Below are positions 1 through 64,000 of a stretch of 64,000 nt of DNA, piece by piece. A program made the translations under genes and the position numbers. Origin of the DNA: Streptomyces sp. NBC_01237 (lineage in GTDB: Bacteria > Actinomycetota > Actinomycetes > Streptomycetales > Streptomycetaceae). Below the pieces are notes generated by a model that did no database searches, had not been told where the DNA came from, and worked only from the letters and a program-made list of their open reading frames with translations. Location of the stretch: the NCBI RefSeq assembly GCF_035917275.1, contig NZ_CP108508.1, forward strand, positions 4,712,001-4,776,000, written 5' to 3'. The stretch's first letter is position 1, and each line of letters starts with the position of its first letter.

Positions 1-2
1 AG

Positions 3-359
3 ACCGAGGGTGCGCGACTGTTCCGGGAGACCTGGATCGCGGGAGTTCACCGGCACTTCCCCGGTGAACCGAAGGCCGGTTACGTCACCCCGTGGGACGA
101 CACCCCGCAGTGGGAGCGCGAAGCCGCAGGGGCGGTCTACGAACAGGTGGCCCAGTTCGTCGAGATCAGCGACGCACATACCTCCCGGCTGTCCCGCGAG
201 CAGCGAGGCCGGTTCGTCGCGACCTGCTGGACGGCCCAGATGTTCAAGCACTTCGACGACCCGAAGCCGGGCTACGTGGCCGACTGGCCCGACCTGCCCG
301 CCTGGCAGCGTGAGACCGACGCCGACATCTTCGACGCCATCGAGAAAGCGCTGAGCTGA
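3..359 (+). CDS. C-terminal part of an unknown protein with an internal repeat
   Basis: An open frame enters from the left edge and stops at 357-359. I do not recognise the family. The visible 118 residues hold two similar units. The first has H-x-H-F, K-A-G-Y-V and W-D-D-T-P-Q-W; the second has F-K-H-F, K-P-G-Y-V and W-P-D-L-P-A-W. Each unit follows an R/F-rich helix ending in a W-x(5-7)-H/K-x-F step, so this looks like a duplicated small domain. There is no signal peptide or membrane segment in the visible part. The start lies outside the window. No function is assigned. Confidence 0.6.
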   Translation, partial: TEGARLFRETWIAGVHRHFPGEPKAGYVTPWDDTPQWEREAAGAVYEQVAQFVEISDAHTSRLSREQRGRFVATCWTAQMFKHFDDPKPGYVADWPDLPAWQRETDADIFDAIEKALS

Positions 360-577
360 CTGGAAGGCGCGTCGCGCGGTGCGGTGCGGCCGTGGGGAAT
401 CAGTAAATGTCCGGCAGAAGCGGGGCGTTGAGCGGATTGTCCGCAGCGTGCTCCCGGCTGCGGTACCGTAATCGTGTCATCACGCTCTGTGTGTACGTGT
501 GCATGGGGCGGCCCCCGGGGGTGTTAGAGCACCGGTCCGGAGGCCTTCACCCACGAGTGGTCTAGAGGTCCACCGGG

Positions 578-1816
578 ATGCTTTGGCATGCTATCGCGCC
601 GGTTCGGCGCTACACGAAGGCTTCGCACGACGTCGTGCGCCATCCGCGTCTGTGCAGCGACGCGAAGGTCCTCCTCCTGTACGTCCAGGGGCTTCCCGAG
701 GATCAGAACCACCTCCCGCTCTCCGAGCACGCGCGGAAACTGGGCATCAAGGGACGGGCGTTCCAGCGGGCCAAGGAACAACTGGTCAGCCACGGATTCG
801 TGCATGAGCGGCGGGTCTCCGGGGAGCAGGGGCGCTGGCTCACCCATCAGCTCTGCTCCAACGTGCCGCTCTCCGGCGGCGATGCCCTCGCCGTGTGGCG
901 GGAAGCGGGCGTCGACAGCGGTGCGCCTCCGAGTACGCACTCTCCGACGGTCGGCCGACCGACCCCTCGGACGGTCGGTCGCCAACTACCGGTAGACGAA
1001 GAACGGGAGAAGAGCACATCCCACCCACCCACCGAAGCGGCCGACACGGAAAGCGATGGCCAGGTCTCACCGCCCGAAGAGCCCGAAGCGCGCGAAGTCG
1101 CGGAGGCTGAAGCGCTCCAAGCGGCTGAAGCGCCCGAAGTCGCTGAGGCCGAAGCGGTGTTGCTGTCCTTGCGGCATTCCCATCGTGACCTGCATCTCGG
1201 CGTCTCCGAGGCGCGTGCGCTCGTCGCGCACGCGGTGGAGTGGCTGCGGCGCGGGATCTCCGGCGGTGAGCTCCGGCGCGTACTGACCAGCGATCTGCCA
1301 CCGGGCGGGGTCCGTTCCGCCGGGGGGTTCCTGCGGCACCGGCTGGTGCAGAAGATGCCCGAGGGGAAGCGGCGCGGTCCTGTCGCCCCGGTGGGGGCGG
1401 GGCGCCCCGCCGGGGTCTCGCCCTCGGCGGGTCACGGGTGTCCCGTTGAGGTCCCGTCCTCGGCGGCGGACGGATGTCCGGCTGAGGTCTCGCCCTCGGC
1501 GAAGGCGGTCCGTCCCGACGTCTCGCCCTCCCGGCCCGTCGTTCCCCGGTACGTCCCCCCGCTCGTCACCTGCGAAGGACCTGGGCCCGAGCACGTCTTC
1601 CGGGCCATGGCGGGCGAGACCGAGTGCCCGGAGTGCCAGCAGGCCGCGGCCTGGGCGCACTGGGCCGCCAGGAGGGCCGCCGACCTCGGCGTCGACCTCG
1701 CGGGCGACGCGGCGGCTGCCGTGGACGCCGGGCAGGGGCCGGGAGGGTGGCGGGCGCGGCTCGCCGCTGCCGCGTCCGGTGGACATGGTGGACACGGCGG
1801 ACCCGGTGTCCGGTAG
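578..1816 (+). CDS. helix-turn-helix domain protein
   Basis: A 412-residue protein. The first ~120 residues look like a replication-initiator type winged helix: a short basic entry, a predicted helix with L-L-L-Y-V, then L-S-E-H-A-R-K-L-G-I and a recognition-like segment F-Q-R-A-K-E-Q-L. The middle (about 150-200) is a Glu/Ala-rich low-complexity linker. Residues ~250-310 are imperfect repeats around V-S-P-S / V-P-S-S with C-P-x-E-V. The C-terminus has C-P-E-C, half of a possible zinc site. The protein is probably cytoplasmic and DNA-binding, but the target is unknown. The start is the first ATG of the open frame and has only a weak ribosome-binding site. The gene ends 6 bp before the stop codon of the convergent cbiD. 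Confidence 0.7.
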   Translation: MLWHAIAPVRRYTKASHDVVRHPRLCSDAKVLLLYVQGLPEDQNHLPLSEHARKLGIKGRAFQRAKEQLVSHGFVHERRVSGEQGRWLTHQLCSNVPLSGGDALAVWREAGVDSGAPPSTHSPTVGRPTPRTVGRQLPVDEEREKSTSHPPTEAADTESDGQVSPPEEPEAREVAEAEALQAAEAPEVAEAEAVLLSLRHSHRDLHLGVSEARALVAHAVEWLRRGISGGELRRVLTSDLPPGGVRSAGGFLRHRLVQKMPEGKRRGPVAPVGAGRPAGVSPSAGHGCPVEVPSSAADGCPAEVSPSAKAVRPDVSPSRPVVPRYVPPLVTCEGPGPEHVFRAMAGETECPECQQAAAWAHWAARRAADLGVDLAGDAAAAVDAGQGPGGWRARLAAAASGGHGGHGGPGVR

Positions 1817-1822
1817 CGGGCC

Positions 1823-2953
1823 CTACGTCCGGCCCACCACCACCCCCGCGCGGTCGATGCAGATCACGTCGACCTCGACCGGCGCGCCCCGCAGCACCGC
1901 CAGGGCCTCGTCGCGGGCGCGGGACGCCACCAGGTCGCCGAGCGGGACGCCCGCCGCCTCGCACAGGCGCAGTGCCGCCAGGCCCGTGTTGGCGACGGCG
2001 ATCTCCGCCGCCAGGGCCTCGTCCGCGCCGCCGTGCCGGGCCAGATCGGCGAGGAACCCCTTGTCGACCTGGGAGCGGGCGGAGTGCAGGTCCAGATGGC
2101 CGGCCGCGAGCTTCGACAGTTTGGCGAACCCTCCGCAGATCGTGAGCCGGGCCACCGGATGACGGCGTACGTACTTCAGTACCGCACCCGCGAAGTCCCC
2201 CATGTCGAGCAGGGCGATCTCCGGCAGCCCGTACTCGGCCACCACGGTCTTCTCCGAGGTCGAGCCGGTACAGCCCGCCACATGGGTGTGCCCGGCGGCA
2301 CGCGCCACGTCGACCCCGCGCCGGATCGAGTCGATCCAGGCCGAGCAGGAGTAGGGCACCACGATGCCGGTCGTGCCCAGGATGGAGAGGCCGCCCAGGA
2401 TGCCGAGCCGCCCGTTCCACGTGGAACGGGCGATCTCCTCGCCGTGGTCCACGGAGACCGTGATCTCCACGTCCCCCGTACCGCCGTGCTCCGCGGCCAC
2501 CCGGGCGACGTGCTCCCGCATCAGCTGCCGGGGCACCGGGTTCACCGCGGGCTCCCCGACCGCCAGCGGCAGGCCGGGCAGGGTGACCGTGCCCACGCCG
2601 GGCCCCGCGCGGAACACCACCCCGGACCCCGGCGGCAGCTTCCGTACCGTGGCCCGTACCAGCGCCCCGTGCGTCACGTCCGGGTCGTCGCCCGCGTCCT
2701 TGACCACCCCGGCCATGGCCCGCTCCGGCGTGGCCGACAGCTCCTCCACCGCCAGCGCGAACGCGGGCGTCTGCCCCTTGGGCAGGGTGATGGTCACCGG
2801 GTCGGGGAACTCGCCGGTCAGCAGGGCCGTGTACGCGGCCGTCGTCGCCGCCGTCGCGCAGGCCCCGGTGGTCCACCCCGGCCGCAGACCGGTGTGCTTG
2901 AGTTGAGCGCTGCGCCCGCCCTGCGGCTCGCTGCCCCGCGCCTCGCCGTTCAT
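1823..2953 (-). CDS. cbiD: cobalt-precorrin-5B C1-methyltransferase CbiD
   Basis: Cobalamin ring contraction step: SAM-dependent C1 methylation with loss of the two-carbon fragment. The N-terminal L-R-x-G-W-T-T-G-A-C-A-T-A-A block is the CbiD hallmark. The later G-x-L-G-I-L-G-G-L-S-I-L-G-T-T-G-I-V block and the C-terminal I-C-G-G-F-x-K-L-x-K-L-A-x-G-H-x-D-L-H segment also fit. Length (376 aa) is normal. I chose the ATG at 2953 because a GAGG sits 6 nt upstream. An ATG at 2971 (382 aa) is possible but has no visible ribosome-binding site and leaves only 17 bp to the divergent cobK start. CbiD is the anaerobic-type enzyme, yet the neighbouring cobG and cobN are aerobic-type; CobF is not seen here. 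Confidence 0.93.
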   Translation of the reverse strand: MNGEARGSEPQGGRSAQLKHTGLRPGWTTGACATAATTAAYTALLTGEFPDPVTITLPKGQTPAFALAVEELSATPERAMAGVVKDAGDDPDVTHGALVRATVRKLPPGSGVVFRAGPGVGTVTLPGLPLAVGEPAVNPVPRQLMREHVARVAAEHGGTGDVEITVSVDHGEEIARSTWNGRLGILGGLSILGTTGIVVPYSCSAWIDSIRRGVDVARAAGHTHVAGCTGSTSEKTVVAEYGLPEIALLDMGDFAGAVLKYVRRHPVARLTICGGFAKLSKLAAGHLDLHSARSQVDKGFLADLARHGGADEALAAEIAVANTGLAALRLCEAAGVPLGDLVASRARDEALAVLRGAPVEVDVICIDRAGVVVGRT

Positions 2954-2988
2954 GGGGGCCTCACTGCTCATGGAGATGGACCGTTCCG

Positions 2989-3741
2989 ATGCATGTACTC
3001 GTTCTCGGCGGTACGACGGAGGCCCGCCGCCTCGCCGAGTCCCTGGTGGAGAACGAGGACACCGGCGGGGACGTACGGGTGACCAGTTCGCTCGCCGGGC
3101 GTGTGGCCGGGCCGAGGCTCCCGCCGGGCGAGGTCCGCATCGGTGGCTTCGGCGGTACCGACGGGCTCGCCGCGTGGCTGCGGGAGCACCAGGTGGACGC
3201 GCTCATCGACGCCACCCATCCTTTCGCCGGGACGATCAGTTTCCACGCGGCCGCGGCGGCCGCCATGGCCCATGTTCCCCTGCTGGCGCTGCGCCGGCCG
3301 GGCTGGGTGCCCGGCGACGGCGACCGGTGGCACCCGGCCGGGTCACTGGAGGAGGCGGCGGAACTGCTGCCCGCGCTGGGCGAGCGGGTGTTCCTCACGA
3401 CCGGCCGGATGGGGCTCGCGGCCTTCGCCGGGCTGGACGCGCTGTGGTTCCTGATGCGTTCGGTGGACGCGCCCGAAGGGCCCTGCCCGGCCCGGATGGA
3501 GGTGCTGCTCGACCGGGGCCCGTTCACCCTGGACGGGGAACGGGAGCTGATCCGCCGCCACCGCGTCGACGTCCTCGTCACCAAGGACAGCGGCGGCGAC
3601 GCGACCGCCCCGAAGCTGACCGCCGCCCGCGAGGCCGGGATTCCGGTCGTCGTCGTCCGGCGGCCACCCGTCCCCGAGGGGGTCCCGGTGGCCGCCACTC
3701 CGGAGGAGGCCGCGTCCTGGCTGCGTGGCGTGGCGGCCTGA
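2989..3741 (+). CDS. cobK: precorrin-6A reductase CobK/CbiJ
   Basis: NADPH-dependent reduction of (cobalt-)precorrin-6A in corrin ring synthesis. It starts with a Rossmann-like M-H-V-L-V-L-G-G-T-T-E-A-R and contains the family signature D-A-T-H-P-F-A near residue 70. A C-terminal region has V-T-K-D-S-G-G (about residue 200). At 250 aa it has the normal length. It is the only plus-strand gene among the cob genes at 1.8-7.4 kb, divergent from cbiD. The short spacing suggests overlapping promoters or a nearly leaderless message. Confidence 0.92.
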   Translation: MHVLVLGGTTEARRLAESLVENEDTGGDVRVTSSLAGRVAGPRLPPGEVRIGGFGGTDGLAAWLREHQVDALIDATHPFAGTISFHAAAAAAMAHVPLLALRRPGWVPGDGDRWHPAGSLEEAAELLPALGERVFLTTGRMGLAAFAGLDALWFLMRSVDAPEGPCPARMEVLLDRGPFTLDGERELIRRHRVDVLVTKDSGGDATAPKLTAAREAGIPVVVVRRPPVPEGVPVAATPEEAASWLRGVAA

Positions 3742-3752
3742 CCGGCCGGCCC

Positions 3753-5345
3753 TCACGCCTCCGGATACCGCCGCGGCGTCCAGACGATCTGCTGTCCTTC
3801 GCGGCCCCGCCGCACCCACCGCGTCTGCGACGAGCCCACGATCAGGAGGGTCCGCATGTCGACGTCGGCCGGGTCGAGATCGGCGAGCCGCACCGTACGC
3901 ACGCTCTCCGCCGGCCCGCCCACGTCCCGGCCGAGCACCACGGGGGTGTCCGGCGAGCGGTGTTCGAGCAGCAGGTCGCGGGCCTTGCCGACCTGCCAGG
4001 TCCGGCTCTTCGAACCGGGGTTGTACAGGGCCAGCACCAGGTCCGCCGTCGCCGCCGCGCGCAACCGCTCCGCGATGACCTCCCACGGCTTGAGCCGGTC
4101 GGACAGCGAGATCGTGGCGTAGTCGTGGCCGAGCGGAGCGCCCGCGCGGGCGGCTGCCGCGTTGGCCGCGGTCACCCCCGGCAGGACCCGTACCGCGATG
4201 TCCGCGTAGGCGTCCTGCGATGCCACCTCCAGCACCGCCGTCGCCATCGCGAAGACCCCCGGGTCGCCGCCCGACACCACCGCCACCCGCCGCCCGCGCC
4301 GGGCCAGGTCGAGGGCGAACTCGGCGCGTTCGGACTCGACCTTGTTGTCGGAGCCGTGGCGTGCCTGGCCGGGCCGTACCGGCACCCGGTCCAGATACGT
4401 CGTGTACCCGACCACGTCGTCGGCGGCGGCCAGTGCCCCGCGCGTCTCGGGCGTCAGCCACAGTGGTCCGGCCGGGCCGGTTCCGACCACGACCACCTCA
4501 CCGGAGTCCGGCGCGCGCTCGGGGCGCGGCGCGTCGATCCGGCTCGGCAGCACGGCGACCGCGAAGTACGGGACCGAACCGGCCTCGACGTCCGCCAGGT
4601 CGCCGGTGCGCTCCCCGGACATCGTGGCGCGCTCCACGTAACGGGCCTCGGGCAGCCGCCCCGACGCCTCGAACGCACGGCGCACCGCCGGGAACGTACG
4701 GCCCAGCTTCATCACCACCGCGGAGTCCGTGGCCGCCAGACGGGCCGTCAGCTCCTCCTCGGGCAGCGTGCCGGGCAGGATCGTCAGGATCTCCTCGCCC
4801 TCGACGAGCGGGGTGCCGAGCCGGGCGGCCGCCGCGCTGACGGAGGTGACGCCGGGGATGACCTCGGTGACGTACCGGTCCGCGAGCCGCTTGTGCATGT
4901 GCATGTACGAGCCGTAGAACAGTGGGTCGCCCTCGGCGAGCACGGCGACGGTGCGCCCGGCGTCCAGGTGCACCGCGAGCCGGGCCGCGGCCTCGGCGTA
5001 GAACTCCTCCAGCGCGCCCCGGTAGCCGCCCGGGTGGTCCGTGGTCTCCGTCGTGACGGGGTAGACCAGCGCCTCCTCGATGTGGTCGGGGCGCAGGTGC
5101 CCGGCCGCGATGGACCGCGCGATGGACCGGCCGTGCCGGGCGCTGTGGTACGCGACGACATCGGCCTCACCGATGATCTGCACGGCCCGTACGGTCATCA
5201 GGGCCGGGTCGCCTGGACCCAGCCCCACGCCGTAGAGCCTGCCTGTCCCGGTCCCGCCGGCCGTGCCCGCGTCGGACCCGTGCACTCCGGCTGCTCCGGA
5301 CCCGTCCACCTTGCCCGCTCCGGCCTCGTTCACGCTGTCGCTCAC
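3753..5345 (-). CDS. cobIJ: fused precorrin-2 C20- / precorrin-3B C17-methyltransferase CobIJ
   Basis: Two tetrapyrrole methyltransferase domains in one 530-residue chain, an arrangement common in Streptomyces. The N-terminal CobI half opens with G-V-G-L-G-P-G-D-P near residue 35. The CobJ half opens with V-V-G-T-G-P-A-G-P and has S-G-G-D-P-G-V-F-A-M-A, the SAM-binding glycine loop. The first ~25 residues are a Gly/Ala-rich extension. The start is a GTG whose G is also the last base of the cobH TAG, so the genes are translationally coupled in cobH-cobIJ order. An upstream open frame continues but would lie fully inside cobH. It performs C20 methylation, then C17 methylation with ring contraction. 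Confidence 0.93.
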   Translation of the reverse strand: MSDSVNEAGAGKVDGSGAAGVHGSDAGTAGGTGTGRLYGVGLGPGDPALMTVRAVQIIGEADVVAYHSARHGRSIARSIAAGHLRPDHIEEALVYPVTTETTDHPGGYRGALEEFYAEAAARLAVHLDAGRTVAVLAEGDPLFYGSYMHMHKRLADRYVTEVIPGVTSVSAAAARLGTPLVEGEEILTILPGTLPEEELTARLAATDSAVVMKLGRTFPAVRRAFEASGRLPEARYVERATMSGERTGDLADVEAGSVPYFAVAVLPSRIDAPRPERAPDSGEVVVVGTGPAGPLWLTPETRGALAAADDVVGYTTYLDRVPVRPGQARHGSDNKVESERAEFALDLARRGRRVAVVSGGDPGVFAMATAVLEVASQDAYADIAVRVLPGVTAANAAAARAGAPLGHDYATISLSDRLKPWEVIAERLRAAATADLVLALYNPGSKSRTWQVGKARDLLLEHRSPDTPVVLGRDVGGPAESVRTVRLADLDPADVDMRTLLIVGSSQTRWVRRGREGQQIVWTPRRYPEA

Positions 5346-5971
5346 TACTCTTCCTCGCTGGCGATCGCGTTGATCGCGGCCGCGGCTATCGCGCTGCCGC
5401 CGCGACGGCCGCGCACGATCAGGTGCTCCAGGCCCGACGGGTGGGCGGCCAGGGCCTCCTTCGACTCGGCGGCCCCGATGAAGCCGACCGGGACGCCGAT
5501 GACGGCGGCGGGACGCGGGGCACCCTCCTCGATCATCTCCAGCAGCCGGAAGAGCGCGGTGGGCGCGTTGCCGACGGCGACGACGGCGCCTTCCATCCGG
5601 TCGCGCCACAGCTCCAGGGCGGCGGCGCTGCGCGTGGTGCCCATCTTCGCGGCGAGCTCCGGCACCGACGGGTCGGACAGGGTGCACACCACGTCGTTGC
5701 CGGCCGGGAGCCGCTTGCGGGTGACCCCGCTGGCGACCATGGCCACGTCGCACAGGATGGGAGCGCCGGAGCGCAGCGCCGTACGGGCGTGGGCCACGGC
5801 GTCCGGGGAGAAAGCGAGATCGCGTACGAGGTCGACCATGCCGCAGGCGTGGATCATCCGGACGGCGACCTGGCTCACATCGGCGGGCAGCCCGGCCAGA
5901 TCCGCCTCCGCGCGGATGGTGGCGAAGGACTGGCGGTAGATCGCCGGTCCGTCCTTCTCGTACTGATGCAC
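5345..5971 (-). CDS. cobH: precorrin-8X methylmutase CobH/CbiC
   Basis: Moves the C11 methyl group to C12 to give hydrogenobyrinic acid. The sequence has the family landmarks R-M-I-H-A-C-G-M (the His is the proposed catalytic residue), [11 protein letters not shown], and V-G-N-A-P-T-A-L followed by I-G-V-P-V-G-F. I set the start at the GTG that gives [12 protein letters not shown]. It has an AGAAAG-type ribosome-binding site, gives the typical 208-residue length, and removes a low-complexity Ser/Glu extension that a longer reading would add. It lies between cobG and cobIJ on the same strand and is probably co-transcribed with them. Confidence 0.92.
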
Positions 5972-6070
5972 AGTGCTGTCGCTTTCTTCTTCATCCGCGG
6001 AAAGGGATACGGATAGGGATACGGGAACAGGTACAGCTGCCGAATGACGGTGCGTGCGGGCCGGCACGGT

Positions 6071-7366
6071 TCAGGCGCGGGCCGCGGCGACCGCGGCGGC
6101 GAGCGCGGCCGGATCGTCCCGGACCGTCACCGGAGCCTCGCGCCCGTCCCCCCGCACATGGGAGATCCGGTGCCCGTCGCCAGTGGCCACCACGTCGATC
6201 CACTCCCCGTGCGGATGGCCGCACCGGCGTTCGCACCCGGACCAGTACACAGGTAGCCGGCCGAGCGGTCCGACGGCGGCCCCCGCCTCGGCCCGCACAT
6301 CGGCGAGCGACTTCGCGCAGCCCGGGTGCCCGATACAGGCGCCCACACCGGTCCAGGGGGAGTCGGGCCCGGTGATCAGCCCGGCGCCGGCGAGCGTACG
6401 GAGCGCCTCGGCGGCATCCGCTTCGGCGAGCCCGGGGAGGACGACCCCGCGCCACGGGGTGAGCCGCAGTTCGCCGGAGCCGCGCCGCGCGACCTCGGTG
6501 AGCAACCGCCACTGTGCGGGGGCGAGCCGGCCGAGCGGCACCCCGGCACAGAGCGCGGTGAGCCCGTGCGGTCCGGTCACGGGGCCCGGGGCCGGGGGGT
6601 GTGCGGCGGGCGGGCGGGCACGGTGGACGGCCGGGCCCACCGGGCCGACCCGCCGCGCGACCTCACCCGGCAGCGCGGCGCGGGCGCCGTCGGGCAGGTC
6701 CTTCACCCGCCAGGCACCGGACTCGCGGGCCGGGCCGAGGAACGCCTCGGCGGCGAGGAGCGCGGCGCGGGGGGCGTCGGCGGCGGGCACCCGGAACACG
6801 GCGTCGTCGCTCCCGACCCGCAGCAGCGCGCTCCCGCCGTCCGCGATCAGGGTCACATCGGCGCCGAGGGCGTCCACATCGCCGCGGCCGTCGTCCAGGG
6901 CGAACAGGAAGCGGCCCGAGAGCCCCGTCGCGTGCTCGCTCCCGCAGAGCGCCGCGTCCAGCCCGGTCAGCCAGGAACGGATGTCCGGGAGCCCGCGGCC
7001 GTCGAGTCCGGAGAGCGGCGAGGCGACGATGTTGCGCACCCGCTCGTGCGCGTCGGAGGGCAACAGCCCGGCGCGGCCCAGCGAACCGGCCAGCTCGGCT
7101 CCGCAGCCCGGACCGAGTCCGCGCAGTTGGACGTTGCCCCGTGAGGTGAGATGCAGCTCACCGTCCCCGAACCGCCCGGCCGCCGCCAGAAGGGCCTCGG
7201 CCTGAGCGGTGGTCAGCACTCCGCCGGGCAGCCGGACCCGCGCCAGCGCACCGTCGTCCGCCCGGTGCAGCCTCAGGGTTCCCGGGCAGGCGTCGCCACC
7301 GCTCGGGACGGGGAGGGCGCCCGTGGATCGGGGCGAGGGGGCGGAATCGGACATGGCGGCGAGCAT
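6071..7366 (-). CDS. cobG: precorrin-3B synthase CobG
   Basis: Oxygen-dependent enzyme of aerobic cobalamin synthesis, built from two nitrite/sulfite-reductase ferredoxin-like repeats and binding a 4Fe-4S cluster. The repeats show L-T-S-R-G-N-V-Q-L-R-G in the first half and L-T-P-W-R-G-V-V-L-P-G in the second. The cluster cysteines are visible as C-I-G-x-x-G-C and C-E-R-R-C, about 35 residues apart. About 431 aa. Two starts are possible, ATG 7366 (GGGCGG upstream) and ATG 7354; longer readings run into repeat DNA. A CobG in the same block as CbiD means the pathway mixes aerobic- and anaerobic-type enzymes. Confidence 0.9.
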   Translation of the reverse strand: MLAAMSDSAPSPRSTGALPVPSGGDACPGTLRLHRADDGALARVRLPGGVLTTAQAEALLAAAGRFGDGELHLTSRGNVQLRGLGPGCGAELAGSLGRAGLLPSDAHERVRNIVASPLSGLDGRGLPDIRSWLTGLDAALCGSEHATGLSGRFLFALDDGRGDVDALGADVTLIADGGSALLRVGSDDAVFRVPAADAPRAALLAAEAFLGPARESGAWRVKDLPDGARAALPGEVARRVGPVGPAVHRARPPAAHPPAPGPVTGPHGLTALCAGVPLGRLAPAQWRLLTEVARRGSGELRLTPWRGVVLPGLAEADAAEALRTLAGAGLITGPDSPWTGVGACIGHPGCAKSLADVRAEAGAAVGPLGRLPVYWSGCERRCGHPHGEWIDVVATGDGHRISHVRGDGREAPVTVRDDPAALAAAVAAARA

Positions 7367-7515
7367 ACCGACCGCCCACCGCCGACTCCCTGTGACGTAC
7401 GACTCCGCGCCCGCCCCCCGGCCCACCGGTGTTGCGTCCCGCCCCGCGCTTCCTGCCGACCGGTGTTCCGTTCCGTGCCGCGCTCCCTGCCCACCGGCGT
7501 TCCGCATCCGCGCCC

Positions 7516-7619
7516 GCACCCCTGCCCACCGGCTGAGGGGAGCCCCGCCCCGCACCCCTGCCGTCCCGCCCCGCACCCCTGCCCACCGGCTGAGGGGAGC
7601 CCCGCCCCGCACCCCTGCC
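7516..7619. repeat. 47-bp direct repeat upstream of the cobN riboswitch
   Basis: Positions 7516-7562 and 7573-7619 are identical and 57 bp apart. The unit is C-rich and built on GCACCCCTGCCCACCGG. Shorter degenerate copies of CCCACCGG extend left to about 7420. The tract lies between the divergent cobG and cobN starts, upstream of the riboswitch, so it could influence either promoter. Confidence 0.8.
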
Positions 7620-7684
7620 CACCGGCCTTCCGCACCCGCGCCCATTCACCGCCGCACCCCACCCGCTTAGGATGCAGAACGGCG

Positions 7685-7830
7685 GCCCGTTCGGTCCGCC
7701 ATCGCCAGACGGCGACAGGGGAGGAAGCCCGGTGAGAATCCGGCGCGGTCCCGCCACTGTGAGCCCGGCCGACACCCCGGCCGGGCGAGTCAGGAACTCC
7801 CTTCCCCGCAGTGCTCGACCCCGTTCGAGC
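7685..7830 (+). promoter_or_regulatory. cobalamin (B12) riboswitch upstream of cobN
   Basis: The 5' leader of cobN contains the conserved riboswitch core. It has GGGAAG-like and CCGGTGAGAATCCGG segments, then CCCGCCACTGTGA, then a GC-rich P-stem (GCCCGGCCG / CGGCCGGGC), then GAGTCAGGAACTCC, the B12-box-like end. About 60 nt separate it from the cobN ATG. By family behaviour it should turn cobN off when adenosylcobalamin is plentiful. Boundaries are approximate. The minus-strand cob genes are not under it. Confidence 0.9.
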
Positions 7831-7892
7831 AGGGGAACCCGATTCCGACACCGCCCGGGGCGTGGACACCCCGAGGAAGGCCAAGACGCAGC

Positions 7893-10800
7893 ATGATTCT
7901 GCTCCTGTCGACGTCCGACACCGACCTTCTGAGCGCCCGCGCCTCCGACGGCCCGGTCAGCTACCGCTACGCCAACCCCTCCCGGCTCCCGCTGGACGGC
8001 CTTCCGCAGCTCCTGGACGGCGTGGACCTCGTCGTCGTACGTCTCCTCGGCGGCGTACGCGCCTGGCAGGAGGGACTCGACCAGCTGCTGGCCACCGGCC
8101 GCCCGGTCGTGGTCCTGACCGGCGAGCAGGCCCCGGACGCCCAGCTGATGGCCGCCTCCACCGTCCCCATCGGCATCGCCGCCGAGGCGCACGCCTACCT
8201 GGCGCACGGCGGCCCCGCCAACCTCGACCAGCTGGCCCGGTTCCTGTCCGACACCGTGCTGCTCACCGGCCACGGCTTCGAGCCGCCCGCCCCGGCCCCC
8301 GCGTGGGGCCCGCTGGAGCGGACCGCCCGGCAGGTCCCCGCGTCCGCGCCCACCGTCGCGGTGCTCTACTACCGCGCCCACCACATGAGCGGGAACACCG
8401 CGTTCGTCGAGGCCCTGTGCACGGCCGTGGAGGACGCGGGCGCCCGGCCCCTCCCGCTGTACGTGGCCTCGCTGCGTACCCCCGAGCCCGAGCTGATCGA
8501 CGAACTCCGCGCCGCCGACGTCATCGTGACGACCGTTCTCGCGGCGGGCGGCACCCGTCCCGCCGAGGCGTCCGCGGGCGGCGACGACGAGTCCTGGGAC
8601 GCGGGCGCGCTGACCGGTCTCGACGTCCCCGTCCTCCAGGCGCTCTGCCTCACCAGTGCCCGTGCCGCCTGGGAGGAGAACGACGAGGGCGTCTCCCCGC
8701 TGGACGCCGCCACCCAGATCGCGGTGCCGGAGTTCGACGGCCGCCTGATCACCGTGCCGTTCTCCTTCAAGGAGATCGACGAGGACGGGCTGCCCGCGTA
8801 CGTCGCCGACCCCGAACGTGCCGCCCGGGTCGCCGGAATCGCCGTACGGCACGCCAGGCTCCGCCACATCCCGAACGCGGAGAAGCGGATCGCGCTCGTG
8901 CTGTCCGCGTACCCGACCAAGCACTCCCGGATCGGCAACGCCGTCGGCCTCGACACCCCGGCCAGCGCCGTCGCCCTGCTGCGCCGGCTCCGCGCCGAGG
9001 GCTACGACTTCGGCCCCGAGGACGCGATCCCCGGCCTCGTCTCCGGCGACGGCGACGAACTGATCTACGCGCTGATCGACGCGGGCGGTCACGACCAGGA
9101 CTGGCTCACCGAGGAGCAGCTGGCCCGCAACCCGGTCCGCATCCCGGCGGCCGACTACCGCCGCTGGTTCGCCACGCTCCCCGCCGATCTGCGCGGGGCC
9201 GTCGAGCAGCACTGGGGCCCGGCGCCCGGCGAGATGTTCGTGGACCGGTCCGCCAACCCCGAGGGCGACATCGTGCTCGCGGCCCTGCGCCGCGGCAACC
9301 TGCTCATCCTCATCCAGCCGCCGCGCGGCTTCGGCGAGAACCCGATCGCGATCTACCACGATCCCGATCTGCCGCCCTCGCACCACTACTTGGCCGCGTA
9401 CCGCTGGATCGCGGCGTCCGCCGAGGACAACGGGTTCGGCGCCGACGCGATGATCCACCTCGGCAAGCACGGCAACCTGGAGTGGCTGCCCGGCAAGAAC
9501 GCGGGCCTGTCCGCGTCCTGCGGCCCGGACGCGGCCCTGGGCGATGTCCCGCTCGTCTACCCGTTCCTGGTCAACGACCCGGGCGAGGGTACGCAGGCCA
9601 AGCGCCGCGTCCACGCCACCCTGGTCGACCACCTCGTACCGCCGATGGCCCGTGCGGACAGCTACGGCGACATCGCACGGCTGGAACAGCTGCTCGACGA
9701 GCACGCCCAGATCGCCGCGATGGACCCGGCGAAGCTCCCGGCGATCCGCGCCCAGATCTGGACCCTGATCCAGGCGGCGAAGCTCGACCACGACCTGGGG
9801 CTGGAGGACCGCCCCGAGGACGAGGGCTTCGACGACTTCATCATGCATCTCGACGGCTGGCTCTGTGAGATCAAGGACGTCCAGATCCGCGACGGTCTGC
9901 ACGTCCTGGGCACCGCACCCGCCGGTCAGGACCGCGTCAACCTGGTCCTGGCGATCCTGCGCGCCCGCCAGATCTGGGGCGGTACGGCGTCCCTGCCCGG
10001 CCTGCGCGAGGCGCTCGGTCTCGACGAGTCCGCCGCCACCCGCACCGCCGCCGACGAGATCGAGGAGCAGGCCCGCGCCCTGGTCCAGGCGATGGAGGAC
10101 GCGGACTGGGACCCGGCCGCCGTCGCGACCGTGGCCGCCGGACACCCGCGGGCCGTCGCCGACATCCTCGACTTCGCCGCCCATGAGGTCGTACCGCGCC
10201 TCGCCGCCACGACCGACGAACTCGCCCACGCCGTCCACGCGCTGAACGGCGGCTTCGTCCCGGCGGGTCCGTCCGGTTCCCCGCTGCGCGGCCTGGTCAA
10301 CGTGCTGCCGACCGGCCGCAACTTCTACTCCGTCGACCCGAAGGCCGTCCCCTCCAAGCTCGCCTGGGAGACCGGTCAGGCGCTCGCCGACTCGCTCCTG
10401 GAGCGCTACCGCACCGACAACGGCGAATGGCCCACCTCGGTCGGCCTGTCCCTGTGGGGCACGAGCGCGATGCGCACGGCGGGCGACGACATCGCGGAGG
10501 CGTTCGCGCTGCTCGGTGTCCGCCCCGTCTGGGACGACGCCTCGCGCCGTGTGACAGGTCTGGAGGCGATCCCGTACGAGGAACTGGGCCGCCCCCGCAT
10601 CGATGTCACGCTGCGCATCTCCGGCTTCTTCCGCGACGCGTTCCCGCACACCATCGGTCTGCTGGACGACGCCGTACGGCTCGCCGCCTCGCTCGACGAG
10701 CCGGCCGAGCAGAACTACGTACGCGCCCACACGCAGGCGGACCTGGCCGAGCACGGCGACGAACGCCGCGCCACCACCCGTATCTTCGGCTCCCGGCCCG

Positions 10801-11498
10801 GTACGTACGGCGCCGGTCTGCTCCAGCTCATCGACTCCCGCGACTGGCGCACGGACGCCGACCTCGCGGAGGTCTACACGGTGTGGGGCGGTTACGCCTA
10901 CGGGCGCGAGCTCGACGGGCGGCCCGCCCGTGAGGAGATGGAGACCGCGTACAAGCGGATCGAGGTCGCCGCGAAGAACACCGACACCCGCGAGCACGAC
11001 ATCGCGGACTCGGACGACTACTTCCAGTACCACGGCGGCATGGTCGCCACCGTGCGCGCGCTGAAGGGCACCGCCCCGGCCGCGTACATCGGCGACTCCA
11101 CCCGCCCGGAGACGGTCCGCACCCGCACCCTGGTCGAGGAGACGTCCCGCGTCTTCCGCGCCCGCGTCGTGAACCCCAAGTGGATCGAGGCGATGCGCCG
11201 CCACGGCTACAAGGGCGCCTTCGAACTGGCCGCGACCGTCGATTACCTCTTCGGGTACGACGCGACGACGGGCGTGGTCGCCGACTGGATGTACGACAAG
11301 CTCACCGAGACGTACGTCCTGGACCCGACGAACCGCGAGTTCCTCCAGCAGGCCAACCCGTGGGCCCTGCACGGCATCGCGGAACGCCTCCTGGAGGCCG
11401 AGTCGCGCGGGATGTGGGCCAAGCCCGACCCGGCGGTGCTCGAAGCGCTGCGCCAGGTCTTCCTGGAGACGGAAGGCAACCTGGAGGGCGAGGACTGA
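7893..11498 (+). CDS. cobN: cobaltochelatase subunit CobN
   Basis: The large (1201 aa) subunit of the ATP-dependent chelatase that inserts cobalt into hydrogenobyrinic acid a,c-diamide. It is related to the magnesium chelatase H subunit. Visible landmarks include A-V-L-Y-Y-R-A-H-H-M-S-G-N near residue 155, V-L-S-A-Y-P-T-K-H-S-R-I-G-N-A-V-G-L-D-T near residue 340, and I-H-L-G-K-H-G-N-L-E-W-L-P-G-K near residue 520, all typical of CobN. Partners (CobS/CobT or ChlI/ChlD type) are not in the window. Transcription is probably controlled by the B12 riboswitch in its leader. A strong hairpin follows the stop. Confidence 0.96.
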   Translation: MILLLSTSDTDLLSARASDGPVSYRYANPSRLPLDGLPQLLDGVDLVVVRLLGGVRAWQEGLDQLLATGRPVVVLTGEQAPDAQLMAASTVPIGIAAEAHAYLAHGGPANLDQLARFLSDTVLLTGHGFEPPAPAPAWGPLERTARQVPASAPTVAVLYYRAHHMSGNTAFVEALCTAVEDAGARPLPLYVASLRTPEPELIDELRAADVIVTTVLAAGGTRPAEASAGGDDESWDAGALTGLDVPVLQALCLTSARAAWEENDEGVSPLDAATQIAVPEFDGRLITVPFSFKEIDEDGLPAYVADPERAARVAGIAVRHARLRHIPNAEKRIALVLSAYPTKHSRIGNAVGLDTPASAVALLRRLRAEGYDFGPEDAIPGLVSGDGDELIYALIDAGGHDQDWLTEEQLARNPVRIPAADYRRWFATLPADLRGAVEQHWGPAPGEMFVDRSANPEGDIVLAALRRGNLLILIQPPRGFGENPIAIYHDPDLPPSHHYLAAYRWIAASAEDNGFGADAMIHLGKHGNLEWLPGKNAGLSASCGPDAALGDVPLVYPFLVNDPGEGTQAKRRVHATLVDHLVPPMARADSYGDIARLEQLLDEHAQIAAMDPAKLPAIRAQIWTLIQAAKLDHDLGLEDRPEDEGFDDFIMHLDGWLCEIKDVQIRDGLHVLGTAPAGQDRVNLVLAILRARQIWGGTASLPGLREALGLDESAATRTAADEIEEQARALVQAMEDADWDPAAVATVAAGHPRAVADILDFAAHEVVPRLAATTDELAHAVHALNGGFVPAGPSGSPLRGLVNVLPTGRNFYSVDPKAVPSKLAWETGQALADSLLERYRTDNGEWPTSVGLSLWGTSAMRTAGDDIAEAFALLGVRPVWDDASRRVTGLEAIPYEELGRPRIDVTLRISGFFRDAFPHTIGLLDDAVRLAASLDEPAEQNYVRAHTQADLAEHGDERRATTRIFGSRPGTYGAGLLQLIDSRDWRTDADLAEVYTVWGGYAYGRELDGRPAREEMETAYKRIEVAAKNTDTREHDIADSDDYFQYHGGMVATVRALKGTAPAAYIGDSTRPETVRTRTLVEETSRVFRARVVNPKWIEAMRRHGYKGAFELAATVDYLFGYDATTGVVADWMYDKLTETYVLDPTNREFLQQANPWALHGIAERLLEAESRGMWAKPDPAVLEALRQVFLETEGNLEGED

Positions 11499-11505
11499 TC
11501 CGGAG

Positions 11506-11541
11506 TCGGCCGGGCCGGGAGATTCGGCCCGGCCCGGCCGA
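11506..11541 (+). terminator. hairpin terminator after cobN
   Basis: TCGGCCGGGCC at 11506-11516 pairs perfectly with GGCCCGGCCGA at 11531-11541 across a 14-nt loop, 8 bp after the cobN stop. There is no U-tract, as is usual in Streptomyces. Confidence 0.7.
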
Positions 11542-11582
11542 ACCCACCGCCGTACCCCCTCCGGCACGGCAGAATCACCGCC

Positions 11583-12686
11583 ATGGGGAACACAGTTGCC
11601 GGGCGGGAAGACACCGCGGGGCCGATAGCCCAGATCCGCGGATTCCTGGCCGGGGGGACGACCGGTGCCGCGCTGGCGTGCATGGTCTGCGCGGTGATCA
11701 TCAAGAGCGTGCCCGTCTTCGTGACGGGCGCCGGGCTCCTGGTGCTCACCGTCGTGGTGCTGCTCGTCCTGGAGCGCCGTAGGGAGGCCGGGAAGGGCAC
11801 CGCGGCCACCCGCACGGCGCTGGCGCTGATCGAGGACCTGCGCGCCACCGGCGGCGAGACGGCGGACGTCCCGGTCAGGTTCGATCTCACGGTCGCCCCG
11901 GACGACCGAGCGGCGTACCGGGTCACGGTCGACCAGCCGATCAACCTCGTTGACATCCCCACCTACCGGCCGAGGGGTATGACGGTCGTCGAGTACCGCC
12001 CCGACGCGCCGTGGGAGGTCGAGATCGTCACCAGGCCGTCGCCGGAGTGGCTGCGGCGGGCGGAGACGGCGAGGGTGGACTCCGCGCCCGAGTTCACCCG
12101 GGAGAAGGACCGGCGGAAGAAGGCGGGATCGAACTGCTTCATCGGCCTGGTGGGGCTGCTGCTCGGCGTGGTGGCCGTGATTCTGCTGCTCCGGGGCGAG
12201 CTGTTCGACGACTCCGAGACCCGCCCCGGTTCCTCTCCCTCTTCCTCGTCCTCTTCTTCGCACTCGTCCTCGACAAGTACCTTCTCGTCGTCCACGACGG
12301 TCTCGGGGCCCTCGGCGTCGATGCTGGACATCGGCAGGATGCGCGACACCGCCGAATCACTGACGGACCGGGTGGGCACGCCGAGCGTGGCCGAACTCGG
12401 CATCGAGGAGCACCGCATGGCGGTGAGCGGCGAGACCGGCGGCCCGAAGAACGGGGCCCGGTCCATCGACCTGCGCACGCTCCCGTACGAACTGTTCCCC
12501 GGCCTGGTGCGCGAGGCCCGGAACACCCTGGGCGTACGTGACCCCGAGGCATGGCGCATCGACGTCGAGCCGGCGTCGGGGGGACGGGACCTGACCGTCC
12601 GGGTATCGGTGACGGGCAAGGCGGGCAAGGCGTTCCTGGAGGCGGATGCCCAGGGCCGGATCACCGGGCGCCACCCGAGGAACTGA
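11583..12686 (+). CDS. unknown membrane protein with a Ser-rich extracytoplasmic linker
   Basis: A 367-residue protein not recognised. Two hydrophobic segments near residues 28-60 probably form a hairpin in the membrane. A ~130-residue soluble domain follows, then a third membrane segment near residue 183-205 (C-F-I-G-L-V-G-L-L-L-G-V-V-A-V-I-L-L-L). After this comes a Ser/Thr-only stretch (about 215-245), typical of a cell-wall spacer, then a C-terminal ~120-residue domain likely outside the cell. Start ATG follows a short gap after the cobN terminator. The gene is convergent with the lysyl-oxidase-like gene. No catalytic motif is seen. Confidence 0.75.
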   Translation: MGNTVAGREDTAGPIAQIRGFLAGGTTGAALACMVCAVIIKSVPVFVTGAGLLVLTVVVLLVLERRREAGKGTAATRTALALIEDLRATGGETADVPVRFDLTVAPDDRAAYRVTVDQPINLVDIPTYRPRGMTVVEYRPDAPWEVEIVTRPSPEWLRRAETARVDSAPEFTREKDRRKKAGSNCFIGLVGLLLGVVAVILLLRGELFDDSETRPGSSPSSSSSSSHSSSTSTFSSSTTVSGPSASMLDIGRMRDTAESLTDRVGTPSVAELGIEEHRMAVSGETGGPKNGARSIDLRTLPYELFPGLVREARNTLGVRDPEAWRIDVEPASGGRDLTVRVSVTGKAGKAFLEADAQGRITGRHPRN

Positions 12687-12705
12687 CCCCACGCGGCCCG
12701 CGTAC

Positions 12706-12753
12706 GGATACGGGCGCGGATACGGGCGCGGATACGGGCGCGGATACGGATAC
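12706..12753. repeat. four-copy 12-bp tandem repeat
   Basis: The unit GGATACGGGCGC occurs three times exactly, followed by a variant fourth copy, in the gap between two convergent genes. Whole units fit with no gaps, so this looks like slippage expansion. It abuts the hairpin at 12753-12782. Confidence 0.85.
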
Positions 12754-12782
12754 GGCCCCCGGGACCGAAGTCCAGGGGGCCG
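12753..12782. terminator. bidirectional hairpin between convergent genes
   Basis: CGGCCCCC at 12753-12760 pairs with GGGGGCCG at 12775-12782. It sits between the stop at 12686 (plus) and the stop at 12827 (minus), so it can serve both. Confidence 0.6.
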
Positions 12783-12826
12783 CACCTGTGGGGTGTTGGT
12801 CGCCGTTGGCCGGCTTCGGGGTGGCG

Positions 12827-14557
12827 TTAGTTGGCGTCCACCCGGTCGTGCGCGGGGACGGTCACCGTACGGGCGCCGGGCTTACCGCCCAGGACGACCT
12901 TGCGCAGGGCGCTGTTGTTGGTGAGGTCGGTCTCCTTGAGCCGGTTCTCCGGGTTGGCCAGCACCTGGATGTAGTAGGTGCCGTTCGCCAGGCCGGTGAT
13001 GTCGAAGGACTGGCCGGGCAGGTCCTGGGTGTACGTGTCACCGGAGCCGATGTCGAGCACCTCGCGGACGGAGATCGAGTTCTCCTGGCCGCACGCGGTG
13101 GACAGGTCGGTGTTCTCCGGGTGCCAGTTGGCGTTCTTCACCGTGTAGTCGACCGCGTCGGTGTTGGCGAGGCAGAACGCCTCCTTGCCGCTGCGCACGG
13201 TCTCCTTCTTGTCCTCCTTCAGCAGCCGGTAGCTGGCGAAGTCGGTGAAGTGCCAGTGCTCGTGGCCGGGGCGCGGGTCCCACTCCATGGTGCCGGTCGG
13301 GGTGTACCCGATCTGCTTGCCCTTGGCGTCGTAGAAGTACTGGTACGCGTCCATCAGCTCCTTGCCCGGAGCGCGGAAGCCGTCCACGACGAGCTTCGCG
13401 GGGCCCGCGTTCCACACGTTGGCGCTGAAGGCGAGGTAGTCCTTGCCCGGTACCTCTTCGTACCCGTCGCTGACGGTGATGCCGTAGGCGGGCAGCGACC
13501 GGAGGTCCGGCTTGGGAACGTCGGGCACGGTCGCCTTGCCGGTGGGCCGCTTCGCGTTGGGCTGGGCGGCGGGCGCCTTGCGCGACCCGTCGGTACGCCC
13601 GGCCACGTCACCCGCCTGCGCGGACTTGAGGGCGGCCTTCTTGAGCGCCCACGGCAGGGCGGGCGGCGCCGGGGCGTAGGGCCCGTGACCCACGTTGTAC
13701 GAGGGACCGGCACCGCTCGTCGCGGCCGCCGGGGCGGGCGAACGCATCGCGCCGTGTCCGGGCATGCTGTGGCCGGACATCTCGTGTCCGGACATCTTGG
13801 ACATGTCGTGCCCGGACATCTGGGAGGAGCCCGAGACGCCCTCGCCCTCCTCCCAACTGCGCTCGCGGACCGTCACCTTGATCGTCTGCGGCTTGTCGGC
13901 GATGCCGAACAGATCGCGGTAGGCCTTCGACACGGACACCTTGGCGGTGTACTTGCCGGCGGCCAGCTGGACCGGCGTGGAGTAGTAGCCCGCGTAGGTG
14001 TTGGACGCCCAGCCGTTCTCGACACCCCACACGGAACCGAGGGTGAACGGGTTCACGGGACAGCTCTCGGGGTACTTCGAGTTGGCCGGTGCGTCGGGAC
14101 GGATGCGACCGGACGCGTTGTTCGGACAGAACGCCTCGGTCTTGTCCAGCACGGTCTTGCCGGCCGCGTCCGTGACGGTGATCTTCGCGAAATCGGGCAG
14201 CCCGGCGAAGTCCTTGAGCAGACGCTTGGGCAGAACCTTCGTCCCGGTCTGCTTGCCCTTCCCGTCCCGGATGATCTGCTTCGCGATGATCGGGTCCTTG
14301 TAGGACTTACGGCTCACCTTGAGTTCGAGAGGACCGTTCTCGGCGGTGACGTACGTGCCGAGGTCCAGGTAGACGCCGGGGTCCTCCTTCCACGAATCGA
14401 GGGTCACCGAAGTGGAAGCGGCGATCAGGCTGAGCTTCGGCGTGGGCTCGGCCGTCTTGGCGTCGGGTGCTGCGGCGACGACGCCCGCGGTCACGGCGAT
14501 GGCCGCTGCTGCGGCGATGGCCGAACGCGACAGACGGGCCTGGTGGGATCTGGTCAT
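12827..14557 (-). CDS. secreted lysyl oxidase-like copper protein with Met/His-rich insert
   Basis: About 576 residues. The N-terminus is a Sec signal peptide: a basic start, an Ala-rich hydrophobic core, then A-A-A-P-D-A. The first domain (about 40-235) is a beta-rich region of unknown family containing C-P-N-N and E-S-C-P. Residues ~242-270 carry repeated M-S-G-H-(D/E)-M / S-K-M-S-G-H units, a pattern typical of extracellular copper-binding segments. The C-terminal ~200 residues resemble the lysyl oxidase catalytic domain, including G-H-E-H-W-H-F-T-D-F-A-S-Y-R-L with the copper-ligand histidines, two cysteines, and a final F-D-I-T-G-L-x-x-G-T-Y-Y-I. It would oxidise peptidyl-lysine or act as a copper oxidase outside the cell. 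Two adjacent ATGs (14560, 14557) follow GAGGA. Confidence 0.85.
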   Translation of the reverse strand: MTRSHQARLSRSAIAAAAAIAVTAGVVAAAPDAKTAEPTPKLSLIAASTSVTLDSWKEDPGVYLDLGTYVTAENGPLELKVSRKSYKDPIIAKQIIRDGKGKQTGTKVLPKRLLKDFAGLPDFAKITVTDAAGKTVLDKTEAFCPNNASGRIRPDAPANSKYPESCPVNPFTLGSVWGVENGWASNTYAGYYSTPVQLAAGKYTAKVSVSKAYRDLFGIADKPQTIKVTVRERSWEEGEGVSGSSQMSGHDMSKMSGHEMSGHSMPGHGAMRSPAPAAATSGAGPSYNVGHGPYAPAPPALPWALKKAALKSAQAGDVAGRTDGSRKAPAAQPNAKRPTGKATVPDVPKPDLRSLPAYGITVSDGYEEVPGKDYLAFSANVWNAGPAKLVVDGFRAPGKELMDAYQYFYDAKGKQIGYTPTGTMEWDPRPGHEHWHFTDFASYRLLKEDKKETVRSGKEAFCLANTDAVDYTVKNANWHPENTDLSTACGQENSISVREVLDIGSGDTYTQDLPGQSFDITGLANGTYYIQVLANPENRLKETDLTNNSALRKVVLGGKPGARTVTVPAHDRVDAN

Positions 14558-14832
14558 CATTCCTCGTACTTCCGAGTGCCTGATGGGACGGTGGACGGAC
14601 AGTGCCGCACCGGATGCGATGACGAAACTGTCTCCCGCCTGTGAGAGATGACGTACGGCACTCCCGGGGTTGTCTCCGAGGCACGAGACGCCCATCGTTG
14701 TCCGAAACCGAGTCAAGGCGGCTGAATCCAGCCGTAGTTGACGTCAGGATCTCGTATACGGGATCCCGGACGGCGGCCGGGCCGCGAGCCGGCCGCCGGG
14801 GGGTTCGGGCTTTCGCCGACCTGCCGGACCCT

Positions 14833-15966
14833 TCAGCGGCGGGCCGTCGTCGCCGGCGTGAGCTCCGTGGACCGCTCGATCAGGCCATTGACCTGCTGGT
14901 CACCGTGGGTGTCCATGGGGGTGGTGTAGTCGCCGACGGCCCAGAAGGCGCCGGTGCTTCCGGCCGGCGCCAGATCGTAGAAGGAGTAGGACGGCCACTC
15001 GGTGGCGCCGTCGGGTGCCGACGCACCGGTCCCCTTGGTCCAGGTGGTGCCGTCGTAGTGCCAGAAGACCGGCCCAGAGGCGGCGGGTTCGGCCTGGTCG
15101 TTACCGGTGACCCAGAGACCGCCGCGGCCGTCGGGCGCGATCGCGTGGACGTAGAGGCCGGTGAGCGAGCCCGTGACGTCCTCCCAGCGGGCGCCGTTCC
15201 AGTGCGCGACGGCCGGGACGGGCGGACCGGCGTCGGGGTCGTCGGCCCACCCGGCCACGTAGACGCTGTCGGGGGACTCCGCGGCGATCTCGGCGGTGTC
15301 CGTACCGGCCCGCACGGGCGGCTGGTCCATCAGGGTCCAGGTCGTGCCGTCCCAGTGGTAGGTCACCGGGTGCCCGCCCTTCACCGGGTACCGCATGCCG
15401 GTCGCGTAGGCGTCGTCCGCGGACAGGGCGTCGATGTCGCGGATGTCGACCAGGCGCGGCAGCGCGAAGGTCTTCCAGGCGCCGTCGGCGTAGGTGTAGA
15501 GGGCATTGCCGCCCTTGAACAGCCGCCCGGGAACGGCATCGATCGGCACCTCGGGCCAGGACTCGTCGGCCGGTCCGGCGGTGGGAACGCTGCTCCAGCG
15601 CTCACCGTCGAAATGCGCGAGCACCTGATCCCTGTTCCGCGTGCCGTAGGCCCAGACGTCGTCGGCGGACACCGCGCTGACCGACGACCACTGCCAGACG
15701 TCGGGAAGCCCCGGGGCGGTGTCCTCGTTCCACGCCGACCCGTCCCAGCGCATGATGACGCCGTGCTGTTCCTTCCGGCCGACGGCCCAGGCCAGTCCGT
15801 CATCGACGGAGGAGACCGACATCAGGGACCCGGCAGGGCCGTCCCCGGAGAGGGAGACCTCCCACGTGGACGGGATACCGGCCGCCTCGGCGCCACCGGC
15901 GACGAGCAGCGTGGCGGTAAGGGTCACGGAGGCGGCCGAGGTGCGCAGCAGGTGTCTTATGGGCAT
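14833..15966 (-). CDS. secreted beta-propeller-like protein
   Basis: 377 residues. A signal peptide (about residues 1-32: basic start, hydrophobic core, G-G-A-E-A-A) is followed by repeating units of ~45 residues. Each has a W-D-G-(T/S)-x-W, H-F-D-G-E-R-W, H-W-N-G-A-R-W or H-Y-D-G-T-T-W strand pair, preceded by an A-x-x-x-D-x-x-(A/Y)-x-G segment. This is the pattern of secreted propeller proteins found widely in Streptomyces; ligand or enzyme activity cannot be read. The start has GAAGGA 10 nt upstream. Its promoter region is shared with the divergent TIR gene. Confidence 0.82.
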   Translation of the reverse strand: MPIRHLLRTSAASVTLTATLLVAGGAEAAGIPSTWEVSLSGDGPAGSLMSVSSVDDGLAWAVGRKEQHGVIMRWDGSAWNEDTAPGLPDVWQWSSVSAVSADDVWAYGTRNRDQVLAHFDGERWSSVPTAGPADESWPEVPIDAVPGRLFKGGNALYTYADGAWKTFALPRLVDIRDIDALSADDAYATGMRYPVKGGHPVTYHWDGTTWTLMDQPPVRAGTDTAEIAAESPDSVYVAGWADDPDAGPPVPAVAHWNGARWEDVTGSLTGLYVHAIAPDGRGGLWVTGNDQAEPAASGPVFWHYDGTTWTKGTGASAPDGATEWPSYSFYDLAPAGSTGAFWAVGDYTTPMDTHGDQQVNGLIERSTELTPATTARR

Positions 15967-16204
15967 CGTTGAGCGTTCCTTCGCGGTGAGAGATCCCGGT
16001 CCAGGTGGCATACGTGCAGACCGGAGGGCGGCTGGACGACTCGACAGACTCACAGCGCCACGGGACGGTTGTAGTGGATCACCCGTCCCCGTCTGTCCGG
16101 GGAGCGTTGTCGGCGTGTTCGTCCGTCAACGGCCCTTGGTCGGAGGCGCAGTTGAGCTTGCGCACGGGGTCGCGGTGGGAGGTTTGCGAGGAAGGCGGGG
16201 GGAA

Positions 16205-16792
16205 ATGGCTCATATATTCATCAACTACCGCAGGGAGGGCGGCGCTTACGCGGCGGCCCTTCTCGATGAGTTGCTGTCCAGGCGCTTCGGGGAAGCGCGG
16301 GTATTTCGGGCAGCGAAGTCCATCACGGCGGGCTCGGACTACGAGAAGTCCCTTCTTGAGGCCGTGCGTGGCTGTGGTGTGATGCTGGTCATCGTGGACG
16401 ACGGGTGGCTGGGCAGATTCGACAGCGACAACGGCGATAGCGACAACGGCGAATCTTCGCCTTCCTCCGATTGGGTCCTGAGGGAGATCGAAGGGGCTCT
16501 GAGATATGAACGGACGGTCATTCCGGTGCTGTTGTCCGGAGTCGATCGTCTGCGTGAGGATGATCTCCCGAACCCGCTGAAGGGACTCGCCGTCCTTCAG
16601 TACCTCAGATTCGACTACCGGAATGTTCGGCAGGACTCCGTCTACCTGGCCGAGCAGCTCGTCCGGGCGTACCCGGCCATCGCAGAGCGAAGAGCCCCCC
16701 GCCCCCGACGCTTCGTACGGTTCTGGAGGGCCCTCAGTGGGGTCACCGGGACACGTGGCGGTTCTGCCGATGCCCATGCACGTGACAGGTAG
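16205..16792 (+). CDS. TIR-domain protein
   Basis: 195 residues. The TIR domain covers about residues 2-135. Box 1 reads F-I-N-Y-R-R-E, then helix A-A-A-L-L-D-E-L, then V-F-R-A-A-K-S-I-T-A-G and L-V-I-V-D-D-G-W-L. The D-W-V-L-R-E-I-E-G-A-L segment (residues ~89-99) supplies the Glu expected in NAD-cleaving TIR domains. A short D-S-D-N-G / D-S-D-N-G insertion around residue 73-81 comes from a 15-bp tandem repeat in the DNA. The C-terminal ~55 residues are basic. A strong GGCGGGGGGA site precedes the ATG. It is convergent with the cyclase/P-loop operon (124 bp between stops). It could be that system's effector or an unrelated neighbour. Confidence 0.88.
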   Translation: MAHIFINYRREGGAYAAALLDELLSRRFGEARVFRAAKSITAGSDYEKSLLEAVRGCGVMLVIVDDGWLGRFDSDNGDSDNGESSPSSDWVLREIEGALRYERTVIPVLLSGVDRLREDDLPNPLKGLAVLQYLRFDYRNVRQDSVYLAEQLVRAYPAIAERRAPRPRRFVRFWRALSGVTGTRGGSADAHARDR

Positions 16793-16915
16793 CGACGCCG
16801 CGAACAGCGTCGGCGCCCACCTGCATGAGGAATTCCAGCCCGGCGATCGTCATGTGGCGACGAGCCCGGCCGCTGCGGCCCGTTCCCGGTGGTACCGGCC
16901 CGCGGCTACGTACTG

Positions 16916-17824
16916 TCACCGACGATCCCCGAACGGGTCGCTCCCGTCCCCCGCCGCACCGGTGTCGCTGATCCGGCGCAGCACCTCGTCGCCCTGCGGG
17001 ACCCCCACGTCGCTCAGGACCCGTGCCATGTTGGCACCGACGAAACCCCGGTCCTCCGGTGTCAGCGACTTGAGCGCCGCCGCGAGGGTGTGTTCCCAGT
17101 CGTTCCGGTCGGAGAGCAGGCTCCGATGGGTCACCGTCCAGTCGAGCACGTCCCGCGCCTGCTCCGGCTGTTGCAGCAGCCAGAAGGCGGCCAGGCCGAC
17201 GGGTCCGCCCGCGACAACCTCCCGGTAGAAGCGGTAGGCCTCACGGTGGGCCTCGCCGAAGCCTGGCGGAAGGGTCAGTTCCGCACCGGCGCCGGTGGTG
17301 GGCAGCAGCGCGGCCGGCGGATCCAGGAACCAGTAGGTGAGGCCGTAGCCGTCGATCACCCGTGGTTGGCCGGGCGGTTCGATCTCGGTCGTACCGAAAT
17401 GGGGCGGAGGCCTCCGCAAGGGGTCGGCGGTGCCGGGCAGCGTGGCGTGGTCACTGATGTGGCCGACCACCAGGTGGCGGGCCTGTTCCTCGGTGATCTG
17501 GCTCCTCGCCGCGACGACCGGGTTGCTGATCTTCCAGGCGACCGTATACCGGGCGGGGGGTTTCGGCGGTCGGCGCGGGATGTCGACCGAGATCCGCCGT
17601 TCTGCGAGCGAGACCCACACGATGTCGAAGAAGTCCCCCTGACGTACCCCACGTGCTGTCGGCCGCGGGTATCCCCAGTGGTCGCCGCTGCGGGGCGGCA
17701 GCATGGCGTCATCCTCGCCGTCCGCGAGAAACACCAGGGCTCGGTTGTCCGCGGAACCGAGCCGGTGGCGGAACAGCTGCCAGGTCGGTGAGGAGGCCAG
17801 AGGCGTGATGAGCGGACCGGTCAT
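16916..17824 (-). CDS. unknown 302-aa protein, third gene of the cyclase operon
   Basis: Not recognised. The start ATG overlaps the stop of the upstream P-loop gene (ATGA), so translation is coupled. Residues ~55-130 (F-F-D-I-V-W-V-S-L-A then R-R-I-S-V-D-I-P, Y-T-V-A-W-K-I-S-N-P-V-V-A-A, E-E-Q-A-R-H-L-V) alternate like the beta-sheet/helix pattern of SPFH-type domains. That resemblance is only suggestive. The C-terminal half (about 190-290) is helical and includes A-F-W-L-L-Q-Q-P-E-Q-A-R-D-V-L. There is no signal peptide or membrane segment. The obligate coupling says it works with the cyclase and the P-loop protein. Confidence 0.75.
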   Translation of the reverse strand: MTGPLITPLASSPTWQLFRHRLGSADNRALVFLADGEDDAMLPPRSGDHWGYPRPTARGVRQGDFFDIVWVSLAERRISVDIPRRPPKPPARYTVAWKISNPVVAARSQITEEQARHLVVGHISDHATLPGTADPLRRPPPHFGTTEIEPPGQPRVIDGYGLTYWFLDPPAALLPTTGAGAELTLPPGFGEAHREAYRFYREVVAGGPVGLAAFWLLQQPEQARDVLDWTVTHRSLLSDRNDWEHTLAAALKSLTPEDRGFVGANMARVLSDVGVPQGDEVLRRISDTGAAGDGSDPFGDRR

Positions 17825-19884
17825 GAGGCGAACCCTTCTGCGGGGGAGCCCGAACGGGCGCGATGGCGACGCAGGACGAAACGCATGACGCCGCGGTGGC
17901 CGCGGGCCGTGCCGGAGAGCGCGGCGAGGAAATGCGGGAAGGCCGTCCGGTGCCGTGGACCCGGGTCGCTCTCGATCCGGTCCAGGCACGACGCCATCGC
18001 CTCGTGGGTGGCAGGGTCGTCCAGGGCGGCGACCACGAGGTCCAAGATCCTCCCGGTGTGGTCCGCGAGCAGGTCGGCGAGACTCACACGACGCACACCC
18101 GGCGCGCTGGGCAGGGGGAAGGAAGCCCTGCTCATCGATTCGACAGCGTGAACGGCCAGACCATGACGTGGTGTGCCCGGACCGGCCCTCTGCCACTCCC
18201 GCAGGAGGTCGAGGACGGGGGCACAGTTCGCGTCCTCGAAAAGAAGGGCGCTGAGAGCGAAGGACACCGCAGTACGCAACGGGACCTCCAGTTTCTCGCC
18301 CGGTTTGTCGAGCACGGTGTCCAGAAGCTTCAGAGCGGCGGCGGGGCGGGCCAGACCGTAACTGCCCCCGCAGGTTTCGGCCACGGTGCAGCGGAGAGCG
18401 ACGGGCGCGGCCCGGCTCCACTGCCGCAACTGCTCCCGTACTGCTCCGGTGAGAGCGGGGTGCTGGACCATCTCCCCGAGCGCGTTGGCCACCAGGCGGC
18501 GGCGCCAGCGCTTGTCCGACGCGGCGAAGGGGTGCAGTTGGCGCAGGGTGTCCGGCCCGGTCGCGTGGGCCAGTACCCTCCCGATCGCCTCGCCCGCCGC
18601 CAGTTCGACGCCGGGCTGGTGCGGAGACTCGTCCAGGCTCTTCCACAGCAGGCCCGCCATGCCCTCGTACTCCAGCCACAGCGACCGGAGCAGGGCATCC
18701 GCCCGGTGCCGTCCGGAGAAGTCGACCGGCTGGACCGGATAGCGCTGCGCCGCTCCGTATTGGGGTGGCAGCAGGCGCGCGCCGACGGCCGCCAGCCGGT
18801 CCTCGAATGCGGGCCCGAGCAGGTCGTGACGGGCCATCGCCCCCTCGCCGTGCCCAGGTCCCACGGCCACCGCCGGTGCCGCGCCGCCGCGGCCGTCGAT
18901 GTGGGGGCGCAGGATCGCGCTGAACCGTTCGACGACCGTACGGTCCTGGTCGGGCAGCAGCGAGATCGCCGCCATCAGCGAGATCCGGTCGGCCCGGTCG
19001 CGTGCTTCCGCGAGCGCTTTGCGCGCCGCCGCGGGGCTGCCGGTCCGCAGGTCGGCGAGGAGGGACGCAGCTGACTTCCCGGTCAGGACGAGGTCGCGCA
19101 GCCCCTCCGCCACCGCGACACCGTCCCCCGGCAGCGGGTGGGCGCCCAGGTGGCCGACGAAGTCCGGCGCGTCCAGGTGCCGCAGCGCATCGGCCTCTTG
19201 TCCGGTGCTGAGTTCACCCGCCTCGGTCATGGTGCTGAGACGCTTCAGGGCCACCTCGGCCGACGGCGGCGGGCGGTGTGCGACCTGCCAGGACAGTGTG
19301 TCGCCGGGCAACGCCGTCTCCGTCCGTAGGGTGACGACCAGATGGGCGCCCGAGCGGCGCAACAGCGAGGCCAGCTCGGTGAGCACCACTTCACCGAGCA
19401 GGTCGGCGGCTCCTGGGGTCAGACCCTGGAGCAGATAGCCCCGCGCCTCCTTGGGACGCCATCGCGACAGATCGTCGGGCGAGTCCAGACCGGTGATCCC
19501 GTCGGCACCGTACCGCTCCGCCAGCAGTGCGAACGCGGCCGTACTTGCGCCGGTGCCGGTGTCGGCCCTCAGCAGCAGGATGTGGCTGTCCAGCGCCTTT
19601 CGGCACTGCACGTAGGTCGGCGGCTCGACGAATCCGAGCAGACGGTCGCGCACGTCGTCCGCGGGGTACGGGCCCTCCCGCAGACGGGGTTTGCGGATGT
19701 GCTCGCTGACGTCACCGTCGGACGGGGCCCCGAACATCACGGTGAGGTCGCCGGTGACTTCGCCCATGATCGCGAAGCCCTGGTCCACCCGCTGCTGGTT
19801 GTCGCGGTAGGAGCTTCCCGGGCCGGGACCCTCCCCAGAGTCCTCGGCGTCCGGACCCGGGGAGGTGTCCGCGCCGGCGCTCAC
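17821..19884 (-). CDS. degenerate P-loop NTPase-like protein with helical repeats
   Basis: 687 residues. Residues 26-48 carry one copy of a motif (Y26, Q31, R32, G36, I39, G41, D46, T48) also found twice in the cyclase tail. Residues ~98-260 look like a STAND/AAA-type core: H-I-L-L-L-R-A-D-T-G-T-G-A-S-T is in P-loop position but has Ala113 instead of the catalytic Lys; V-V-T-L-R-T-E resembles sensor 1; no clear Walker B Asp is seen. Residues ~290-680 are leucine-rich helical repeats (HEAT/TPR-like). The GTG start overlaps the cyclase stop (GTGA), and its stop overlaps the next start (ATGA). The likely role is nucleotide-sensing scaffold rather than active ATPase; this is inference. Confidence 0.8.
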   Translation of the reverse strand: MSAGADTSPGPDAEDSGEGPGPGSSYRDNQQRVDQGFAIMGEVTGDLTVMFGAPSDGDVSEHIRKPRLREGPYPADDVRDRLLGFVEPPTYVQCRKALDSHILLLRADTGTGASTAAFALLAERYGADGITGLDSPDDLSRWRPKEARGYLLQGLTPGAADLLGEVVLTELASLLRRSGAHLVVTLRTETALPGDTLSWQVAHRPPPSAEVALKRLSTMTEAGELSTGQEADALRHLDAPDFVGHLGAHPLPGDGVAVAEGLRDLVLTGKSAASLLADLRTGSPAAARKALAEARDRADRISLMAAISLLPDQDRTVVERFSAILRPHIDGRGGAAPAVAVGPGHGEGAMARHDLLGPAFEDRLAAVGARLLPPQYGAAQRYPVQPVDFSGRHRADALLRSLWLEYEGMAGLLWKSLDESPHQPGVELAAGEAIGRVLAHATGPDTLRQLHPFAASDKRWRRRLVANALGEMVQHPALTGAVREQLRQWSRAAPVALRCTVAETCGGSYGLARPAAALKLLDTVLDKPGEKLEVPLRTAVSFALSALLFEDANCAPVLDLLREWQRAGPGTPRHGLAVHAVESMSRASFPLPSAPGVRRVSLADLLADHTGRILDLVVAALDDPATHEAMASCLDRIESDPGPRHRTAFPHFLAALSGTARGHRGVMRFVLRRHRARSGSPAEGFAS

Positions 19885-20789
19885 CGGGGGTCCCCGGCGC
19901 CACCGACCCGCTTGTCGCCCGCCACGTTGTCGCCGCCGCCCCAGTGCTGATTGGTACCGCGGTACGAGGTGGAACCGCCCGTGTACGTGATGTCCCGCCC
20001 GACGCTCCCCATGACGGCGGCGCCCTCGCCCACATGCTGCGTGTTGCCGCTGTAGTACGGACCGGGCGAGGTCGCCGGGTCCTGTTCCCGGTCGGCGGAG
20101 GTGTCGTTCGGTGCTACGGATTCCTCACGCGGTCGCACACCGGCTTGCACGAGGTTTCCGGACGGCGACGGGACGTACAGCCATGCCCGCTGCGAGAAGT
20201 TCTTCCCCTCCACGGTGGCGGGGACCTCCACGCAGCGATCGGGGTGCAGTCCGGTGTACCCGCCGAGCACTACGTCCTCGTAGACGCGCTGGGAGACGAC
20301 TGCCGCCAGGTGGGTGACCTGATCGCTCGCCGCGCTCAGGATGGCTTTGACCGGACGCGAGTCCAGCAGCCGGTGCGTGTCGTTGCGGGCGGTTCCGTTG
20401 CCGTCGCCGGGGCCGTTCCCGTCCGGCAACGGACCGACGTGAACACTGGCCCGGAGCCGGATGCGGGGGCCCACGCTCTGACGGTTGTACGCGCCGAGGA
20501 TATCGTCCAGCACGCCAAGGAACGGCCAGAGGACAAAGGGGAGCAACGCCGGATCGAAGCCGAACACCACGCCGTCCCCGGTGTTGGCGGGAAACCGCTT
20601 GGAGTGGCGCAGTTCGCTGAGCCCGGCTCGCTCCAGGGCCTGGTCGACGAGTTCGGGGATCAACTGGCTCACCGGTCCGTGCTGCACGGCGGGAAGGCCG
20701 GTGAAGTCCTTTGCGTCGACGGCGAACAGGGCCTGGTAGGGAGGCAGCGGTCGGCTCTCGGAGTACGGAGCGGGGACGGGCGTGGACAT
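19881..20789 (-). CDS. class III nucleotide cyclase with tandem signalling-motif tail
   Basis: 302 residues. The catalytic domain (about 15-210) keeps the class III signature. F-A-V-D25-A-K-D-F-T matches the first metal Asp of D-x-x-x-F-T. N-T-G-D72-G-V-V-F carries the second metal Asp. R-A-S-V-H-V-G matches R-x-x-x-H-x-G. N136-x3-R140 has the exact spacing of the transition-state Asn and Arg. The residue normally Lys in purine-specific adenylyl cyclases (three before G71) is Ala, so the substrate cannot be called. After a ~35-residue linker, residues 246-268 and 276-293 are two copies of a Y-x4-Q-H-x3-G-x2-V-x-G motif shared with the next gene. It starts after GAGGAG, 160 bp downstream of the Crp-type gene. 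Confidence 0.87.
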   Translation of the reverse strand: MSTPVPAPYSESRPLPPYQALFAVDAKDFTGLPAVQHGPVSQLIPELVDQALERAGLSELRHSKRFPANTGDGVVFGFDPALLPFVLWPFLGVLDDILGAYNRQSVGPRIRLRASVHVGPLPDGNGPGDGNGTARNDTHRLLDSRPVKAILSAASDQVTHLAAVVSQRVYEDVVLGGYTGLHPDRCVEVPATVEGKNFSQRAWLYVPSPSGNLVQAGVRPREESVAPNDTSADREQDPATSPGPYYSGNTQHVGEGAAVMGSVGRDITYTGGSTSYRGTNQHWGGGDNVAGDKRVGGAGDPR

Positions 20790-20949
20790 GTGCGGGCTCC
20801 TCGGAAACGGTGGCGAAGGCCGGTGACCGGCTGATCCGAGGTTCCGCCGGTTCCGTTCGGCGGAGTGCACAGCGCTGGGCACTCCCATGGTGTTCCACAT
20901 CACAACGCGGGGAGCTCAGGCGATGGCCACCGCTGCGGTGGGGGTGCCT

Positions 20950-21633
20950 TCAACGAGCCGGGGACGGCGATAAGGGCGACGAGGTCATCTCCTGTGCGGC
21001 CGCTGCCCAGGCGCGCAGCACTCTTATGTCCCTGATGACGATCGTTCTGCGGGCTGTCTCCACCGCACCGGACTCCCGCAGCCGTTGCAGTCCGGTGATG
21101 ACTGCGTTGCGGGTCACTCCGATCGCTTGGGCGATCTCCTCCTGGCTCAGGCCGGTCAGCCGTACGCCGTCCGACTCGTTGCCGGGAGCGGTGAGTTCGG
21201 CCAGTCGCAGCAGCGTGCGCGCCAGCCGGACGATCAGCGGCAGAGTCAGCAGCTCGGCGCGGTGCGCATCGGACTCCCGCAGTCGGGAGAACGCCTGGCG
21301 CATCAAGTCCATGACGAGCCCGCGCTGTTCGATGTACCGGCGGAAACGCTCGGCCTCCAGCACGACAGCCGAGCAGGGGGTGAGCGCTACCACTTCCGCT
21401 GTGCGTGGGGTGCCGTTGAAGACGGACACCTCTCCCAGCAGGTCGCCCGGCCCCCGGAAGGCCAGCCAGGTCACGACTCCGCCCGGTTCCCGGCACACGA
21501 CCTTGACGAGGCCGTCGGTGAGGGCGAGCAGGTGCGTTCCCGCAGAGCCCTGTCTCAGCATCACGCTGCGTTCGCGGAAGGTGCGGGTCGCGCCTTGGTC
21601 CCGTAGCTCGCGCCACGTCTCGTCCGACAGCAC
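20950..21633 (-). CDS. Crp/Fnr-family cyclic-nucleotide-responsive regulator
   Basis: 227 residues. The N-terminal half is a cyclic-nucleotide-binding beta roll. The phosphate-binding cassette is readable as G-D-L-L-G-E-V-S-V-F-N-G-T-P-R-T-A, with the conserved Gly-Glu and Arg-Thr. A dimer helix follows. The C-terminal winged helix is of Crp type: L-S-Q-E-E-I-A-Q-A-I-G-V-T-R-N-A-V-I-T-G-L. GTG start with GGGGAAGG eight nt upstream. It is transcribed toward the cyclase operon with a 160-bp gap, enough for a second promoter it might control. It is the natural candidate receptor for the cyclase product. Confidence 0.9.
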   Translation of the reverse strand: MLSDETWRELRDQGATRTFRERSVMLRQGSAGTHLLALTDGLVKVVCREPGGVVTWLAFRGPGDLLGEVSVFNGTPRTAEVVALTPCSAVVLEAERFRRYIEQRGLVMDLMRQAFSRLRESDAHRAELLTLPLIVRLARTLLRLAELTAPGNESDGVRLTGLSQEEIAQAIGVTRNAVITGLQRLRESGAVETARRTIVIRDIRVLRAWAAAAQEMTSSPLSPSPAR

Positions 21634-21828
21634 TCGTCGCCTTCCCCGCCGCCCAGTACGCGGCCTCGTCGGCCTCGCCCGCTCTCTTGAGTTCTACGCC
21701 GGGACGGACGCTTCCGTCGCCAATAGGGCGACCTTGTCCGAGAACGGCTGCCGCCCACCCGCCATCGCGCGCATCCACGTGCGAGTGTCGAACATTCCGG
21801 CGGGATCCGTCACTCCCCGGACCGGCGC

Positions 21829-22722
21829 TCAGGCGGTCGCGGCGGGACGTGGGCTGCCGTGGAAGACCTGGCTGGTGTGCCAGGAACGGTGGGCGGCGGC
21901 GATGGGGCGGGCGCCCGGCTGGGGGCCGATGAGCGGACGGCCGGCGAGCGTGATGACGTGGTCACGGGCGGCGGCGCTGTGGCCGACGAAGCTCTGCGAG
22001 ACCAGGATGCGGTGGCCCTCGCCGAGACCCAGCACGCCCTTGTCGAACAGCTTGTGGTGCAGCGAGCACAGGCACAGCCCGTTCTCGATGTCGTCCGGTC
22101 CGTCGAACGCCCACCAGCGCACATGGGCGGCTTCGAGCCCGACCGGCATCGCGCCGATCCTGCCGTCGTACCCGCAGAAGGCGCACCGGTACTCGTACGC
22201 CGTCAGGACCAACTCCCGCATCCGCCGGTCCCGTTGCCTCCGTGCGGCCGGGATCAGCCCGGTCCCGGCCTCCTCCAGCTCCAGGCCGACGGCCTCGCAC
22301 AGCTCGCCGTGGAGGGAGGGCGGGAAGTTCAGATCGAGCAGCACCCGTGCCATCCGGCCGAGGAGGGACGGCTCCCGCCGCAGCGCCGCCCGCAGCTCGG
22401 GCGCCAGCCGCCCCGCGGCGCCGGAGCTGCGCAGTTCCCCGACCCCGGTCCCCGGGCTGCCCGGCCCGCGCTCGGTGCGGACCTCCCACACGCCGTCACT
22501 CACCAAGTGATGGAAGGGATAGGCGGGCGTCGTCCGGTTCGCGGGACCGTAGGCGACGAGCAGCCCCCGCAGGTCCTCCTCCACGGCGCTGTACCGCAGC
22601 TCGTCATCGGCGGCCTGCTGGAACCGGCTGAGCGCGTACAGGAACAGCAGCGGCTTGTGCGGAGCCCGTGCCCCGCTCCTCGTCCACTGCCTCAACTGCG
22701 CGGTGCGCTCGACCCAGTCCAT
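21829..22722 (-). CDS. SBD-HNH restriction endonuclease (phosphorothioate-DNA type)
   Basis: 297 residues, two domains. The N-terminal ~165 residues match the sulfur-binding domain of ScoMcrA-like type IV enzymes: H-K-P-L-L-F-L-Y-A-L, then Y-G-P-A-N-R-T-T-P-A-Y-P-F-H-H-L and D-G-V-W-E-V. The C-terminal domain is an HNH nuclease: C-A-F-C-G-Y-D, E-A-A-H-V-R-W, E-N-G-L-C-L-C-S-L-H-H-K-L-F-D. By family it would cut DNA carrying phosphorothioate (dnd-type) modification. No dnd genes are visible here, as expected for a host that restricts foreign modified DNA. No Shine-Dalgarno is seen at the ATG, so the message may be leaderless. Confidence 0.85.
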   Translation of the reverse strand: MDWVERTAQLRQWTRSGARAPHKPLLFLYALSRFQQAADDELRYSAVEEDLRGLLVAYGPANRTTPAYPFHHLVSDGVWEVRTERGPGSPGTGVGELRSSGAAGRLAPELRAALRREPSLLGRMARVLLDLNFPPSLHGELCEAVGLELEEAGTGLIPAARRQRDRRMRELVLTAYEYRCAFCGYDGRIGAMPVGLEAAHVRWWAFDGPDDIENGLCLCSLHHKLFDKGVLGLGEGHRILVSQSFVGHSAAARDHVITLAGRPLIGPQPGARPIAAAHRSWHTSQVFHGSPRPAATA

Positions 22723-22815
22723 GGTCGGCGATCGTAGTGGCGGCGCCTCGCCCGGCTGGGTGGCGGGGCAGGGCCGCTGCGGCCGGCCGCACACCGAGCC
22801 GCGCGAGGCGGCCCG

Positions 22816-25158
22816 CTATCCGGGCATGACGCCGTGGATGCGGGAGAGGGTGAAGACCCGTTCGTCGTCGCGCAGGTGGCACCAGGCATACACATGGGGC
22901 GGGTCGAGCACGAGCTCGCTGAGGGTGCGTACGGTCCGGTTGCCCGAGGCGGCGACGTACTCGACCGTGATGGCTGTGCCGGCGTCGACGGCATGGGCGA
23001 CCTGGCGGACATCGGCGTACGCCAGGTTCTTCGCGTACCCGGCGACGATCTCCTCGGTGTCCGTGCCGTAGGGGACCCCGGTGCCGAACGGGTCGGGCGC
23101 CGGAAGTTCCGTTGGGGCGGCCCGCAGCCTGGCGGCCAGCGCGCTCAGGTCGACGGTCACCGGAGTCACCGTCGGCACGGACCGTCGCCGCCGGCCCGGG
23201 AGCGGGGCCGGGGCGGGTGCACGTGAGCGCCGGGTCTTCTCGACGCGTACGGTTCCGTCGGCCCTCTCCGCGACGGGGGCGTAGCCGGCGGCCCGGAGCG
23301 AGGCGAGCGCCTGGTCGAGTGGGGTCCGGCTGACCAGCACGGTCGGCGCCAGCAGGCGCAGGCCGAGACCGGCGAGCTTTCTGTGAGTGACGAGTTCGGC
23401 GAGGAGAGCGGGTTCTTCGCCGTGGATCACACATGCGGCGGGGGTGATGCGCACACGGCCATGAGTGCGCGCGGTGTCGTTGATCAGGTACGACAGCGGC
23501 TGGGGGAGGGCACCGACGGCGACTGCGCTCAGGTCCGCCGCGAGGGCATCCGCCGCGCGGCCCGTGTCCAGGGCACGGCGAACGGTTGTGGGGCTGAACC
23601 GCCACACCGATGCCGTGCCACCGGCTTCCTTGTCCGCGACGGCGTCCAGCAGTGCGGCGAGGCGGGCGGACGGGGTGCCGGTGACGACGGCGGTGAGGTC
23701 CGCGCCGAAACGGACAGCCCTGGTGGCCTCCGGCAGCAGCCGCTCACAGACGGCGGCGAGCGTTTCGGCGGCTTCGGAGTCGTCGGCCAGTAGAGCGGCA
23801 CCTATGGGGGACAGGCAGCCGCGGGCGACGACCCCGAGCAGTTCCGCTTCCCGGATCACGGTGGCGAAGGGCGCGGTGTCCTGGGGGAGGTGCTCGGCGA
23901 GCGGGCGGTACCAGGCGACCAGCTGCCCCAGCTCCGCGGTGCTGAGTGCCCCGTGGTGCACCGGGAGCGCCGCCGCGGCGGCGAGGAGCCCCTCCCGGGC
24001 CTGTGGACAACTGTCGCAGGGCGGTTCTCCGGCGAGCGCGGGCAGCGCCCTGCCGTCCTCGTCGTGGGCCCGGGACGGAGTCAGCGGCAGCGTCCGCCAG
24101 GCGCGGAGAAGCGCGGTGAACTGCTCCGCCGGTTCTCTTTCCGCCCAGGTGTCGTACGCGTCCGTCGCCGCGACCCGGCCGCCGTCCCGGGCCAGCAGCC
24201 CGGCGTCGTACGCCGTCTCCAGAACGAGGCGTACGACGATGCCGTCGCACTGCGCCGCCCTGCCGATCCGGGACAACTCACGTGCTCCGACCCCACCGGA
24301 CTTCAGCAGGACCGGCGGAGCCGCGGAGCATGTCGCCAGAACCGACGCGGCATGTGCGGCGAACGCCGTGGCGGTGGCCGCCGCCTCCCGGTCCACTTCC
24401 GCCGAGGTCACGGGCAGCGCCCGCACGACGGGCGGGACGGGCTCGAAGGGGGCACGCCGGTCGGCCCCGCGCAGGGCGAGCGTCACCTCGGCGGGCATGC
24501 GTGTGGATCCGTACCCGGACCGCCGGTCCTGGACCAGCAGTCCCCGCTCCAGCGCCCAGCGTGAGCCCGGCTCGGAGTCGGGCGGCGGCGGGGTCCTGAA
24601 CGTGAGGAGACGCGCCGGTGATTGAGCCTGTTCGCCCTGGTGAGAGGCTCGCCGCTCAAGGAGTTTCCGGGTGGCCGCAGGCGCCGAAGAGACGACCGCG
24701 GCCACCCGCTCCGGATCGCCGTGGTGTTCCAGCAGAGCGGTCAGCCGGTGCCTCTTGGTGGTGCCGGGCGACCGGATGCCCAGGGCCACCAGCATGCGGC
24801 GCAGTTCCTCGGAAGTCGTGTCCGCCAACAGCCGGGTGAGCGGAGCATCCACCCCCAGCGGCGAGTCCCACGCCTGCCGCAAGGGCGCGACCATGTGCAG
24901 CAGCCCTTCGCCGTCCGCCCGGACGAGCGCGCGGTCGGCCAGCGCCTCCAAGGCCGCGTCCAGCCCGCGAACGCTCTCCGTTCCGGTCGAGACCAGCAGA
25001 TCGGCCAGGGCGGCGCGGGGAACGGGCCCCACTGCCGCCAGTGCCTCGGCCACCTGGAGGTGCGGCAGCGCGAGCCCGGTCAGCACCGGGGCCACCGACG
25101 CAGGCCGCTCAAGGCGGTCCGCGAGTTCGCCGAACGACCGTGGCTCCGGCGGCGACAC
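22816..25158 (-). CDS. helicase-associated-domain protein (XPB-like N-terminal fold)
   Basis: 780 residues as drawn. It belongs to the actinobacterial helicase-C3/XPB-associated group: repeated winged-helix-like segments and no helicase motor (no Walker A). It has L-R-R-M-L-V-A-L-G-I and R-H-R-L-T-A-L-L-E near residue 120, I-T-P-A-A-C-V-I-H near residue 590, and a C-terminal T-I-E/V-E-Y-V-A-x-S-G-N-R-T-V-R-T-L region of WYL-like character. DNA-binding or repair-related roles are likely but unproved. In-frame, family-like coding sequence continues about 40 codons upstream of this GTG without any ATG, GTG or TTG, so the true 5' end is uncertain. Confidence 0.78.
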   Translation of the reverse strand: MSPPEPRSFGELADRLERPASVAPVLTGLALPHLQVAEALAAVGPVPRAALADLLVSTGTESVRGLDAALEALADRALVRADGEGLLHMVAPLRQAWDSPLGVDAPLTRLLADTTSEELRRMLVALGIRSPGTTKRHRLTALLEHHGDPERVAAVVSSAPAATRKLLERRASHQGEQAQSPARLLTFRTPPPPDSEPGSRWALERGLLVQDRRSGYGSTRMPAEVTLALRGADRRAPFEPVPPVVRALPVTSAEVDREAAATATAFAAHAASVLATCSAAPPVLLKSGGVGARELSRIGRAAQCDGIVVRLVLETAYDAGLLARDGGRVAATDAYDTWAEREPAEQFTALLRAWRTLPLTPSRAHDEDGRALPALAGEPPCDSCPQAREGLLAAAAALPVHHGALSTAELGQLVAWYRPLAEHLPQDTAPFATVIREAELLGVVARGCLSPIGAALLADDSEAAETLAAVCERLLPEATRAVRFGADLTAVVTGTPSARLAALLDAVADKEAGGTASVWRFSPTTVRRALDTGRAADALAADLSAVAVGALPQPLSYLINDTARTHGRVRITPAACVIHGEEPALLAELVTHRKLAGLGLRLLAPTVLVSRTPLDQALASLRAAGYAPVAERADGTVRVEKTRRSRAPAPAPLPGRRRRSVPTVTPVTVDLSALAARLRAAPTELPAPDPFGTGVPYGTDTEEIVAGYAKNLAYADVRQVAHAVDAGTAITVEYVAASGNRTVRTLSELVLDPPHVYAWCHLRDDERVFTLSRIHGVMPG

Positions 25159-25470
25159 GGCATCCGGGCGGGCTGCCAGGACCCGTTCGAGCCGGTCGGC
25201 TTCCAGATCACTCAGCCACGCGGCCAGAGTTGATCCACTGGGCTTGCCGATGGGGACACCTCACAAGGACGAGTGCCGGTGGGCTCCGACCCGAATCGGC
25301 TCCCGCACAGAAGCCAGAATGGCCGATCGAGGGGGACACCTGCGCCCTGATCGGCAGAAACCCGCTTCCGAGCGACGGCGATGTCCGCGACTCGGCCGCC
25401 GTCGACGACAAGCCGGTGGAATGACATGTCTTGCATGTCGGAAATGAACTGGGGCCGGGGCTGAGACCGC
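25159..25470. other. chromosomal flank left of the integrated element, no clear gene
   Basis: About 310 bp between the helicase-associated gene and the left att repeat. The proximal ~110 bp continue that gene's reading frame on the minus strand back to a TGA. The rest shows no convincing gene; a plus-strand frame ending S-A-A-V-D-D-K-P-V-E is open but unsupported. Before the islet inserted, this DNA lay directly behind tRNA-Ser. Confidence 0.5.
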
Positions 25471-25588
25471 CAACGTCGAAGGCCCCCGCAGCAAGCTGCG
25501 GGGGCCTTCGACGTATTGCCCGGTGAGAGCAATGGCGGAGGATACGAGATTCGAACTCGTGAGGGGTTGCCCCCAACACGCTTTCCAA
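25471..25588. repeat. left att repeat with truncated tRNA-Ser 3' end
   Basis: 118 bp identical to 46078-46195. It carries the tRNA terminator hairpin and the T-arm, variable arm and half of the anticodon arm of tRNA-Ser; identity stops at CTTTCCAA, inside the anticodon loop. The tRNA half here has no 5' part and cannot be functional. The 8 bp before it (ctgagac-like) also resemble the right side apart from a 4-bp insertion. Confidence 0.95.
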
Positions 25589-25815
25589 CTGTGCGCATGG
25601 CCGTTCGCGAGCGTTCATATGAGGCCACTTGGCAGCTCAGCGAGGGCTGGCGTACGGAGATGAACCATGGCGAGCACGAGCGAACTGAACAACGACCAGG
25701 ACAACGAGCGCCAACAGTTGGGTCACCTTGCCTCACGGTTGCTGTGCTCAACCCGACTCTGTGGCGGTGGGCATGGTCCGATCGATTTACTCACTTGGCC
25801 CAAAGTCGCCCCACC

Positions 25816-25860
25816 CCTTCATTCTCGTTCATACGCACCCTGTATGAACGAGAATGAAGG
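25816..25860 (-). terminator. perfect 19-bp inverted repeat after the secreted-protein gene
   Basis: CCTTCATTCTCGTTCATAC at 25816-25834 pairs perfectly with 25842-25860 around a 7-nt loop. It starts 5 bp after the minus-strand stop at 25866. Its AT-rich arms are unusual here and match the foreign base composition of that gene. Confidence 0.7.
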
Positions 25861-25865
25861 GCCAC

Positions 25866-26309
25866 TCACCTAGAGACTCGAAGAAGCGTAAAAGTTTTAG
25901 AATTGCTGACGCCGTTGAGCTTCAGCTCCCCCGTGGCTTTCAGGTCTCCGGAACTGCCGACCCCTATGGTAGGAGCGAAACACCCGCGAGTGAATCCGGG
26001 ATTGAGGGTCGTATTAGCGCAGCTCACATTGCTGGAGAAATTACTTTCTTTCAGGGATCCTCCAATCGACACCGCTACGCTTGCGGTGCTCTGTACTACC
26101 AGAACCGCCTGGGCGTCATAGTTGGAATTTAGAACAATGCAAGTCTTGTATTTCACGTAATCGGATACGGAATGCTTGAAATAGTCGCTGCAGTACCAGT
26201 TGGAATTAGTATCGACAGCCTGCCAATTCTGAGCGGCGCTAGCTGGCGTAGCTTGCACCGCGAGAGCACCGATGGCGGCTGCAACCACGAGAAGTGTTCT
26301 GGAACGCAT
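25866..26309 (-). CDS. small secreted cysteine-containing protein, AT-rich cargo
   Basis: 147 residues, family not recognised. A clear Sec signal peptide (R-S-R-T-L-L-V-V-A-A-A, cleavage near A-S-A-A-Q) is followed by ~120 residues rich in Ser, Asn and Val with four cysteines (in S-N-W-Y-C, Y-K-T-C, N-V-S-C and R-G-C), consistent with two disulfides. AAAGGA lies 7 nt before the ATG. The gene and its flanks have many A/T third positions, unlike all neighbours, so it was probably acquired separately from the rest of the element. It is probably element cargo; no enzyme motif is visible. Confidence 0.8.
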   Translation of the reverse strand: MRSRTLLVVAAAIGALAVQATPASAAQNWQAVDTNSNWYCSDYFKHSVSDYVKYKTCIVLNSNYDAQAVLVVQSTASVAVSIGGSLKESNFSSNVSCANTTLNPGFTRGCFAPTIGVGSSGDLKATGELKLNGVSNSKTFTLLRVSR

Positions 26310-26447
26310 GCGGTCATCCTTTGTTCGTGGGCGCGCAAGGATTGCGTCGCCATGAATTCAGTTTGAGTTGACGGTCGACCTTAACAAGAACGCTTACTCG
26401 TCACTCTCTTTTTCAAATAGTGCCTTTTGTGGCTTATGTTGCCATAT

Positions 26448-26469
26448 AATGCATTTGCGAATGCATTTG
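26448..26469. promoter_or_regulatory. operator-like repeats upstream of the GntR gene
   Basis: AATGCATTTG occurs at 26448 and 26460 as a direct repeat, and TGCATT-TGCG-AATGCA forms a palindrome across them. It lies in the AT-rich gap between the divergent secreted-protein and GntR genes. This is a plausible autoregulatory GntR/KorSA-type site; not proved. Confidence 0.4.
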
Positions 26470-26545
26470 ATTGTCGATTCTTGGCTGTATATGCACCTAT
26501 ATTTCTGCAGGAAGATGACTTTGTCTTCTGGCATCGTGGGGGAGG

Positions 26546-27055
26546 ATGGACACGCGCGGTGCTGAATCACGACAGATGCGGAGACGAGAAGTGGTGTCAC
26601 GGCAAGCCAGTCCTCGGGGAACGTTCCTGCACGTCGCCGAGGCAGTGAAGGCTCAGATCGACGCCGATCCGGCGATGGCGGAGTTGCCGACACTCGCCGA
26701 GTTGATGGCGGCGCACAACGTCTCACGCGGGGTTGTAATCCGGGCGTTCAAGGTGCTCAAGGAGGAGGGAAGAGCCGAGCCAGCTCTAGGCGGCCGTTGG
26801 CGAGTGGTGCGTGCGGGTGAGCATCAGGATCGTCGACCGCTGGCCGAGCGGATCACGGACATCTTCCGCACGGACACGCTGAACGTAGGAGACGAGTTCC
26901 CCAGTACGACAGCGCTAGCTGACCGATTCGAGGCCTCGCGGCCGACCGTCGCCAAGGCCCTGGACAAGTTGCGAGCCGACGGGCTGCTCTCAGAGAGTCG
27001 GCAGGGCAAGCGGCGAACCGTACTGGCTCTTCCCGGCCGAAAGGGGCCTTCCTAA
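26546..27055 (+). CDS. GntR-family regulator with two winged helices (KorSA-like)
   Basis: 169 residues. Two GntR-type winged-helix domains in tandem: residues ~28-90 (L-P-T-L-A-E-L-M-A-A-H-N-V-S-R-G-V-V-I) and ~95-165 (F-P-S-T-T-A-L-A-D-R-F, S-R-P-T-V-A-K-A-L-D-K-L). There is no separate effector domain. In pSAM2-type elements such a GntR protein (KorSA) represses replication and transfer genes; that role is inferred here. The start is uncertain: ATG 26546 directly follows GGGGGAGG, while ATG 26576 or GTG 26591 would give a product closer to the domain edge. It is followed after 1 bp by the HD gene. Confidence 0.85.
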   Translation: MDTRGAESRQMRRREVVSRQASPRGTFLHVAEAVKAQIDADPAMAELPTLAELMAAHNVSRGVVIRAFKVLKEEGRAEPALGGRWRVVRAGEHQDRRPLAERITDIFRTDTLNVGDEFPSTTALADRFEASRPTVAKALDKLRADGLLSESRQGKRRTVLALPGRKGPS

Positions 27056-27056
27056 C

Positions 27057-27629
27057 GTGACCGCCACGACACTGAGCGAGTGGGCTTACCCTCTTGCCGA
27101 GTCTCTCCTCGCGGAACCGCTGCCCCGACGTTGGGCACACTCCCAGGGGGTTGCCGAGCGCGCGCGGATCATCTCGCCCGTTCTCGGCAAGGATGCCGAC
27201 CTTGTGGAAGCAGCGGCTGTGCTGCACGACATCGGCTATTCGCCGGGTGTAGCCAAGACCGGGTTCCACCCGCTAGACGGTGCCCGGTATCTGCGGGACG
27301 TTGCCAAAGCCAACGAGCGGATCGTGAGGCTGGTTGCGCACCACTCGTGCGCCTGGATGGAGGCCGAAGCGCGTGGGTTGCGGGAGGACTTGGAGAGCGA
27401 GTTTCCCAAAGACCTCCCGCACCTGGACGATGCTCTGTGCTTCTGCGACATGAACACGACCCCGGTGGGTACGCCCACGAATCCGGTCGACCGTGTCAAC
27501 GAGATCGCCAGCCGGTACGGGCCCGACAGCCTGATCGAGAAGTTCATCCGGCGTGCCGAGCCGGAGATCCTGGCCTGTACAGCACGCGTCCTTGAACGAG
27601 TAGCAGCCATCAAACGTCAGCCAACGTAG
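27057..27629 (+). CDS. HD-domain phosphohydrolase-like protein
   Basis: 190 residues. The HD fold is marked by R-W-A-H-S-Q-G-V (first His), A-A-V-L-H-D-I-G-Y-S-P (His-Asp pair), L-V-A-H-H-S (distal histidines) and a late C-D-M. The metal site appears complete, so a nucleotide or nucleotide-second-messenger phosphohydrolase is plausible; substrate unknown. GTG start one base after the GntR stop, so the two form an operon. Its 3' end overlaps the convergent NUDIX gene by 13 bp. Confidence 0.85.
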   Translation: MTATTLSEWAYPLAESLLAEPLPRRWAHSQGVAERARIISPVLGKDADLVEAAAVLHDIGYSPGVAKTGFHPLDGARYLRDVAKANERIVRLVAHHSCAWMEAEARGLREDLESEFPKDLPHLDDALCFCDMNTTPVGTPTNPVDRVNEIASRYGPDSLIEKFIRRAEPEILACTARVLERVAAIKRQPT

Positions 27630-28090
27630 GGCGCATTACGGGAGTGGTCCACCGCATGCTCGATGCGGAGACGCATCGTGGGGTGTACATCGAAGTCGAC
27701 CAGGTCCGTCAGGGCAACCCAGCGGACCTGAGTTGTCTCGTCGCTCGTCCGCAAGTCGCCACCGATCGGACGAGCCCGGAAACAGATAGAGAACTGCTGC
27801 CGTACCTCCCCATCGTCGTACGCCATCACGTGACCGGGGTCGGTGTAGATTCCCGACACGTCGAGAACCTCTGCCTTGATCCCTGTCTCTTCCCAGACCT
27901 CACGGACCACTGTGTCGCTGATGGACTCGCCCACGTCATGACCGCCGCCCGGCAGCGCCCATCGACCGTTGTCGGAGCGCTGGATCATGAGAACCCGCCC
28001 CCGCGCATCCTGAACGAAAGCAACGACGGACGGTACGACGGAGTTGGCCGCCGGGGCATCAGGGTCGTGTAGGTAGTCAATGCGTCCCAT
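27617..28090 (-). CDS. NUDIX hydrolase (Pif-like position)
   Basis: 157 residues with a full Nudix box: G-G-G-H-D-V-G-E-S-x5-V-R-E-V-W-E-E-T-G-I. It follows the XRE-type gene after 2 bp on the same strand. In pSAM2 the NUDIX protein Pif gives transfer immunity to the donor, and a NUDIX gene at the regulatory end of an AICE is a recurrent feature, so a similar role is possible. Substrate cannot be read. Confidence 0.88.
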   Translation of the reverse strand: MGRIDYLHDPDAPAANSVVPSVVAFVQDARGRVLMIQRSDNGRWALPGGGHDVGESISDTVVREVWEETGIKAEVLDVSGIYTDPGHVMAYDDGEVRQQFSICFRARPIGGDLRTSDETTQVRWVALTDLVDFDVHPTMRLRIEHAVDHSRNAPYVG

Positions 28091-28092
28091 GG

Positions 28093-28851
28093 TCAGTCTC
28101 CCGTGATGTCGTGATCTGTGACCTGCCGGGCGCTACCCCAGGTCTGTTCGATGCTGGTCGCGTACGTGTCGAAGAGGCCACCGCCCGGCAAGCGGCGCAG
28201 ATGAAGGACCGGGGCCATGTACGCCCCGATGCCGTACACGTGCGTATTAACCAACATCTCGTCGTCAGCACGGAAGAGCGAGTTGTAGAGGGTCGCGTCG
28301 TGCAGTCGGAATCCGATGTCTGGATGGCTGCCGAACAGCGGCTGGTAGTTGACCAGCGCGTTGCGGATTTTCCCGTCCATGACGCGATGCCCCTCGTCGA
28401 TGCCGCGCTGCTGCACCGCCGCGCATGCCGGGTCTCCTATCAGGATGCGGACCTGAGCGTTGCCCTCAACTTTCGATTTGATGATGGTGTGGAACACGGG
28501 GTCCTCCGACAGCCACAGGCCGGCGTACACGAGCACATCCAGGTACCGCTCCGCTCTCGCGTACAGGTCGCGCCATAGGTTCGCCGGAACCATGTGCCGG
28601 TGTGGATAGACGGTCACTATCTCGGCCTTGCCGAGGTCCGTGGCCGTCTCGACCGCTCGCGCATCAGTCCAGAGCGTCGTGACGTCGACCCGAAGGAACG
28701 TCGCGGTGGCGTATTGGTGCCGTCGGTACGGCACTTTCCCCTGCGTGATCCAGCGTTCCACTGTCTTCGAGTTGACCTGAACGGCATCTGCCAGGTCCTG
28801 GATTGACGCTCCCCTCGCTAACAGGGCTGATCTCAAACGCTCGTTGGACAT
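28093..28851 (-). CDS. XRE-type regulator with a C-terminal sensor-like domain
   Basis: 252 residues. An N-terminal Cro/C1 helix-turn-helix spans about residues 3-60 (S-I-Q-D-L-A-D-A-V-Q-V-N-S-K-T-V-E-R-W-I). The rest (about 80-250) is a single alpha/beta domain with V-R-I-L-I-G-D-P, G-F-R-L-H-D-A-T-L-Y-N-S-L and M-L-V-N-T-H-V-Y-G, reminiscent of phospholipase D-like folds without clear HKD motifs. It is probably a ligand-sensing repressor of the element. Start ATG preceded by CGGGGGTGG. It lies at the left side of a 542-bp gap that must hold divergent promoters. Confidence 0.82.
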   Translation of the reverse strand: MSNERLRSALLARGASIQDLADAVQVNSKTVERWITQGKVPYRRHQYATATFLRVDVTTLWTDARAVETATDLGKAEIVTVYPHRHMVPANLWRDLYARAERYLDVLVYAGLWLSEDPVFHTIIKSKVEGNAQVRILIGDPACAAVQQRGIDEGHRVMDGKIRNALVNYQPLFGSHPDIGFRLHDATLYNSLFRADDEMLVNTHVYGIGAYMAPVLHLRRLPGGGLFDTYATSIEQTWGSARQVTDHDITGD

Positions 28852-29292
28852 GTCCACCCCCGAGGGACGTCTTGGGAGCTCTTGACGGTAGCCAGGTGTC
28901 CCTGAGCTGTCCACGGGCGGGGTGAACAACGCCCGTGACCTGGAGGGATTCTGATCGTGCGCCAGGGAGTTCCGGCGCAAAGCCAAGAAGTTCCGGCGCC
29001 CCGCTTGACGAAACTCGATGCAGTACCTGTAATAGAGGTATCGCATCAGCCGCAAGGTGGAGCGCCAGAAGGGCCCTTCTTTGGGCTGCTTCGACTTGCG
29101 CCCGTCGGCTCTCCGCCGGACCGCATCGCACGACCCAGGAGCCCCGCGTTGGTCGGGGGGAGGGACCCGGACCCTTGTCATTCCGGAGGGCTTGAGACCG
29201 AAAGGTCACGTCTCCATACGCCTTCGCCGGTTCGCCGCTCTACCTGATACGGGAGCGGCCCCGCAAGGAGACATCTGCTTCACCGCTTCACC
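28852..29292. other. regulatory gap between XRE and the spread genes
   Basis: About 440 bp with no supported gene. It lies between a minus-strand regulator and the plus-strand transfer genes, so promoters for both directions are expected. No strong operator repeat stood out apart from the tRNA-like hairpin that follows. Confidence 0.5.
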
Positions 29293-29334
29293 GCCCCGAT
29301 GGTCGTAGACCGGGTTCGACTCCCGGTCGGGGCA
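29293..29334 (+). ncRNA. tRNA-like mini structure (acceptor stem plus T-arm)
   Basis: GCCCCGA at 29293-29299 pairs perfectly with TCGGGGC at 29327-29333. Between them, CCGGG-TTCGACT-CCCGG is an exact T-arm with a 7-nt loop directly abutting the 3' acceptor strand; an unpaired A follows. Only 10 nt lie where D and anticodon arms should be. It may be a tRNA mimic, an att relic or a terminator-like element. It sits 60 bp before the first spread gene. Confidence 0.5.
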
Positions 29335-29393
29335 CCCACTCCCGCCGCACTCGCCGGTTGGGCTTCCCTCCGTTCCCTCACTGAGGAGTCCTC

Positions 29394-29864
29394 ATGACTG
29401 CCGCCACATTCGCCGCCGTTTTCGTCGCCCTGTTCGTCGCTCACAGCGTGGGTGATCACTGGGTGCAGACCTCGTGCCAGTCGGCCGCGAAGGGCCTGCC
29501 GGGCTGGACCGGCCGTCTGGCCGTCGCCCGCCACGTCGCCACCCTGACCACCACAAAACTGCTGGTGCTCGCCCCTGTCGCCTACCTGCTGGGCCTGGAC
29601 CTGTCGGCCCTCGGCCTGGTCATCGGCCTGGGGGTGGACGCGGTGACGCACTGGTGGGCGGACCGCCGCTCCACGCTGGCGTGGCTGGCGAAGGTGACCG
29701 GCAAGGCCGAGTTCTACAGCCTCGGCACTGCCGCCCACCCCGCGCACCCGGTCACCGCTACCGGCACCCCCGCCGCGACGCTCGGCACCGGCGCTTACGC
29801 CCTGGACCAGTCCTTTCACCACGTGTGGCTGCTGATCGCCTCAGTGGTCATCGCCACCGTCTGA
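29394..29864 (+). CDS. DUF3307-like membrane protein
   Basis: 156 residues, mostly membrane: hydrophobic segments near 2-20, 45-75 and 140-155. Polar residues in the membrane segments (H-S-V-G-D-H-W-V-Q, D-A-V-T-H-W-W-A-D-R-R, D-Q-S-F-H-H-V-W) are typical of the DUF3307 group found on Streptomyces conjugative elements. GAGGAG precedes the ATG. First gene of the plus-strand spread/transfer region; likely a membrane component of intramycelial spread. Family name is from memory. Confidence 0.75.
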   Translation: MTAATFAAVFVALFVAHSVGDHWVQTSCQSAAKGLPGWTGRLAVARHVATLTTTKLLVLAPVAYLLGLDLSALGLVIGLGVDAVTHWWADRRSTLAWLAKVTGKAEFYSLGTAAHPAHPVTATGTPAATLGTGAYALDQSFHHVWLLIASVVIATV

Positions 29865-29963
29865 CCGGCCCGTACTTCTCCGTCGCCACCACCCCGCACG
29901 GGAGTTGGGGACGGCGGAGAGGCCCGGATCACCCGGACCCAACCCCTGAAAAGGACAGACCTG

Positions 29964-30149
29964 ATGGCTATCCGCATCGGCAACGTGACCATCGAAGACA
30001 GCGACAACAACGGCTCGGGCGATGACCTGCGGCAGGCCATGGAGGCCGGCGGTGCCGTGATCAACGGCGGTCACTTCGGCGGGCAGGACAACGGCATCAG
30101 CGGCGGGGTCTTCCACGGCCGCGTCCACGTCGGCAACTCCAACGACTGA
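29964..30149 (+). CDS. small Gly/Asp-rich protein
   Basis: 61 residues, not recognised. AAAGGA site before ATG. The sequence alternates Gly, Asn and hydrophobic residues (G-G-H-F-G-G-Q, I-S-G-G-V-F-H-G-R-V-H-V-G), suggesting a short beta-roll. It lies between the DUF3307-like gene and a terminator hairpin. Confidence 0.65.
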   Translation: MAIRIGNVTIEDSDNNGSGDDLRQAMEAGGAVINGGHFGGQDNGISGGVFHGRVHVGNSND

Positions 30150-30171
30150 CACACCCCCCTCACGACGCAGC

Positions 30172-30201
30172 GCGGCCCCGGTGCTCCAACACCGGGGCCG
30201 C
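30172..30201 (+). terminator. hairpin after the small Gly-rich gene
   Basis: GCGGCCCCGGTG at 30172-30183 pairs exactly with CACCGGGGCCGC at 30190-30201, loop 6 nt. It ends the first spread transcript or acts as attenuator before 30241. Confidence 0.75.
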
Positions 30202-30240
30202 TGTCGAGCCGCACCACCTTCTCAAGGGAGAGAACGACTC

Positions 30241-30507
30241 ATGAAACACATCGCCGCACTTCCGGCCCCTGTTACGGCCCTTCCGGTCGACGGTGGGCCG
30301 ACCGCCGCCGAGCTGGACGCGATCGAGCTGGAGATGCCGCTGATCCTGGCGGGCGTCGACCTGCTCGACGCACAGATCATGACCCTGGACCGGACGCCGA
30401 CGGAGCTGGACCAGCAGCGCATCCGCCGGGCCCGCCGCAAGATCCTCGCCGCCCGCCGCGACCTGACCAACCGCACCCTGACGGTGCAGTCGGGCGGTGC
30501 GGCATGA
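30241..30507 (+). CDS. DUF6284-like small protein
   Basis: 88 residues. Contains A-E-L-D-A-I-E-L-E-M-P-L-I and L-D-L/I-x-D-A-Q-I, then an Arg-rich helix (R-R-A-R-R-K-I-L-A-A-R-R-D-L-T-N). The DUF6284 group sits next to spdB-type genes in many Streptomyces elements (recalled, not searched). Its TGA overlaps the following ATG by 4 bp, so it is coupled to the next gene. Confidence 0.75.
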   Translation: MKHIAALPAPVTALPVDGGPTAAELDAIELEMPLILAGVDLLDAQIMTLDRTPTELDQQRIRRARRKILAARRDLTNRTLTVQSGGAA

Positions 30508-31355
30508 GGGCCAAGTCCGCTGCACCTGCCATCGCGATGACTGCCGTGTCCATGGTTCTGACGCTGGCCGTGGTGGTGATGTGGCTCGGCGCTTCGATGC
30601 CGTGGCTGATCGCCCTGGTCGTCGGTCTCGGGATCGACGGGGGATGGCTCGCCACCCTCGCCTATGAGCGCCGTCTGGCCGCGCAGGGCGATCACAGCAC
30701 TCCGGTCACGGTCGTCGGCTGGGGCTTCGGCCTGGTCGCCACGGGGGTACTGGTCGCTCACGCGGTCACCGCGGACGGGAGTGCCGGCGCGTGGCTGGCG
30801 GTGGCGTGGCTGCCCATGGCCGCGAAGGCGCTATGGCTGGTCCACTCGTTGTGGGAGCGGACCGCGCTGACCGGCTCCGCGCTGGAGGCGATCCAGGGAA
30901 TCCAGCAGGAAGCCCGCGACGAAGCGGCGGTGGCCCGTGCCCGCCTGCGCTCCGAGGCCGGTACGGAGGAGACGCGGCTCGGCGCCGTGACGCAGGCCGG
31001 GGCCCGCGTCGCACGCGTCCAGGCACAGACCGCCACCACCCTGGCCCGCGCCTGGTCGACGCTGGAGAGCACCCGTGCCGGGAAGGACACCGGCAGGGCG
31101 CTGACCAGCGTGACGACCCGCGTCACACCCGGCGTCACACCCGCGTGGGAGCTGCCCGTCTGGGGCCCCACGCAGGCCGTACCCGCCCTCGACGCCCCCG
31201 CGCTCAGTGATGACGCGCTTGACCTGCTGGTCGACGACATCCGCCACAGCGAGACGCCGGCCCTCTCCTACCGGGAGATGTCCGCCCGCTTCCGCGCCGC
31301 CGGACACGCCGCCTCCGAAGTCCGGCTGAGGGCCGCGTGGAAACGCGTCGCCTGA
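30504..31355 (+). CDS. SpdB-type plasmid spread membrane protein
   Basis: 283 residues. Three to four membrane segments in the first ~115 residues, then a long Ala/Arg-rich coiled-coil stretch (about 125-190), then a C-terminal globular tail. Architecture and position match SpdB-like proteins that support mycelial spread of conjugative elements together with TraB. The start is ATGA-coupled to the upstream gene. Its TGA overlaps an ATG (31355) that began the RRQRL-type gene now split by the nested transposon. Confidence 0.75.
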   Translation: MRAKSAAPAIAMTAVSMVLTLAVVVMWLGASMPWLIALVVGLGIDGGWLATLAYERRLAAQGDHSTPVTVVGWGFGLVATGVLVAHAVTADGSAGAWLAVAWLPMAAKALWLVHSLWERTALTGSALEAIQGIQQEARDEAAVARARLRSEAGTEETRLGAVTQAGARVARVQAQTATTLARAWSTLESTRAGKDTGRALTSVTTRVTPGVTPAWELPVWGPTQAVPALDAPALSDDALDLLVDDIRHSETPALSYREMSARFRAAGHAASEVRLRAAWKRVA

Positions 31356-31366
31356 TGGCCACCGTG
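31355..31366 (+). pseudogene. 5' fragment of the split RRQRL-type gene
   Basis: An ATG overlapping the spdB stop (TGATG) begins M-A-T-V and then runs into transposon DNA. The rest of the gene resumes at about 35564 with D-Y-R-W-R-M-A-P. In intact relatives the short start is followed directly by Y-R-W-R-x-A-P, so joining the two sides restores a normal gene. Confidence 0.6.
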
Positions 31367-31520
31367 CCAACTGGAGTCCACGCGGGTTCCTTCGCGACGC
31401 GGCTGCCGAGAAGAGGGCAAGTGGTGAGGTAGGAGCCCTCCTATCAGCCTTGATCTGTGCGTGTGAGGTGTTCGCAGTAACTGGCAGATTCTGCGAGCGC
31501 GGCCGGTAACTTGCGATGCC

Positions 31521-32696
31521 ATGCAGGATTCGGGAAGTCGCCGCCGTCTGACACTGCTGACTGGGCAGGTGGGGGACGGCGACGCACAGGGTTCAGGCGA
31601 GGCCGAGGACCGTGGTCTGGCCGATGTTCAGATACTCCAGCGGCGGGCTGCCGCACAGAGTGATGTCGATGAGCAGGGCTTCTATCTGGAAACCGTGTCG
31701 GAGTACCTGTGGGCCCGCGACGTCGCTGGTCTTGCGCCCAGCACCTTGGAGAACCTGGTCAGGCCGGTGCTGGAGCTGTGTTCCTTCTACGACTTGGTGC
31801 CCTGGCGGCTCACCCCGCGGCATGTGGACCGGTTCTACACCGGGCCGGGACGCCGGGCCCGTTCGACAGTGCGGAGCAAGCTGACCAAGCTTGACAGCTA
31901 CTTCGCGTTCCTGGAACAGCGTTACGCAGGGGAGATCGCACGCCGCTTCGGCGCCAGGGTGGAGTCACCGGTCGACTCGTTCAACAGGCCGGTGCACCGC
32001 GGGGACTTCGGGCTGCGGATTCCTCCTTCGCAGCGGGCCCTGGCCGAGTGCTTCTCGAAGTGGCGGGCGTCGCTTCCGTCAGCACGCAAGTATCCGGTGG
32101 CCGTACGCGACTACGTGATGGCGAAGATCGCCTACATTTCCGGTGTCCGGGCGAGCGAGCTCTGCGCGGTCCGTCTCGGGGACATCCACTGGGAGCTTGG
32201 CCAGTGGGGCCGGTTCGTGGTTCAGGGCAAAGGGGCCGGCGGGTCGGGCAAGCGCGAACGGCAGGCATACCTCTTCGCTGAGGGACGCGAACTGCTGTGG
32301 TGGTACATCGAGGACGTCCGCGGTTTGTTCAGCGACGACGCCCTGGACCCGGCTGCACCGCTCTTCCCTTCGGAGCGGCGGCCGCAGGCGGTGGTGGACC
32401 TGAACATTGCAGTGGGTATGCCGGTGCGTCCTGATGCGTTCCGCAAAGCGCTCAAGACTGCTGGCGGTCTCTATCTTCCAGGCCCGGTGACCTGCTTGTT
32501 CCCGCATCTGCTGCGGCACGCGAGGGCGACGCACCTCTACGAGAGCGGCATGGCGCTCTGGGACGTGCAGAAGGTCCTCGGCCATATCTGGGCCAGTACG
32601 ACGGTCGGCTACCTTTCGACCGTCCAGGCTGATCCCGAACTGGCGAGTCTGCAGTCCGCGCGCCGGGCGGTCCGACGTTTGAGTATGGAGGCTTGA
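31521..32696 (+). CDS. tyrosine recombinase (TnpA-like)
   Basis: 391 residues. A core-binding domain lies at about 55-165 (V-S-E-Y-L-W-A-R-D-V). The catalytic domain carries S-G-V-R-A-S-E-L (first Arg, ~208), H-L-L-R-H-A-R-A-T-H (His and second Arg, ~330), L-G-H-I-W-A-S-T-T (~350) and the nucleophile Tyr in V-G-Y-L-S (~364). The active site looks complete. The N-terminal ~50 residues are poorly ordered and the true start may be further in. The stop is closely followed by the small HTH gene. Confidence 0.87.
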   Translation: MQDSGSRRRLTLLTGQVGDGDAQGSGEAEDRGLADVQILQRRAAAQSDVDEQGFYLETVSEYLWARDVAGLAPSTLENLVRPVLELCSFYDLVPWRLTPRHVDRFYTGPGRRARSTVRSKLTKLDSYFAFLEQRYAGEIARRFGARVESPVDSFNRPVHRGDFGLRIPPSQRALAECFSKWRASLPSARKYPVAVRDYVMAKIAYISGVRASELCAVRLGDIHWELGQWGRFVVQGKGAGGSGKRERQAYLFAEGRELLWWYIEDVRGLFSDDALDPAAPLFPSERRPQAVVDLNIAVGMPVRPDAFRKALKTAGGLYLPGPVTCLFPHLLRHARATHLYESGMALWDVQKVLGHIWASTTVGYLSTVQADPELASLQSARRAVRRLSMEA

Positions 32697-32698
32697 GG

Positions 32699-33037
32699 GT
32701 GAAATGGAACCTGCGGATGGTCGCTGCCCAACGGGACATCTGGCGCCCGACCCAATTGCAGACCGTCCTGGCCGAGGTGGGCTTCACCCCGTCGCTGAGT
32801 AAGGTCGCGGCGTTGTGGAGCGGAAAGCCCGTGACGGTGCGGCTTGAGGACCTGGACAAGATCTGTGCGGCTCTGGACTGCACCGTCGCGGACCTGATGC
32901 AGGCCGAGCCCGAGCCGCACCTCGCCTCCCGGGAGCAGGAGGAACGCAGGGTGGCCGGCACCCGGCCAGACCGGGGTTCTGCGGTCCGGCCGATTCCGGG
33001 AACGGGGCGTGGTCCGCGCGGCCTTCCGCCCAACTGA
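32699..33037 (+). CDS. small Cro/C1-type helix-turn-helix protein
   Basis: 112 residues. The HTH covers ~1-65: M-V-A-A-Q-R-D-I-W-R-P-T-Q-L, S-L-S-K-V-A-A-L-W, L-E-D-L-D-K-I-C-A-A-L-D-C-T-V-A-D-L. The tail is Arg/Pro-rich. I use the GTG at 32699, which has GGAGG 8 nt upstream; it starts 2 bp after the recombinase stop. It sits between the two recombinase genes as TnpC does in Tn554; it probably regulates or directs transposition. Confidence 0.78.
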   Translation: MKWNLRMVAAQRDIWRPTQLQTVLAEVGFTPSLSKVAALWSGKPVTVRLEDLDKICAALDCTVADLMQAEPEPHLASREQEERRVAGTRPDRGSAVRPIPGTGRGPRGLPPN

Positions 33038-33049
33038 GGACAGGGTTCG

Positions 33050-35038
33050 ATGCACTGGCGTCAGCGGGTTCTCCGGTTCCCCGAGTTGCCCATCCCGGAC
33101 GGCCACTGGCGGCCCTTGGCTCTAGAGCCACAGGCGCCGCTGGTCTGTGACGACCAACGGATCTGCCCGGCACAGGTGCGCGGCCAGATATCCTGGCCGG
33201 CGCCGCCGCGGGCACTGAGGGTTGAGCACGCCCAGCGGATCAGGGACCGGGACTTTCCGGAACTACCAGCCCTGGGCGCCGTCATCGCGCAAATGGCGGC
33301 GGAGCGGAACCTGAGCGACGCCTGGGAAAGGCTCGCCCTCCACATGGCCCGTCTCGCACTCGCCGTCCGGGAGGCCGACCAGGTCCTGGTGAGCGAACAG
33401 GACATTGCCCAACTGCCGCAGTTACGCGGGCCCGTGGTGGAGATCTTCCGTCGCGCGGGTCTGCTTCGGCGCCGTCCGAACCAGTGGCATCTCGCACTTC
33501 ACCCCCAACCCTCGGCGGTCAGCTGCGGGCACTGCCTGTCCTGGTCAGGAACCGCCGCGAAACTGTGCTCCGCCTGCAAGAACTGGCGACGCTCCAGCCA
33601 GAGGGGCCCTTGCCGACGCTGCCACCGGACGCTTCCGCTCTCCCTGGGACGCTGCCGTCGATGCCGCGTCGTCGAACTGGAGCAGACGCTGGCCGACGCC
33701 CCGGTCCCTGACCAGCTGTGGTTCGGCGGCGACATCGACCTCTACGTCAACAAGACCGGCCGCGAACTCAACAACGCGCGAGACCGGCAGGCTCAACAGC
33801 ACCGGGCAGAGCTTCGCTACTGGCCCCGGCACCTGATCGACGCCAACCAGCTCGAAATCTTTCCGGCACCGGAGAGGAACTGGAAGGCCATCGCGAACCC
33901 GGGCCTGCTGAGGCTCAGCGAACCGGCGCAGGAGGTCGTCAGCGAGCTCGACCGGCTCGCCCGCGACCAGGCATGGTCGAGCGCCACCCGCAAGAAGAGC
34001 CTTCGCACTCTGCGGGTTCTCCTGGCCTGGCTCGGCGCCGCAACCGCGATCCCCGAGCGTGATGTCGTGGGCGTCGGTGATCTCTCACCGCACTACAACA
34101 CTGTCCGGGTCGCCGGATTCCTGCAGACCAAGGGCATGCTGGCGTTCGACTCGGACGCCGTCGGCACTCACGAGGCTTCGGTTCGCCGATGGGTGGACCA
34201 GGCACCGGCCCAGTTCCAGGCTGATCTCCACACCTGGATAGCCGTGCTCCGGGGCCACGGCAAACGTCCCTCCCCGCCCATGCGCTGGGGCACGATCCGC
34301 GGATACGTCCTTCACGTCGTGTCCGTCCTCAGCACCTGGGAGCATCTCGCCTCGCTGGGCGAAGTGACCGAGCAGGAAGTGAAGACAGCGGCCGTCAACT
34401 ATTCGGTCTTCACCTCACTACGCTCCTTGTTCCGGGCCCTGCGACGCGAGCGCCGAGTCTTCCGCGACCCAGCCAGAAACGTACATCTCACTACCCCGGT
34501 CAGAGTCCCCAGGCCGATCCCGGCGGACCGCCTCAAAGGTCTGCTCAACCTGGCAGGCGGCGCGAAAGACCGGCTCGCGCTGGTTTTGATGGCTGTCTAC
34601 GCGGTCCGCCCCAAGCAAGTCGCCGAGATCCTCCTCGACGACCTCGACCGGTCCACGGGACGCTTGCGAATCCGCAGGCCAAACCGACTCGATCACGTGA
34701 TCTGCCTTGACGAGTTCGCTCTGCGACTCGTCAAGGAATGGCTGGCTGAACGTCACCACCGGTGGCCCCTGAGCACCAATCCCTACCTGATCGTCAGCCC
34801 TCTCACCGCACTGCACATCGATCGTCCGGCCGTCGGCATCGCCAATTTCTCATCGCTCCGCGACCGCATCGGCATCAACTTCACTCAGCTCCGACAGGAC
34901 CGGTTTCTCGACGAAGCCCGAGAAACCGCCGACCCGGTCCGGCTGATGCGCCTGTTCGGGATCACCTCGCACACAGCGATCCACTACGTCCGCACGGCTT
35001 ACCCCGAGCGCTTCACCATCGACCCCACCCAGGCGTGA
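33050..35038 (+). CDS. large zinc-ribbon recombinase-like protein (TnpB-like)
   Basis: 662 residues. The first ~150 residues are of unknown fold. Residues ~158-205 hold four Cys pairs (C-G-H-C, C-S-A-C, C-R-R-C, C-R-R-C), a double zinc ribbon. From ~290 the chain follows the tyrosine recombinase plan: a helical core-binding domain, then A-V-Y-A-V-R-P-K-Q-V-A-E-I-L (first Arg, ~517), Q-L-R-Q-D-R (second Arg, without the usual His three before it), and T-A-I-H-Y-V (candidate Tyr, ~645). It is therefore probably an accessory or modified recombinase. Starts 12 bp after the HTH gene. Confidence 0.75.
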   Translation: MHWRQRVLRFPELPIPDGHWRPLALEPQAPLVCDDQRICPAQVRGQISWPAPPRALRVEHAQRIRDRDFPELPALGAVIAQMAAERNLSDAWERLALHMARLALAVREADQVLVSEQDIAQLPQLRGPVVEIFRRAGLLRRRPNQWHLALHPQPSAVSCGHCLSWSGTAAKLCSACKNWRRSSQRGPCRRCHRTLPLSLGRCRRCRVVELEQTLADAPVPDQLWFGGDIDLYVNKTGRELNNARDRQAQQHRAELRYWPRHLIDANQLEIFPAPERNWKAIANPGLLRLSEPAQEVVSELDRLARDQAWSSATRKKSLRTLRVLLAWLGAATAIPERDVVGVGDLSPHYNTVRVAGFLQTKGMLAFDSDAVGTHEASVRRWVDQAPAQFQADLHTWIAVLRGHGKRPSPPMRWGTIRGYVLHVVSVLSTWEHLASLGEVTEQEVKTAAVNYSVFTSLRSLFRALRRERRVFRDPARNVHLTTPVRVPRPIPADRLKGLLNLAGGAKDRLALVLMAVYAVRPKQVAEILLDDLDRSTGRLRIRRPNRLDHVICLDEFALRLVKEWLAERHHRWPLSTNPYLIVSPLTALHIDRPAVGIANFSSLRDRIGINFTQLRQDRFLDEARETADPVRLMRLFGITSHTAIHYVRTAYPERFTIDPTQA

Positions 35039-35058
35039 AGGGGCACTTCCTGCCCTGC

Positions 35059-35523
35059 TCAGCCGCTGTTCAAGGCAGTGAGCACGTGATCCAACTCATT
35101 CGGCATCACAGCAACAAGAAGAGCGCCTTCGGGAGAGCTGCACTCGACGATTCTGGACCTACCGTTGATCTTCATCGACTCACGCCATGACGGTGACCGC
35201 AAGCTGACCTGCCGCAGCCCCTCCGGGAGGGACACTGCCGCACCGGCTTTGGTCCGTGGCTCCCAGCCCATTCCAGAGGGGCCTACCAACAGTCGCCCCC
35301 GCAGCCACCGCCCTTCAAGCGAAGGATGGCGGAGCAGGCAGGGAATCTTGATCACATTTCCCTGAGCGGCACTCTCTGCCCGCTGCTTCACTCTGCGGCG
35401 GAGCAACCACGCCGTCAGTCCTGCCGCTGCCAGGACAACCACCAGTTCGATCACTAGAGCATTCAAGCAGCGCAGAACCTGAGTGCCCAGCCCTTCCAAC
35501 GCCCGCCATTCCAGCGGGTTCAC
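35059..35523 (-). CDS. single-pass membrane protein, transposon passenger
   Basis: 154 residues. One N-terminal membrane segment near 22-42 (L-V-I-E-L-V-V-V-L-A-A-A-G-L-T-A-W-L-L) is followed by R-R-R-V-K-Q-R and a soluble ~105-residue domain with W-L-R-G-R-L-L-V-G-P-S-G-M-G-W. Topology resembles DUF2550-like proteins, but I am not sure. It is the only gene on the opposite strand within the transposon and probably its cargo. Confidence 0.6.
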   Translation of the reverse strand: MNPLEWRALEGLGTQVLRCLNALVIELVVVLAAAGLTAWLLRRRVKQRAESAAQGNVIKIPCLLRHPSLEGRWLRGRLLVGPSGMGWEPRTKAGAAVSLPEGLRQVSLRSPSWRESMKINGRSRIVECSSPEGALLVAVMPNELDHVLTALNSG

Positions 35524-35563
35524 TTCCAGTCGACCTTCAGAATCTGCGAACCCGCTGGTTTCC

Positions 35564-35887
35564 GACTACCGGTGGCGCATGGCCCCGGACGGCTACGCGA
35601 CCCGCCGCCAGCTCCGGGCCATGGGCCTGCGGCCCGGAGGACAGGACGTCGTCGCCGAACTCCAGCGCCCACGGCGCCGCCGGGGCCCGCTGATCGCGTA
35701 CCTGTACCGCATCGACCGGGCCAAGCCCGTACGACCCATGACCCCCGCCCGCACAGCGGCACTTGCCAAAGCCATGCGGGCCCGTCGGACCTGCCCCAAC
35801 TGCCGCACCGACGTGGGGTATTGCATCCCGCCGACGCTCGGCATGTGCGTCCCCTGCGCCACCCCCGAAGACCAGCACACCACCTAG
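35564..35887 (+). pseudogene. 3' fragment of an RRQRL-motif zinc-binding protein gene
   Basis: The remnant reads D-Y-R-W-R-M-A-P, then T-R-R-Q-L-R-A-M-G-L-R-P-G-G-Q, A-Y-L-Y-R-I-D-x-A-K-P-V-R-P-M-T, and a zinc site C-P-N-C-x6-C-x7-C-V-P-C. This is the body of the RRQRL-type protein found beside spd genes in Streptomyces elements. Its first ~5 codons are at 31355, on the other side of the transposon. A restart at ATG 35579 could still make a near-complete protein, so function may survive. Confidence 0.72.
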
Positions 35888-35896
35888 GAGAACCCC

Positions 35897-36067
35897 ATGT
35901 TCGGCAAGAAGAAGACCGCCGCAGACTCCGAGGCCGCACTCCAGGCCGAATCCGAGAAGAACGACCGCCGCCGCGCCGAGCAGGCCAAGTGGGTGACGTG
36001 CGGAGCAGGCCACATCCAGTACGCCGGGCGCGGACGCGGGTGCCACGTACCCGGCTGCCGCGGCTGA
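35897..36067 (+). CDS. small basic protein with C-terminal Cys/His site
   Basis: 56 residues. Begins M-F-G-K-K-K-T-A, has an acidic/basic helix, then V-T-C-G-A-G-H and G-C-H-V-P-G-C-R-G, giving C/H ligands for one zinc. GGAG before the ATG. It lies 9 bp after the RRQRL-type remnant and shares its transcript. Small zinc proteins of this kind are regular members of AICE spread loci; exact role unknown. Confidence 0.7.
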   Translation: MFGKKKTAADSEAALQAESEKNDRRRAEQAKWVTCGAGHIQYAGRGRGCHVPGCRG

Positions 36068-36081
36068 CCCACCACACCACA

Positions 36082-36128
36082 GCCCCGGACACACCGTGAC
36101 GGCGCCGGATCGAATCCGGCCCGGGGCA
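36082..36128 (+). ncRNA. second tRNA-like mini structure
   Basis: GCCCCGG at 36082-36088 pairs with CCGGGGC at 36121-36127. GCCGG-ATCGAAT-CCGGC forms a 5-bp T-arm with a 7-nt loop directly before it; an A follows. Only 15 nt replace the D and anticodon arms. Same geometry as 29293-29334, and again just upstream (38 bp) of a spread gene. Confidence 0.5.
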
Positions 36129-36165
36129 CTCCCCGCACACCTGACCAGCCCGAGGAAGGACCGGC

Positions 36166-36531
36166 ATGGACCAGCTCCCCGCCCACCGGCCGCTGACCGT
36201 CGTGCAGCTCCCGGACGGCACATACGGCTACACCGCCGCACCTCACCTGCCCGCGCAGCAGGCCCCGCCGCAGCCGATCGTGCAGCACATCCACCAGGCA
36301 CCGCCGGACCGCACGGTGCAGCGCATCGCGCTGGGCTCCGGGGCCGGTGCCGGAGCGGTCGCGGCCGGCGTCTACTTCGGTCCCCTCCTCGTCGGGGTGC
36401 TGACCGCCATCGCCGCGAACCTCGCGATCCTCGCCCTGCTCGCCGCCGTCGCGACCTGGGGCGTCGTCACCGTCGTGAAGTCGGTCGGCAGCACCGAGAG
36501 CACACCCGCCCGCAGGTCGCGCCGCCGCTGA
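36166..36531 (+). CDS. SpdD/DUF6251-like membrane protein
   Basis: 121 residues. A Pro/Gln-rich head contains V-V-Q-L-P-D-G-T-Y-G-Y and I-V-Q-H-I-H-Q-A-P-P-D-R-T-V-Q-R. One long hydrophobic segment follows (G-A-G-A-V-A-A-G-V-Y-F-G-P-L-L then A-N-L-A-I-L-A-L-L-A-A-V), probably two membrane passes, and a basic tail. The family name is from memory. Position matches spdD-like genes between spdB and traB. Confidence 0.75.
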   Translation: MDQLPAHRPLTVVQLPDGTYGYTAAPHLPAQQAPPQPIVQHIHQAPPDRTVQRIALGSGAGAGAVAAGVYFGPLLVGVLTAIAANLAILALLAAVATWGVVTVVKSVGSTESTPARRSRRR

Positions 36532-36610
36532 CGTGCCCCCGTCCGTCCGGTCTTGTACCGGGCGGGCGGAGGACCGGAAAGACCGGCCCTGCCCGCGAAA
36601 GGACCACATC

Positions 36611-36787
36611 GTGGCTCGCTCCTACGTCCGCATCGACCCGTACGCCAAGTACGTCGGCTTCCAGTTCTCCTGCTCGTGCGGCGCCACCTCGCTCCCGAGG
36701 AAGACCGACGCCGCCGCCGAGCGGGACCGCAAGGCCCACATGGCCCGCGCGCACCGCCCGCTGTTCCCCGACCGGATCCGTTTCTGA
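36611..36787 (+). CDS. small zinc-finger-like mobile element protein
   Basis: 58 residues from a GTG with AAAGGA upstream. It has F-S-C-S-C-G-A-T followed ~18 residues later by H-M-A-R-A-H, a compact C2H2-like site, in a basic protein. Similar short proteins are annotated as mobile element transfer proteins in Streptomyces; DNA binding is likely, target unknown. Confidence 0.72.
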   Translation: MARSYVRIDPYAKYVGFQFSCSCGATSLPRKTDAAAERDRKAHMARAHRPLFPDRIRF

Positions 36788-36820
36788 CCGGTCCCTGACC
36801 GTAGGGAGGAGCCCAACGCC

Positions 36821-37036
36821 ATGAGCAACCACACGAAGACGGCGGGGCCGTTCGCGTCGGGTGACCGGGTGCGGATCGTGTCCTGCGAGGACGACCCCCG
36901 CGCCGCCGGCCGCACCGGTCGGATCATCGACGCGGTCCCGCCCGGCCCGCTGACCGGGGGCCGGTGGACAGTCCACCGGATCAGCCCCCTGATCGGCCCC
37001 GTCCTGTGCCACACCCACGAACTGCGGCCTGCCTGA
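36821..37036 (+). CDS. small SH3-barrel-like protein
   Basis: 71 residues, not recognised. F-A-S-G-D-R-V-R-I-V-S then G-R-T-G-R-I-I-D-A-V and G-R-W-T-V-H-R-I are spaced like a KOW/SH3-type barrel. GGAGG precedes the ATG. A terminator hairpin follows the stop. Confidence 0.65.
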   Translation: MSNHTKTAGPFASGDRVRIVSCEDDPRAAGRTGRIIDAVPPGPLTGGRWTVHRISPLIGPVLCHTHELRPA

Positions 37037-37047
37037 CAGCTGCCCGT

Positions 37048-37077
37048 CGCCCCCGAACACCACGTGGTTCGGGGGCG
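37048..37077 (+). terminator. hairpin terminator
   Basis: CGCCCCCGAAC at 37048-37058 pairs with GTTCGGGGGCG at 37067-37077, 12 bp after the stop at 37036. Confidence 0.75.
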
Positions 37078-37120
37078 GTTGGGGAGCCGGACAGTCCGGC
37101 CCGCATCTGGGAGGCACGTC

Positions 37121-37441
37121 ATGGAGAGCTACACCCCCGCCGAGAAGCGCGAGCGCAACCGCCTCTTCCGCAAGGGAGCCCGCCAGGCACTGGCCGACTG
37201 CGTCGACCCGCGCCTTGAGCACCGCATCCAGGAGATCGACCGCAGCGCCGCCGAGCGCGGCGCCCGTGAGCTTCAGGCCCTGCACAACGTGCAGGAGCAG
37301 GCCCGCAACGACCTCGCCCGCGCCAAGGCCACCGAGCGCACCACGCCCCGCGCCGAGCGGGCTGCCGCGAAGCAGGCCCGTAAGGACGTCGAGAAGCGTG
37401 TACGCCTCGCCGAGCGGGCCGTGAGCCGCGCCGAGAGCTGA
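37121..37441 (+). CDS. coiled-coil protein, tail shared with the NUDIX neighbour
   Basis: 106 residues, strongly charged and helical throughout, with Ala/Glu/Arg heptads from about residue 40. Not recognised. Its last 25 residues are nearly identical to the last 25 of the NUDIX protein 560 bp downstream (78-bp DNA repeat). GGGAGG 7 nt before the ATG. Confidence 0.7.
   Translation: MESYTPAEKRERNRLFRKGARQALADCVDPRLEHRIQEIDRSAAERGARELQALHNVQEQARNDLARAKATERTTPRAERAAAKQARKDVEKRVRLAERAVSRAES
37364..37441 (+). repeat. 78-bp direct repeat, copy 1 (C-terminus of coiled-coil gene)
   Basis: Matches 37921-37998 with only a few substitutions, same reading frame, both ending at the stop codon. The repeat encodes A-A-K-Q-A-R-K-D-V-E-K-R-V-R-L-A-E-R-A-V. 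Confidence 0.9.
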
Positions 37442-37524
37442 CCGGGTGCGGCCGACCCCGGCCAAGGAAACCGGCCGCCCCCTTCACCCTTCCCGTTCCA
37501 TCAAGCAGGAGAGGCACGTTCATC

Positions 37525-37998
37525 ATGACCGAGCTGGTCGAGAATATCCGCTACACCGCCGACGTCGTGTGCATCCGGGGCAGCGAAGTGCTGCTCATCG
37601 AGCGGGGCTGGGACCCGCACAAGGGTGCTCTCGCGCTGCCCGGTGGTCACGTCGACCCCGGCGAGACCTCCCGCAACGCCGCCGCCCGCGAACTGCTGGA
37701 GGAGACCGGCGTTCACGTCGTCCCCGCCGACCTCGTGTTCGTCGGTGTGTGGGACGAGCCGAACCGCGACCCCCGAGGCCGGTACATCACCGCCGCCTAC
37801 GCCGCCCTCGTCCCCGAGGACACCACCGCCCGCGCCGGGGACGACGCCGCCGCCGTCCAGTGGATGCCCCTGGACGCCCCCGGACCGCTGGCGTTCGACC
37901 ACACGGAGATCGTCCGGGCCGCCGCGAAGCAGGCACGCAAGGACGTCGAGAAGCGCGTACGCCTCGCCGAGCGGGCCGTGAACCGCGCCGACCGCTGA
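37525..37998 (+). CDS. NUDIX hydrolase with a grafted coiled-coil tail
   Basis: 157 residues. The Nudix box is complete: G-G-H-V-D-P-G-E-T-x5-A-R-E-L-L-E-E-T-G-V. Domain spans about 8-130. The last ~26 residues are a charged helix copied from the upstream coiled-coil gene (or the reverse), outside the normal NUDIX fold. Unlike the NUDIX at 27617 it lies on the transfer strand just before traB. Substrate unknown; a DNA precursor or signalling nucleotide are options. Confidence 0.86.
   Translation: MTELVENIRYTADVVCIRGSEVLLIERGWDPHKGALALPGGHVDPGETSRNAAARELLEETGVHVVPADLVFVGVWDEPNRDPRGRYITAAYAALVPEDTTARAGDDAAAVQWMPLDAPGPLAFDHTEIVRAAAKQARKDVEKRVRLAERAVNRADR
37921..37998 (+). repeat. 78-bp direct repeat, copy 2 (C-terminus of NUDIX gene)
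   Basis: Second copy of the 37364-37441 segment. The differences are mostly silent until the final four codons. Confidence 0.9.
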
Positions 37999-38038
37999 GA
38001 ACACCCCCTCTCTCTTTCTCAAGGATCAGGAGTGCACC

Positions 38039-40150
38039 GTGAGCGCCGAAAACGTAGTCCCCCTGTTCAAGGAACCTCCCGCCGCGCCTGCTCCGGAAGG
38101 CACGGCCCCTGCCTCTGCTCCTGCGCCGGACCGGGTGCGGGTGTTCCGCCGTACCGGGCGCACGGTGGTGCGTGCGGTACGGCACGAGCGGACGCAGTCC
38201 GTCGCCCGCGTCGCGGTGCGGCACGGCTCCTACGTGCTGGGCGGTACCCGGATCGTGGGCCGCCGGGCGTGGGACGGCCGGACCGGCGCCCGCTACGAGC
38301 GGATGCTCCGGGCCGCCGAGGCCGTGGGCAACTACGAGGTGGCCGGAGACTGGGAGGAGAGGTTGCACCGGTTCCGTGCCGACCGTCACAAGCGGCGGAT
38401 GGACCTGCTCACCGCCCCGGAACGGGTCGTGAAGGGTGCTGCCGTCGGCGCGGCCGGCGGGGTCGGCACGCTGATCGTGATCGGTATCGCGCTGGCCGTC
38501 GCGAACAAGGACGCGGCCGATGTCGTCACCCCGCTCATGGCGTTCATCGACCTGATCCGGCTGCTGGTCGTCATCACCACGGTGGTGTGGGGGCCGCTGG
38601 TCGCCGCCGCCCCGTGGCTGGCTCTGGCCGGTGTATGGGCCGTCGGCCGCCACCGTGGAGCCGCACCCGCGTGGGCCCTGCCCACCGGCAGCCGCGGTGA
38701 CGACGCGGGCGCCCCGATCACCCCGTCCATCGTCGTCACCGCCCTGCGGGACCTCGGTGTCGCCCCGCTGCGGGCCGCCATCAAGGAGATGGGCGATGCG
38801 GGCGCGGCGATGCTCGGCCCGATCCGGATCGCCGGATGCGGCGTCGAAGTCGACGTCACCCTGCCCTCCGGGGTCTCCACGAACGAGGTGCAGGGCAGGC
38901 GCCGCAAGCTGGCCGAGAACCTTGCCCGGCACGAGCACGAAGTGTTCATCACCATCCCCCAGGCTGCCCGCACCGTCCGGCTCTGGGTCGCCGACAGTGG
39001 CGCGCTGGACGAGCCGATCGGCCCGTCGCCGCTGACCACCGACGACACGATGACCGCCAACTACGCCAAGGGCCGCGCCCCCTGGGGCCAGGACCTGCGC
39101 GGGGACGCGGCGGCGATCAGCCTGTACCAGCGCCACTTGCTCATCACCGGCCTGTCGAACCAGGGCAAGACCGTCGCGCTGCGCTCGCTGGCCCTGTGGC
39201 TGGCGTTGGACAAGTCGGTGCAGTTCCTGATGGGCGACCTCAAGGGCGTCGGCGACTGGAACATGTTCGACGGGCTGGCGACCACCCTGATCCAGGGGCC
39301 GACGGACGACCACGTGATCCAGGTGACCGAGATGGTCGAAGGTGCCGTGGACGAGATGAACCGCCGACTCCAGGCACCGCCCGGCAGCGTGTTCCCCGCT
39401 CTGGTCGTGCTGGTGGATGAGGCGCAGGTCGCGTTCATGTGCCCGGTCAAGGACGACGAGAAGCGCCCGTACGGCGGCTCGAAGGCCAATTCCCGGTACT
39501 TCATGGCCGTCCGCAAGATCCACAACCAGGGGCGTGCGGTCAACGTCCTCATGTGGCAGGGCACCCAGGACCCCACCGATCAGAACCTCCCGAAGCTGGT
39601 CCGCGAAGGAGCCCACACGCGGGCATCACTCGCGCTGGGCACCGAGTCGCAGGCGCGCATGGCGCTCGGGGACAAGGCCGTCGACGGCGGCGCCGCGCCG
39701 AACCTCCTGCGCCCCGGCCTGGACAGGGGAACCCTGGTCGTCGCGTCCGACGGCATCGCCATCCCGGCCGGCCAGGCATCCATCACGGTGCGCACGCACT
39801 ACATCGACGACGACGGAGCCGAAGCCATCACCGACCGCGCCAAGGCCATGCGCGACGGTGTCATCACCCTCCACGTCATCGGCCGCGGCGAAGAGCGGGA
39901 CGCGCTCGCGGACATCGCGAGCGTCATCGGAGATACGAACCGGGTCTTCACTCAGGACGTGCTGCAGCGCCTCGCGATGCTGTCCAAGGACAGCTACGGA
40001 ACCTGGACGCACGCCGACCTCAAGCGCGTGCTGGACGGCACCGGAGCCGAGCCCTACAAGTCCGACGGGCGCATGGTCATCGGCCGCGAACGTCTGGCCC
40101 GCGCACTCGCCAACCGGGACGGCGACGGTTCCGCTTCCGCCGCCGAGTAG
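38039..40150 (+). CDS. FtsK/SpoIIIE-type conjugative DNA translocase TraB-like
   Basis: 703 residues, GTG start after AAGGATCAGGAG. Two membrane segments near 137-160 and 173-200 anchor the protein. The motor domain has G-L-S-N-Q-G-K-T (Walker A, ~371) and L-V-V-L-V-D-E-A-Q (Walker B, ~457). The C-terminus (about 640-690) is a winged-helix-like region (T-W-T-H-A-D-L-K-R-V-L) that in TraB reads clt repeats. By family it forms a hexamer that moves double-stranded DNA between hyphae without a relaxase. The repeat array directly downstream fits a clt. It is the essential transfer gene of the element. Confidence 0.92.
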   Translation: MSAENVVPLFKEPPAAPAPEGTAPASAPAPDRVRVFRRTGRTVVRAVRHERTQSVARVAVRHGSYVLGGTRIVGRRAWDGRTGARYERMLRAAEAVGNYEVAGDWEERLHRFRADRHKRRMDLLTAPERVVKGAAVGAAGGVGTLIVIGIALAVANKDAADVVTPLMAFIDLIRLLVVITTVVWGPLVAAAPWLALAGVWAVGRHRGAAPAWALPTGSRGDDAGAPITPSIVVTALRDLGVAPLRAAIKEMGDAGAAMLGPIRIAGCGVEVDVTLPSGVSTNEVQGRRRKLAENLARHEHEVFITIPQAARTVRLWVADSGALDEPIGPSPLTTDDTMTANYAKGRAPWGQDLRGDAAAISLYQRHLLITGLSNQGKTVALRSLALWLALDKSVQFLMGDLKGVGDWNMFDGLATTLIQGPTDDHVIQVTEMVEGAVDEMNRRLQAPPGSVFPALVVLVDEAQVAFMCPVKDDEKRPYGGSKANSRYFMAVRKIHNQGRAVNVLMWQGTQDPTDQNLPKLVREGAHTRASLALGTESQARMALGDKAVDGGAAPNLLRPGLDRGTLVVASDGIAIPAGQASITVRTHYIDDDGAEAITDRAKAMRDGVITLHVIGRGEERDALADIASVIGDTNRVFTQDVLQRLAMLSKDSYGTWTHADLKRVLDGTGAEPYKSDGRMVIGRERLARALANRDGDGSASAAE

Positions 40151-40170
40151 AGGGAGGCGCACCCCTGGCC

Positions 40171-40261
40171 GGTCAGGGAGGCAGGGAGAACTCCCTGACC
40201 GCCTCCCTGACCCGCCTCCCTCTGCCTGACCTGCACAAATGATGTTCAGGGAGGCAGGGAG
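40171..40261. promoter_or_regulatory. clt-like repeat array behind traB
   Basis: The motif CTCCCTGACC / GGTCAGGGAG recurs. GGTCAGGGAGGC at 40171-40182 and GCCTCCCTGACC at 40201-40212 are perfect inverted repeats; further copies are CTCCCTGACC at 40191, GCCTCCCTCTGCC near 40214 and TTCAGGGAGGCAGGGAGG near 40245. TraB proteins recognise short repeats at the clt, which usually lies beside traB, so this is a good candidate. Confidence 0.55.
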
Positions 40262-40353
40262 GCATCCCAGGCCAGAGCCCCGAAACCCCGCTCCGCGCGC
40301 TTGCCCGAGGGGGTGCTACCGCCTCCCTGGGTGAGTGAAAGGAGGGATTCCGC

Positions 40354-40398
40354 ATGCTGCTCGACCAGCGCCCCGAATCCCGCCGCTTCCACAACTGA
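40354..40398 (+). CDS. possible 14-codon leader peptide
   Basis: AGGAGGG followed by ATG and 14 codons rich in Arg/Pro/Ser, then TGA. It lies in the leader of the 40438 gene. Either a tiny leader peptide or chance; the well-placed ribosome-binding site is its only support. Confidence 0.3.
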   Translation: MLLDQRPESRRFHN

Positions 40399-40437
40399 CC
40401 GCCGCCGACACTCTGCCGGCAGACAGGAGGAGTGCGC

Positions 40438-40587
40438 ATGAGTGACAGCCGAGGAAAGCCCACCACCGCCGGGCCCACGATGCCGTGCGGCAACGGCCCC
40501 GGCCGCTGGAACAAGGAGTCCGGCTCCCGCCCCTCGACCACCACGACCACGATCCCCCGCCGCCCCAGCGGCCCGAAAGCCTCATAG
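40438..40587 (+). CDS. small Thr/Pro-rich protein
   Basis: 49 residues with a strong AGGAGG site. Low complexity: G-N-G-P-G-R-W-N, then S-T-T-T-T-T-I-P-R-R-P. Not recognised. Its stop is followed at once by a terminator hairpin, which supports it as a transcribed gene of the traB-rep interval. Confidence 0.55.
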   Translation: MSDSRGKPTTAGPTMPCGNGPGRWNKESGSRPSTTTTTIPRRPSGPKAS

Positions 40588-40593
40588 CTGAGG

Positions 40594-40618
40594 ACGGCCC
40601 CGGCCAGGCCGGGGCCGT
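40594..40618 (+). terminator. hairpin terminator with T-tract
   Basis: ACGGCCCCGGCC at 40594-40605 pairs with GGCCGGGGCCGT at 40607-40618, followed by TTTCG. Confidence 0.75.
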
Positions 40619-40640
40619 TTCGTCACCCAGAAGGAGACCC

Positions 40641-40928
40641 GTGACTGACACCGTCACCGTCAAGCTGCACGTCGAGGGAATGCCGGACTACACGTACAGG
40701 GCCAAGCGGACCCTGACCCCCGAGATCGTCCGGCTGACCTACCGGCTCGGCGACCTCGACCCTGTCAACGGCATCCACCCCATTTATGCCCGGATTGAGG
40801 GCCCCGCCGTGGACGGCCCCTACGACGTCGACCGCCAGACCGAGGTCATCTACCGGAGCCACCCACAGCACTGGCCCACATGGCTCATCGCGCTCGGCGC
40901 CGAGCACTGCCCGCAGCGCCGCGGCTGA
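40641..40928 (+). CDS. unknown 95-aa element protein
   Basis: GTG start with AAGGAG. Predicted beta-rich start (V-T-V-K-L-H-V-E-G) and a C-terminal W-P-T-W-L-I-A-L-G-A-E-H-C. Not recognised; flanked on both sides by terminator hairpins, so it is its own short transcription unit. Confidence 0.6.
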   Translation: MTDTVTVKLHVEGMPDYTYRAKRTLTPEIVRLTYRLGDLDPVNGIHPIYARIEGPAVDGPYDVDRQTEVIYRSHPQHWPTWLIALGAEHCPQRRG

Positions 40929-40940
40929 CCCACGCACAAC

Positions 40941-40983
40941 CGAGGGCGGCCCCTCATCCGACCAAGAGCCGGGGCCGCCCTCG
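40941..40983 (+). terminator. 13-bp stem terminator
   Basis: CGAGGGCGGCCCC at 40941-40953 pairs exactly with GGGGCCGCCCTCG at 40971-40983. Confidence 0.8.
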
Positions 40984-41019
40984 TCCAGCACAACTCAACA
41001 GTGGACTGGAGATACCAGC

Positions 41020-41748
41020 ATGACTCAACACGTCCCGATCCGAAGCGTATTCGGTCACCGGCCCCGCTTACTGGATCTGTTCTCCTGCGCCGGCGGCGCA
41101 GCGATGGGGTACCACCGGGCGGGGTTCGAGGTGACCGGCGTCGACATCGCCGACCGCCCGAACTACCCCTTCACGTTCGTGAGGGCCGATGCCCTCGACC
41201 ACCTCGCCGCCCTCATCACGTCCGGGGACATCGCCCGGTACGCGGCGGTGCACGCGTCCCCGCCGTGCCAGGCCGGATGCGCCCTCACCGTGGGCACCAA
41301 CGCCTCACGCGGCTGGGGCCGCACCCACGTCCAGCTCATCCCCGACCTCCGGGCGCTCCTGGACGCCACGGGGCTGCCGTACGTCATCGAGCAGCCCAAC
41401 GGGAAAGCCCCCGTCCGGGCCGATCTGCGGCTGTGCGGGGAGATGTTCGGGCTCGGCGTCCTGAGGCACAGGGTGTTCGAGCTGGGTGGCGGCTGGAGCG
41501 TCCCTCAGCCCGAACACCGGCCGCACCGGGGATACGTGCGGGGCTATCGGCACGGCGTCTACCGCGACGGCCCGTACGTCGCCGCGTACGGCGCCGGCGG
41601 CGGCAAGGCCACCGTGCCGGAGATGCAGACCGCCATGGGCATCACCTGGACCGACGTCCGCGAGGAACTGACCGAGGCCATTCCCCCCGCCTACACCGAG
41701 CGGATCGGCTCCGCGTTCCTGACCCGCGTTGCGGAGGTGGCCGCGTGA
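41020..41748 (+). CDS. C5-cytosine DNA methyltransferase-like protein
   Basis: 242 residues. Motif I is L-L-D-L-F-S-C-A-G-G-A-A-M-G-Y; motif II has V-T-G-V-D-I-A; motif IV is A-S-P-P-C-Q-A-G with the catalytic Cys; P-Y-V-I-E-Q-P-N stands where E-N-V is usual, leaving Glu in place. The target-recognition region is short, as in phage-type enzymes. It may modify element or host DNA. Its stop overlaps the GTG of the primase gene (GTGA), so it is coupled to replication genes. No matching restriction gene is adjacent. Confidence 0.85.
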   Translation: MTQHVPIRSVFGHRPRLLDLFSCAGGAAMGYHRAGFEVTGVDIADRPNYPFTFVRADALDHLAALITSGDIARYAAVHASPPCQAGCALTVGTNASRGWGRTHVQLIPDLRALLDATGLPYVIEQPNGKAPVRADLRLCGEMFGLGVLRHRVFELGGGWSVPQPEHRPHRGYVRGYRHGVYRDGPYVAAYGAGGGKATVPEMQTAMGITWTDVREELTEAIPPAYTERIGSAFLTRVAEVAA

Positions 41749-42572
41749 ACGCCCTCCTGATCACCGCCCTGGACCTGGCCTCTCGTGCCGTGCCGGTCCT
41801 GCCCTTGCGGGCGGGGAAGCTGCCCTTCGGGAACTGTGCCACCTGCCGGGACAACGCGTGTGGCGGCCGGCCGAACATGAAGTCCGCCGGGCCCTGCGGC
41901 TGCCCGGCACCGTGCCACGCGTGGGCCGCCGCCACCACCGACCCCGCCGTTGTGGCCTCACCCGTGTGGGGGACTGCGTGGGAGCGGGCGGGGGCGGTAG
42001 CGTACTGCCCCGGCGGAGCCGGGGTCACCGTCGTGGACCTCGACACCGCCGCCGCGGTCGCCTGGGCCCGCCGGTCGCTGCCCGCCACCCGCACCGTGCC
42101 CACAACGCGGGGTGAACATTGGATCTACCGGGGCACGATGCCCTCCGCGAACGCCGTCCGTCCCAGTATCGACATCAAGTCCACGATGTCCTACGCCCGG
42201 TGGCTCGGACCCGGCACCGGCACCATGACCACCCTGCCCGACGCCGTACGCGACCTGACCGTCAAGGAGCCGTCGCCGGTCCGGCCCGTCACCGTGCCCG
42301 TGCCCACCGGGAACGGGTCGTGCCCCCACCGCACGCCCGCCTACCTGGACCGCGGCATCACGATGGCGGAGCAGCGCATCACCGAGGCGACCGGCGGCGT
42401 GCACGCGACCGTGTACCGCACGTTCCTCGCCGTGTTGTCCACGCACGCCCGGTGCGGCTGCCTCACCGGCTCCCACACGGAGCGGCTGTTCGCCGCCGCG
42501 CAGGCCAAGGGCGAGAGCCCCCGGCACTGCGCGAACGCCTGGGCCAACGCCCGTACGGCATTGGGGATGTGA
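41745..42572 (+). CDS. bifunctional DNA primase/polymerase (Prim-Pol)
   Basis: 275 residues. Archaeo-eukaryotic-type prim-pol: the N-terminus (A-L-D-L-A-S-R-A-V-P-V-L-P-L) leads to a Cys cluster (C-x2-C, C-x-C-P-A-P-C-H), then V-T-V-V-D-L-D with the metal Asp pair (~105) and T-T-R-G-E-H-W-I-Y-R-G. GTG start coupled to the methyltransferase. It primes and probably extends DNA during AICE replication with the ATPase that follows one base later. Confidence 0.88.
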   Translation: MNALLITALDLASRAVPVLPLRAGKLPFGNCATCRDNACGGRPNMKSAGPCGCPAPCHAWAAATTDPAVVASPVWGTAWERAGAVAYCPGGAGVTVVDLDTAAAVAWARRSLPATRTVPTTRGEHWIYRGTMPSANAVRPSIDIKSTMSYARWLGPGTGTMTTLPDAVRDLTVKEPSPVRPVTVPVPTGNGSCPHRTPAYLDRGITMAEQRITEATGGVHATVYRTFLAVLSTHARCGCLTGSHTERLFAAAQAKGESPRHCANAWANARTALGM

Positions 42573-42573
42573 C

Positions 42574-44046
42574 ATGTCCGAGGACGAGAAGACCCCGGCG
42601 CGTGAGGTCATCACCGAGTACGCGCAGTCGCACTTCCGGTACTTCCGCACCACCGAGGGCACCGTCTACGCCCAGCGGATCGGCCACCCCGTGGCCCGCC
42701 CCATCCGCTCCCAGGGCACCACCGGCAGCCACCGCCAGGAACTCATGGTCGACCTCTTCAACGACGGGGTCGGCGTCTTCAACGGAACCTCGCTGAAAGA
42801 GGCGTTGGACTTGATCGAAGCACTCGCACTGAGCCAGGACGTCCAGCCCACCCATATCCGTGTCGCCCCTGGGTTCGACGGGGCGACGTGGCTGGACCTG
42901 GGCCGCGACGACGGGCAGTCCGTCCGCATCCACCCCAACGGGTGGGACATCCTCATCCCCGACCCGCGCGAGGTGTGCTGGCGGCGCACCCAGCTCACCG
43001 GAGAACTCCCCCTGCCCGCACGGGACACCGAGGGCAAGGGCATCGACCGGCTGTTGCGGCTGACGAACTTCGCCACCGCCGAAACCGAGGCGCTGGCCCT
43101 GGCCTGGCTCATCGGCTGCCTCGGACCGAGTGTTCCGGTCCCGGCCCCGTTCCTCACCGGCCCCCAGGGCGCGGGCAAGTCCACGGCGGGCCGGATGCTG
43201 GTGCGGATCATCGAGGGTATGACCGGAGACCTTCGCCGGGCACCGAAAGATGAGGAAAACCTCATCACCGCCGTCGCCGCCGGATGGGTCACCGCCCTCG
43301 ACAACCTGAGCCACCTGGCCCCGGACCTGTCCGACCTCATGTGCTGCATCGTCACCGGAGCCGAGTCCATCAAAAGGGCCCTCTTCAGCGACGGCGACGT
43401 CGTCCGCTCCCGCTACCGCCGCCCCCTCCTCCTCACCGGCATCGACGTCGGCGTCATCCGCCCCGACCTCGCCGAACGCCTCCTGCCCCTGCGTCTGGAA
43501 CGCCCCAGCGTGCGGCGGACCGAGGCGGAACTGTGGCGGGAGTTCGATGAGGCCCTGCCGGTCATCCTCGGCTCTCTCCTCGACCTCACGGTCAAGGTCC
43601 GGGCGACCGAGGCCGACATCCCCAGCGACCTGCGTATGGCCGACTTCGCGCACCTGTGCGCGCAGATCGACGCCGCGACCGGCTTCGGCACGCTCCCCGC
43701 CTACCGCAGCAGCCTGGACGAGCTGAACGACGACGTCATCGAAGGCGACCTGCTCGCACAGACCGTCCTCAAGCACGCCGCCGGCCTCGCCCCCGGCACC
43801 GAGACGCGGATGACGTCCTCCGAGTGGCTGCACCTCCTCAGCGGCCTCTACAGCGGCGACGACTGCCGTCCCGTGCCCAAAGGGTGGCCCACGACCGGGA
43901 AAGTCCTCTCCGACCGCCTCAAGCGCCTTCAGCCCACCCTCGGCGCCCGAGGCGTCCTCATCGACTGGGGGCGCACCAAGGAAGGCCGGTTCATCGAAAT
44001 GACCCGACGTCCGGCCCTGCCGACCCACGGGCAGCAGTCGTTCTGA
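42574..44046 (+). CDS. replication ATPase/helicase-like protein
   Basis: 490 residues. A P-loop G-P-Q-G-A-G-K-S-T lies near residue 196 and T-A-L-D-N-L-S-H may be the Walker B region (~245). The motor core resembles the phage/plasmid superfamily 3-like ATPases usually paired with prim-pol in AICEs. The C-terminal ~100 residues have a winged-helix flavour (W-P-T-T-G-K-V-L-S-D-R-L-K-R-L). It starts 1 bp after the primase stop. It should unwind the origin at the iterons downstream. Confidence 0.85.
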   Translation: MSEDEKTPAREVITEYAQSHFRYFRTTEGTVYAQRIGHPVARPIRSQGTTGSHRQELMVDLFNDGVGVFNGTSLKEALDLIEALALSQDVQPTHIRVAPGFDGATWLDLGRDDGQSVRIHPNGWDILIPDPREVCWRRTQLTGELPLPARDTEGKGIDRLLRLTNFATAETEALALAWLIGCLGPSVPVPAPFLTGPQGAGKSTAGRMLVRIIEGMTGDLRRAPKDEENLITAVAAGWVTALDNLSHLAPDLSDLMCCIVTGAESIKRALFSDGDVVRSRYRRPLLLTGIDVGVIRPDLAERLLPLRLERPSVRRTEAELWREFDEALPVILGSLLDLTVKVRATEADIPSDLRMADFAHLCAQIDAATGFGTLPAYRSSLDELNDDVIEGDLLAQTVLKHAAGLAPGTETRMTSSEWLHLLSGLYSGDDCRPVPKGWPTTGKVLSDRLKRLQPTLGARGVLIDWGRTKEGRFIEMTRRPALPTHGQQSF

Positions 44047-44073
44047 CCGGCACCGGAGACCGGGGCACGGGCA

Positions 44074-44119
44074 AGCAAGAGGAGCACCCCACCCAAACGG
44101 GGGGCGTGCTCCTCTTGCT
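44074..44119 (+). terminator. 14-bp stem terminator after the replication genes
   Basis: AGCAAGAGGAGCAC at 44074-44087 pairs with GTGCTCCTCTTGCT at 44106-44119. Confidence 0.8.
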
Positions 44120-44232
44120 GTTCGGCGGAACGCCGCCCGAGGGTCGCGCCGCGAAGCGGCTCCCCATTCACGCCGAGTCGCACCACAACACAACAGACAC
44201 CCCCTCTCTTTTTTCTTAAGAAAGGGAAGGCT

Positions 44233-44439
44233 GCGTCACCCGCGTCACCAGAGGCCCTGAAACAGCCCCTGAACTGCTGCAACGGCGATGACGCAGAACG
44301 GCTTCGGCTGCGTCACCCCGCGTCACCTGCGTCACCCCATGACGCACGCCTGCGTCACCGATGACGCACTCCCAACCCCCTGCGTCATCACATAGCGGCA
44401 GGTCAGGGGCCAAGAGTGACGCGGATGACGTGGTGACGC
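44233..44439. other. iteron-type replication origin
   Basis: Twelve copies of GCGTCA (mostly GCGTCAC) in 207 bp. Plus-orientation copies start at 44233, 44242, 44310, 44320, 44329, 44352 and 44382. Reverse copies (TGACGC) are at 44289, 44340, 44362, 44417 and 44434. The array fills the gap between the replication genes and xis, where AICE origins lie. Some copies are 9-10 bp apart, about one helical turn. Confidence 0.75.
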
Positions 44440-44494
44440 AGAAATCACAGCCTCGGACACATCCGCCAGCACCTCACCGCCAAGGAGCGAGCCC

Positions 44495-44722
44495 GTGCAC
44501 CGCATCCATGCAGCCGCATCCCATGCGGCAGACGACCCGACCCTGATCCTGCTCACCGTCGAAGAGGCCGCCCGCCGTCTCCGCGTCGGCCGAACCACAT
44601 GCTTCGCCCTGATCCGCTCGGGCGCTCTGGAGTCGCTGACGATCGGCACCCTTCGCCGTGTCCCCGCCGACGCCCCGGCCGCGTACCTCGCACGCCGTCG
44701 AGCCCAGCAGCACGCCGCCTGA
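44495..44722 (+). CDS. xis: excisionase Xis
   Basis: 75 residues with a MerR/excisionase-type winged helix: L-L-T-V-E-E-A-A-R-R-L-R-V-G-R-T-T-C-F-A-L-I-R (written with breaks at residues 18-40) and S-L-T-I-G-T-L-R-R-V-P. GTG start after CAAGGAG. Directly upstream of int, as in pSAM2; it directs the integrase toward excision. Confidence 0.88.
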   Translation: MHRIHAAASHAADDPTLILLTVEEAARRLRVGRTTCFALIRSGALESLTIGTLRRVPADAPAAYLARRRAQQHAA

Positions 44723-44797
44723 ACCACCTCACACACGGGACGCCGCCCCTGCCGGGTGACGTCTCGTGCTCGCACCTGAAGTTGAAGGAGTCCGCCC

Positions 44798-46075
44798 GTG
44801 GCGGAGAAGAAGCGCACTCGTCGGGCGAACGGTGAAACAGCTGTCTACTTCGGCAAGGACGGCCGTTGGCACGCCCGGGTGCCGATGGGCTACAAGGACA
44901 ATGGTGAGCCCTATCGCAGGCACATCACCCGTCCCTCCGAGGACGCCTTGGCCGAAGAGGTCAAGCGATTGGAGAAGCAGCGAGACCAGGGAACTGCGCA
45001 GCAGCCTGGCAAGCTGTGGACGGTTGAGAAGTGGTTGTGGCACTGGGTCGAGAACATCGCCAAGGACGTCGTCAGCGAGAACACCTACGACGGGTACGAA
45101 GTAGCAGTTCGCGTGCACCTCGTACCCGGCATCGGCAAACACCGCATCGACCGCCTGGAGCCGGAACACCTGGAGAGCCTGTACCGCCGAATGCAGAAGA
45201 GCGGCAGCAAGGCAGCCACTGCCCACCAGGCCCACCGGACCGCCCGTACTGCCTTCGGTGAGGCGGTGCGCCGTGGCCACGCCGCAAAGAACGCCGCCGC
45301 TCTGGCCAAGCCGCCACGGGTGGAGGAGCCGGAGGAGGAGATCGAGCCCTACTCGGTCGAGGAGGTGCAGAGCCTGTTGATCGAGGTGGACAAGCGCCGC
45401 AACAGCGCTCGGTGGATGCTGGCGCTGGCCCTCGGTCTACGGCAGGGGGAGACACTGGGGCTGCGCTGGGTCGATGTGGACCTGGACCACGAGTACCTGA
45501 AGCTGCGCCGGAACCGGCTGCGCCCGAAGTACGAGCACGGGTGCAAGGAGGCGACTCCCTGCGGCCGGAAGGCCGGGTACTGCCCGGACCGCAAGCAGGT
45601 GAGGCGCGAGACGAAGAACACCAAGTCGCGCGCCGGCCGTCGTGCGGTGCCTCTTCCGGGCCCCCTGGTCGTGATGCTGCGCAAGCACAAGGAGGTGCAG
45701 GCCCGGGAGCGCAAGACTGCAGGCAATCTGTGGACCGAATCGGACTACGTGTTCACGAAGCCGCTCGGTGGACCGCTCAGCCCGAACACGGACTACCACG
45801 ACTGGAAGAGGCTGCTGGAGGACGCCGGGGTGCGTGACGCGCGGCTGCATGACGCCCGTCACACCGCTGCCACCGTCCTCATGCTGCTCAGCATTCCTGA
45901 CCGCGTGATCGACCAGATCATGGGCTGGGAGGCAGGCACGTCCTCACGGATGCGCGCACGGTACCTGCACGTGCCCGACGCCATGCTGAAGGAGGTGGCG
46001 CAGAAGCTCGCGGACGCCATCTGGGGGCCCGCTCCGAGCGCCCCTGTGGACAAAGACCAGAACAACGAGGGCTGA
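44798..46075 (+). CDS. int: tyrosine-type site-specific integrase
   Basis: 425 residues, GTG start with GAAGGAG. An N-terminal arm-binding region comes first, then a core-binding domain (about 68-150), then the catalytic domain. Catalytic residues: L-G-L-R-Q-G-E-T-L-G (Arg ~212), L-H-D-A-R-H-T-A-A-T (His and Arg ~350), M-G-W-E (Trp in the second His position) and R-Y-L-H-V (Tyr ~388). A Cys-containing insertion (C-K-E-A-T-P-C-G, G-Y-C-P-D) lies before the catalytic lysine region. The stop is 2 bp from the att repeat, so attP lies just behind the gene, as usual for tRNA-integrating elements. Confidence 0.94.
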   Translation: MAEKKRTRRANGETAVYFGKDGRWHARVPMGYKDNGEPYRRHITRPSEDALAEEVKRLEKQRDQGTAQQPGKLWTVEKWLWHWVENIAKDVVSENTYDGYEVAVRVHLVPGIGKHRIDRLEPEHLESLYRRMQKSGSKAATAHQAHRTARTAFGEAVRRGHAAKNAAALAKPPRVEEPEEEIEPYSVEEVQSLLIEVDKRRNSARWMLALALGLRQGETLGLRWVDVDLDHEYLKLRRNRLRPKYEHGCKEATPCGRKAGYCPDRKQVRRETKNTKSRAGRRAVPLPGPLVVMLRKHKEVQARERKTAGNLWTESDYVFTKPLGGPLSPNTDYHDWKRLLEDAGVRDARLHDARHTAATVLMLLSIPDRVIDQIMGWEAGTSSRMRARYLHVPDAMLKEVAQKLADAIWGPAPSAPVDKDQNNEG

Positions 46076-46077
46076 GA

Positions 46078-46195
46078 CAACGTCGAAGGCCCCCGCAGCA
46101 AGCTGCGGGGGCCTTCGACGTATTGCCCGGTGAGAGCAATGGCGGAGGATACGAGATTCGAACTCGTGAGGGGTTGCCCCCAACACGCTTTCCAA
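46078..46195. repeat. right att repeat, overlapping the intact tRNA-Ser
   Basis: 118 bp identical to 25471-25588. Here the tRNA-Ser gene is complete, so integration regenerated the tRNA at this end. Recombination between the two copies would free a circle of about 20.6 kb. Confidence 0.95.
46081..46120 (-). terminator. 19-bp stem terminator of tRNA-Ser
   Basis: CGTCGAAGGCCCCCGCAGC pairs perfectly with its complement across a 2-nt loop. It lies downstream of tRNA-Ser on the minus strand and also faces int. An identical copy is in the left repeat at 25474-25513. Confidence 0.9.
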
Positions 46196-46227
46196 GCGTG
46201 CGCCCTAGGCCACTAGGCGAATCCTCC
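46140..46227 (-). tRNA. tRNA-Ser(GGA)
   Basis: On the minus strand the gene starts GGAGGATTCGCC. The anticodon loop is TTGGAAA between CACGC and GCGTG (anticodon GGA). It has a long variable arm typical of serine, the T-loop GTTCGAATC, a G discriminator and an encoded CCA. It is the integration target of the AICE. Confidence 0.97.
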
Positions 46228-46363
46228 GCGGCAAACAATACAAGACGTTGAGGAGTGCTCGCGAACCTGTTCCCGCGGAGATCGTCCGGGGCGGTCCCGG
46301 AGCCGGGTGGCGGGGCCAGGTGGGTGGACCGGAGGGGGTGGGGATCCGCTAAGGTGGGCGTCA

Positions 46364-46450
46364 GCCCCTCACGTGGCGCTATCTGACTGAACTCCCCCAG
46401 GGCCGGAAGGCAGCAAGGGTAGGTTGGCTCTGGCGGGTGCGTGGGGGGCG
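46364..46450 (+). ncRNA. ffs: signal recognition particle RNA (small bacterial type)
   Basis: Contains the universal SRP core: GGCCGGAAGGCAGCAAGGGTAG with the GGAA tetraloop and the asymmetric loop partner GGTTGGCTCTGG. The ends pair (CCCCTCACG with CGTGGGGGG). It lies upstream of dnaX as in other Streptomyces. Ends are approximate. It works with Ffh in membrane-protein targeting. Confidence 0.93.
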
Positions 46451-46533
46451 CTTGCGTGTCCGGGGGGCTTTGTGCGGGCCGGGCGGAAGCGGTGCGGGGC
46501 CGGTTGTCGGTCCGTCCCGATAACCTCGTAGGT

Positions 46534-48768
46534 GTGTCGTCCCTTGCGCTGTACCGCCGCTATCGCCCCGAGTCGTTCGCCGAGGTCATCGGTCAGGAGC
46601 ATGTCACTGACCCGCTGCAGCAGGCCCTGCGTAACAACCGGGTCAATCACGCGTACCTGTTCAGCGGGCCGCGCGGCTGCGGAAAGACGACCAGCGCACG
46701 CATCCTCGCCCGCTGTCTGAACTGCGAACAGGGGCCGACGCCCACTCCGTGCGGCGAGTGCCAGTCCTGCCAGGACCTCGCGCGCAACGGTCCGGGTTCC
46801 ATCGATGTGATCGAGATCGACGCCGCTTCGCACGGTGGCGTGGACGACGCCCGTGATCTGCGCGAGAAGGCGTTCTTCGGACCCGCCTCCAGTCGTTACA
46901 AGATCTACATCATCGACGAGGCGCACATGGTCACCCCGGCGGGGTTCAACGCCCTGCTGAAGGTGGTCGAGGAGCCGCCGGAGCATCTGAAGTTCATCTT
47001 CGCGACCACCGAGCCCGAGAAGGTCATCGGCACGATCCGGTCGCGTACGCACCACTACCCGTTCCGGCTGGTCCCGCCGGGCACGCTGCGCGGATATCTC
47101 GCCGAGGTGTGCGCCAAGGAGAACAGCGCCGTCGAGGACGGGGTGCTGCCGCTGGTCGTGCGCGCCGGCGCGGGGTCCGTGCGTGACTCGATGTCCGTCA
47201 TGGACCAGCTGCTGGCCGGCGCGGGCGACGACGGTGTGACATACGCCATGGCGACCTCGCTGCTCGGATACACGGACGGCTCCCTGCTCGACTCGGTCGT
47301 GGACGCCTTCGCGGCGGGCGACGGCGCCGCCGCCTTCGAGGTCGTGGACCGGGTGATCGAGGGAGGCAACGACCCGCGGCGCTTCGTCGCCGACCTGTTG
47401 GAGCGGCTGCGCGACCTGGTGATCCTGGCCGCCGTCCCCGACGCCGGGGACAAGGGACTCATCGACGCCCCCGCCGATGTGGTCGAGCGCATGCAGGCCC
47501 AGGCGTCGGTCTTCGGCGCCGCCGAGCTGAGCCGTGCCGCCGACCTGGTCAACGAGGGGCTCACCGAGATGCGCGGGGCGACCTCCCCGCGCCTTCAGGT
47601 GGAGCTGATCTGCGCCCGGGTCCTGCTGCCCGCCGCCTTCGACGACGAGCGTTCGCTCCAGGCCCGGCTGGACCGGCTGGAGCGCGGGGCGGCGTCCTTC
47701 ACGGCCCCCGCCGCGGGTCCCGCCCTGGGATACGTACCGGGACCGGAGGCGCAGGCCCACGCCGCACCGCCCGCCCCGGCCGGACAGCCCGGTGGCGGGC
47801 CTGCCGCCGCCCGTGCGGCGGTACGGGGCGACGCGCCCATGGCCCCCGCCCCCGCAGCCCCGGCCCCCGCGCCGTTCGCGCCGCCCGTCGCGGCCGAGCC
47901 CCCGGCCCCCGCCGCACCGCCCGCCCAGCAGCCCCCGGCCCAGGCACCCGCGCCCGCCCAGCGCCCCGGTTCGTGGCCCGCTGCCGCCGGTACGGAACAG
48001 GCGCGACGCCCCGGGGGCTGGCCGACCGCCTCCGCGCCGGGCAGCACGCCGCCCCCGCAGACCGCCGCCCCGGCGCCCGCCCAGGCGGCCGCGCCCGCCG
48101 CCCAGGCTCCCTCGGCGCCCGCGCCGAGCCAGGGCATGGTGCAGGGTGCCGCCCAGGTCCGGAACATGTGGCCGGACATCCTGGAGGCGGTGAAGAACCG
48201 CCGCCGGTTCACCTGGATCCTGCTCAGCCAGAACGCCCAGGTCACCGGCTTCGACGGGACCACCCTGCAGATCGGTTTCCTCAACGCGGGCGCCCGCGAC
48301 AACTTCGCGAGCAGCGGCAGCGAGGAAGTGCTGAAGCAGGCTCTCTCCGAGCACTTCAACGCCCAGTGGCGGGTCGAGGCCATCGTGGATTCCTCCGGTG
48401 GCGCGGGTCTGCCCCCGGACACCGGCGGCGGACGGCCCGCGGCCTCTTCGTACCAGCCCGCGCCCGCCGCCCCGCAGGCGTACGAGTCCCGGCCGGCCCC
48501 TGCTCAGCAGCAGCCCACACAGCCCCAGCAGTCCCCGCAGCCGTCGTCCGCTCCCGCCCCGCAGCCGCCCCAGCGCTCCCAGGGGCCCGGCGCGGAGCAT
48601 GCGTCGTCCGGTTCCTACGGGTCGGAGCCCCCGCGTTCGGTGGCACCGGAGGACGACACCCCGGAGGCCGACGATCCGGATCTCGTCGACTCGGCGCTCT
48701 CCGGACACGACCTGATCGTCCGCGAGCTGGGCGCCACGGTCGTGGAGGAGTTCACCAACGAGCAGTGA
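46534..48768 (+). CDS. dnaX: DNA polymerase III subunit gamma/tau
   Basis: 744 residues from a GTG giving V-S-S-L-A-L-Y-R-R-Y-R-P-E-S-F. Clamp-loader AAA+ core: G-P-R-G-C-G-K-T-T (~45), zinc module with four Cys (C-L-N-C, C-G-E-C-Q-S-C), I-I-D-E-A-H-M (~125), sensor T-T-E-P. Residues ~390-560 are a Pro/Ala-rich linker, then a tau-like domain (W-P-D-I-L-E-A-V-K) and a second Pro/Gln-rich tail. Longer than many gamma/tau proteins because of the linkers, as is normal in Streptomyces. SRP RNA lies just upstream. Confidence 0.96.
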   Translation: MSSLALYRRYRPESFAEVIGQEHVTDPLQQALRNNRVNHAYLFSGPRGCGKTTSARILARCLNCEQGPTPTPCGECQSCQDLARNGPGSIDVIEIDAASHGGVDDARDLREKAFFGPASSRYKIYIIDEAHMVTPAGFNALLKVVEEPPEHLKFIFATTEPEKVIGTIRSRTHHYPFRLVPPGTLRGYLAEVCAKENSAVEDGVLPLVVRAGAGSVRDSMSVMDQLLAGAGDDGVTYAMATSLLGYTDGSLLDSVVDAFAAGDGAAAFEVVDRVIEGGNDPRRFVADLLERLRDLVILAAVPDAGDKGLIDAPADVVERMQAQASVFGAAELSRAADLVNEGLTEMRGATSPRLQVELICARVLLPAAFDDERSLQARLDRLERGAASFTAPAAGPALGYVPGPEAQAHAAPPAPAGQPGGGPAAARAAVRGDAPMAPAPAAPAPAPFAPPVAAEPPAPAAPPAQQPPAQAPAPAQRPGSWPAAAGTEQARRPGGWPTASAPGSTPPPQTAAPAPAQAAAPAAQAPSAPAPSQGMVQGAAQVRNMWPDILEAVKNRRRFTWILLSQNAQVTGFDGTTLQIGFLNAGARDNFASSGSEEVLKQALSEHFNAQWRVEAIVDSSGGAGLPPDTGGGRPAASSYQPAPAAPQAYESRPAPAQQQPTQPQQSPQPSSAPAPQPPQRSQGPGAEHASSGSYGSEPPRSVAPEDDTPEADDPDLVDSALSGHDLIVRELGATVVEEFTNEQ

Positions 48769-48776
48769 GCCCGGTG

Positions 48777-48960
48777 CGTACGGAGACGTCGTACGTACGA
48801 GGTTGAGGTGCCCCCGCGCGACAGCGTCGTGCGCACGAGGTGAGGCGCCGCTTGTGCGCAGGCGCCGTGCGTACGGAGACGTCGTGCGTACGGAGTGAGG
48901 CGCCCCTGCGACGGCGTCGTGCGTACGAGGTGAGGCCGTGCGCACGGAGGCGTCGTGCGT
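48777..48960. repeat. degenerate tandem repeats between dnaX and purD
   Basis: Built from CGTGCGTACGGAGACGTCGT and CGTGCGTACGAGGTGAGGC variants, about five copies in 184 bp with CGTACG palindromes. No gene is supported here. The repeats end about 50 bp before the purD start. Confidence 0.6.
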
Positions 48961-49014
48961 CCACGGATCGGCGGCCGTCAAGCCCCCCGGCCCCCGGCGG
49001 TTAGGCTGCACCCC

Positions 49015-50265
49015 GTGAAGGTCCTCGTCATCGGCGGCGGCGCCCGCGAACACGCCCTGTGCCGCTCTCTCTCCCTCGACCCCGATGTCACCGCTCTGTA
49101 CTGCGCTCCCGGCAACGCCGGCATCGCAGAGGTGGCCGAACTGCACCCGGTCGACGCGCTCGACGGCGACGCCGTCGCGCGCCTCGCCGGCGAACTGGGC
49201 GCCGAGCTGGTGGTCGTCGGCCCGGAGGCGCCCCTTGTCGCCGGGGTCGCCGACGCCGTGCGCGCGGCCGGTATCCCCTGCTTCGGCCCCTCCGCCGAGG
49301 CGGCCCGGCTCGAAGGCTCCAAGGCGTTCGCCAAGGACGTCATGGCCGGGGCGGGCGTTCCGACCGCCCGCAGCTACGTCTGCACCACCCCGGCCGAGAT
49401 CGATGTGGCCCTCGACGCCTTCGGCGCCCCGTACGTCGTCAAGGACGACGGTCTCGCGGCGGGCAAGGGCGTCGTCGTCACCGACGACGTCGAGGCGGCC
49501 CGCGCCCACGCGCTGGCCTGCGACCGCGTGGTCATCGAGGAGTTCCTCGACGGCCCCGAGGTGAGCCTCTTCGCGATCACCGACGGCACCACCGTGCTGC
49601 CGCTCCAGCCCGCCCAGGACTTCAAGCGCGCCCTGGACGGCGACGAGGGCCCGAACACCGGTGGCATGGGCGCCTACTCCCCGCTCCCGTGGGCCGACCC
49701 CAAGCTGGTCGACGAGGTCATGGAGACCGTTCTCCAGCCGACCGTCGACGAGCTCCGCCGCCGTGGCACGCCTTTCTCCGGGCTGCTGTACGCGGGCCTC
49801 GCGATCACCTCGCGCGGCGTACGGGTCATCGAGTTCAACGCCCGCTTCGGCGACCCCGAGACCCAGGTGGTCCTGGCCCGTCTGAAGACCCCGCTGGCCG
49901 GCGTCCTGCTCGGTTCGGCCAACGGCACGCTCGACCTCGTCCCGCCGCTGAACTGGCGCGACGAGGCCGCGGTCACCGTGGTCATCGCCTCGCACAACTA
50001 CCCGGACACCCCGCGCACCGGCGACCCGATCGACGGGCTCGCGGATGTCGCGGCGCAGGATGCCCCGCATGCGTACGTCCTGCACGCCGGGACCAGGACC
50101 GACGGCGACGCGATCGTGAGCGCGGGCGGCCGGGTGCTCTCCGTGACCGCGACCGGCAAGGACCTTGCCAAGGCCCGTGAGCGCGCCTACACCGCGCTGG
50201 GCCGGATCCGCCTGGACGGCTCCCAGCACCGCACGGACATCGCGCGGAAGGCCGCCGAGGGCTGA
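49015..50265 (+). CDS. purD: phosphoribosylamine-glycine ligase (GAR synthetase)
   Basis: 416 residues, GTG start (V-K-V-L-V-I-G-G-G-A-R-E-H-A-L). ATP-grasp enzyme of purine synthesis joining glycine to phosphoribosylamine. Visible motifs: G-P-E-A-P-L-V, K-D-D-G-L-A-A-G-K-G-V-V-V, N-T-G-G-M-G-A-Y-S and E-F-N-A-R-F-G-D-P-E-T-Q. Length is standard. Part of the pur group spread over this end of the window (purD, purC, purS-Q-L). Confidence 0.97.
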   Translation: MKVLVIGGGAREHALCRSLSLDPDVTALYCAPGNAGIAEVAELHPVDALDGDAVARLAGELGAELVVVGPEAPLVAGVADAVRAAGIPCFGPSAEAARLEGSKAFAKDVMAGAGVPTARSYVCTTPAEIDVALDAFGAPYVVKDDGLAAGKGVVVTDDVEAARAHALACDRVVIEEFLDGPEVSLFAITDGTTVLPLQPAQDFKRALDGDEGPNTGGMGAYSPLPWADPKLVDEVMETVLQPTVDELRRRGTPFSGLLYAGLAITSRGVRVIEFNARFGDPETQVVLARLKTPLAGVLLGSANGTLDLVPPLNWRDEAAVTVVIASHNYPDTPRTGDPIDGLADVAAQDAPHAYVLHAGTRTDGDAIVSAGGRVLSVTATGKDLAKARERAYTALGRIRLDGSQHRTDIARKAAEG

Positions 50266-50562
50266 TCCCGCCCGGTACCTCCATGAGCTGCGCGCCCTGT
50301 GTGCGCCGGTGCGTGCGGCGCACACGAGCCGCGCGCACCGGGAGACACCTGCCTCATAAGCGCCGATACGTCAGCAGCTTTGCCCAAAGCCATTCCATCG
50401 AGTGACGACTGAGCCATCCGGATGACGCCCGCCGAGGCCCCAACTAGGGTGCGGCGCAAGCGTTCCGGCACTTGGCCCACCGGCATTGCGATGTCGGTGA
50501 CGGGTGCCACAGTGGGGGAGTGAGCAACACCGTCGCGGGGGCAGAGGGGGTGACTTCCGGCC
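50266..50562. other. gap between purD and the M48-like gene
   Basis: 297 bp. No gene supported. Contains a GCGCGC-rich imperfect inverted stretch after the purD stop (about 50290-50345) that may terminate purD, and the promoter of the next gene. Confidence 0.4.
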
Positions 50563-52281
50563 GTGTCCGGTACCGATGTGGGTGAGGAGCTGGGGGCGCG
50601 GGCCGCGCGGGCCCGTGCACTCGCCCTGCTGCGGATCCGCAGCAGGGCTCTCGCCGTGGCGATCCTGCCGGCGGCCGTGGCCGTCGTGCTGTTCGCCGCG
50701 GGCGCGCAGGGCCATGCCGGCGGCGCGGGCTGGGACGCGGCGCGCTGGGCCGTGACCGGTGTGGCGGTCCTGGTGCTGGTGCTCGCCGCCGCGGTCGCGG
50801 TGGCCGTCGCACGGGCGAGGCCCGCGGTCAGCCCGACCGTCGCCGTGACGGAGGAAGCCGCCCCCGACCTCTATCGGCTGGTCCGGGATCTGGCCGACCG
50901 GCTCGATGTTCCGGCGCCCTCCGCCATAGCGCTGACCCCGGACTGCGACAGCTGGCTGGAGGACCGTACGCACCCCTCCGCCCAGCCGAAGCAGGGGAGG
51001 AAGCAGGGGGCGAAGCCGAAGCGGTCGGCCCGGGACTTCGCGGGCGAGCGGCGCCGTCGTCGGGTGCCGGCCGCACCCGTCCTGGTCATCGGCTCGCCCT
51101 TCCTGTGGTGGATGCGGGTCGCCGAACTGCGTGCCGTGCTCGCCCCGGTCGTCGCGGGCACGGCCCCGTCCGCACATCCCGACATAGCCGCCGCCCGCCG
51201 TTTCGTGCGGGGTCTGGACGCCGCGGTCGCCGACGCAGCCGCGACCGGCGCGGGTCCCGTGCGCAGGATTCCGCGCGCCTTCGTCGGCTGGATCGCCCGC
51301 CTGCTGCTGCGCGGCTGCCGCGGCCACGCGGCCGAGATGGAGCGCTGTGTCGCCGCCGCCGCCTCGATGCGTGCGCAGACCGTGGACTACGGGCTGCGCA
51401 TCGTCGCCCAGGAGCAGGTCGGCCTCGCCTACGCGGGCTGGGACCGGCTGCTGACCCGGGTGGCGCTCCCCGCCTGGCGGATGGGGCGCTGGCCCTCCCG
51501 GCTGGACGCGGGCGTCGTCTCCGCGCTCACCGAGCTCTCCCGGCGCGACCGGCTGGCCGAGGGGTTCACCTCCCGGCTCGGTGAGCGGCCCGCCTGCGAC
51601 CTCCTCGAAGAGCCCGGTACGGCCGACGAGGCGGCCTCGCTGCTGGCCGCCCGGCTCTTCCACGGCGGTCCGGCGGAGAGCGGCCCCGACTGGTCGCCGG
51701 TCGACTGGCAGCAGTATCCGGAGGAGGTCGTCGACCGGAAGTGGCGCACGGAGGCCGCCCGGCTGCACCGCGTTCTCGACTCCATGGGCGTGCCCCCGGC
51801 GCCCTCGGCCGATCCCGGGGTGCCCACCCTGGCCCGGGTCATGCAGCATCTCGCGGGGCCGGACGGCGCCGGTGAGGAGCTCGCGGCCGGGATCAGCGCC
51901 GAGGTGGCCCGCGAGGAGGCCGGAGCCCCGAAGCCCGCGACCGGCGCCTCGGCACAGCGCTCGTCGGGCGGTGGCCCGGACCCCCTCGACCTCTGGGGTC
52001 CCGACCCGCTTCCGCTCTTCCCGCTCCAGCCGCCCCGTACGGGTACGGAGCTGCTCGCCGACCACGTCGCGGCGATGGTCTGCTGCGCGGCCGTGGACAC
52101 GGCCGGGGCGGCGCCGGGCCTCGACTGGCTGGACGGCCCCGCCCTGCTGGTCGACGGTGAACGGCGGGCGGACCTGGTCACCCCCGTCCTCACCCTCGTG
52201 GAGGACGGCGACGCGGAGCCCCTGCGGTCCTGGCTCATGGATCTGGGCGTGCGCTGCGACAAGCCGGTACGCCTGGTCTGA
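50563..52281 (+). CDS. membrane protein resembling a degenerate M48 peptidase
   Basis: 572 residues from GTG. Two membrane segments near 28-45 and 62-86. The stretch V-L-V-I-G-S-P-F-L-W-W-M-R-V-A-E-L-R-A-V-L-A-P (~178-200) parallels M48 zinc peptidases, where L-R-A-V-L-A-H-E-x-x-H follows, but here the H-E-x-x-H position reads P-V-V-A-G, so the zinc site is gone. The C-terminal half has Pro/Gly linkers and unknown domains. Conserved between purD and purC in Streptomyces as I recall; function unknown, probably a non-catalytic relative. Confidence 0.68.
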   Translation: MSGTDVGEELGARAARARALALLRIRSRALAVAILPAAVAVVLFAAGAQGHAGGAGWDAARWAVTGVAVLVLVLAAAVAVAVARARPAVSPTVAVTEEAAPDLYRLVRDLADRLDVPAPSAIALTPDCDSWLEDRTHPSAQPKQGRKQGAKPKRSARDFAGERRRRRVPAAPVLVIGSPFLWWMRVAELRAVLAPVVAGTAPSAHPDIAAARRFVRGLDAAVADAAATGAGPVRRIPRAFVGWIARLLLRGCRGHAAEMERCVAAAASMRAQTVDYGLRIVAQEQVGLAYAGWDRLLTRVALPAWRMGRWPSRLDAGVVSALTELSRRDRLAEGFTSRLGERPACDLLEEPGTADEAASLLAARLFHGGPAESGPDWSPVDWQQYPEEVVDRKWRTEAARLHRVLDSMGVPPAPSADPGVPTLARVMQHLAGPDGAGEELAAGISAEVAREEAGAPKPATGASAQRSSGGGPDPLDLWGPDPLPLFPLQPPRTGTELLADHVAAMVCCAAVDTAGAAPGLDWLDGPALLVDGERRADLVTPVLTLVEDGDAEPLRSWLMDLGVRCDKPVRLV

Positions 52282-52802
52282 GCGCCACGCCGGCCCACCG
52301 CCGGGTCGGCTCCGGCGCCGGCTCACCGCCGCCCTACCGCAGGCCCACCGCCACCGCAGGCCCGACAGCGCCACCGTCGCCCACCCCCGGCCCACCGTCG
52401 GCCCGGCTCCGGCTCCGGTGTGCGCGGGCCCCTCGTGCGGCCGGTAACCGGCCCCTCGCGAGGATCCGCCGGTTGTGCGCGGGCGGCCGTACGCGGGGGT
52501 CGTGCGCCCCAATAGCCCGTGCGCCCCCATGCCCGTACGAAGGTCCTGTCCCGGCCGTCCGCAGGCCCACCCGGAGCTGCCTCTTCGCCCGCCGGAACCC
52601 GCCCTTCAGGCCCCACTCCGGCCACCCCGTCCACGCATCACTGCGGCCCCAATATCCGGAAGATTAGGTTCCGTTCACGTCAATTCGCGACGAACGGTGA
52701 CGGACCGCATGCGTTATGTGATGTGCTGGGGATCGACGCTGACATCAAGCCACTAAATTGGCGCGCCAAAGATGTCCGTGGGCCTTCAGGGAGGGGAGCG
52801 GT
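52282..52802. other. 521-bp gap with C-rich repeats and an AT-rich promoter patch
   Basis: The first ~120 bp repeat CCCACCG/GCCCACCG units. The last ~150 bp (52650-52800) are clearly less GC-rich and probably hold the promoter of the DMFase-like gene. No gene is supported. Confidence 0.45.
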
Positions 52803-54266
52803 ATGGGGGCGGAGCAGATTCGCCGATGGGAATCGGGTGCCCTCGCGCACGCCGTGAGCGACCCCTTCGGGCAGGGCCCGCTGCCCTGGCTGCGCGGCAG
52901 CGAGAACTATTTCGACGACACCGGTCAGGTCGTCCCCTGGTACGCCGACCCGGACCTCGGCCGCGGCGGGGCGGGCGGCGGGACCCGGCCGTCCGACGAT
53001 GTGCGCAGGCAGATCAAGGGCTTCGTCTCACCCAGTGCCGCCGCCCCCGGTGGGGCCATCGACTTCCACATCACCGTGGACCCGCCCCAGCAGTTCTCTG
53101 TCGACGTCTACCGGATCGGCCACTACGCGGGTGACGGAGCCGCCAAGATCACGACGAGCCCCCGGCTCTCCGGCATCGTCCAGCCCGCCCCGCTGGCCGC
53201 CGACCGCACGGTCTCCTGCCACCACTGGTGGATGTCCTGGCGGCTGCAGATCCCCAGCTACTGGTCGGTCGGCGCGTACGTCGCCGTTCTGACCACCGTC
53301 GACGGGTACCGCTCCCACATCCCGTTCACGATCCGCGACGACCGCCCCGCCGACCTGCTGCTCCTGCTCCCGGACATCACGTGGCAGGCGTACAACCTCT
53401 ACCCCGAGGACGGCCGCACCGGCGCCAGCCTCTACCACGCCTGGGACGAACAGGGGCGGCTGCTCGGCGAGGAGGACGCCGCCGCCACGATCTCCTTCGA
53501 CCGGCCGTTCGCGGGCGCAGGACTGCCCCTCCACGTCGGGCACGCCTACGACTTCATCCGCTGGGCCGAGCGGTACGGCTACGACCTCGCCTACGCGGAC
53601 GCCCGCGATCTGCACGCGGGCCGCGTCGACCCCAGCCGCTACCGGGGCCTGATCTTCCCCGGCCACGACGAGTACTGGTCGCTGCCCATGCGGCGCACCA
53701 CCGAGCGCGCCCGGGACACCGGCACCTCGCTCGTCTTCCTGTCGGCCAACACCATGTACTGGCAGGTCGGCCTCGCCCCGTCCGCGTCCGGGGTCCCCGA
53801 CCGCCTCCTCACCTGCCGCAAGCGCCGCGGCCCCGGGAAACCGGCGCTGTGGCGCGAAATCGACCGGCCCGAGCAGCAGCTCCTCGGCATCCAGTACGCG
53901 GGCCGGGTCCCCGAAGCCCGCCCCCTGATCGTGCGGAACGCGGAGCACTGGCTCTGGGACTCCACCGGCGCCAACGAGGGGGACGAGCTCGACGGCATGG
54001 TCGCGGGCGAGGCCGACCGCTACTTCCCGCGCACCAGCCTCCCCGAGCACGACAACCGCATCCTGCTCGCCCACTCCCCGTACCAGGACTCCGAGGGAAC
54101 CACCCGCCACCAGGAGACCTCCCTGTACCGGGCCCCGTCCGGCGCGCTCGTCTTCGCCTCCGGCACCTTCGCCTGGTCCCCGGCGCTGGACCGCCCCGGC
54201 CATGTGGACGCCCGGATCCAGCGCGCCACGGCCAACCTGCTCGACCGGATCTGCAAGCGCGACTGA
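52803..54266 (+). CDS. N,N-dimethylformamidase beta-subunit-like protein
   Basis: 487 residues. The large-subunit domain is recognisable: Y-R-I-G-H-Y-A-G-D-G-A (~112), L-L-L-L-P-D-I-T-W-Q-A-Y-N-L-Y (~197), P-G-H-D-E-Y-W-S (~288) and a late F-A-S-G-T-F-A-W-S. No small subunit gene is next to it, so the substrate need not be dimethylformamide. No signal peptide. The ATG has GGAGGGGAGC upstream. The last codons are echoed by tandem repeats after the stop. Confidence 0.85.
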   Translation: MGAEQIRRWESGALAHAVSDPFGQGPLPWLRGSENYFDDTGQVVPWYADPDLGRGGAGGGTRPSDDVRRQIKGFVSPSAAAPGGAIDFHITVDPPQQFSVDVYRIGHYAGDGAAKITTSPRLSGIVQPAPLAADRTVSCHHWWMSWRLQIPSYWSVGAYVAVLTTVDGYRSHIPFTIRDDRPADLLLLLPDITWQAYNLYPEDGRTGASLYHAWDEQGRLLGEEDAAATISFDRPFAGAGLPLHVGHAYDFIRWAERYGYDLAYADARDLHAGRVDPSRYRGLIFPGHDEYWSLPMRRTTERARDTGTSLVFLSANTMYWQVGLAPSASGVPDRLLTCRKRRGPGKPALWREIDRPEQQLLGIQYAGRVPEARPLIVRNAEHWLWDSTGANEGDELDGMVAGEADRYFPRTSLPEHDNRILLAHSPYQDSEGTTRHQETSLYRAPSGALVFASGTFAWSPALDRPGHVDARIQRATANLLDRICKRD

Positions 54267-54352
54267 CCGGATCGGCAGCCGCGACCGACCGGATCTGCAA
54301 GCGCGACCGACCGGATCGGTAGCCACGACCGGCCGGATCGGCGAGCGCGGCT
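54250..54352. repeat. tandem repeats copied from the 3' end of the DMFase-like gene
   Basis: ACCGGATCTGCAAGCGCGAC, which ends the gene, is repeated about four times with small changes (GACCGGATCGGCAGCCGCGA and similar) after the stop. The copies extend the terminal coding sequence into the purC leader. Confidence 0.75.
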
Positions 54353-54459
54353 GACCTTTCCGGGGCGGACCTCGCGCATCGGGCGGCCCCGCGGCCGTAT
54401 CCGACTCCGGTATACGGGACAATCGGAACCGCTCCTGGATCAACCTACGCGGAGGCAGC

Positions 54460-55371
54460 GTGTCCGGTTTCGTAGAAAAGCCCGAGCCCGTGCAGGTCCC
54501 GGGCCTCACCCACCTGCATACCGGCAAGGTGCGTGACCTGTACCGGAACGAGGCGGGTGACCTCGTCATGGTCGCCAGCGACCGTATCTCCGCGTACGAC
54601 TGGGTCCTGCCCACCGAGATCCCCGACAAGGGCCGCGTCCTCACCCGGCTCTCGCTCTGGTGGTTCGACCAGCTCGCCGACCTCGTGCCCAACCATGTGC
54701 TGTCCACCGAGCTGCCCGCGGGCGCTCCGGCGGACTGGGCGGGCCGCACCCTGGTCTGCACGTCGCTGCGGATGGTCCAGGTCGAGTGTGTGGCCCGCGG
54801 CTATCTGACCGGTTCGGGGCTCGTCGAGTACAACGAGAGCCGTACGGTCTGCGGCATCGGCCTTCCCGAGGGTCTGGTCGACGGGTCCGAGCTCCCGGGA
54901 CCGATCTTCACCCCCGCCACCAAGGCGGCCGTCGGCGACCACGACGAGAACGTGAGCTACGAGGCGGTCGCCCGTGAGGTCGGCGTCGAGACGGCCGCCC
55001 TGCTGCGCCGGACGACCCTGGATGTCTACCGCAGGGCCCGCGACATCGCGCACGAGCGCGGGATCATCCTCGCCGACACGAAGTTCGAGTTCGGTTTCGC
55101 GTCCACGGCGGACGGCGGCGAGAGGCTGATCATCGCGGACGAGGTGCTGACCCCGGACTCCTCGCGCTTCTGGCCCGCCGCCACCTGGGAGCCCGGCCAT
55201 GCCCAGCCCTCGTACGACAAGCAGTTCGTCCGGGACTGGCTGACCTCCCCGGCCTCCGGCTGGGACCGCAGGAGCGAGCAGCCGCCCCCGGCGCTGCCCC
55301 AGGAGATCGTCGACGCGACGCGCGCCAAGTACATCGAGGCGTACGAGCTGCTGACCGGTTCCAACTGGTAG
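54460..55371 (+). CDS. purC: phosphoribosylaminoimidazole-succinocarboxamide synthase
   Basis: 303 residues, GTG start with GGAGG 7-8 nt upstream. SAICAR synthetase motifs: H-T-G-K-V-R-D-L-Y (~23), A-S-D-R-I-S-A-Y-D, V-E-C-V-A-R-G-Y-L-T-G-S-G and D-T-K-F-E-F-G, E-V-L-T-P-D-S-S-R-F-W. The form is the longer one used by actinobacteria and yeast. Followed by a strong bidirectional terminator. Confidence 0.97.
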   Translation: MSGFVEKPEPVQVPGLTHLHTGKVRDLYRNEAGDLVMVASDRISAYDWVLPTEIPDKGRVLTRLSLWWFDQLADLVPNHVLSTELPAGAPADWAGRTLVCTSLRMVQVECVARGYLTGSGLVEYNESRTVCGIGLPEGLVDGSELPGPIFTPATKAAVGDHDENVSYEAVAREVGVETAALLRRTTLDVYRRARDIAHERGIILADTKFEFGFASTADGGERLIIADEVLTPDSSRFWPAATWEPGHAQPSYDKQFVRDWLTSPASGWDRRSEQPPPALPQEIVDATRAKYIEAYELLTGSNW

Positions 55372-55401
55372 CACCGCACGGCGGTAAGACGGGTGGAACG
55401 C

Positions 55402-55436
55402 AAGAAGGCCCCGGTCCTGAGGACCGGGGCCTTCTT
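55402..55436. terminator. bidirectional terminator between purC and tRNA-Gly
   Basis: AAGAAGGCCCCGGTCC at 55402-55417 pairs perfectly with GGACCGGGGCCTTCTT at 55421-55436. Confidence 0.92.
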
Positions 55437-55442
55437 CCATGG

Positions 55443-55515
55443 AGCGAACGACGAGGTTCGAACTCGCGACCTCAACCTTGGCAAGGTTGCGCTCTACCAG
55501 CTGAGCTACGTTCGC
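55443..55515 (-). tRNA. tRNA-Gly(GCC)
   Basis: Minus strand: GCGAACGTAGCTCAG start, anticodon loop TTGCCAA between CAACC and GGTTG, T-loop GTTCGAAC, acceptor CGTTCGC; CCA is encoded at 55440-55442. Confidence 0.97.
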
Positions 55516-55537
55516 AGGCGCCGAAGCGCGATGCCTA

Positions 55538-56158
55538 CTATACCCATCCCCGCTCGCGTGCGAGCCGCACTGCCGTATGACGGTTTTCCGCACCGATCTT
55601 CGTGACGGCGGATGACAGGTAGTTCCGTACGGTTCCCTGCGACAGCGAAGCCCGTTCCGCGATCTCCGCGACCGGCGCTCCGTCCGCCGCGAGCTCCAGC
55701 ACCTCGGCCTCCCGGGCGGTCAGCGGGGAGTCCCCGGCGGCGATGGCGTCGGCGGCCAACTCCGGGTCCACATAACGGTTTCCGTGGTGCACGCTGCGGA
55801 TGATCTCGGCCAGCTTGCGGGCGCTCACGGTCTTCGGCACGAAGCCCCGCACGCCCGCCGCCAGTGCCCGCTTCAGGTGTCCCGGACGCCCGTGGCTCGT
55901 CACGATCATGGTCCGGCAGCCGGGCAGCGCGGACCGCAGCGATGTGGCGACGTTCACACCGTCCGCACCCGGCATCTCCAGATCGAGGACCGCTACATCG
56001 GGCCGGTGGGCCAGCGCCATGGCGAGCGCCTCGGGACCGGTCGCCGCCTCCGCGACCACGACCAGATCGTCCTCCAGGGCCAGCAGCGCGGCCAGCGCAC
56101 CCCGGATCAGATGCTCGTCGTCGGCGAGCAGGACCCGTACGGGCGGTGCGGATGTCAT
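55538..56158 (-). CDS. NarL/LuxR-type response regulator
   Basis: 206 residues. Receiver domain with D-D-E (acidic pocket), V-A-V-L-D-L-E-M-P (phospho-Asp ~57), V-T-S-H and V-P-K-T (Lys). LuxR-type HTH at the C-terminus: L-T-A-R-E-A-E-V-L, G-T-V-R-N-Y-L-S-S-A. The start overlaps the kinase stop (ATGA). It probably controls the ABC exporter genes upstream in the same operon. Confidence 0.93.
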   Translation of the reverse strand: MTSAPPVRVLLADDEHLIRGALAALLALEDDLVVVAEAATGPEALAMALAHRPDVAVLDLEMPGADGVNVATSLRSALPGCRTMIVTSHGRPGHLKRALAAGVRGFVPKTVSARKLAEIIRSVHHGNRYVDPELAADAIAAGDSPLTAREAEVLELAADGAPVAEIAERASLSQGTVRNYLSSAVTKIGAENRHTAVRLARERGWV

Positions 56159-57525
56159 CGTTCCTCCGTGAGGGCACGGTCGTGACCGTCGGGGTCCTCG
56201 CCGCGCAGCCCCGGCGACGAAGAAGGCTGCGACGAAGAGGGAGACGACGAAGACGACGAAGAAGGCTGCGACGACGAGGGCGACGAGGGTGAGCGCGACG
56301 AAGAGGGCGTCCCCGGCACCGACGCGGTCAGCCGGAACAGGCCGCCGCCCACCGGCCCCGCCTCCAGCGAACCGCCCAGCGCGGCGAGCCGTTCCCGCAG
56401 CCCGGCGAGACCGGAGCCGCCGCTCGGGGGAGCTGCCCCGTCCGGCACGCCGTCGTTCTCCACGACCAGCACACCGGTGCCCCCGGCGTTCGCGAGCCGG
56501 ATCGTGCAGCGTCGTGGATCACCGTGCCGCAGCACATTGGTCGCGGCCTCCCGGACGACCCAGCCGAGCGCCGCCTGTACGGGCGGGGCGAGCCGGCCAC
56601 CGCTCCTGTCCTCGATGTCGCACGCGATCCCGGCGGCCCGCAACACCCCCTGCGCACCGGCCAGTTCCGTACGGAGGTCGGCCTCGCGGTAGCCGCGTAC
56701 GACATCGCGCACCTCCTGCTGCGAGGTGCGGGCGATGCGCTGGACCTCGACCATCTGGTCCATGGCGGCGGGATTGCCGCGCTGGGCCAGTTCCACCGCC
56801 AGCTCGCTCTTCAGCGCGATCACCGCCAGATTCCGGCCCAGCACATCGTGCATGTCGCGGCCGAACCGCAGCCGCTCCTCGGCGACCGCGAGCCGTGTCT
56901 CCATGTCCTGGGCGTCGCGGAGTTTCGCCATCACTCCCAAGGACCACGCGGACAGCCGTACGGTGACGGCGATCAGACCGCTGGCGAGGGCCGACCCGAG
57001 CATCGTGCCAAGCACGAACGAGCTGTCCCCGCCGGCCAGGGCGACGCCGCCGCTCAGGGCCAGGGACATCGCCACCTGGAAGGCGACGGACGCCCACAGC
57101 GGCACGAGGAGGACGAAGGGGGTCAGGAACGGCACCACCGAGGCGCCGAGGGCCAGCCCCAGCTCGGGGAACCGGTCCGCTCCGGTGTACGAGCACAGGA
57201 TCAGCAGTCCGGCCGCGTTCGCGGCCATCAGGACGAATCCGAGACCGGTCAACCGCCGGTCGACGGTGCGCCGGCCGAGGTAGCCCTCGACCGCGCGGGA
57301 GGCCAGCGAGGTGCCGCAGAACCCCTGGGCGATCGCGGTCAGTACCGTTCCGGCGATCAGCGGGGCGGGGGCGCCGGAGTCCCGCACCGGGCGCGTCACC
57401 GTCAGCAGGGACTGGGACAGGACCGTCATCCACACCAGGGAGTACAGCGTGCCGCGGGTGTAGAGATCGATCTTGTCGAAGCCGCTGCGGCTGTGCCAGC
57501 CCCGCATCTTCGTCCTCAGCCACAT
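56155..57525 (-). CDS. sensor histidine kinase with a Ser-rich tail
   Basis: 456 residues. Six or so membrane segments in the first ~210 residues, then a HisKA_3 dimerisation helix with F-G-R-D-M-H-D-V-L-G (phospho-His ~245) and an ATPase domain (V-R-E-A-A-T-N-V-L-R-H, V-E-N-D-G, G-S-G-L-A-G-L-R-E-R). The last ~45 residues are a run of Ser/Pro from repetitive DNA (units like GACGAAGA), an odd extension. AAGGAGGG precedes the ATG. DesK/LiaS-like; likely senses envelope stress or a substrate of the exporter. Confidence 0.9.
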   Translation of the reverse strand: MWLRTKMRGWHSRSGFDKIDLYTRGTLYSLVWMTVLSQSLLTVTRPVRDSGAPAPLIAGTVLTAIAQGFCGTSLASRAVEGYLGRRTVDRRLTGLGFVLMAANAAGLLILCSYTGADRFPELGLALGASVVPFLTPFVLLVPLWASVAFQVAMSLALSGGVALAGGDSSFVLGTMLGSALASGLIAVTVRLSAWSLGVMAKLRDAQDMETRLAVAEERLRFGRDMHDVLGRNLAVIALKSELAVELAQRGNPAAMDQMVEVQRIARTSQQEVRDVVRGYREADLRTELAGAQGVLRAAGIACDIEDRSGGRLAPPVQAALGWVVREAATNVLRHGDPRRCTIRLANAGGTGVLVVENDGVPDGAAPPSGGSGLAGLRERLAALGGSLEAGPVGGGLFRLTASVPGTPSSSRSPSSPSSSQPSSSSSSSPSSSQPSSSPGLRGEDPDGHDRALTEER

Positions 57526-57541
57526 GGCACAGCCCTCCTTC

Positions 57542-58315
57542 TCACCGTCGTGGGTCCCAACGGAACCACCGCTGCACAGCAAACACCGCGAACCCGGTCC
57601 AGGCCAGCGCGGTCACGGTCGCCATGAGCAGGTCGCCGCCCCCGGCGCCGCCGAGCCAGCCGTGCCGTACGAGAGTCATCACCCCGGTCACCGGCAGCAG
57701 CTCGCACACCGAGGCGATCCGGTCCGGGAAGATCTCCAGCGGGATGAAGAGCCCCGATCCCAGCATCGAGACGAAGAACAGCGGCAGCGTGGTGAGCTGC
57801 GAGCTCTGCACCGTACGGGTCATGGCCGCGGTGGCCGCCGCCAGCGCGGTCATCAGGAGGAAGCCCAGCAGCAGCCCGGCGACGAGCAGCGCGGGCCGCC
57901 GGGGCGCCCCCAGGTCGAAGGCGAGGGTGCCGACCACGACCATCAGTACGCACTGGGCGACCGCCAGCAGCACGGAGGGCAGGGCGGTCCCGGTCAGGAT
58001 CTCCCGGTCGGAGACCTCGCCCGTGCGCAGCCGCTTCAGGACCAGTTCCTCGCGCCGGGCCACGTACGCCGAGACGAGGTTCATGTAGACGACCTGGATC
58101 AGCACCATCCCGATGCCGCCGGTCAGGGCCGCCCCGGTAACGGTCAGCCCGGTGCCGCCGAGGTCGATCCGGTCCAGCGAGGACTTCATCGCGAAGATCA
58201 TCAGCAGCGGCATCAGCAGCGCGATGAAGACGGCCGTGCGGTTGCGCAGGAGGAGGGTCAGTTCGGCCCGCCCGAGCGCGTTCAGCCGCCTCGCGGCGGT
58301 CGAGGTCGTCGTCAC
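57542..58315 (-). CDS. ABC-2 type transporter permease
   Basis: 257 residues, six membrane segments, with the ABC-2 features L-L-R-N-R-T-A-V-F near the start and F-I-P-L-E-I-F-P-D near residue 205. Start GTG overlaps the ATPase stop by 4 bp. Partner of the ATPase gene; lies 16 bp before the kinase gene. Confidence 0.9.
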   Translation of the reverse strand: MTTTSTAARRLNALGRAELTLLLRNRTAVFIALLMPLLMIFAMKSSLDRIDLGGTGLTVTGAALTGGIGMVLIQVVYMNLVSAYVARREELVLKRLRTGEVSDREILTGTALPSVLLAVAQCVLMVVVGTLAFDLGAPRRPALLVAGLLLGFLLMTALAAATAAMTRTVQSSQLTTLPLFFVSMLGSGLFIPLEIFPDRIASVCELLPVTGVMTLVRHGWLGGAGGGDLLMATVTALAWTGFAVFAVQRWFRWDPRR

Positions 58316-59307
58316 GCCGCCACCCGCTCCTTCTCCGGGTGCGCGGCCCGGGTGTGCTGGGCCTTCGCGATGTCGAGGAACGCCTCTTCGAGGGAGGCGG
58401 AACGGGCATCAAGGCCGAGCAGCTGAACACCGGACTCCCTTGCCCAGCGCAGGAGTTCGTCAAGGGATTCCTGGAGTGCGGGGGTGCGGATCTCGATCCG
58501 CTGTCCCTCCGCCGCCGCCCGCAGCGAGAGCGGCAGGCGCGCGGCGGGTACGCCGGCGGGCAGCTCGAACCGGATCCGGGCCGGCTGCCGGGCCGTGACC
58601 TCGGCGGTCGTCCCCGTGGTCACGATCCGCCCCTGGTGCATGATCGCCAGCCGGTCGGCGAGCGATTCGGCCTCTTCCAGGTAGTGCGTGGTCAGCAGCA
58701 CGGTGGTGCCGCTGTCGCGCAGCGCCCGGACGAGATCCCAGGTGTCGCGCCGCCCCTCGGCGTCGAGCCCGGTCGTCGGCTCGTCCAGGAAGAGCACCTC
58801 GGGCCGCGAGGTCAGGGCCAGCGCCAGGTCGAGACGGCGCTTCTCGCCGCCGGACAGCTGCTTGACCCGCACCCGGGTCCGCGCGGACAGGCCCACGAGG
58901 TCCAGGACCTCACCGGCGGGCCGGGCGCCACTGGTGCAGGCCGACCACATCCGTACGGTCTCGGCGACCGTCAGATCGGACGGGAAGCCGCCTTCCTGGA
59001 GCATCACCCCGGTCCGGGGGCGCACGGCGGCGCGTTCGCGGTACGGGTCGTGGCCGAGCACGCGCACGGTTCCGCTGTCGGGGCCGGCCAGGCCCTCCAA
59101 CAGCTCGACGGTGGAGGTCTTGCCTGCGCCGTTCGTCCCGAGCAGGGCGAACAGTTCGCCACGCGCCACCGAGAAGGAGATACCGGAGACCGCCTCGAAG
59201 CCGCCCGCGTAGCTGCGCCGGACGTCGGACGCCTCGATCACGGCGCCCTGCCCGGAGTCACGGCCGTGGTCCCGTCCGCTGTCGCTGAGAATGTCGTCTC
59301 TGGTCAT
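58312..59307 (-). CDS. ABC transporter ATP-binding protein
   Basis: 331 residues: Walker A G-T-N-G-A-G-K-T, Q-loop M-L-Q-E-G-G-F, signature L-S-G-G-E-K-R-R, Walker B V-L-F-L-D-E-P-T-T-G-L-D, switch His T-T-H-Y-L-E-E-A. The C-terminal ~90 residues are an extra regulatory domain common in drug/lantibiotic exporters. First gene of the exporter-kinase-regulator operon. Confidence 0.94.
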   Translation of the reverse strand: MTRDDILSDSGRDHGRDSGQGAVIEASDVRRSYAGGFEAVSGISFSVARGELFALLGTNGAGKTSTVELLEGLAGPDSGTVRVLGHDPYRERAAVRPRTGVMLQEGGFPSDLTVAETVRMWSACTSGARPAGEVLDLVGLSARTRVRVKQLSGGEKRRLDLALALTSRPEVLFLDEPTTGLDAEGRRDTWDLVRALRDSGTTVLLTTHYLEEAESLADRLAIMHQGRIVTTGTTAEVTARQPARIRFELPAGVPAARLPLSLRAAAEGQRIEIRTPALQESLDELLRWARESGVQLLGLDARSASLEEAFLDIAKAQHTRAAHPEKERVAA

Positions 59308-59458
59308 GACACCAGACTTCCGCCGGATCGGGGCCGGGAGCAGTGCGCACTGTCATCACTGCTCATGACAAACGTCATCAGGGGGTGCGGCCGACGCATG
59401 GAGATTCGGAGAGGACCCGGGACCCATGAAGGTCGGCGGAGACCGACGGGGATACGAC

Positions 59459-59490
59459 AAAGGCCCTGACCGATATCGGTCAGGGCCTTT
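59459..59490. terminator. perfect 32-bp palindromic terminator behind the tRNA-Gly pair
   Basis: AAAGGCCCTGACCGAT followed directly by its complement, ending TTT on both strands. It lies 7 bp after tRNA-Gly on the minus strand. Confidence 0.9.
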
Positions 59491-59497
59491 GATCAAG

Positions 59498-59570
59498 AGC
59501 GGACGACCAGGTTCGAACTGGCGACCTCAACCTTGGCAAGGTTGCGCTCTACCAACTGAGCTACGTCCGC
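59498..59570 (-). tRNA. tRNA-Gly(GCC), second copy
   Basis: Minus strand: GCGGACGTAGCTCAG, anticodon loop TTGCCAA, T-loop GTTCGAAC, acceptor CGTCCGC. Differs from the 55443 copy mainly in the acceptor stem and the T-stem. CCA is not encoded. Confidence 0.96.
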
Positions 59571-59650
59571 ATTGCTACCACTCGGCTTTCACCGGTGGAG
59601 TGCTCACCACTCTACCCGATCCAGCGAACTGGTCGAACAAGGTGGTGCAG

Positions 59651-59722
59651 AGCGGGTGACAGGAATTGCACACTGCGCCTTCCCCCTGGAAGGGGGATGT
59701 TCTACTACTGAACTACACCCGC
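59651..59722 (-). tRNA. tRNA-Gly(TCC)
   Basis: Minus strand: GCGGGTGTAGTTCAG, anticodon loop CTTCCAG between TCCCC and GGGGA (anticodon TCC), T-loop GCAATTC, acceptor CACCCGC. It precedes the GCC copy by 80 bp in the same orientation, so they probably share a promoter and the palindromic terminator. Confidence 0.95.
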
Positions 59723-59990
59723 ACGCTGCGTGGGATTCGGCTTTGCGGCCTCGCCCCTCGGCGTGCTCCAGACTCTAGCCGACCTGCAGGGGTGTCGCGC
59801 AAGTCGGCTCCCTGCGGGTGTCGCGCGAAGGGTCCGGAGCGGGCGCCGATGAGGGGGGTTGCGCACGGGTGCCCCGCGCCTGACGGTGCGACGGCCGAAG
59901 CGCCGACCGCGACCGACGGCCCGGCCGCGGGGCCGGGCCGTCGGTGACCGGAAGCCGTCCGGAGGCCGGGCCCCGGAGTCGTCCGCCGGG

Positions 59991-60326
59991 TCAACTCGCG
60001 GCGTGGAACGCCTCGTAGACCTTCTTGGGGATCCGGCCGCGGGCCGGCACCTCCATCCGGTGCGAGCGGGCCCAGGCGCGGACGGCCGCCGGGTCGGGGG
60101 CGAGGGCGGTGTGGCTGTACGAGGCCGGCTTCCGGCCGTGCTTGCCCGCGTTCGTCTGCTTGCGGCCGGCCGCCACGTACGGGGCCAGGGTCTTGCGCAG
60201 CTTCTTTGCATTGACGGGATTGAGGTCGATCTCGTACGTCTTCCCGTCCAGGGCGAAGGTGACCGTTTCCGCCGCTGTTCCCCCGTCGATGTCGTCGGAG
60301 AGCGTAACCACTACGCGCTGAGCCAC
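59991..60326 (-). CDS. lsr2: Lsr2 nucleoid-associated protein
   Basis: 111 residues from GTG with AAAGGA upstream. N-terminal dimerisation domain (V-V-V-T-L-S-D-D-I-D-G-G, T-Y-E-I-D-L-N) and C-terminal AT-hook-like domain ending V-R-A-W-A-R-S-H-R-M-E-V-P-A-R-G-R-I-P (R-G-R DNA-contact core). It binds AT-rich DNA and silences acquired genes such as the AT-rich cargo in this window. Confidence 0.96.
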   Translation of the reverse strand: MAQRVVVTLSDDIDGGTAAETVTFALDGKTYEIDLNPVNAKKLRKTLAPYVAAGRKQTNAGKHGRKPASYSHTALAPDPAAVRAWARSHRMEVPARGRIPKKVYEAFHAAS

Positions 60327-60723
60327 GGATATCGGTCCTTTCCTACGGCATCCTCGCGTCGGACGTGCGCTGATGCCGGCCTTCCGGCTGTTAGGCGGAT
60401 GTGGATGCGGAGGTGGATCGACTGATGTCGACTGTTCCGGCGTTCCGGTGTTCCAGGGCAATGTTGCTTTCCCCGGTAATCATTTGTACAGCGGTTGGCA
60501 CCGCATTGTGAAGCCCCGCCAATTACATCCGCGTGTCCGCATGCAATCCGGACATGATTTTTCCAGGACTTTCCCCGTGCGATGTCCCGTCCGATATCTC
60601 CGCGTGATCTGCTTCACCCGATATCTACCCGCGTAGAATTTTCGGCCAGGTACGCTGAGTGGACCCGCGGGGGTCTGGGGAACCCCCCGTAGACACAGCC
60701 GCACCACACCACCGGGAGTGCCA
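60327..60723. other. AT-richer intergenic region between lsr2 and purS
   Basis: 397 bp without a supported gene. Positions ~60440-60650 are clearly less GC-rich than the surroundings. It holds the divergent promoters of lsr2 and the purSQL operon; the AT-rich patch is a plausible Lsr2 target for autoregulation. Confidence 0.5.
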
Positions 60724-60975
60724 GTGGCACGCGTCGTAGTCGACGTCATGCTCAAGCCGGAGATCCTCGACCCGCAGGGACAGGCGGTGCAGCGTGCACT
60801 GCCGCGTCTCGGCTTCGAGGGAATCGCGGACGTTCGTCAGGGAAAGCGTTTCGAGCTGGAGGTCGAGGGGCCGGTCGACGACGCCGCCCTGGCCCGTATT
60901 CACGAGATGGCCGAGACCTTCCTCGCCAACACCGTCATCGAGGACTTCGTCGTGAAGGTCGAGGAGCCGAAGTGA
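60724..60975 (+). CDS. purS: FGAM synthase subunit PurS
   Basis: 83 residues from GTG ([19 protein letters not shown]), with [10 protein letters not shown] near the end. Small bridging subunit of formylglycinamidine ribonucleotide synthase with PurQ and PurL. Its stop overlaps the purQ GTG. Confidence 0.96.
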
Positions 60976-61648
60976 CCGCTCGTATCGGAGTCGTCACCTT
61001 TCCCGGCACCCTCGACGACCAGGACAGCCTGCGGGCCGTCCGGATCGCGGGCGCCGAACCCGTATCGCTCTGGCACCGTGACAAGGACCTGCACCAGGTC
61101 GACGCGGTCATCCTGGCCGGGGGCTTCTCCTACGGCGACTACCTGCGGGCCGGGGCCATCTCCCGCTTCTCGCCGGTGATGGAGACGATCATCGAGAACG
61201 CGCGGGGCGGGATGCCGGTCCTGGGCATCTGCAACGGTTTCCAGATCCTGACCGAGGCGCACCTGCTGCCCGGCGCGATGCTGCGCAACAACCACCTCCA
61301 CTTCATCTGCCGCGATCAGACGCTGCGGGTGGAGAACGCGGAGACCGCCTGGACCTCGGACTACACCGCCGGCCAGGAGATCTCCGTACCGCTGAAGAAC
61401 ATGGACGGCCGGTACACCGCCGACGAGCACACGCTCGACGCGCTGGAGGCCGAGGGCCGTGTCGCGTTCCGCTACGTGGGCGCGAACCCCAACGGCTCAC
61501 TGCGCGACATCGCGGGCATCACCAACGCCGCGGGCAACGTCGTCGGCCTGATGCCGCACCCGGAGCACGCCGTCGAGCCGCTGATCGGAACCGGTCGCAC
61601 CGACGGCCTCGGGTTCTTCACCTCGATCATCAAGAAGCTGGTCAACGC

Positions 61649-61652
<4 letters not shown>
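60972..61652 (+). CDS. purQ: FGAM synthase glutaminase subunit PurQ
   Basis: 226 residues, class I glutamine amidotransferase: [17 protein letters not shown] (nucleophile Cys), M-P-H-P-E-H-A (catalytic His, Glu). GTGA overlap with purS, ATGA overlap with purL. Confidence 0.97.
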
Positions 61653-63898
<2,246 letters not shown>

Positions 63899-63914
63899 GC
63901 CGTTTCCGCCTCTT

Positions 63915-63951
63915 CGAAGCCCCTGCCCGGTCCGTCCGGGCAGGGGCTTCG
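63915..63951 (+). terminator. terminator after purL
   Basis: CGAAGCCCCTGCCCGG at 63915-63930 pairs with CCGGGCAGGGGCTTCG at 63936-63951. Confidence 0.92.
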
Positions 63952-63973
63952 GCGTATCCACTGTTGAATGAGA

Positions 63974-63989
63974 TTACGTAATTACGTAA
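63974..63989. promoter_or_regulatory. perfect 16-bp palindrome made of two TTACGTAA units
   Basis: TTACGTAATTACGTAA is its own reverse complement and is each half repeated. In high-GC DNA at the right edge of the window it looks like an operator for the next gene, which lies outside. Confidence 0.5.
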
Positions 63990-64000
63990 GGTTGAGTCAT

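Follow-up and report, generated by a model that had tools for sequence, protein, structure and literature searches.

How is a nucleotidyl cyclase linked to the scaffold protein that is encoded next to it? An operon of Streptomyces sp. NBC_01237 raises this question, as an earlier note had described a motif of about 23 residues shared between the tail of the cyclase and the N-terminus of its neighbour, and had proposed that homotypic assembly recruits the cyclase to the scaffold. Here, we combine profile comparison, structure prediction and pairing tests across related operons with searches of actinobacterial genomes, and discuss how the shared motif may couple the two proteins. The stretch of DNA analysed, 64,000 nucleotides in length, is called the window throughout, and related loci are given L numbers.

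Organisation and spread of the operon

The features of the operon are collected in Table 1. The scaffold and cyclase genes are tightly coupled, the GTG start of the former overlapping the stop codon of the latter by 4 nt. The protein encoded upstream of the cyclase belongs to the CRP family, with Pfam matches to cNMP_binding (E 2.7e-18) and HTH_Crp_2 (E 1.7e-13). The third gene product had no match in its own Pfam scan, and its assignment as an SPFH protein was rejected, Band_7/SPFH-like matches being present in just 2 of the 18 relatives scanned.

Table 1. Features of the window operon (positions in the window).
Feature	Position	Strand	Description
Third gene	16916..17824	-	302 aa; operon position conserved
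Scaffold gene	17821..19884	-	STAND-like/HEAT-repeat scaffold, assigned at family level; 687 aa; GTG start
Degenerate Walker A loop DTGTGAST, scaffold	19540..19563	-	lysine lost
Motif, scaffold N-terminus	19741..19809	-	residues 26-48
Cyclase gene	19881..20789	-	302 aa; class III nucleotidyl cyclase by profile and fold; catalytic domain ordered, tail mostly of low confidence in the monomer model
Diverged copy 2, cyclase tail	19911..19964	-	residues 276-293; resembles copy 1
Motif copy 1, cyclase tail	19986..20054	-	residues 246-268; profile match to scaffold N-terminus
CRP-family regulator gene	20950..21633	-	upstream of cyclase, same strand; cyclic-nucleotide-binding domain

A TIR gene (16205-16792) adjoins the operon on the opposite strand. 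A relative of it with 40% identity (L028/L051) lies upstream of a scaffold gene and bears a motif. The window's own TIR gene is unsupported as a component of the system: a relative was matched in 1 of 20 related regions, and its tail has no visible motif.

The operon structure recurs in other genomes. In 20 regions around relatives (20 of 26 places besides the window), a CRP-family gene is present in 19, a cyclase like that of the window (P0001) in 18 and a relative of the third gene (P0003) in 16. In a second, more distant set of 40 loci, the scaffold gene is preceded by a cyclase gene in 32 cases, by a TIR gene in two and by another gene in six, one of which codes for a BTAD regulator. A CRP gene lies upstream in 24 of these loci and was not found in 16, where some regions are short, so that 43 of the 60 regions have a CRP-family gene upstream in total. 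The scaffold family occurs in 26 of 200 genomes of the taxonomic family and, in an overlapping sample, in 17 of 197 genomes of the order; a broader profile finds it in 50 of 296 genomes of the class.

Further arrangements were seen at individual loci. A second operon adjoins the one of motif class A in L105 (L105:9505-11489) and comprises a CRP gene, a cyclase and a 103-aa protein, with a class-A-like motif common to the cyclase tail and the 103-aa protein. The cyclase gene in L036:3622-6741 is seemingly interrupted, its catalytic and tail-motif parts lying about 2.2 kb apart. L056/L064, L057/L065, L060/L066 and L107 are tandem, with a small protein other than a cyclase and another scaffold of the same motif type lying after the cyclase-scaffold pair. 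Small partner proteins with an N-terminal hydrophobic stretch occur in L156, L165 and L170; they presumably resemble Bell domains, a likeness that no Pfam model confirms.

Identity of the cyclase and the scaffold

The window cyclase alone has no Pfam match. A profile of 14 diverse relatives (A6), searched against the PDB, retrieved class III cyclases (3mr7, E 4.2e-7; Ma1120, E 3.4e-5), and a Foldseek search with the predicted model also returned class III cyclases, with a best E of 1.4e-6, cyclases in all of the best 50 rows (the uridylate cyclase 8jsz at rank 45) and a TM-score to Ma1120 of 0.72, normalised to target length. D25, D72 and R140 are invariant across 14 diverse members, and N136 is kept in class A and B members and missing in several divergent classes. 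The window protein has all four, which we take to be the metal-binding aspartate pair and the N/R transition-state pair of class III enzymes; it combines these catalytic residues with the predicted class III fold, and by profile and fold it is a class III cyclase. The PADLOC PycC model does not match the cyclase family. In the monomer model, pLDDT falls below 50 at residues 231-255, 264-268 and 270-301, that is, over most of 231-301.

The window scaffold (P0002) has no Pfam hit, so that neither an NB-ARC nor a NACHT receptor domain is recognised in it. Among 14 relatives scanned, HEAT_2 is matched in six and nSTAND3 weakly in ten (E of 1 or below, 7e-5 for the best), and the family profile finds alphaRep/HEAT chains in the PDB. 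The neighbour had originally been described as a P-loop protein: the loop DTGTGAST is indeed present, within a STAND-like/HEAT scaffold, but it lacks the Walker A lysine. An intact STAND Walker A (GxxxxGKT/S) with Walker B is not found in the window clade, which has GTGAST at the former and, at the presumed Walker B, a position that is our own reading, GYLLQG without an acid. Class B scaffolds have GRRT, with Arg replacing the lysine, and some of them have an acid at Walker B; the L061 scaffold has both Walker motifs (GKHT and GYLID), and a pattern search found a GK-type loop in 12 of 40 distant scaffolds. As the Walker A lysine is missing in the window clade, NLR-like nucleotide-driven oligomerisation is doubtful there.

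The motif in the cyclase tail and the scaffold N-terminus

The motif reads YSGNTQHVGEGAAVMGSVGRDIT in the first cyclase copy, YRGTNQHWGGGDNVAGDK in the second and YRDNQQRVDQGFAIMGEVTGDLT in the scaffold, exactly at the residues originally given and with the identities listed at positions 0, +5, +6, +10, +13, +15 and +20 to +22. Its consensus is Y..N.Q.V..G.A.MG.V.GD, derived for cyclase copy 1 from 96 of 98 matches and for the scaffold from 35 of 94, those of a single length only. The tail and N-terminus of the window pair align with a Smith-Waterman score of 80, and 0 of 1000 tail shuffles scored as high (L052). Of the 120 cyclases and 110 scaffolds listed, 93 tails and 88 N-termini were aligned separately, and the two orthologue profiles matched each other in hhalign with a score of 75.6, a probability of 98.5 and an E of 1.5e-15, compared with a mean of 10.0 and a maximum of 17.6 over 150 shuffles of the gap-trimmed columns, and 10.1 for the reversed profile. 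In the untrimmed alignment, of which 76 of 135 columns are gap-rich, 3 of 60 shuffles scored above the real match through alignments of 3-8 columns. We regard these scores as an artefact of scrambled gap-rich columns, and base our conclusion on the comparison with gap-trimmed columns and on the tests of pairing.

Three equivalent copies of the motif had been proposed. The match between copy 1 and the scaffold is strong, but copy 2 resembles copy 1 weakly (18.1, against a maximum of 14.1 over 150 shuffles) and has no significant match to the scaffold profile (13.0, with shuffles reaching 17.7). Copy 2 was therefore rejected as an equal third copy and appears to be a diverged repeat within the cyclase tail. 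The motif windows are rich in G, N, V, Q and H with few P, E and K, and the adjoining linkers are P/E-rich; such a composition would be expected of amyloid signalling motifs, yet is no proof.

Cognate co-variation across operons

In divergent operons the motif differs from operon to operon, usually matching inside the pair. Examples are L060 (APHGNINTGTVHGGQSVANH / APHGNVNTGSVHGGQRVHNS), L061 (GPTSFGGHAAGRDV / GPVSFGGHAAGRDV), L067 (GGDQYGVTGGTVHG / DGDQFGQTGGTHYG), L160 (TGKGANANVSGRDQTINQRY / SGKGGNANVSGGDQTINQFY) and, from the window's own genome, L140 (GVFGGMNHGIGGGTFHGDIH / GVFGGVNHGIGGGTFHGDVH).

For the first 40 pairs, for which motif classes had in part been assigned manually once the motifs were known, the cognate score exceeded that with every other-class scaffold in 33 of 40, class C being unseparated, and the shuffle p was above 0.05 in five (L025, L027, L029, L030 and L062). 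These pairs come from 42 loci; L016 and L024 were left out, the effector having been missed by the script although the cyclase tails are present. The next 40 loci were compared free of classes and all were kept, including six where the gene ahead of the scaffold encodes something other than a cyclase or a TIR protein. Their summed cognate score was 2357 versus 1420 for random pairing (sd 60, maximum 1718 of 20,000; z=15.6), with the cognate partner ranked first in 20 of 40 and in the top three in 27; cognate matching fails in L143, L158, L162, L165, L168, L174 and L175. When scaffolds were clustered at 50% identity and each of the 33 clusters contributed a single pair, an equally class-free test gave z=13.8, with 15 cognates ranking first. 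Over all 80 pairs, ungapped 20-mers gave z=20.0 with the cognate partner row-best in 21, a count kept low partly because many pairs have the same motif type. By the ungapped 20-residue test, 54 of the 80 pairs pass and 26 are without a clear match; single linkage groups the passing pairs into 11-13 motif clusters.

The pairing signal is confined to the effector C-terminus and the scaffold N-terminus. Other scaffold segments compared with the effector tail gave z -0.1 (150-300) and 0.4 (300-450), an earlier effector segment (-200 to -130) compared with the scaffold gave z -0.4 (n=37), and the termini of the third gene product carry no cognate tag (C-terminus z 1.6, N-terminus z 1.0). Effectors are exchanged as well: the TIR partners in L028, L171 and L176 have cognate motifs. 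The motif had been read as a link between the cyclase and its neighbour, and this reading is borne out in that the motif forms a cognate pair signal, varying by operon while matching within most pairs.

The window's genome (G000) has three scaffold-family genes, each with a cyclase gene upstream. The window and L140 pairs have cognate scores of 80 and 136, compared with 23-44 crosswise, and the L141 pair is barely separated, at 47 versus 34-44 for mispairs.

At L164, a BTAD/SARP-type regulator upstream of the scaffold has a weakly motif-like tail (score 43, row rank 5), which failed the ungapped test.

Genome searches and motifs ahead of NB-ARC domains

The earlier note had suggested searching genomes with a motif model for pairs in adjacent genes. 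Strong matches of two motif types were found only in adjacent frames. A class A model, run over 101 same-genus genomes, had matches at E <1e-9 solely in adjacent frames, in three genomes, and further matches from E 0.0025, the first being the second cyclase pair in L105; with a class B model, the matches at E 6e-4 or better numbered eight, and these too lay in adjacent frames, again in three genomes. A motif widespread among unrelated single proteins, which would have spoken against the proposed link, was looked for among the strong matches of these searches and not seen.

A further model, A8, built from four other pairs, was run over 148 genomes and matched 10 places at an E of 0.01 or less. 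Domains were scanned at nine of the ten places (L188 was left out) and in one extra frame of L186: the motif lies 41-47 residues ahead of an NB-ARC domain in six of the nine, one has a sub-threshold nSTAND5 and two have neither. In L184 and L189 the reading frame reaches far upstream of the motif. The A8 type is thus tied to NLR-like proteins, at the site that the available text of PMC8086366 and PMC7889193 describes for bacterial amyloid motifs. In the window's genome, an NB-ARC protein (L180, G000:C1:6070290-6070367) has the stretch VVQAHGIHGGVHFH ahead of its NB-ARC domain.

Discussion

How might a paired motif control a cyclase? Starting from what is established, namely the paired motif, its position and cognate co-variation, the exchange between cyclase and TIR effectors, the operon structure, and the fold and catalytic residues of the cyclase, we consider it probable that the motif copies are homotypic tags, likely of the amyloid type, which cluster the dimer-dependent cyclase and thereby switch it on. 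The scaffold, with its degenerate STAND-like P-loop domain and HEAT repeats, would serve as sensor and assembly platform, the HEAT part presumably doing the sensing. Its oligomerisation would bring the N-terminal tags together into a seed, onto which cyclase-tail tags of the same type could stack, most likely as beta-arches in an amyloid-like manner, and the forced proximity of the stacked cyclases would turn on cyclic nucleotide synthesis. Class III cyclases function as dimers, so that clustering of the tails on the scaffold would be a direct on-switch. The natural receiver of the product would be the CRP-family regulator, whose gene lies immediately upstream.

Co-variation and motif position suit any homotypic contact, and the two tags could also dock as a small ordered beta-structure, such as a heterodimer or a low-order beta-sheet or solenoid, that forms a simple recruitment module and no templated amyloid. 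We hold such docking to be unlikely: the composition of the motif, rich in G, N, Q, V and H and poor in P, E and K, the low-confidence tail in the monomer model, and the occurrence of one motif type ahead of NB-ARC domains all suggest the amyloid-signalling class instead. A conserved third gene, present in 16 of 20 regions, would fit a different explanation, in which both copies are epitopes for a common third partner and co-evolve with it; a chaperone, a membrane anchor or the third gene product itself could play this part. However, the 11-13 motif clusters occupy the same two termini and the termini of the third gene product show no cognate match, although a binding pocket would lie outside the reach of that comparison, and we judge a common partner to be improbable.

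The likeness between neighbours might also be left over from a recent duplication or gene conversion event, with no function common to the two genes. In L140, the codon is the same at 19 of 22 identical residues, compared with 11.8 expected, and the best-scoring 27 pairs agree at 340 of 612, compared with 304 expected, as such an origin would have it. Yet over all 80 pairs the codons are the same at 739 of 1394 identical residues, barely above the 690 predicted from codon usage, so that the likeness appears to be maintained mostly at the protein level, and the motif is conserved in orthologues despite diverging linkers. Recent gene conversion is thus unsupported by the codon counts as a general cause, while possible for L140, and we regard an origin of this kind as very improbable for the pairs as a whole.

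The window motif is the visible part of a large family of motifs that are matched within pairs, and under the preferred reading of homotypic, amyloid-type tags these would work like amyloid-type pair signalling. A more tentative possibility is that actinomycetes run many parallel, insulated second-messenger channels, each with an operon-specific motif pair, prion-like templating from scaffold to cyclase and a CRP readout; several could operate per cell, given the three scaffold genes with upstream cyclase genes in the window's genome. If true, amyloid-type signalling would act not only through effectors that kill cells but also through a transcription factor and a second-messenger enzyme. The 11-13 clusters are natural material for studies of templating specificity, and the motif pairs make both the function of bacterial amyloid signalling and the separation of parallel channels directly testable in laboratory strains of Streptomyces.

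Comparison with known systems

The available text on the EAD and Death-like systems of Kaur, Burroughs, Iyer and Aravind describes the same adaptor on a STAND NTPase and its effector (PMC7159879, PMC8195603), a cNMP cyclase infrequently fused to an adaptor that is also found on the N-terminus of iSTAND2 (PMC8195603), and CRP-like regulators linked to some adaptor systems (PMC7159879). The novelty of the present pairing is limited in this respect, as the pairing of cyclase and STAND protein by a common globular adaptor is already in PMC8195603. In contrast to those adaptors, which are described as globular domains, the tags here are motifs of about 20-25 residues and a cyclase is the usual partner. 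A literature search by title and abstract opening, with few subscription journals covered, found no cyclase paired through an amyloid-type motif. Pycsar similarly places a class III-type cyclase beside a cyclic-nucleotide-binding partner, and a uridylate cyclase, 8jsz, turns up in the Foldseek results; however, the cyclase here has no PycC match, is paired with a CRP transcription factor and has a scaffold gene after it.

The closest parallel in bacteria is provided by BASS1-10 (Dyrka et al. 2020), in which, as far as the accessible text goes, effectors bear at the C-terminus a motif that recurs at the N-terminus of a STAND-type protein encoded alongside; such pairs occur mostly in filamentous actinomycetes and cyanobacteria, and effector-side repeats are reported for BASS4 (PMC8086366, PMC12261475, PMC7889193, PMC9815663). 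The layout here is alike in the short motif on the effector C-terminus and the adjacent STAND-like N-terminus, in TIR effectors and in one motif type that precedes NB-ARC. Where BASS is described with a Bell-domain effector, most pairs here have a class III nucleotidyl cyclase; moreover, the scaffold has no NB-ARC or NACHT match and, in this clade, no Walker A lysine, and most operons include a CRP-family regulator. The proposed BASS-type sharing between an NLR-like protein and an effector therefore holds for the placement of the motif, but Pfam gives no NB-ARC or NACHT domain to the receptor. As the likeness moreover rests on description and not on BASS1-10 profile models, we do not claim BASS membership.

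Among fungi, the prion pair HET-S/NWD2 offers a second parallel, one of layout, with no sequence relation apparent. The second repeat here is weak and has no significant scaffold match, and the effector is an enzyme, whereas HET-S is described as a membrane-targeting protein. In both systems, however, the effector tail has two pseudo-repeats, the sensor N-terminus has one, and the two genes adjoin (PMC7889193, PMC8086366).
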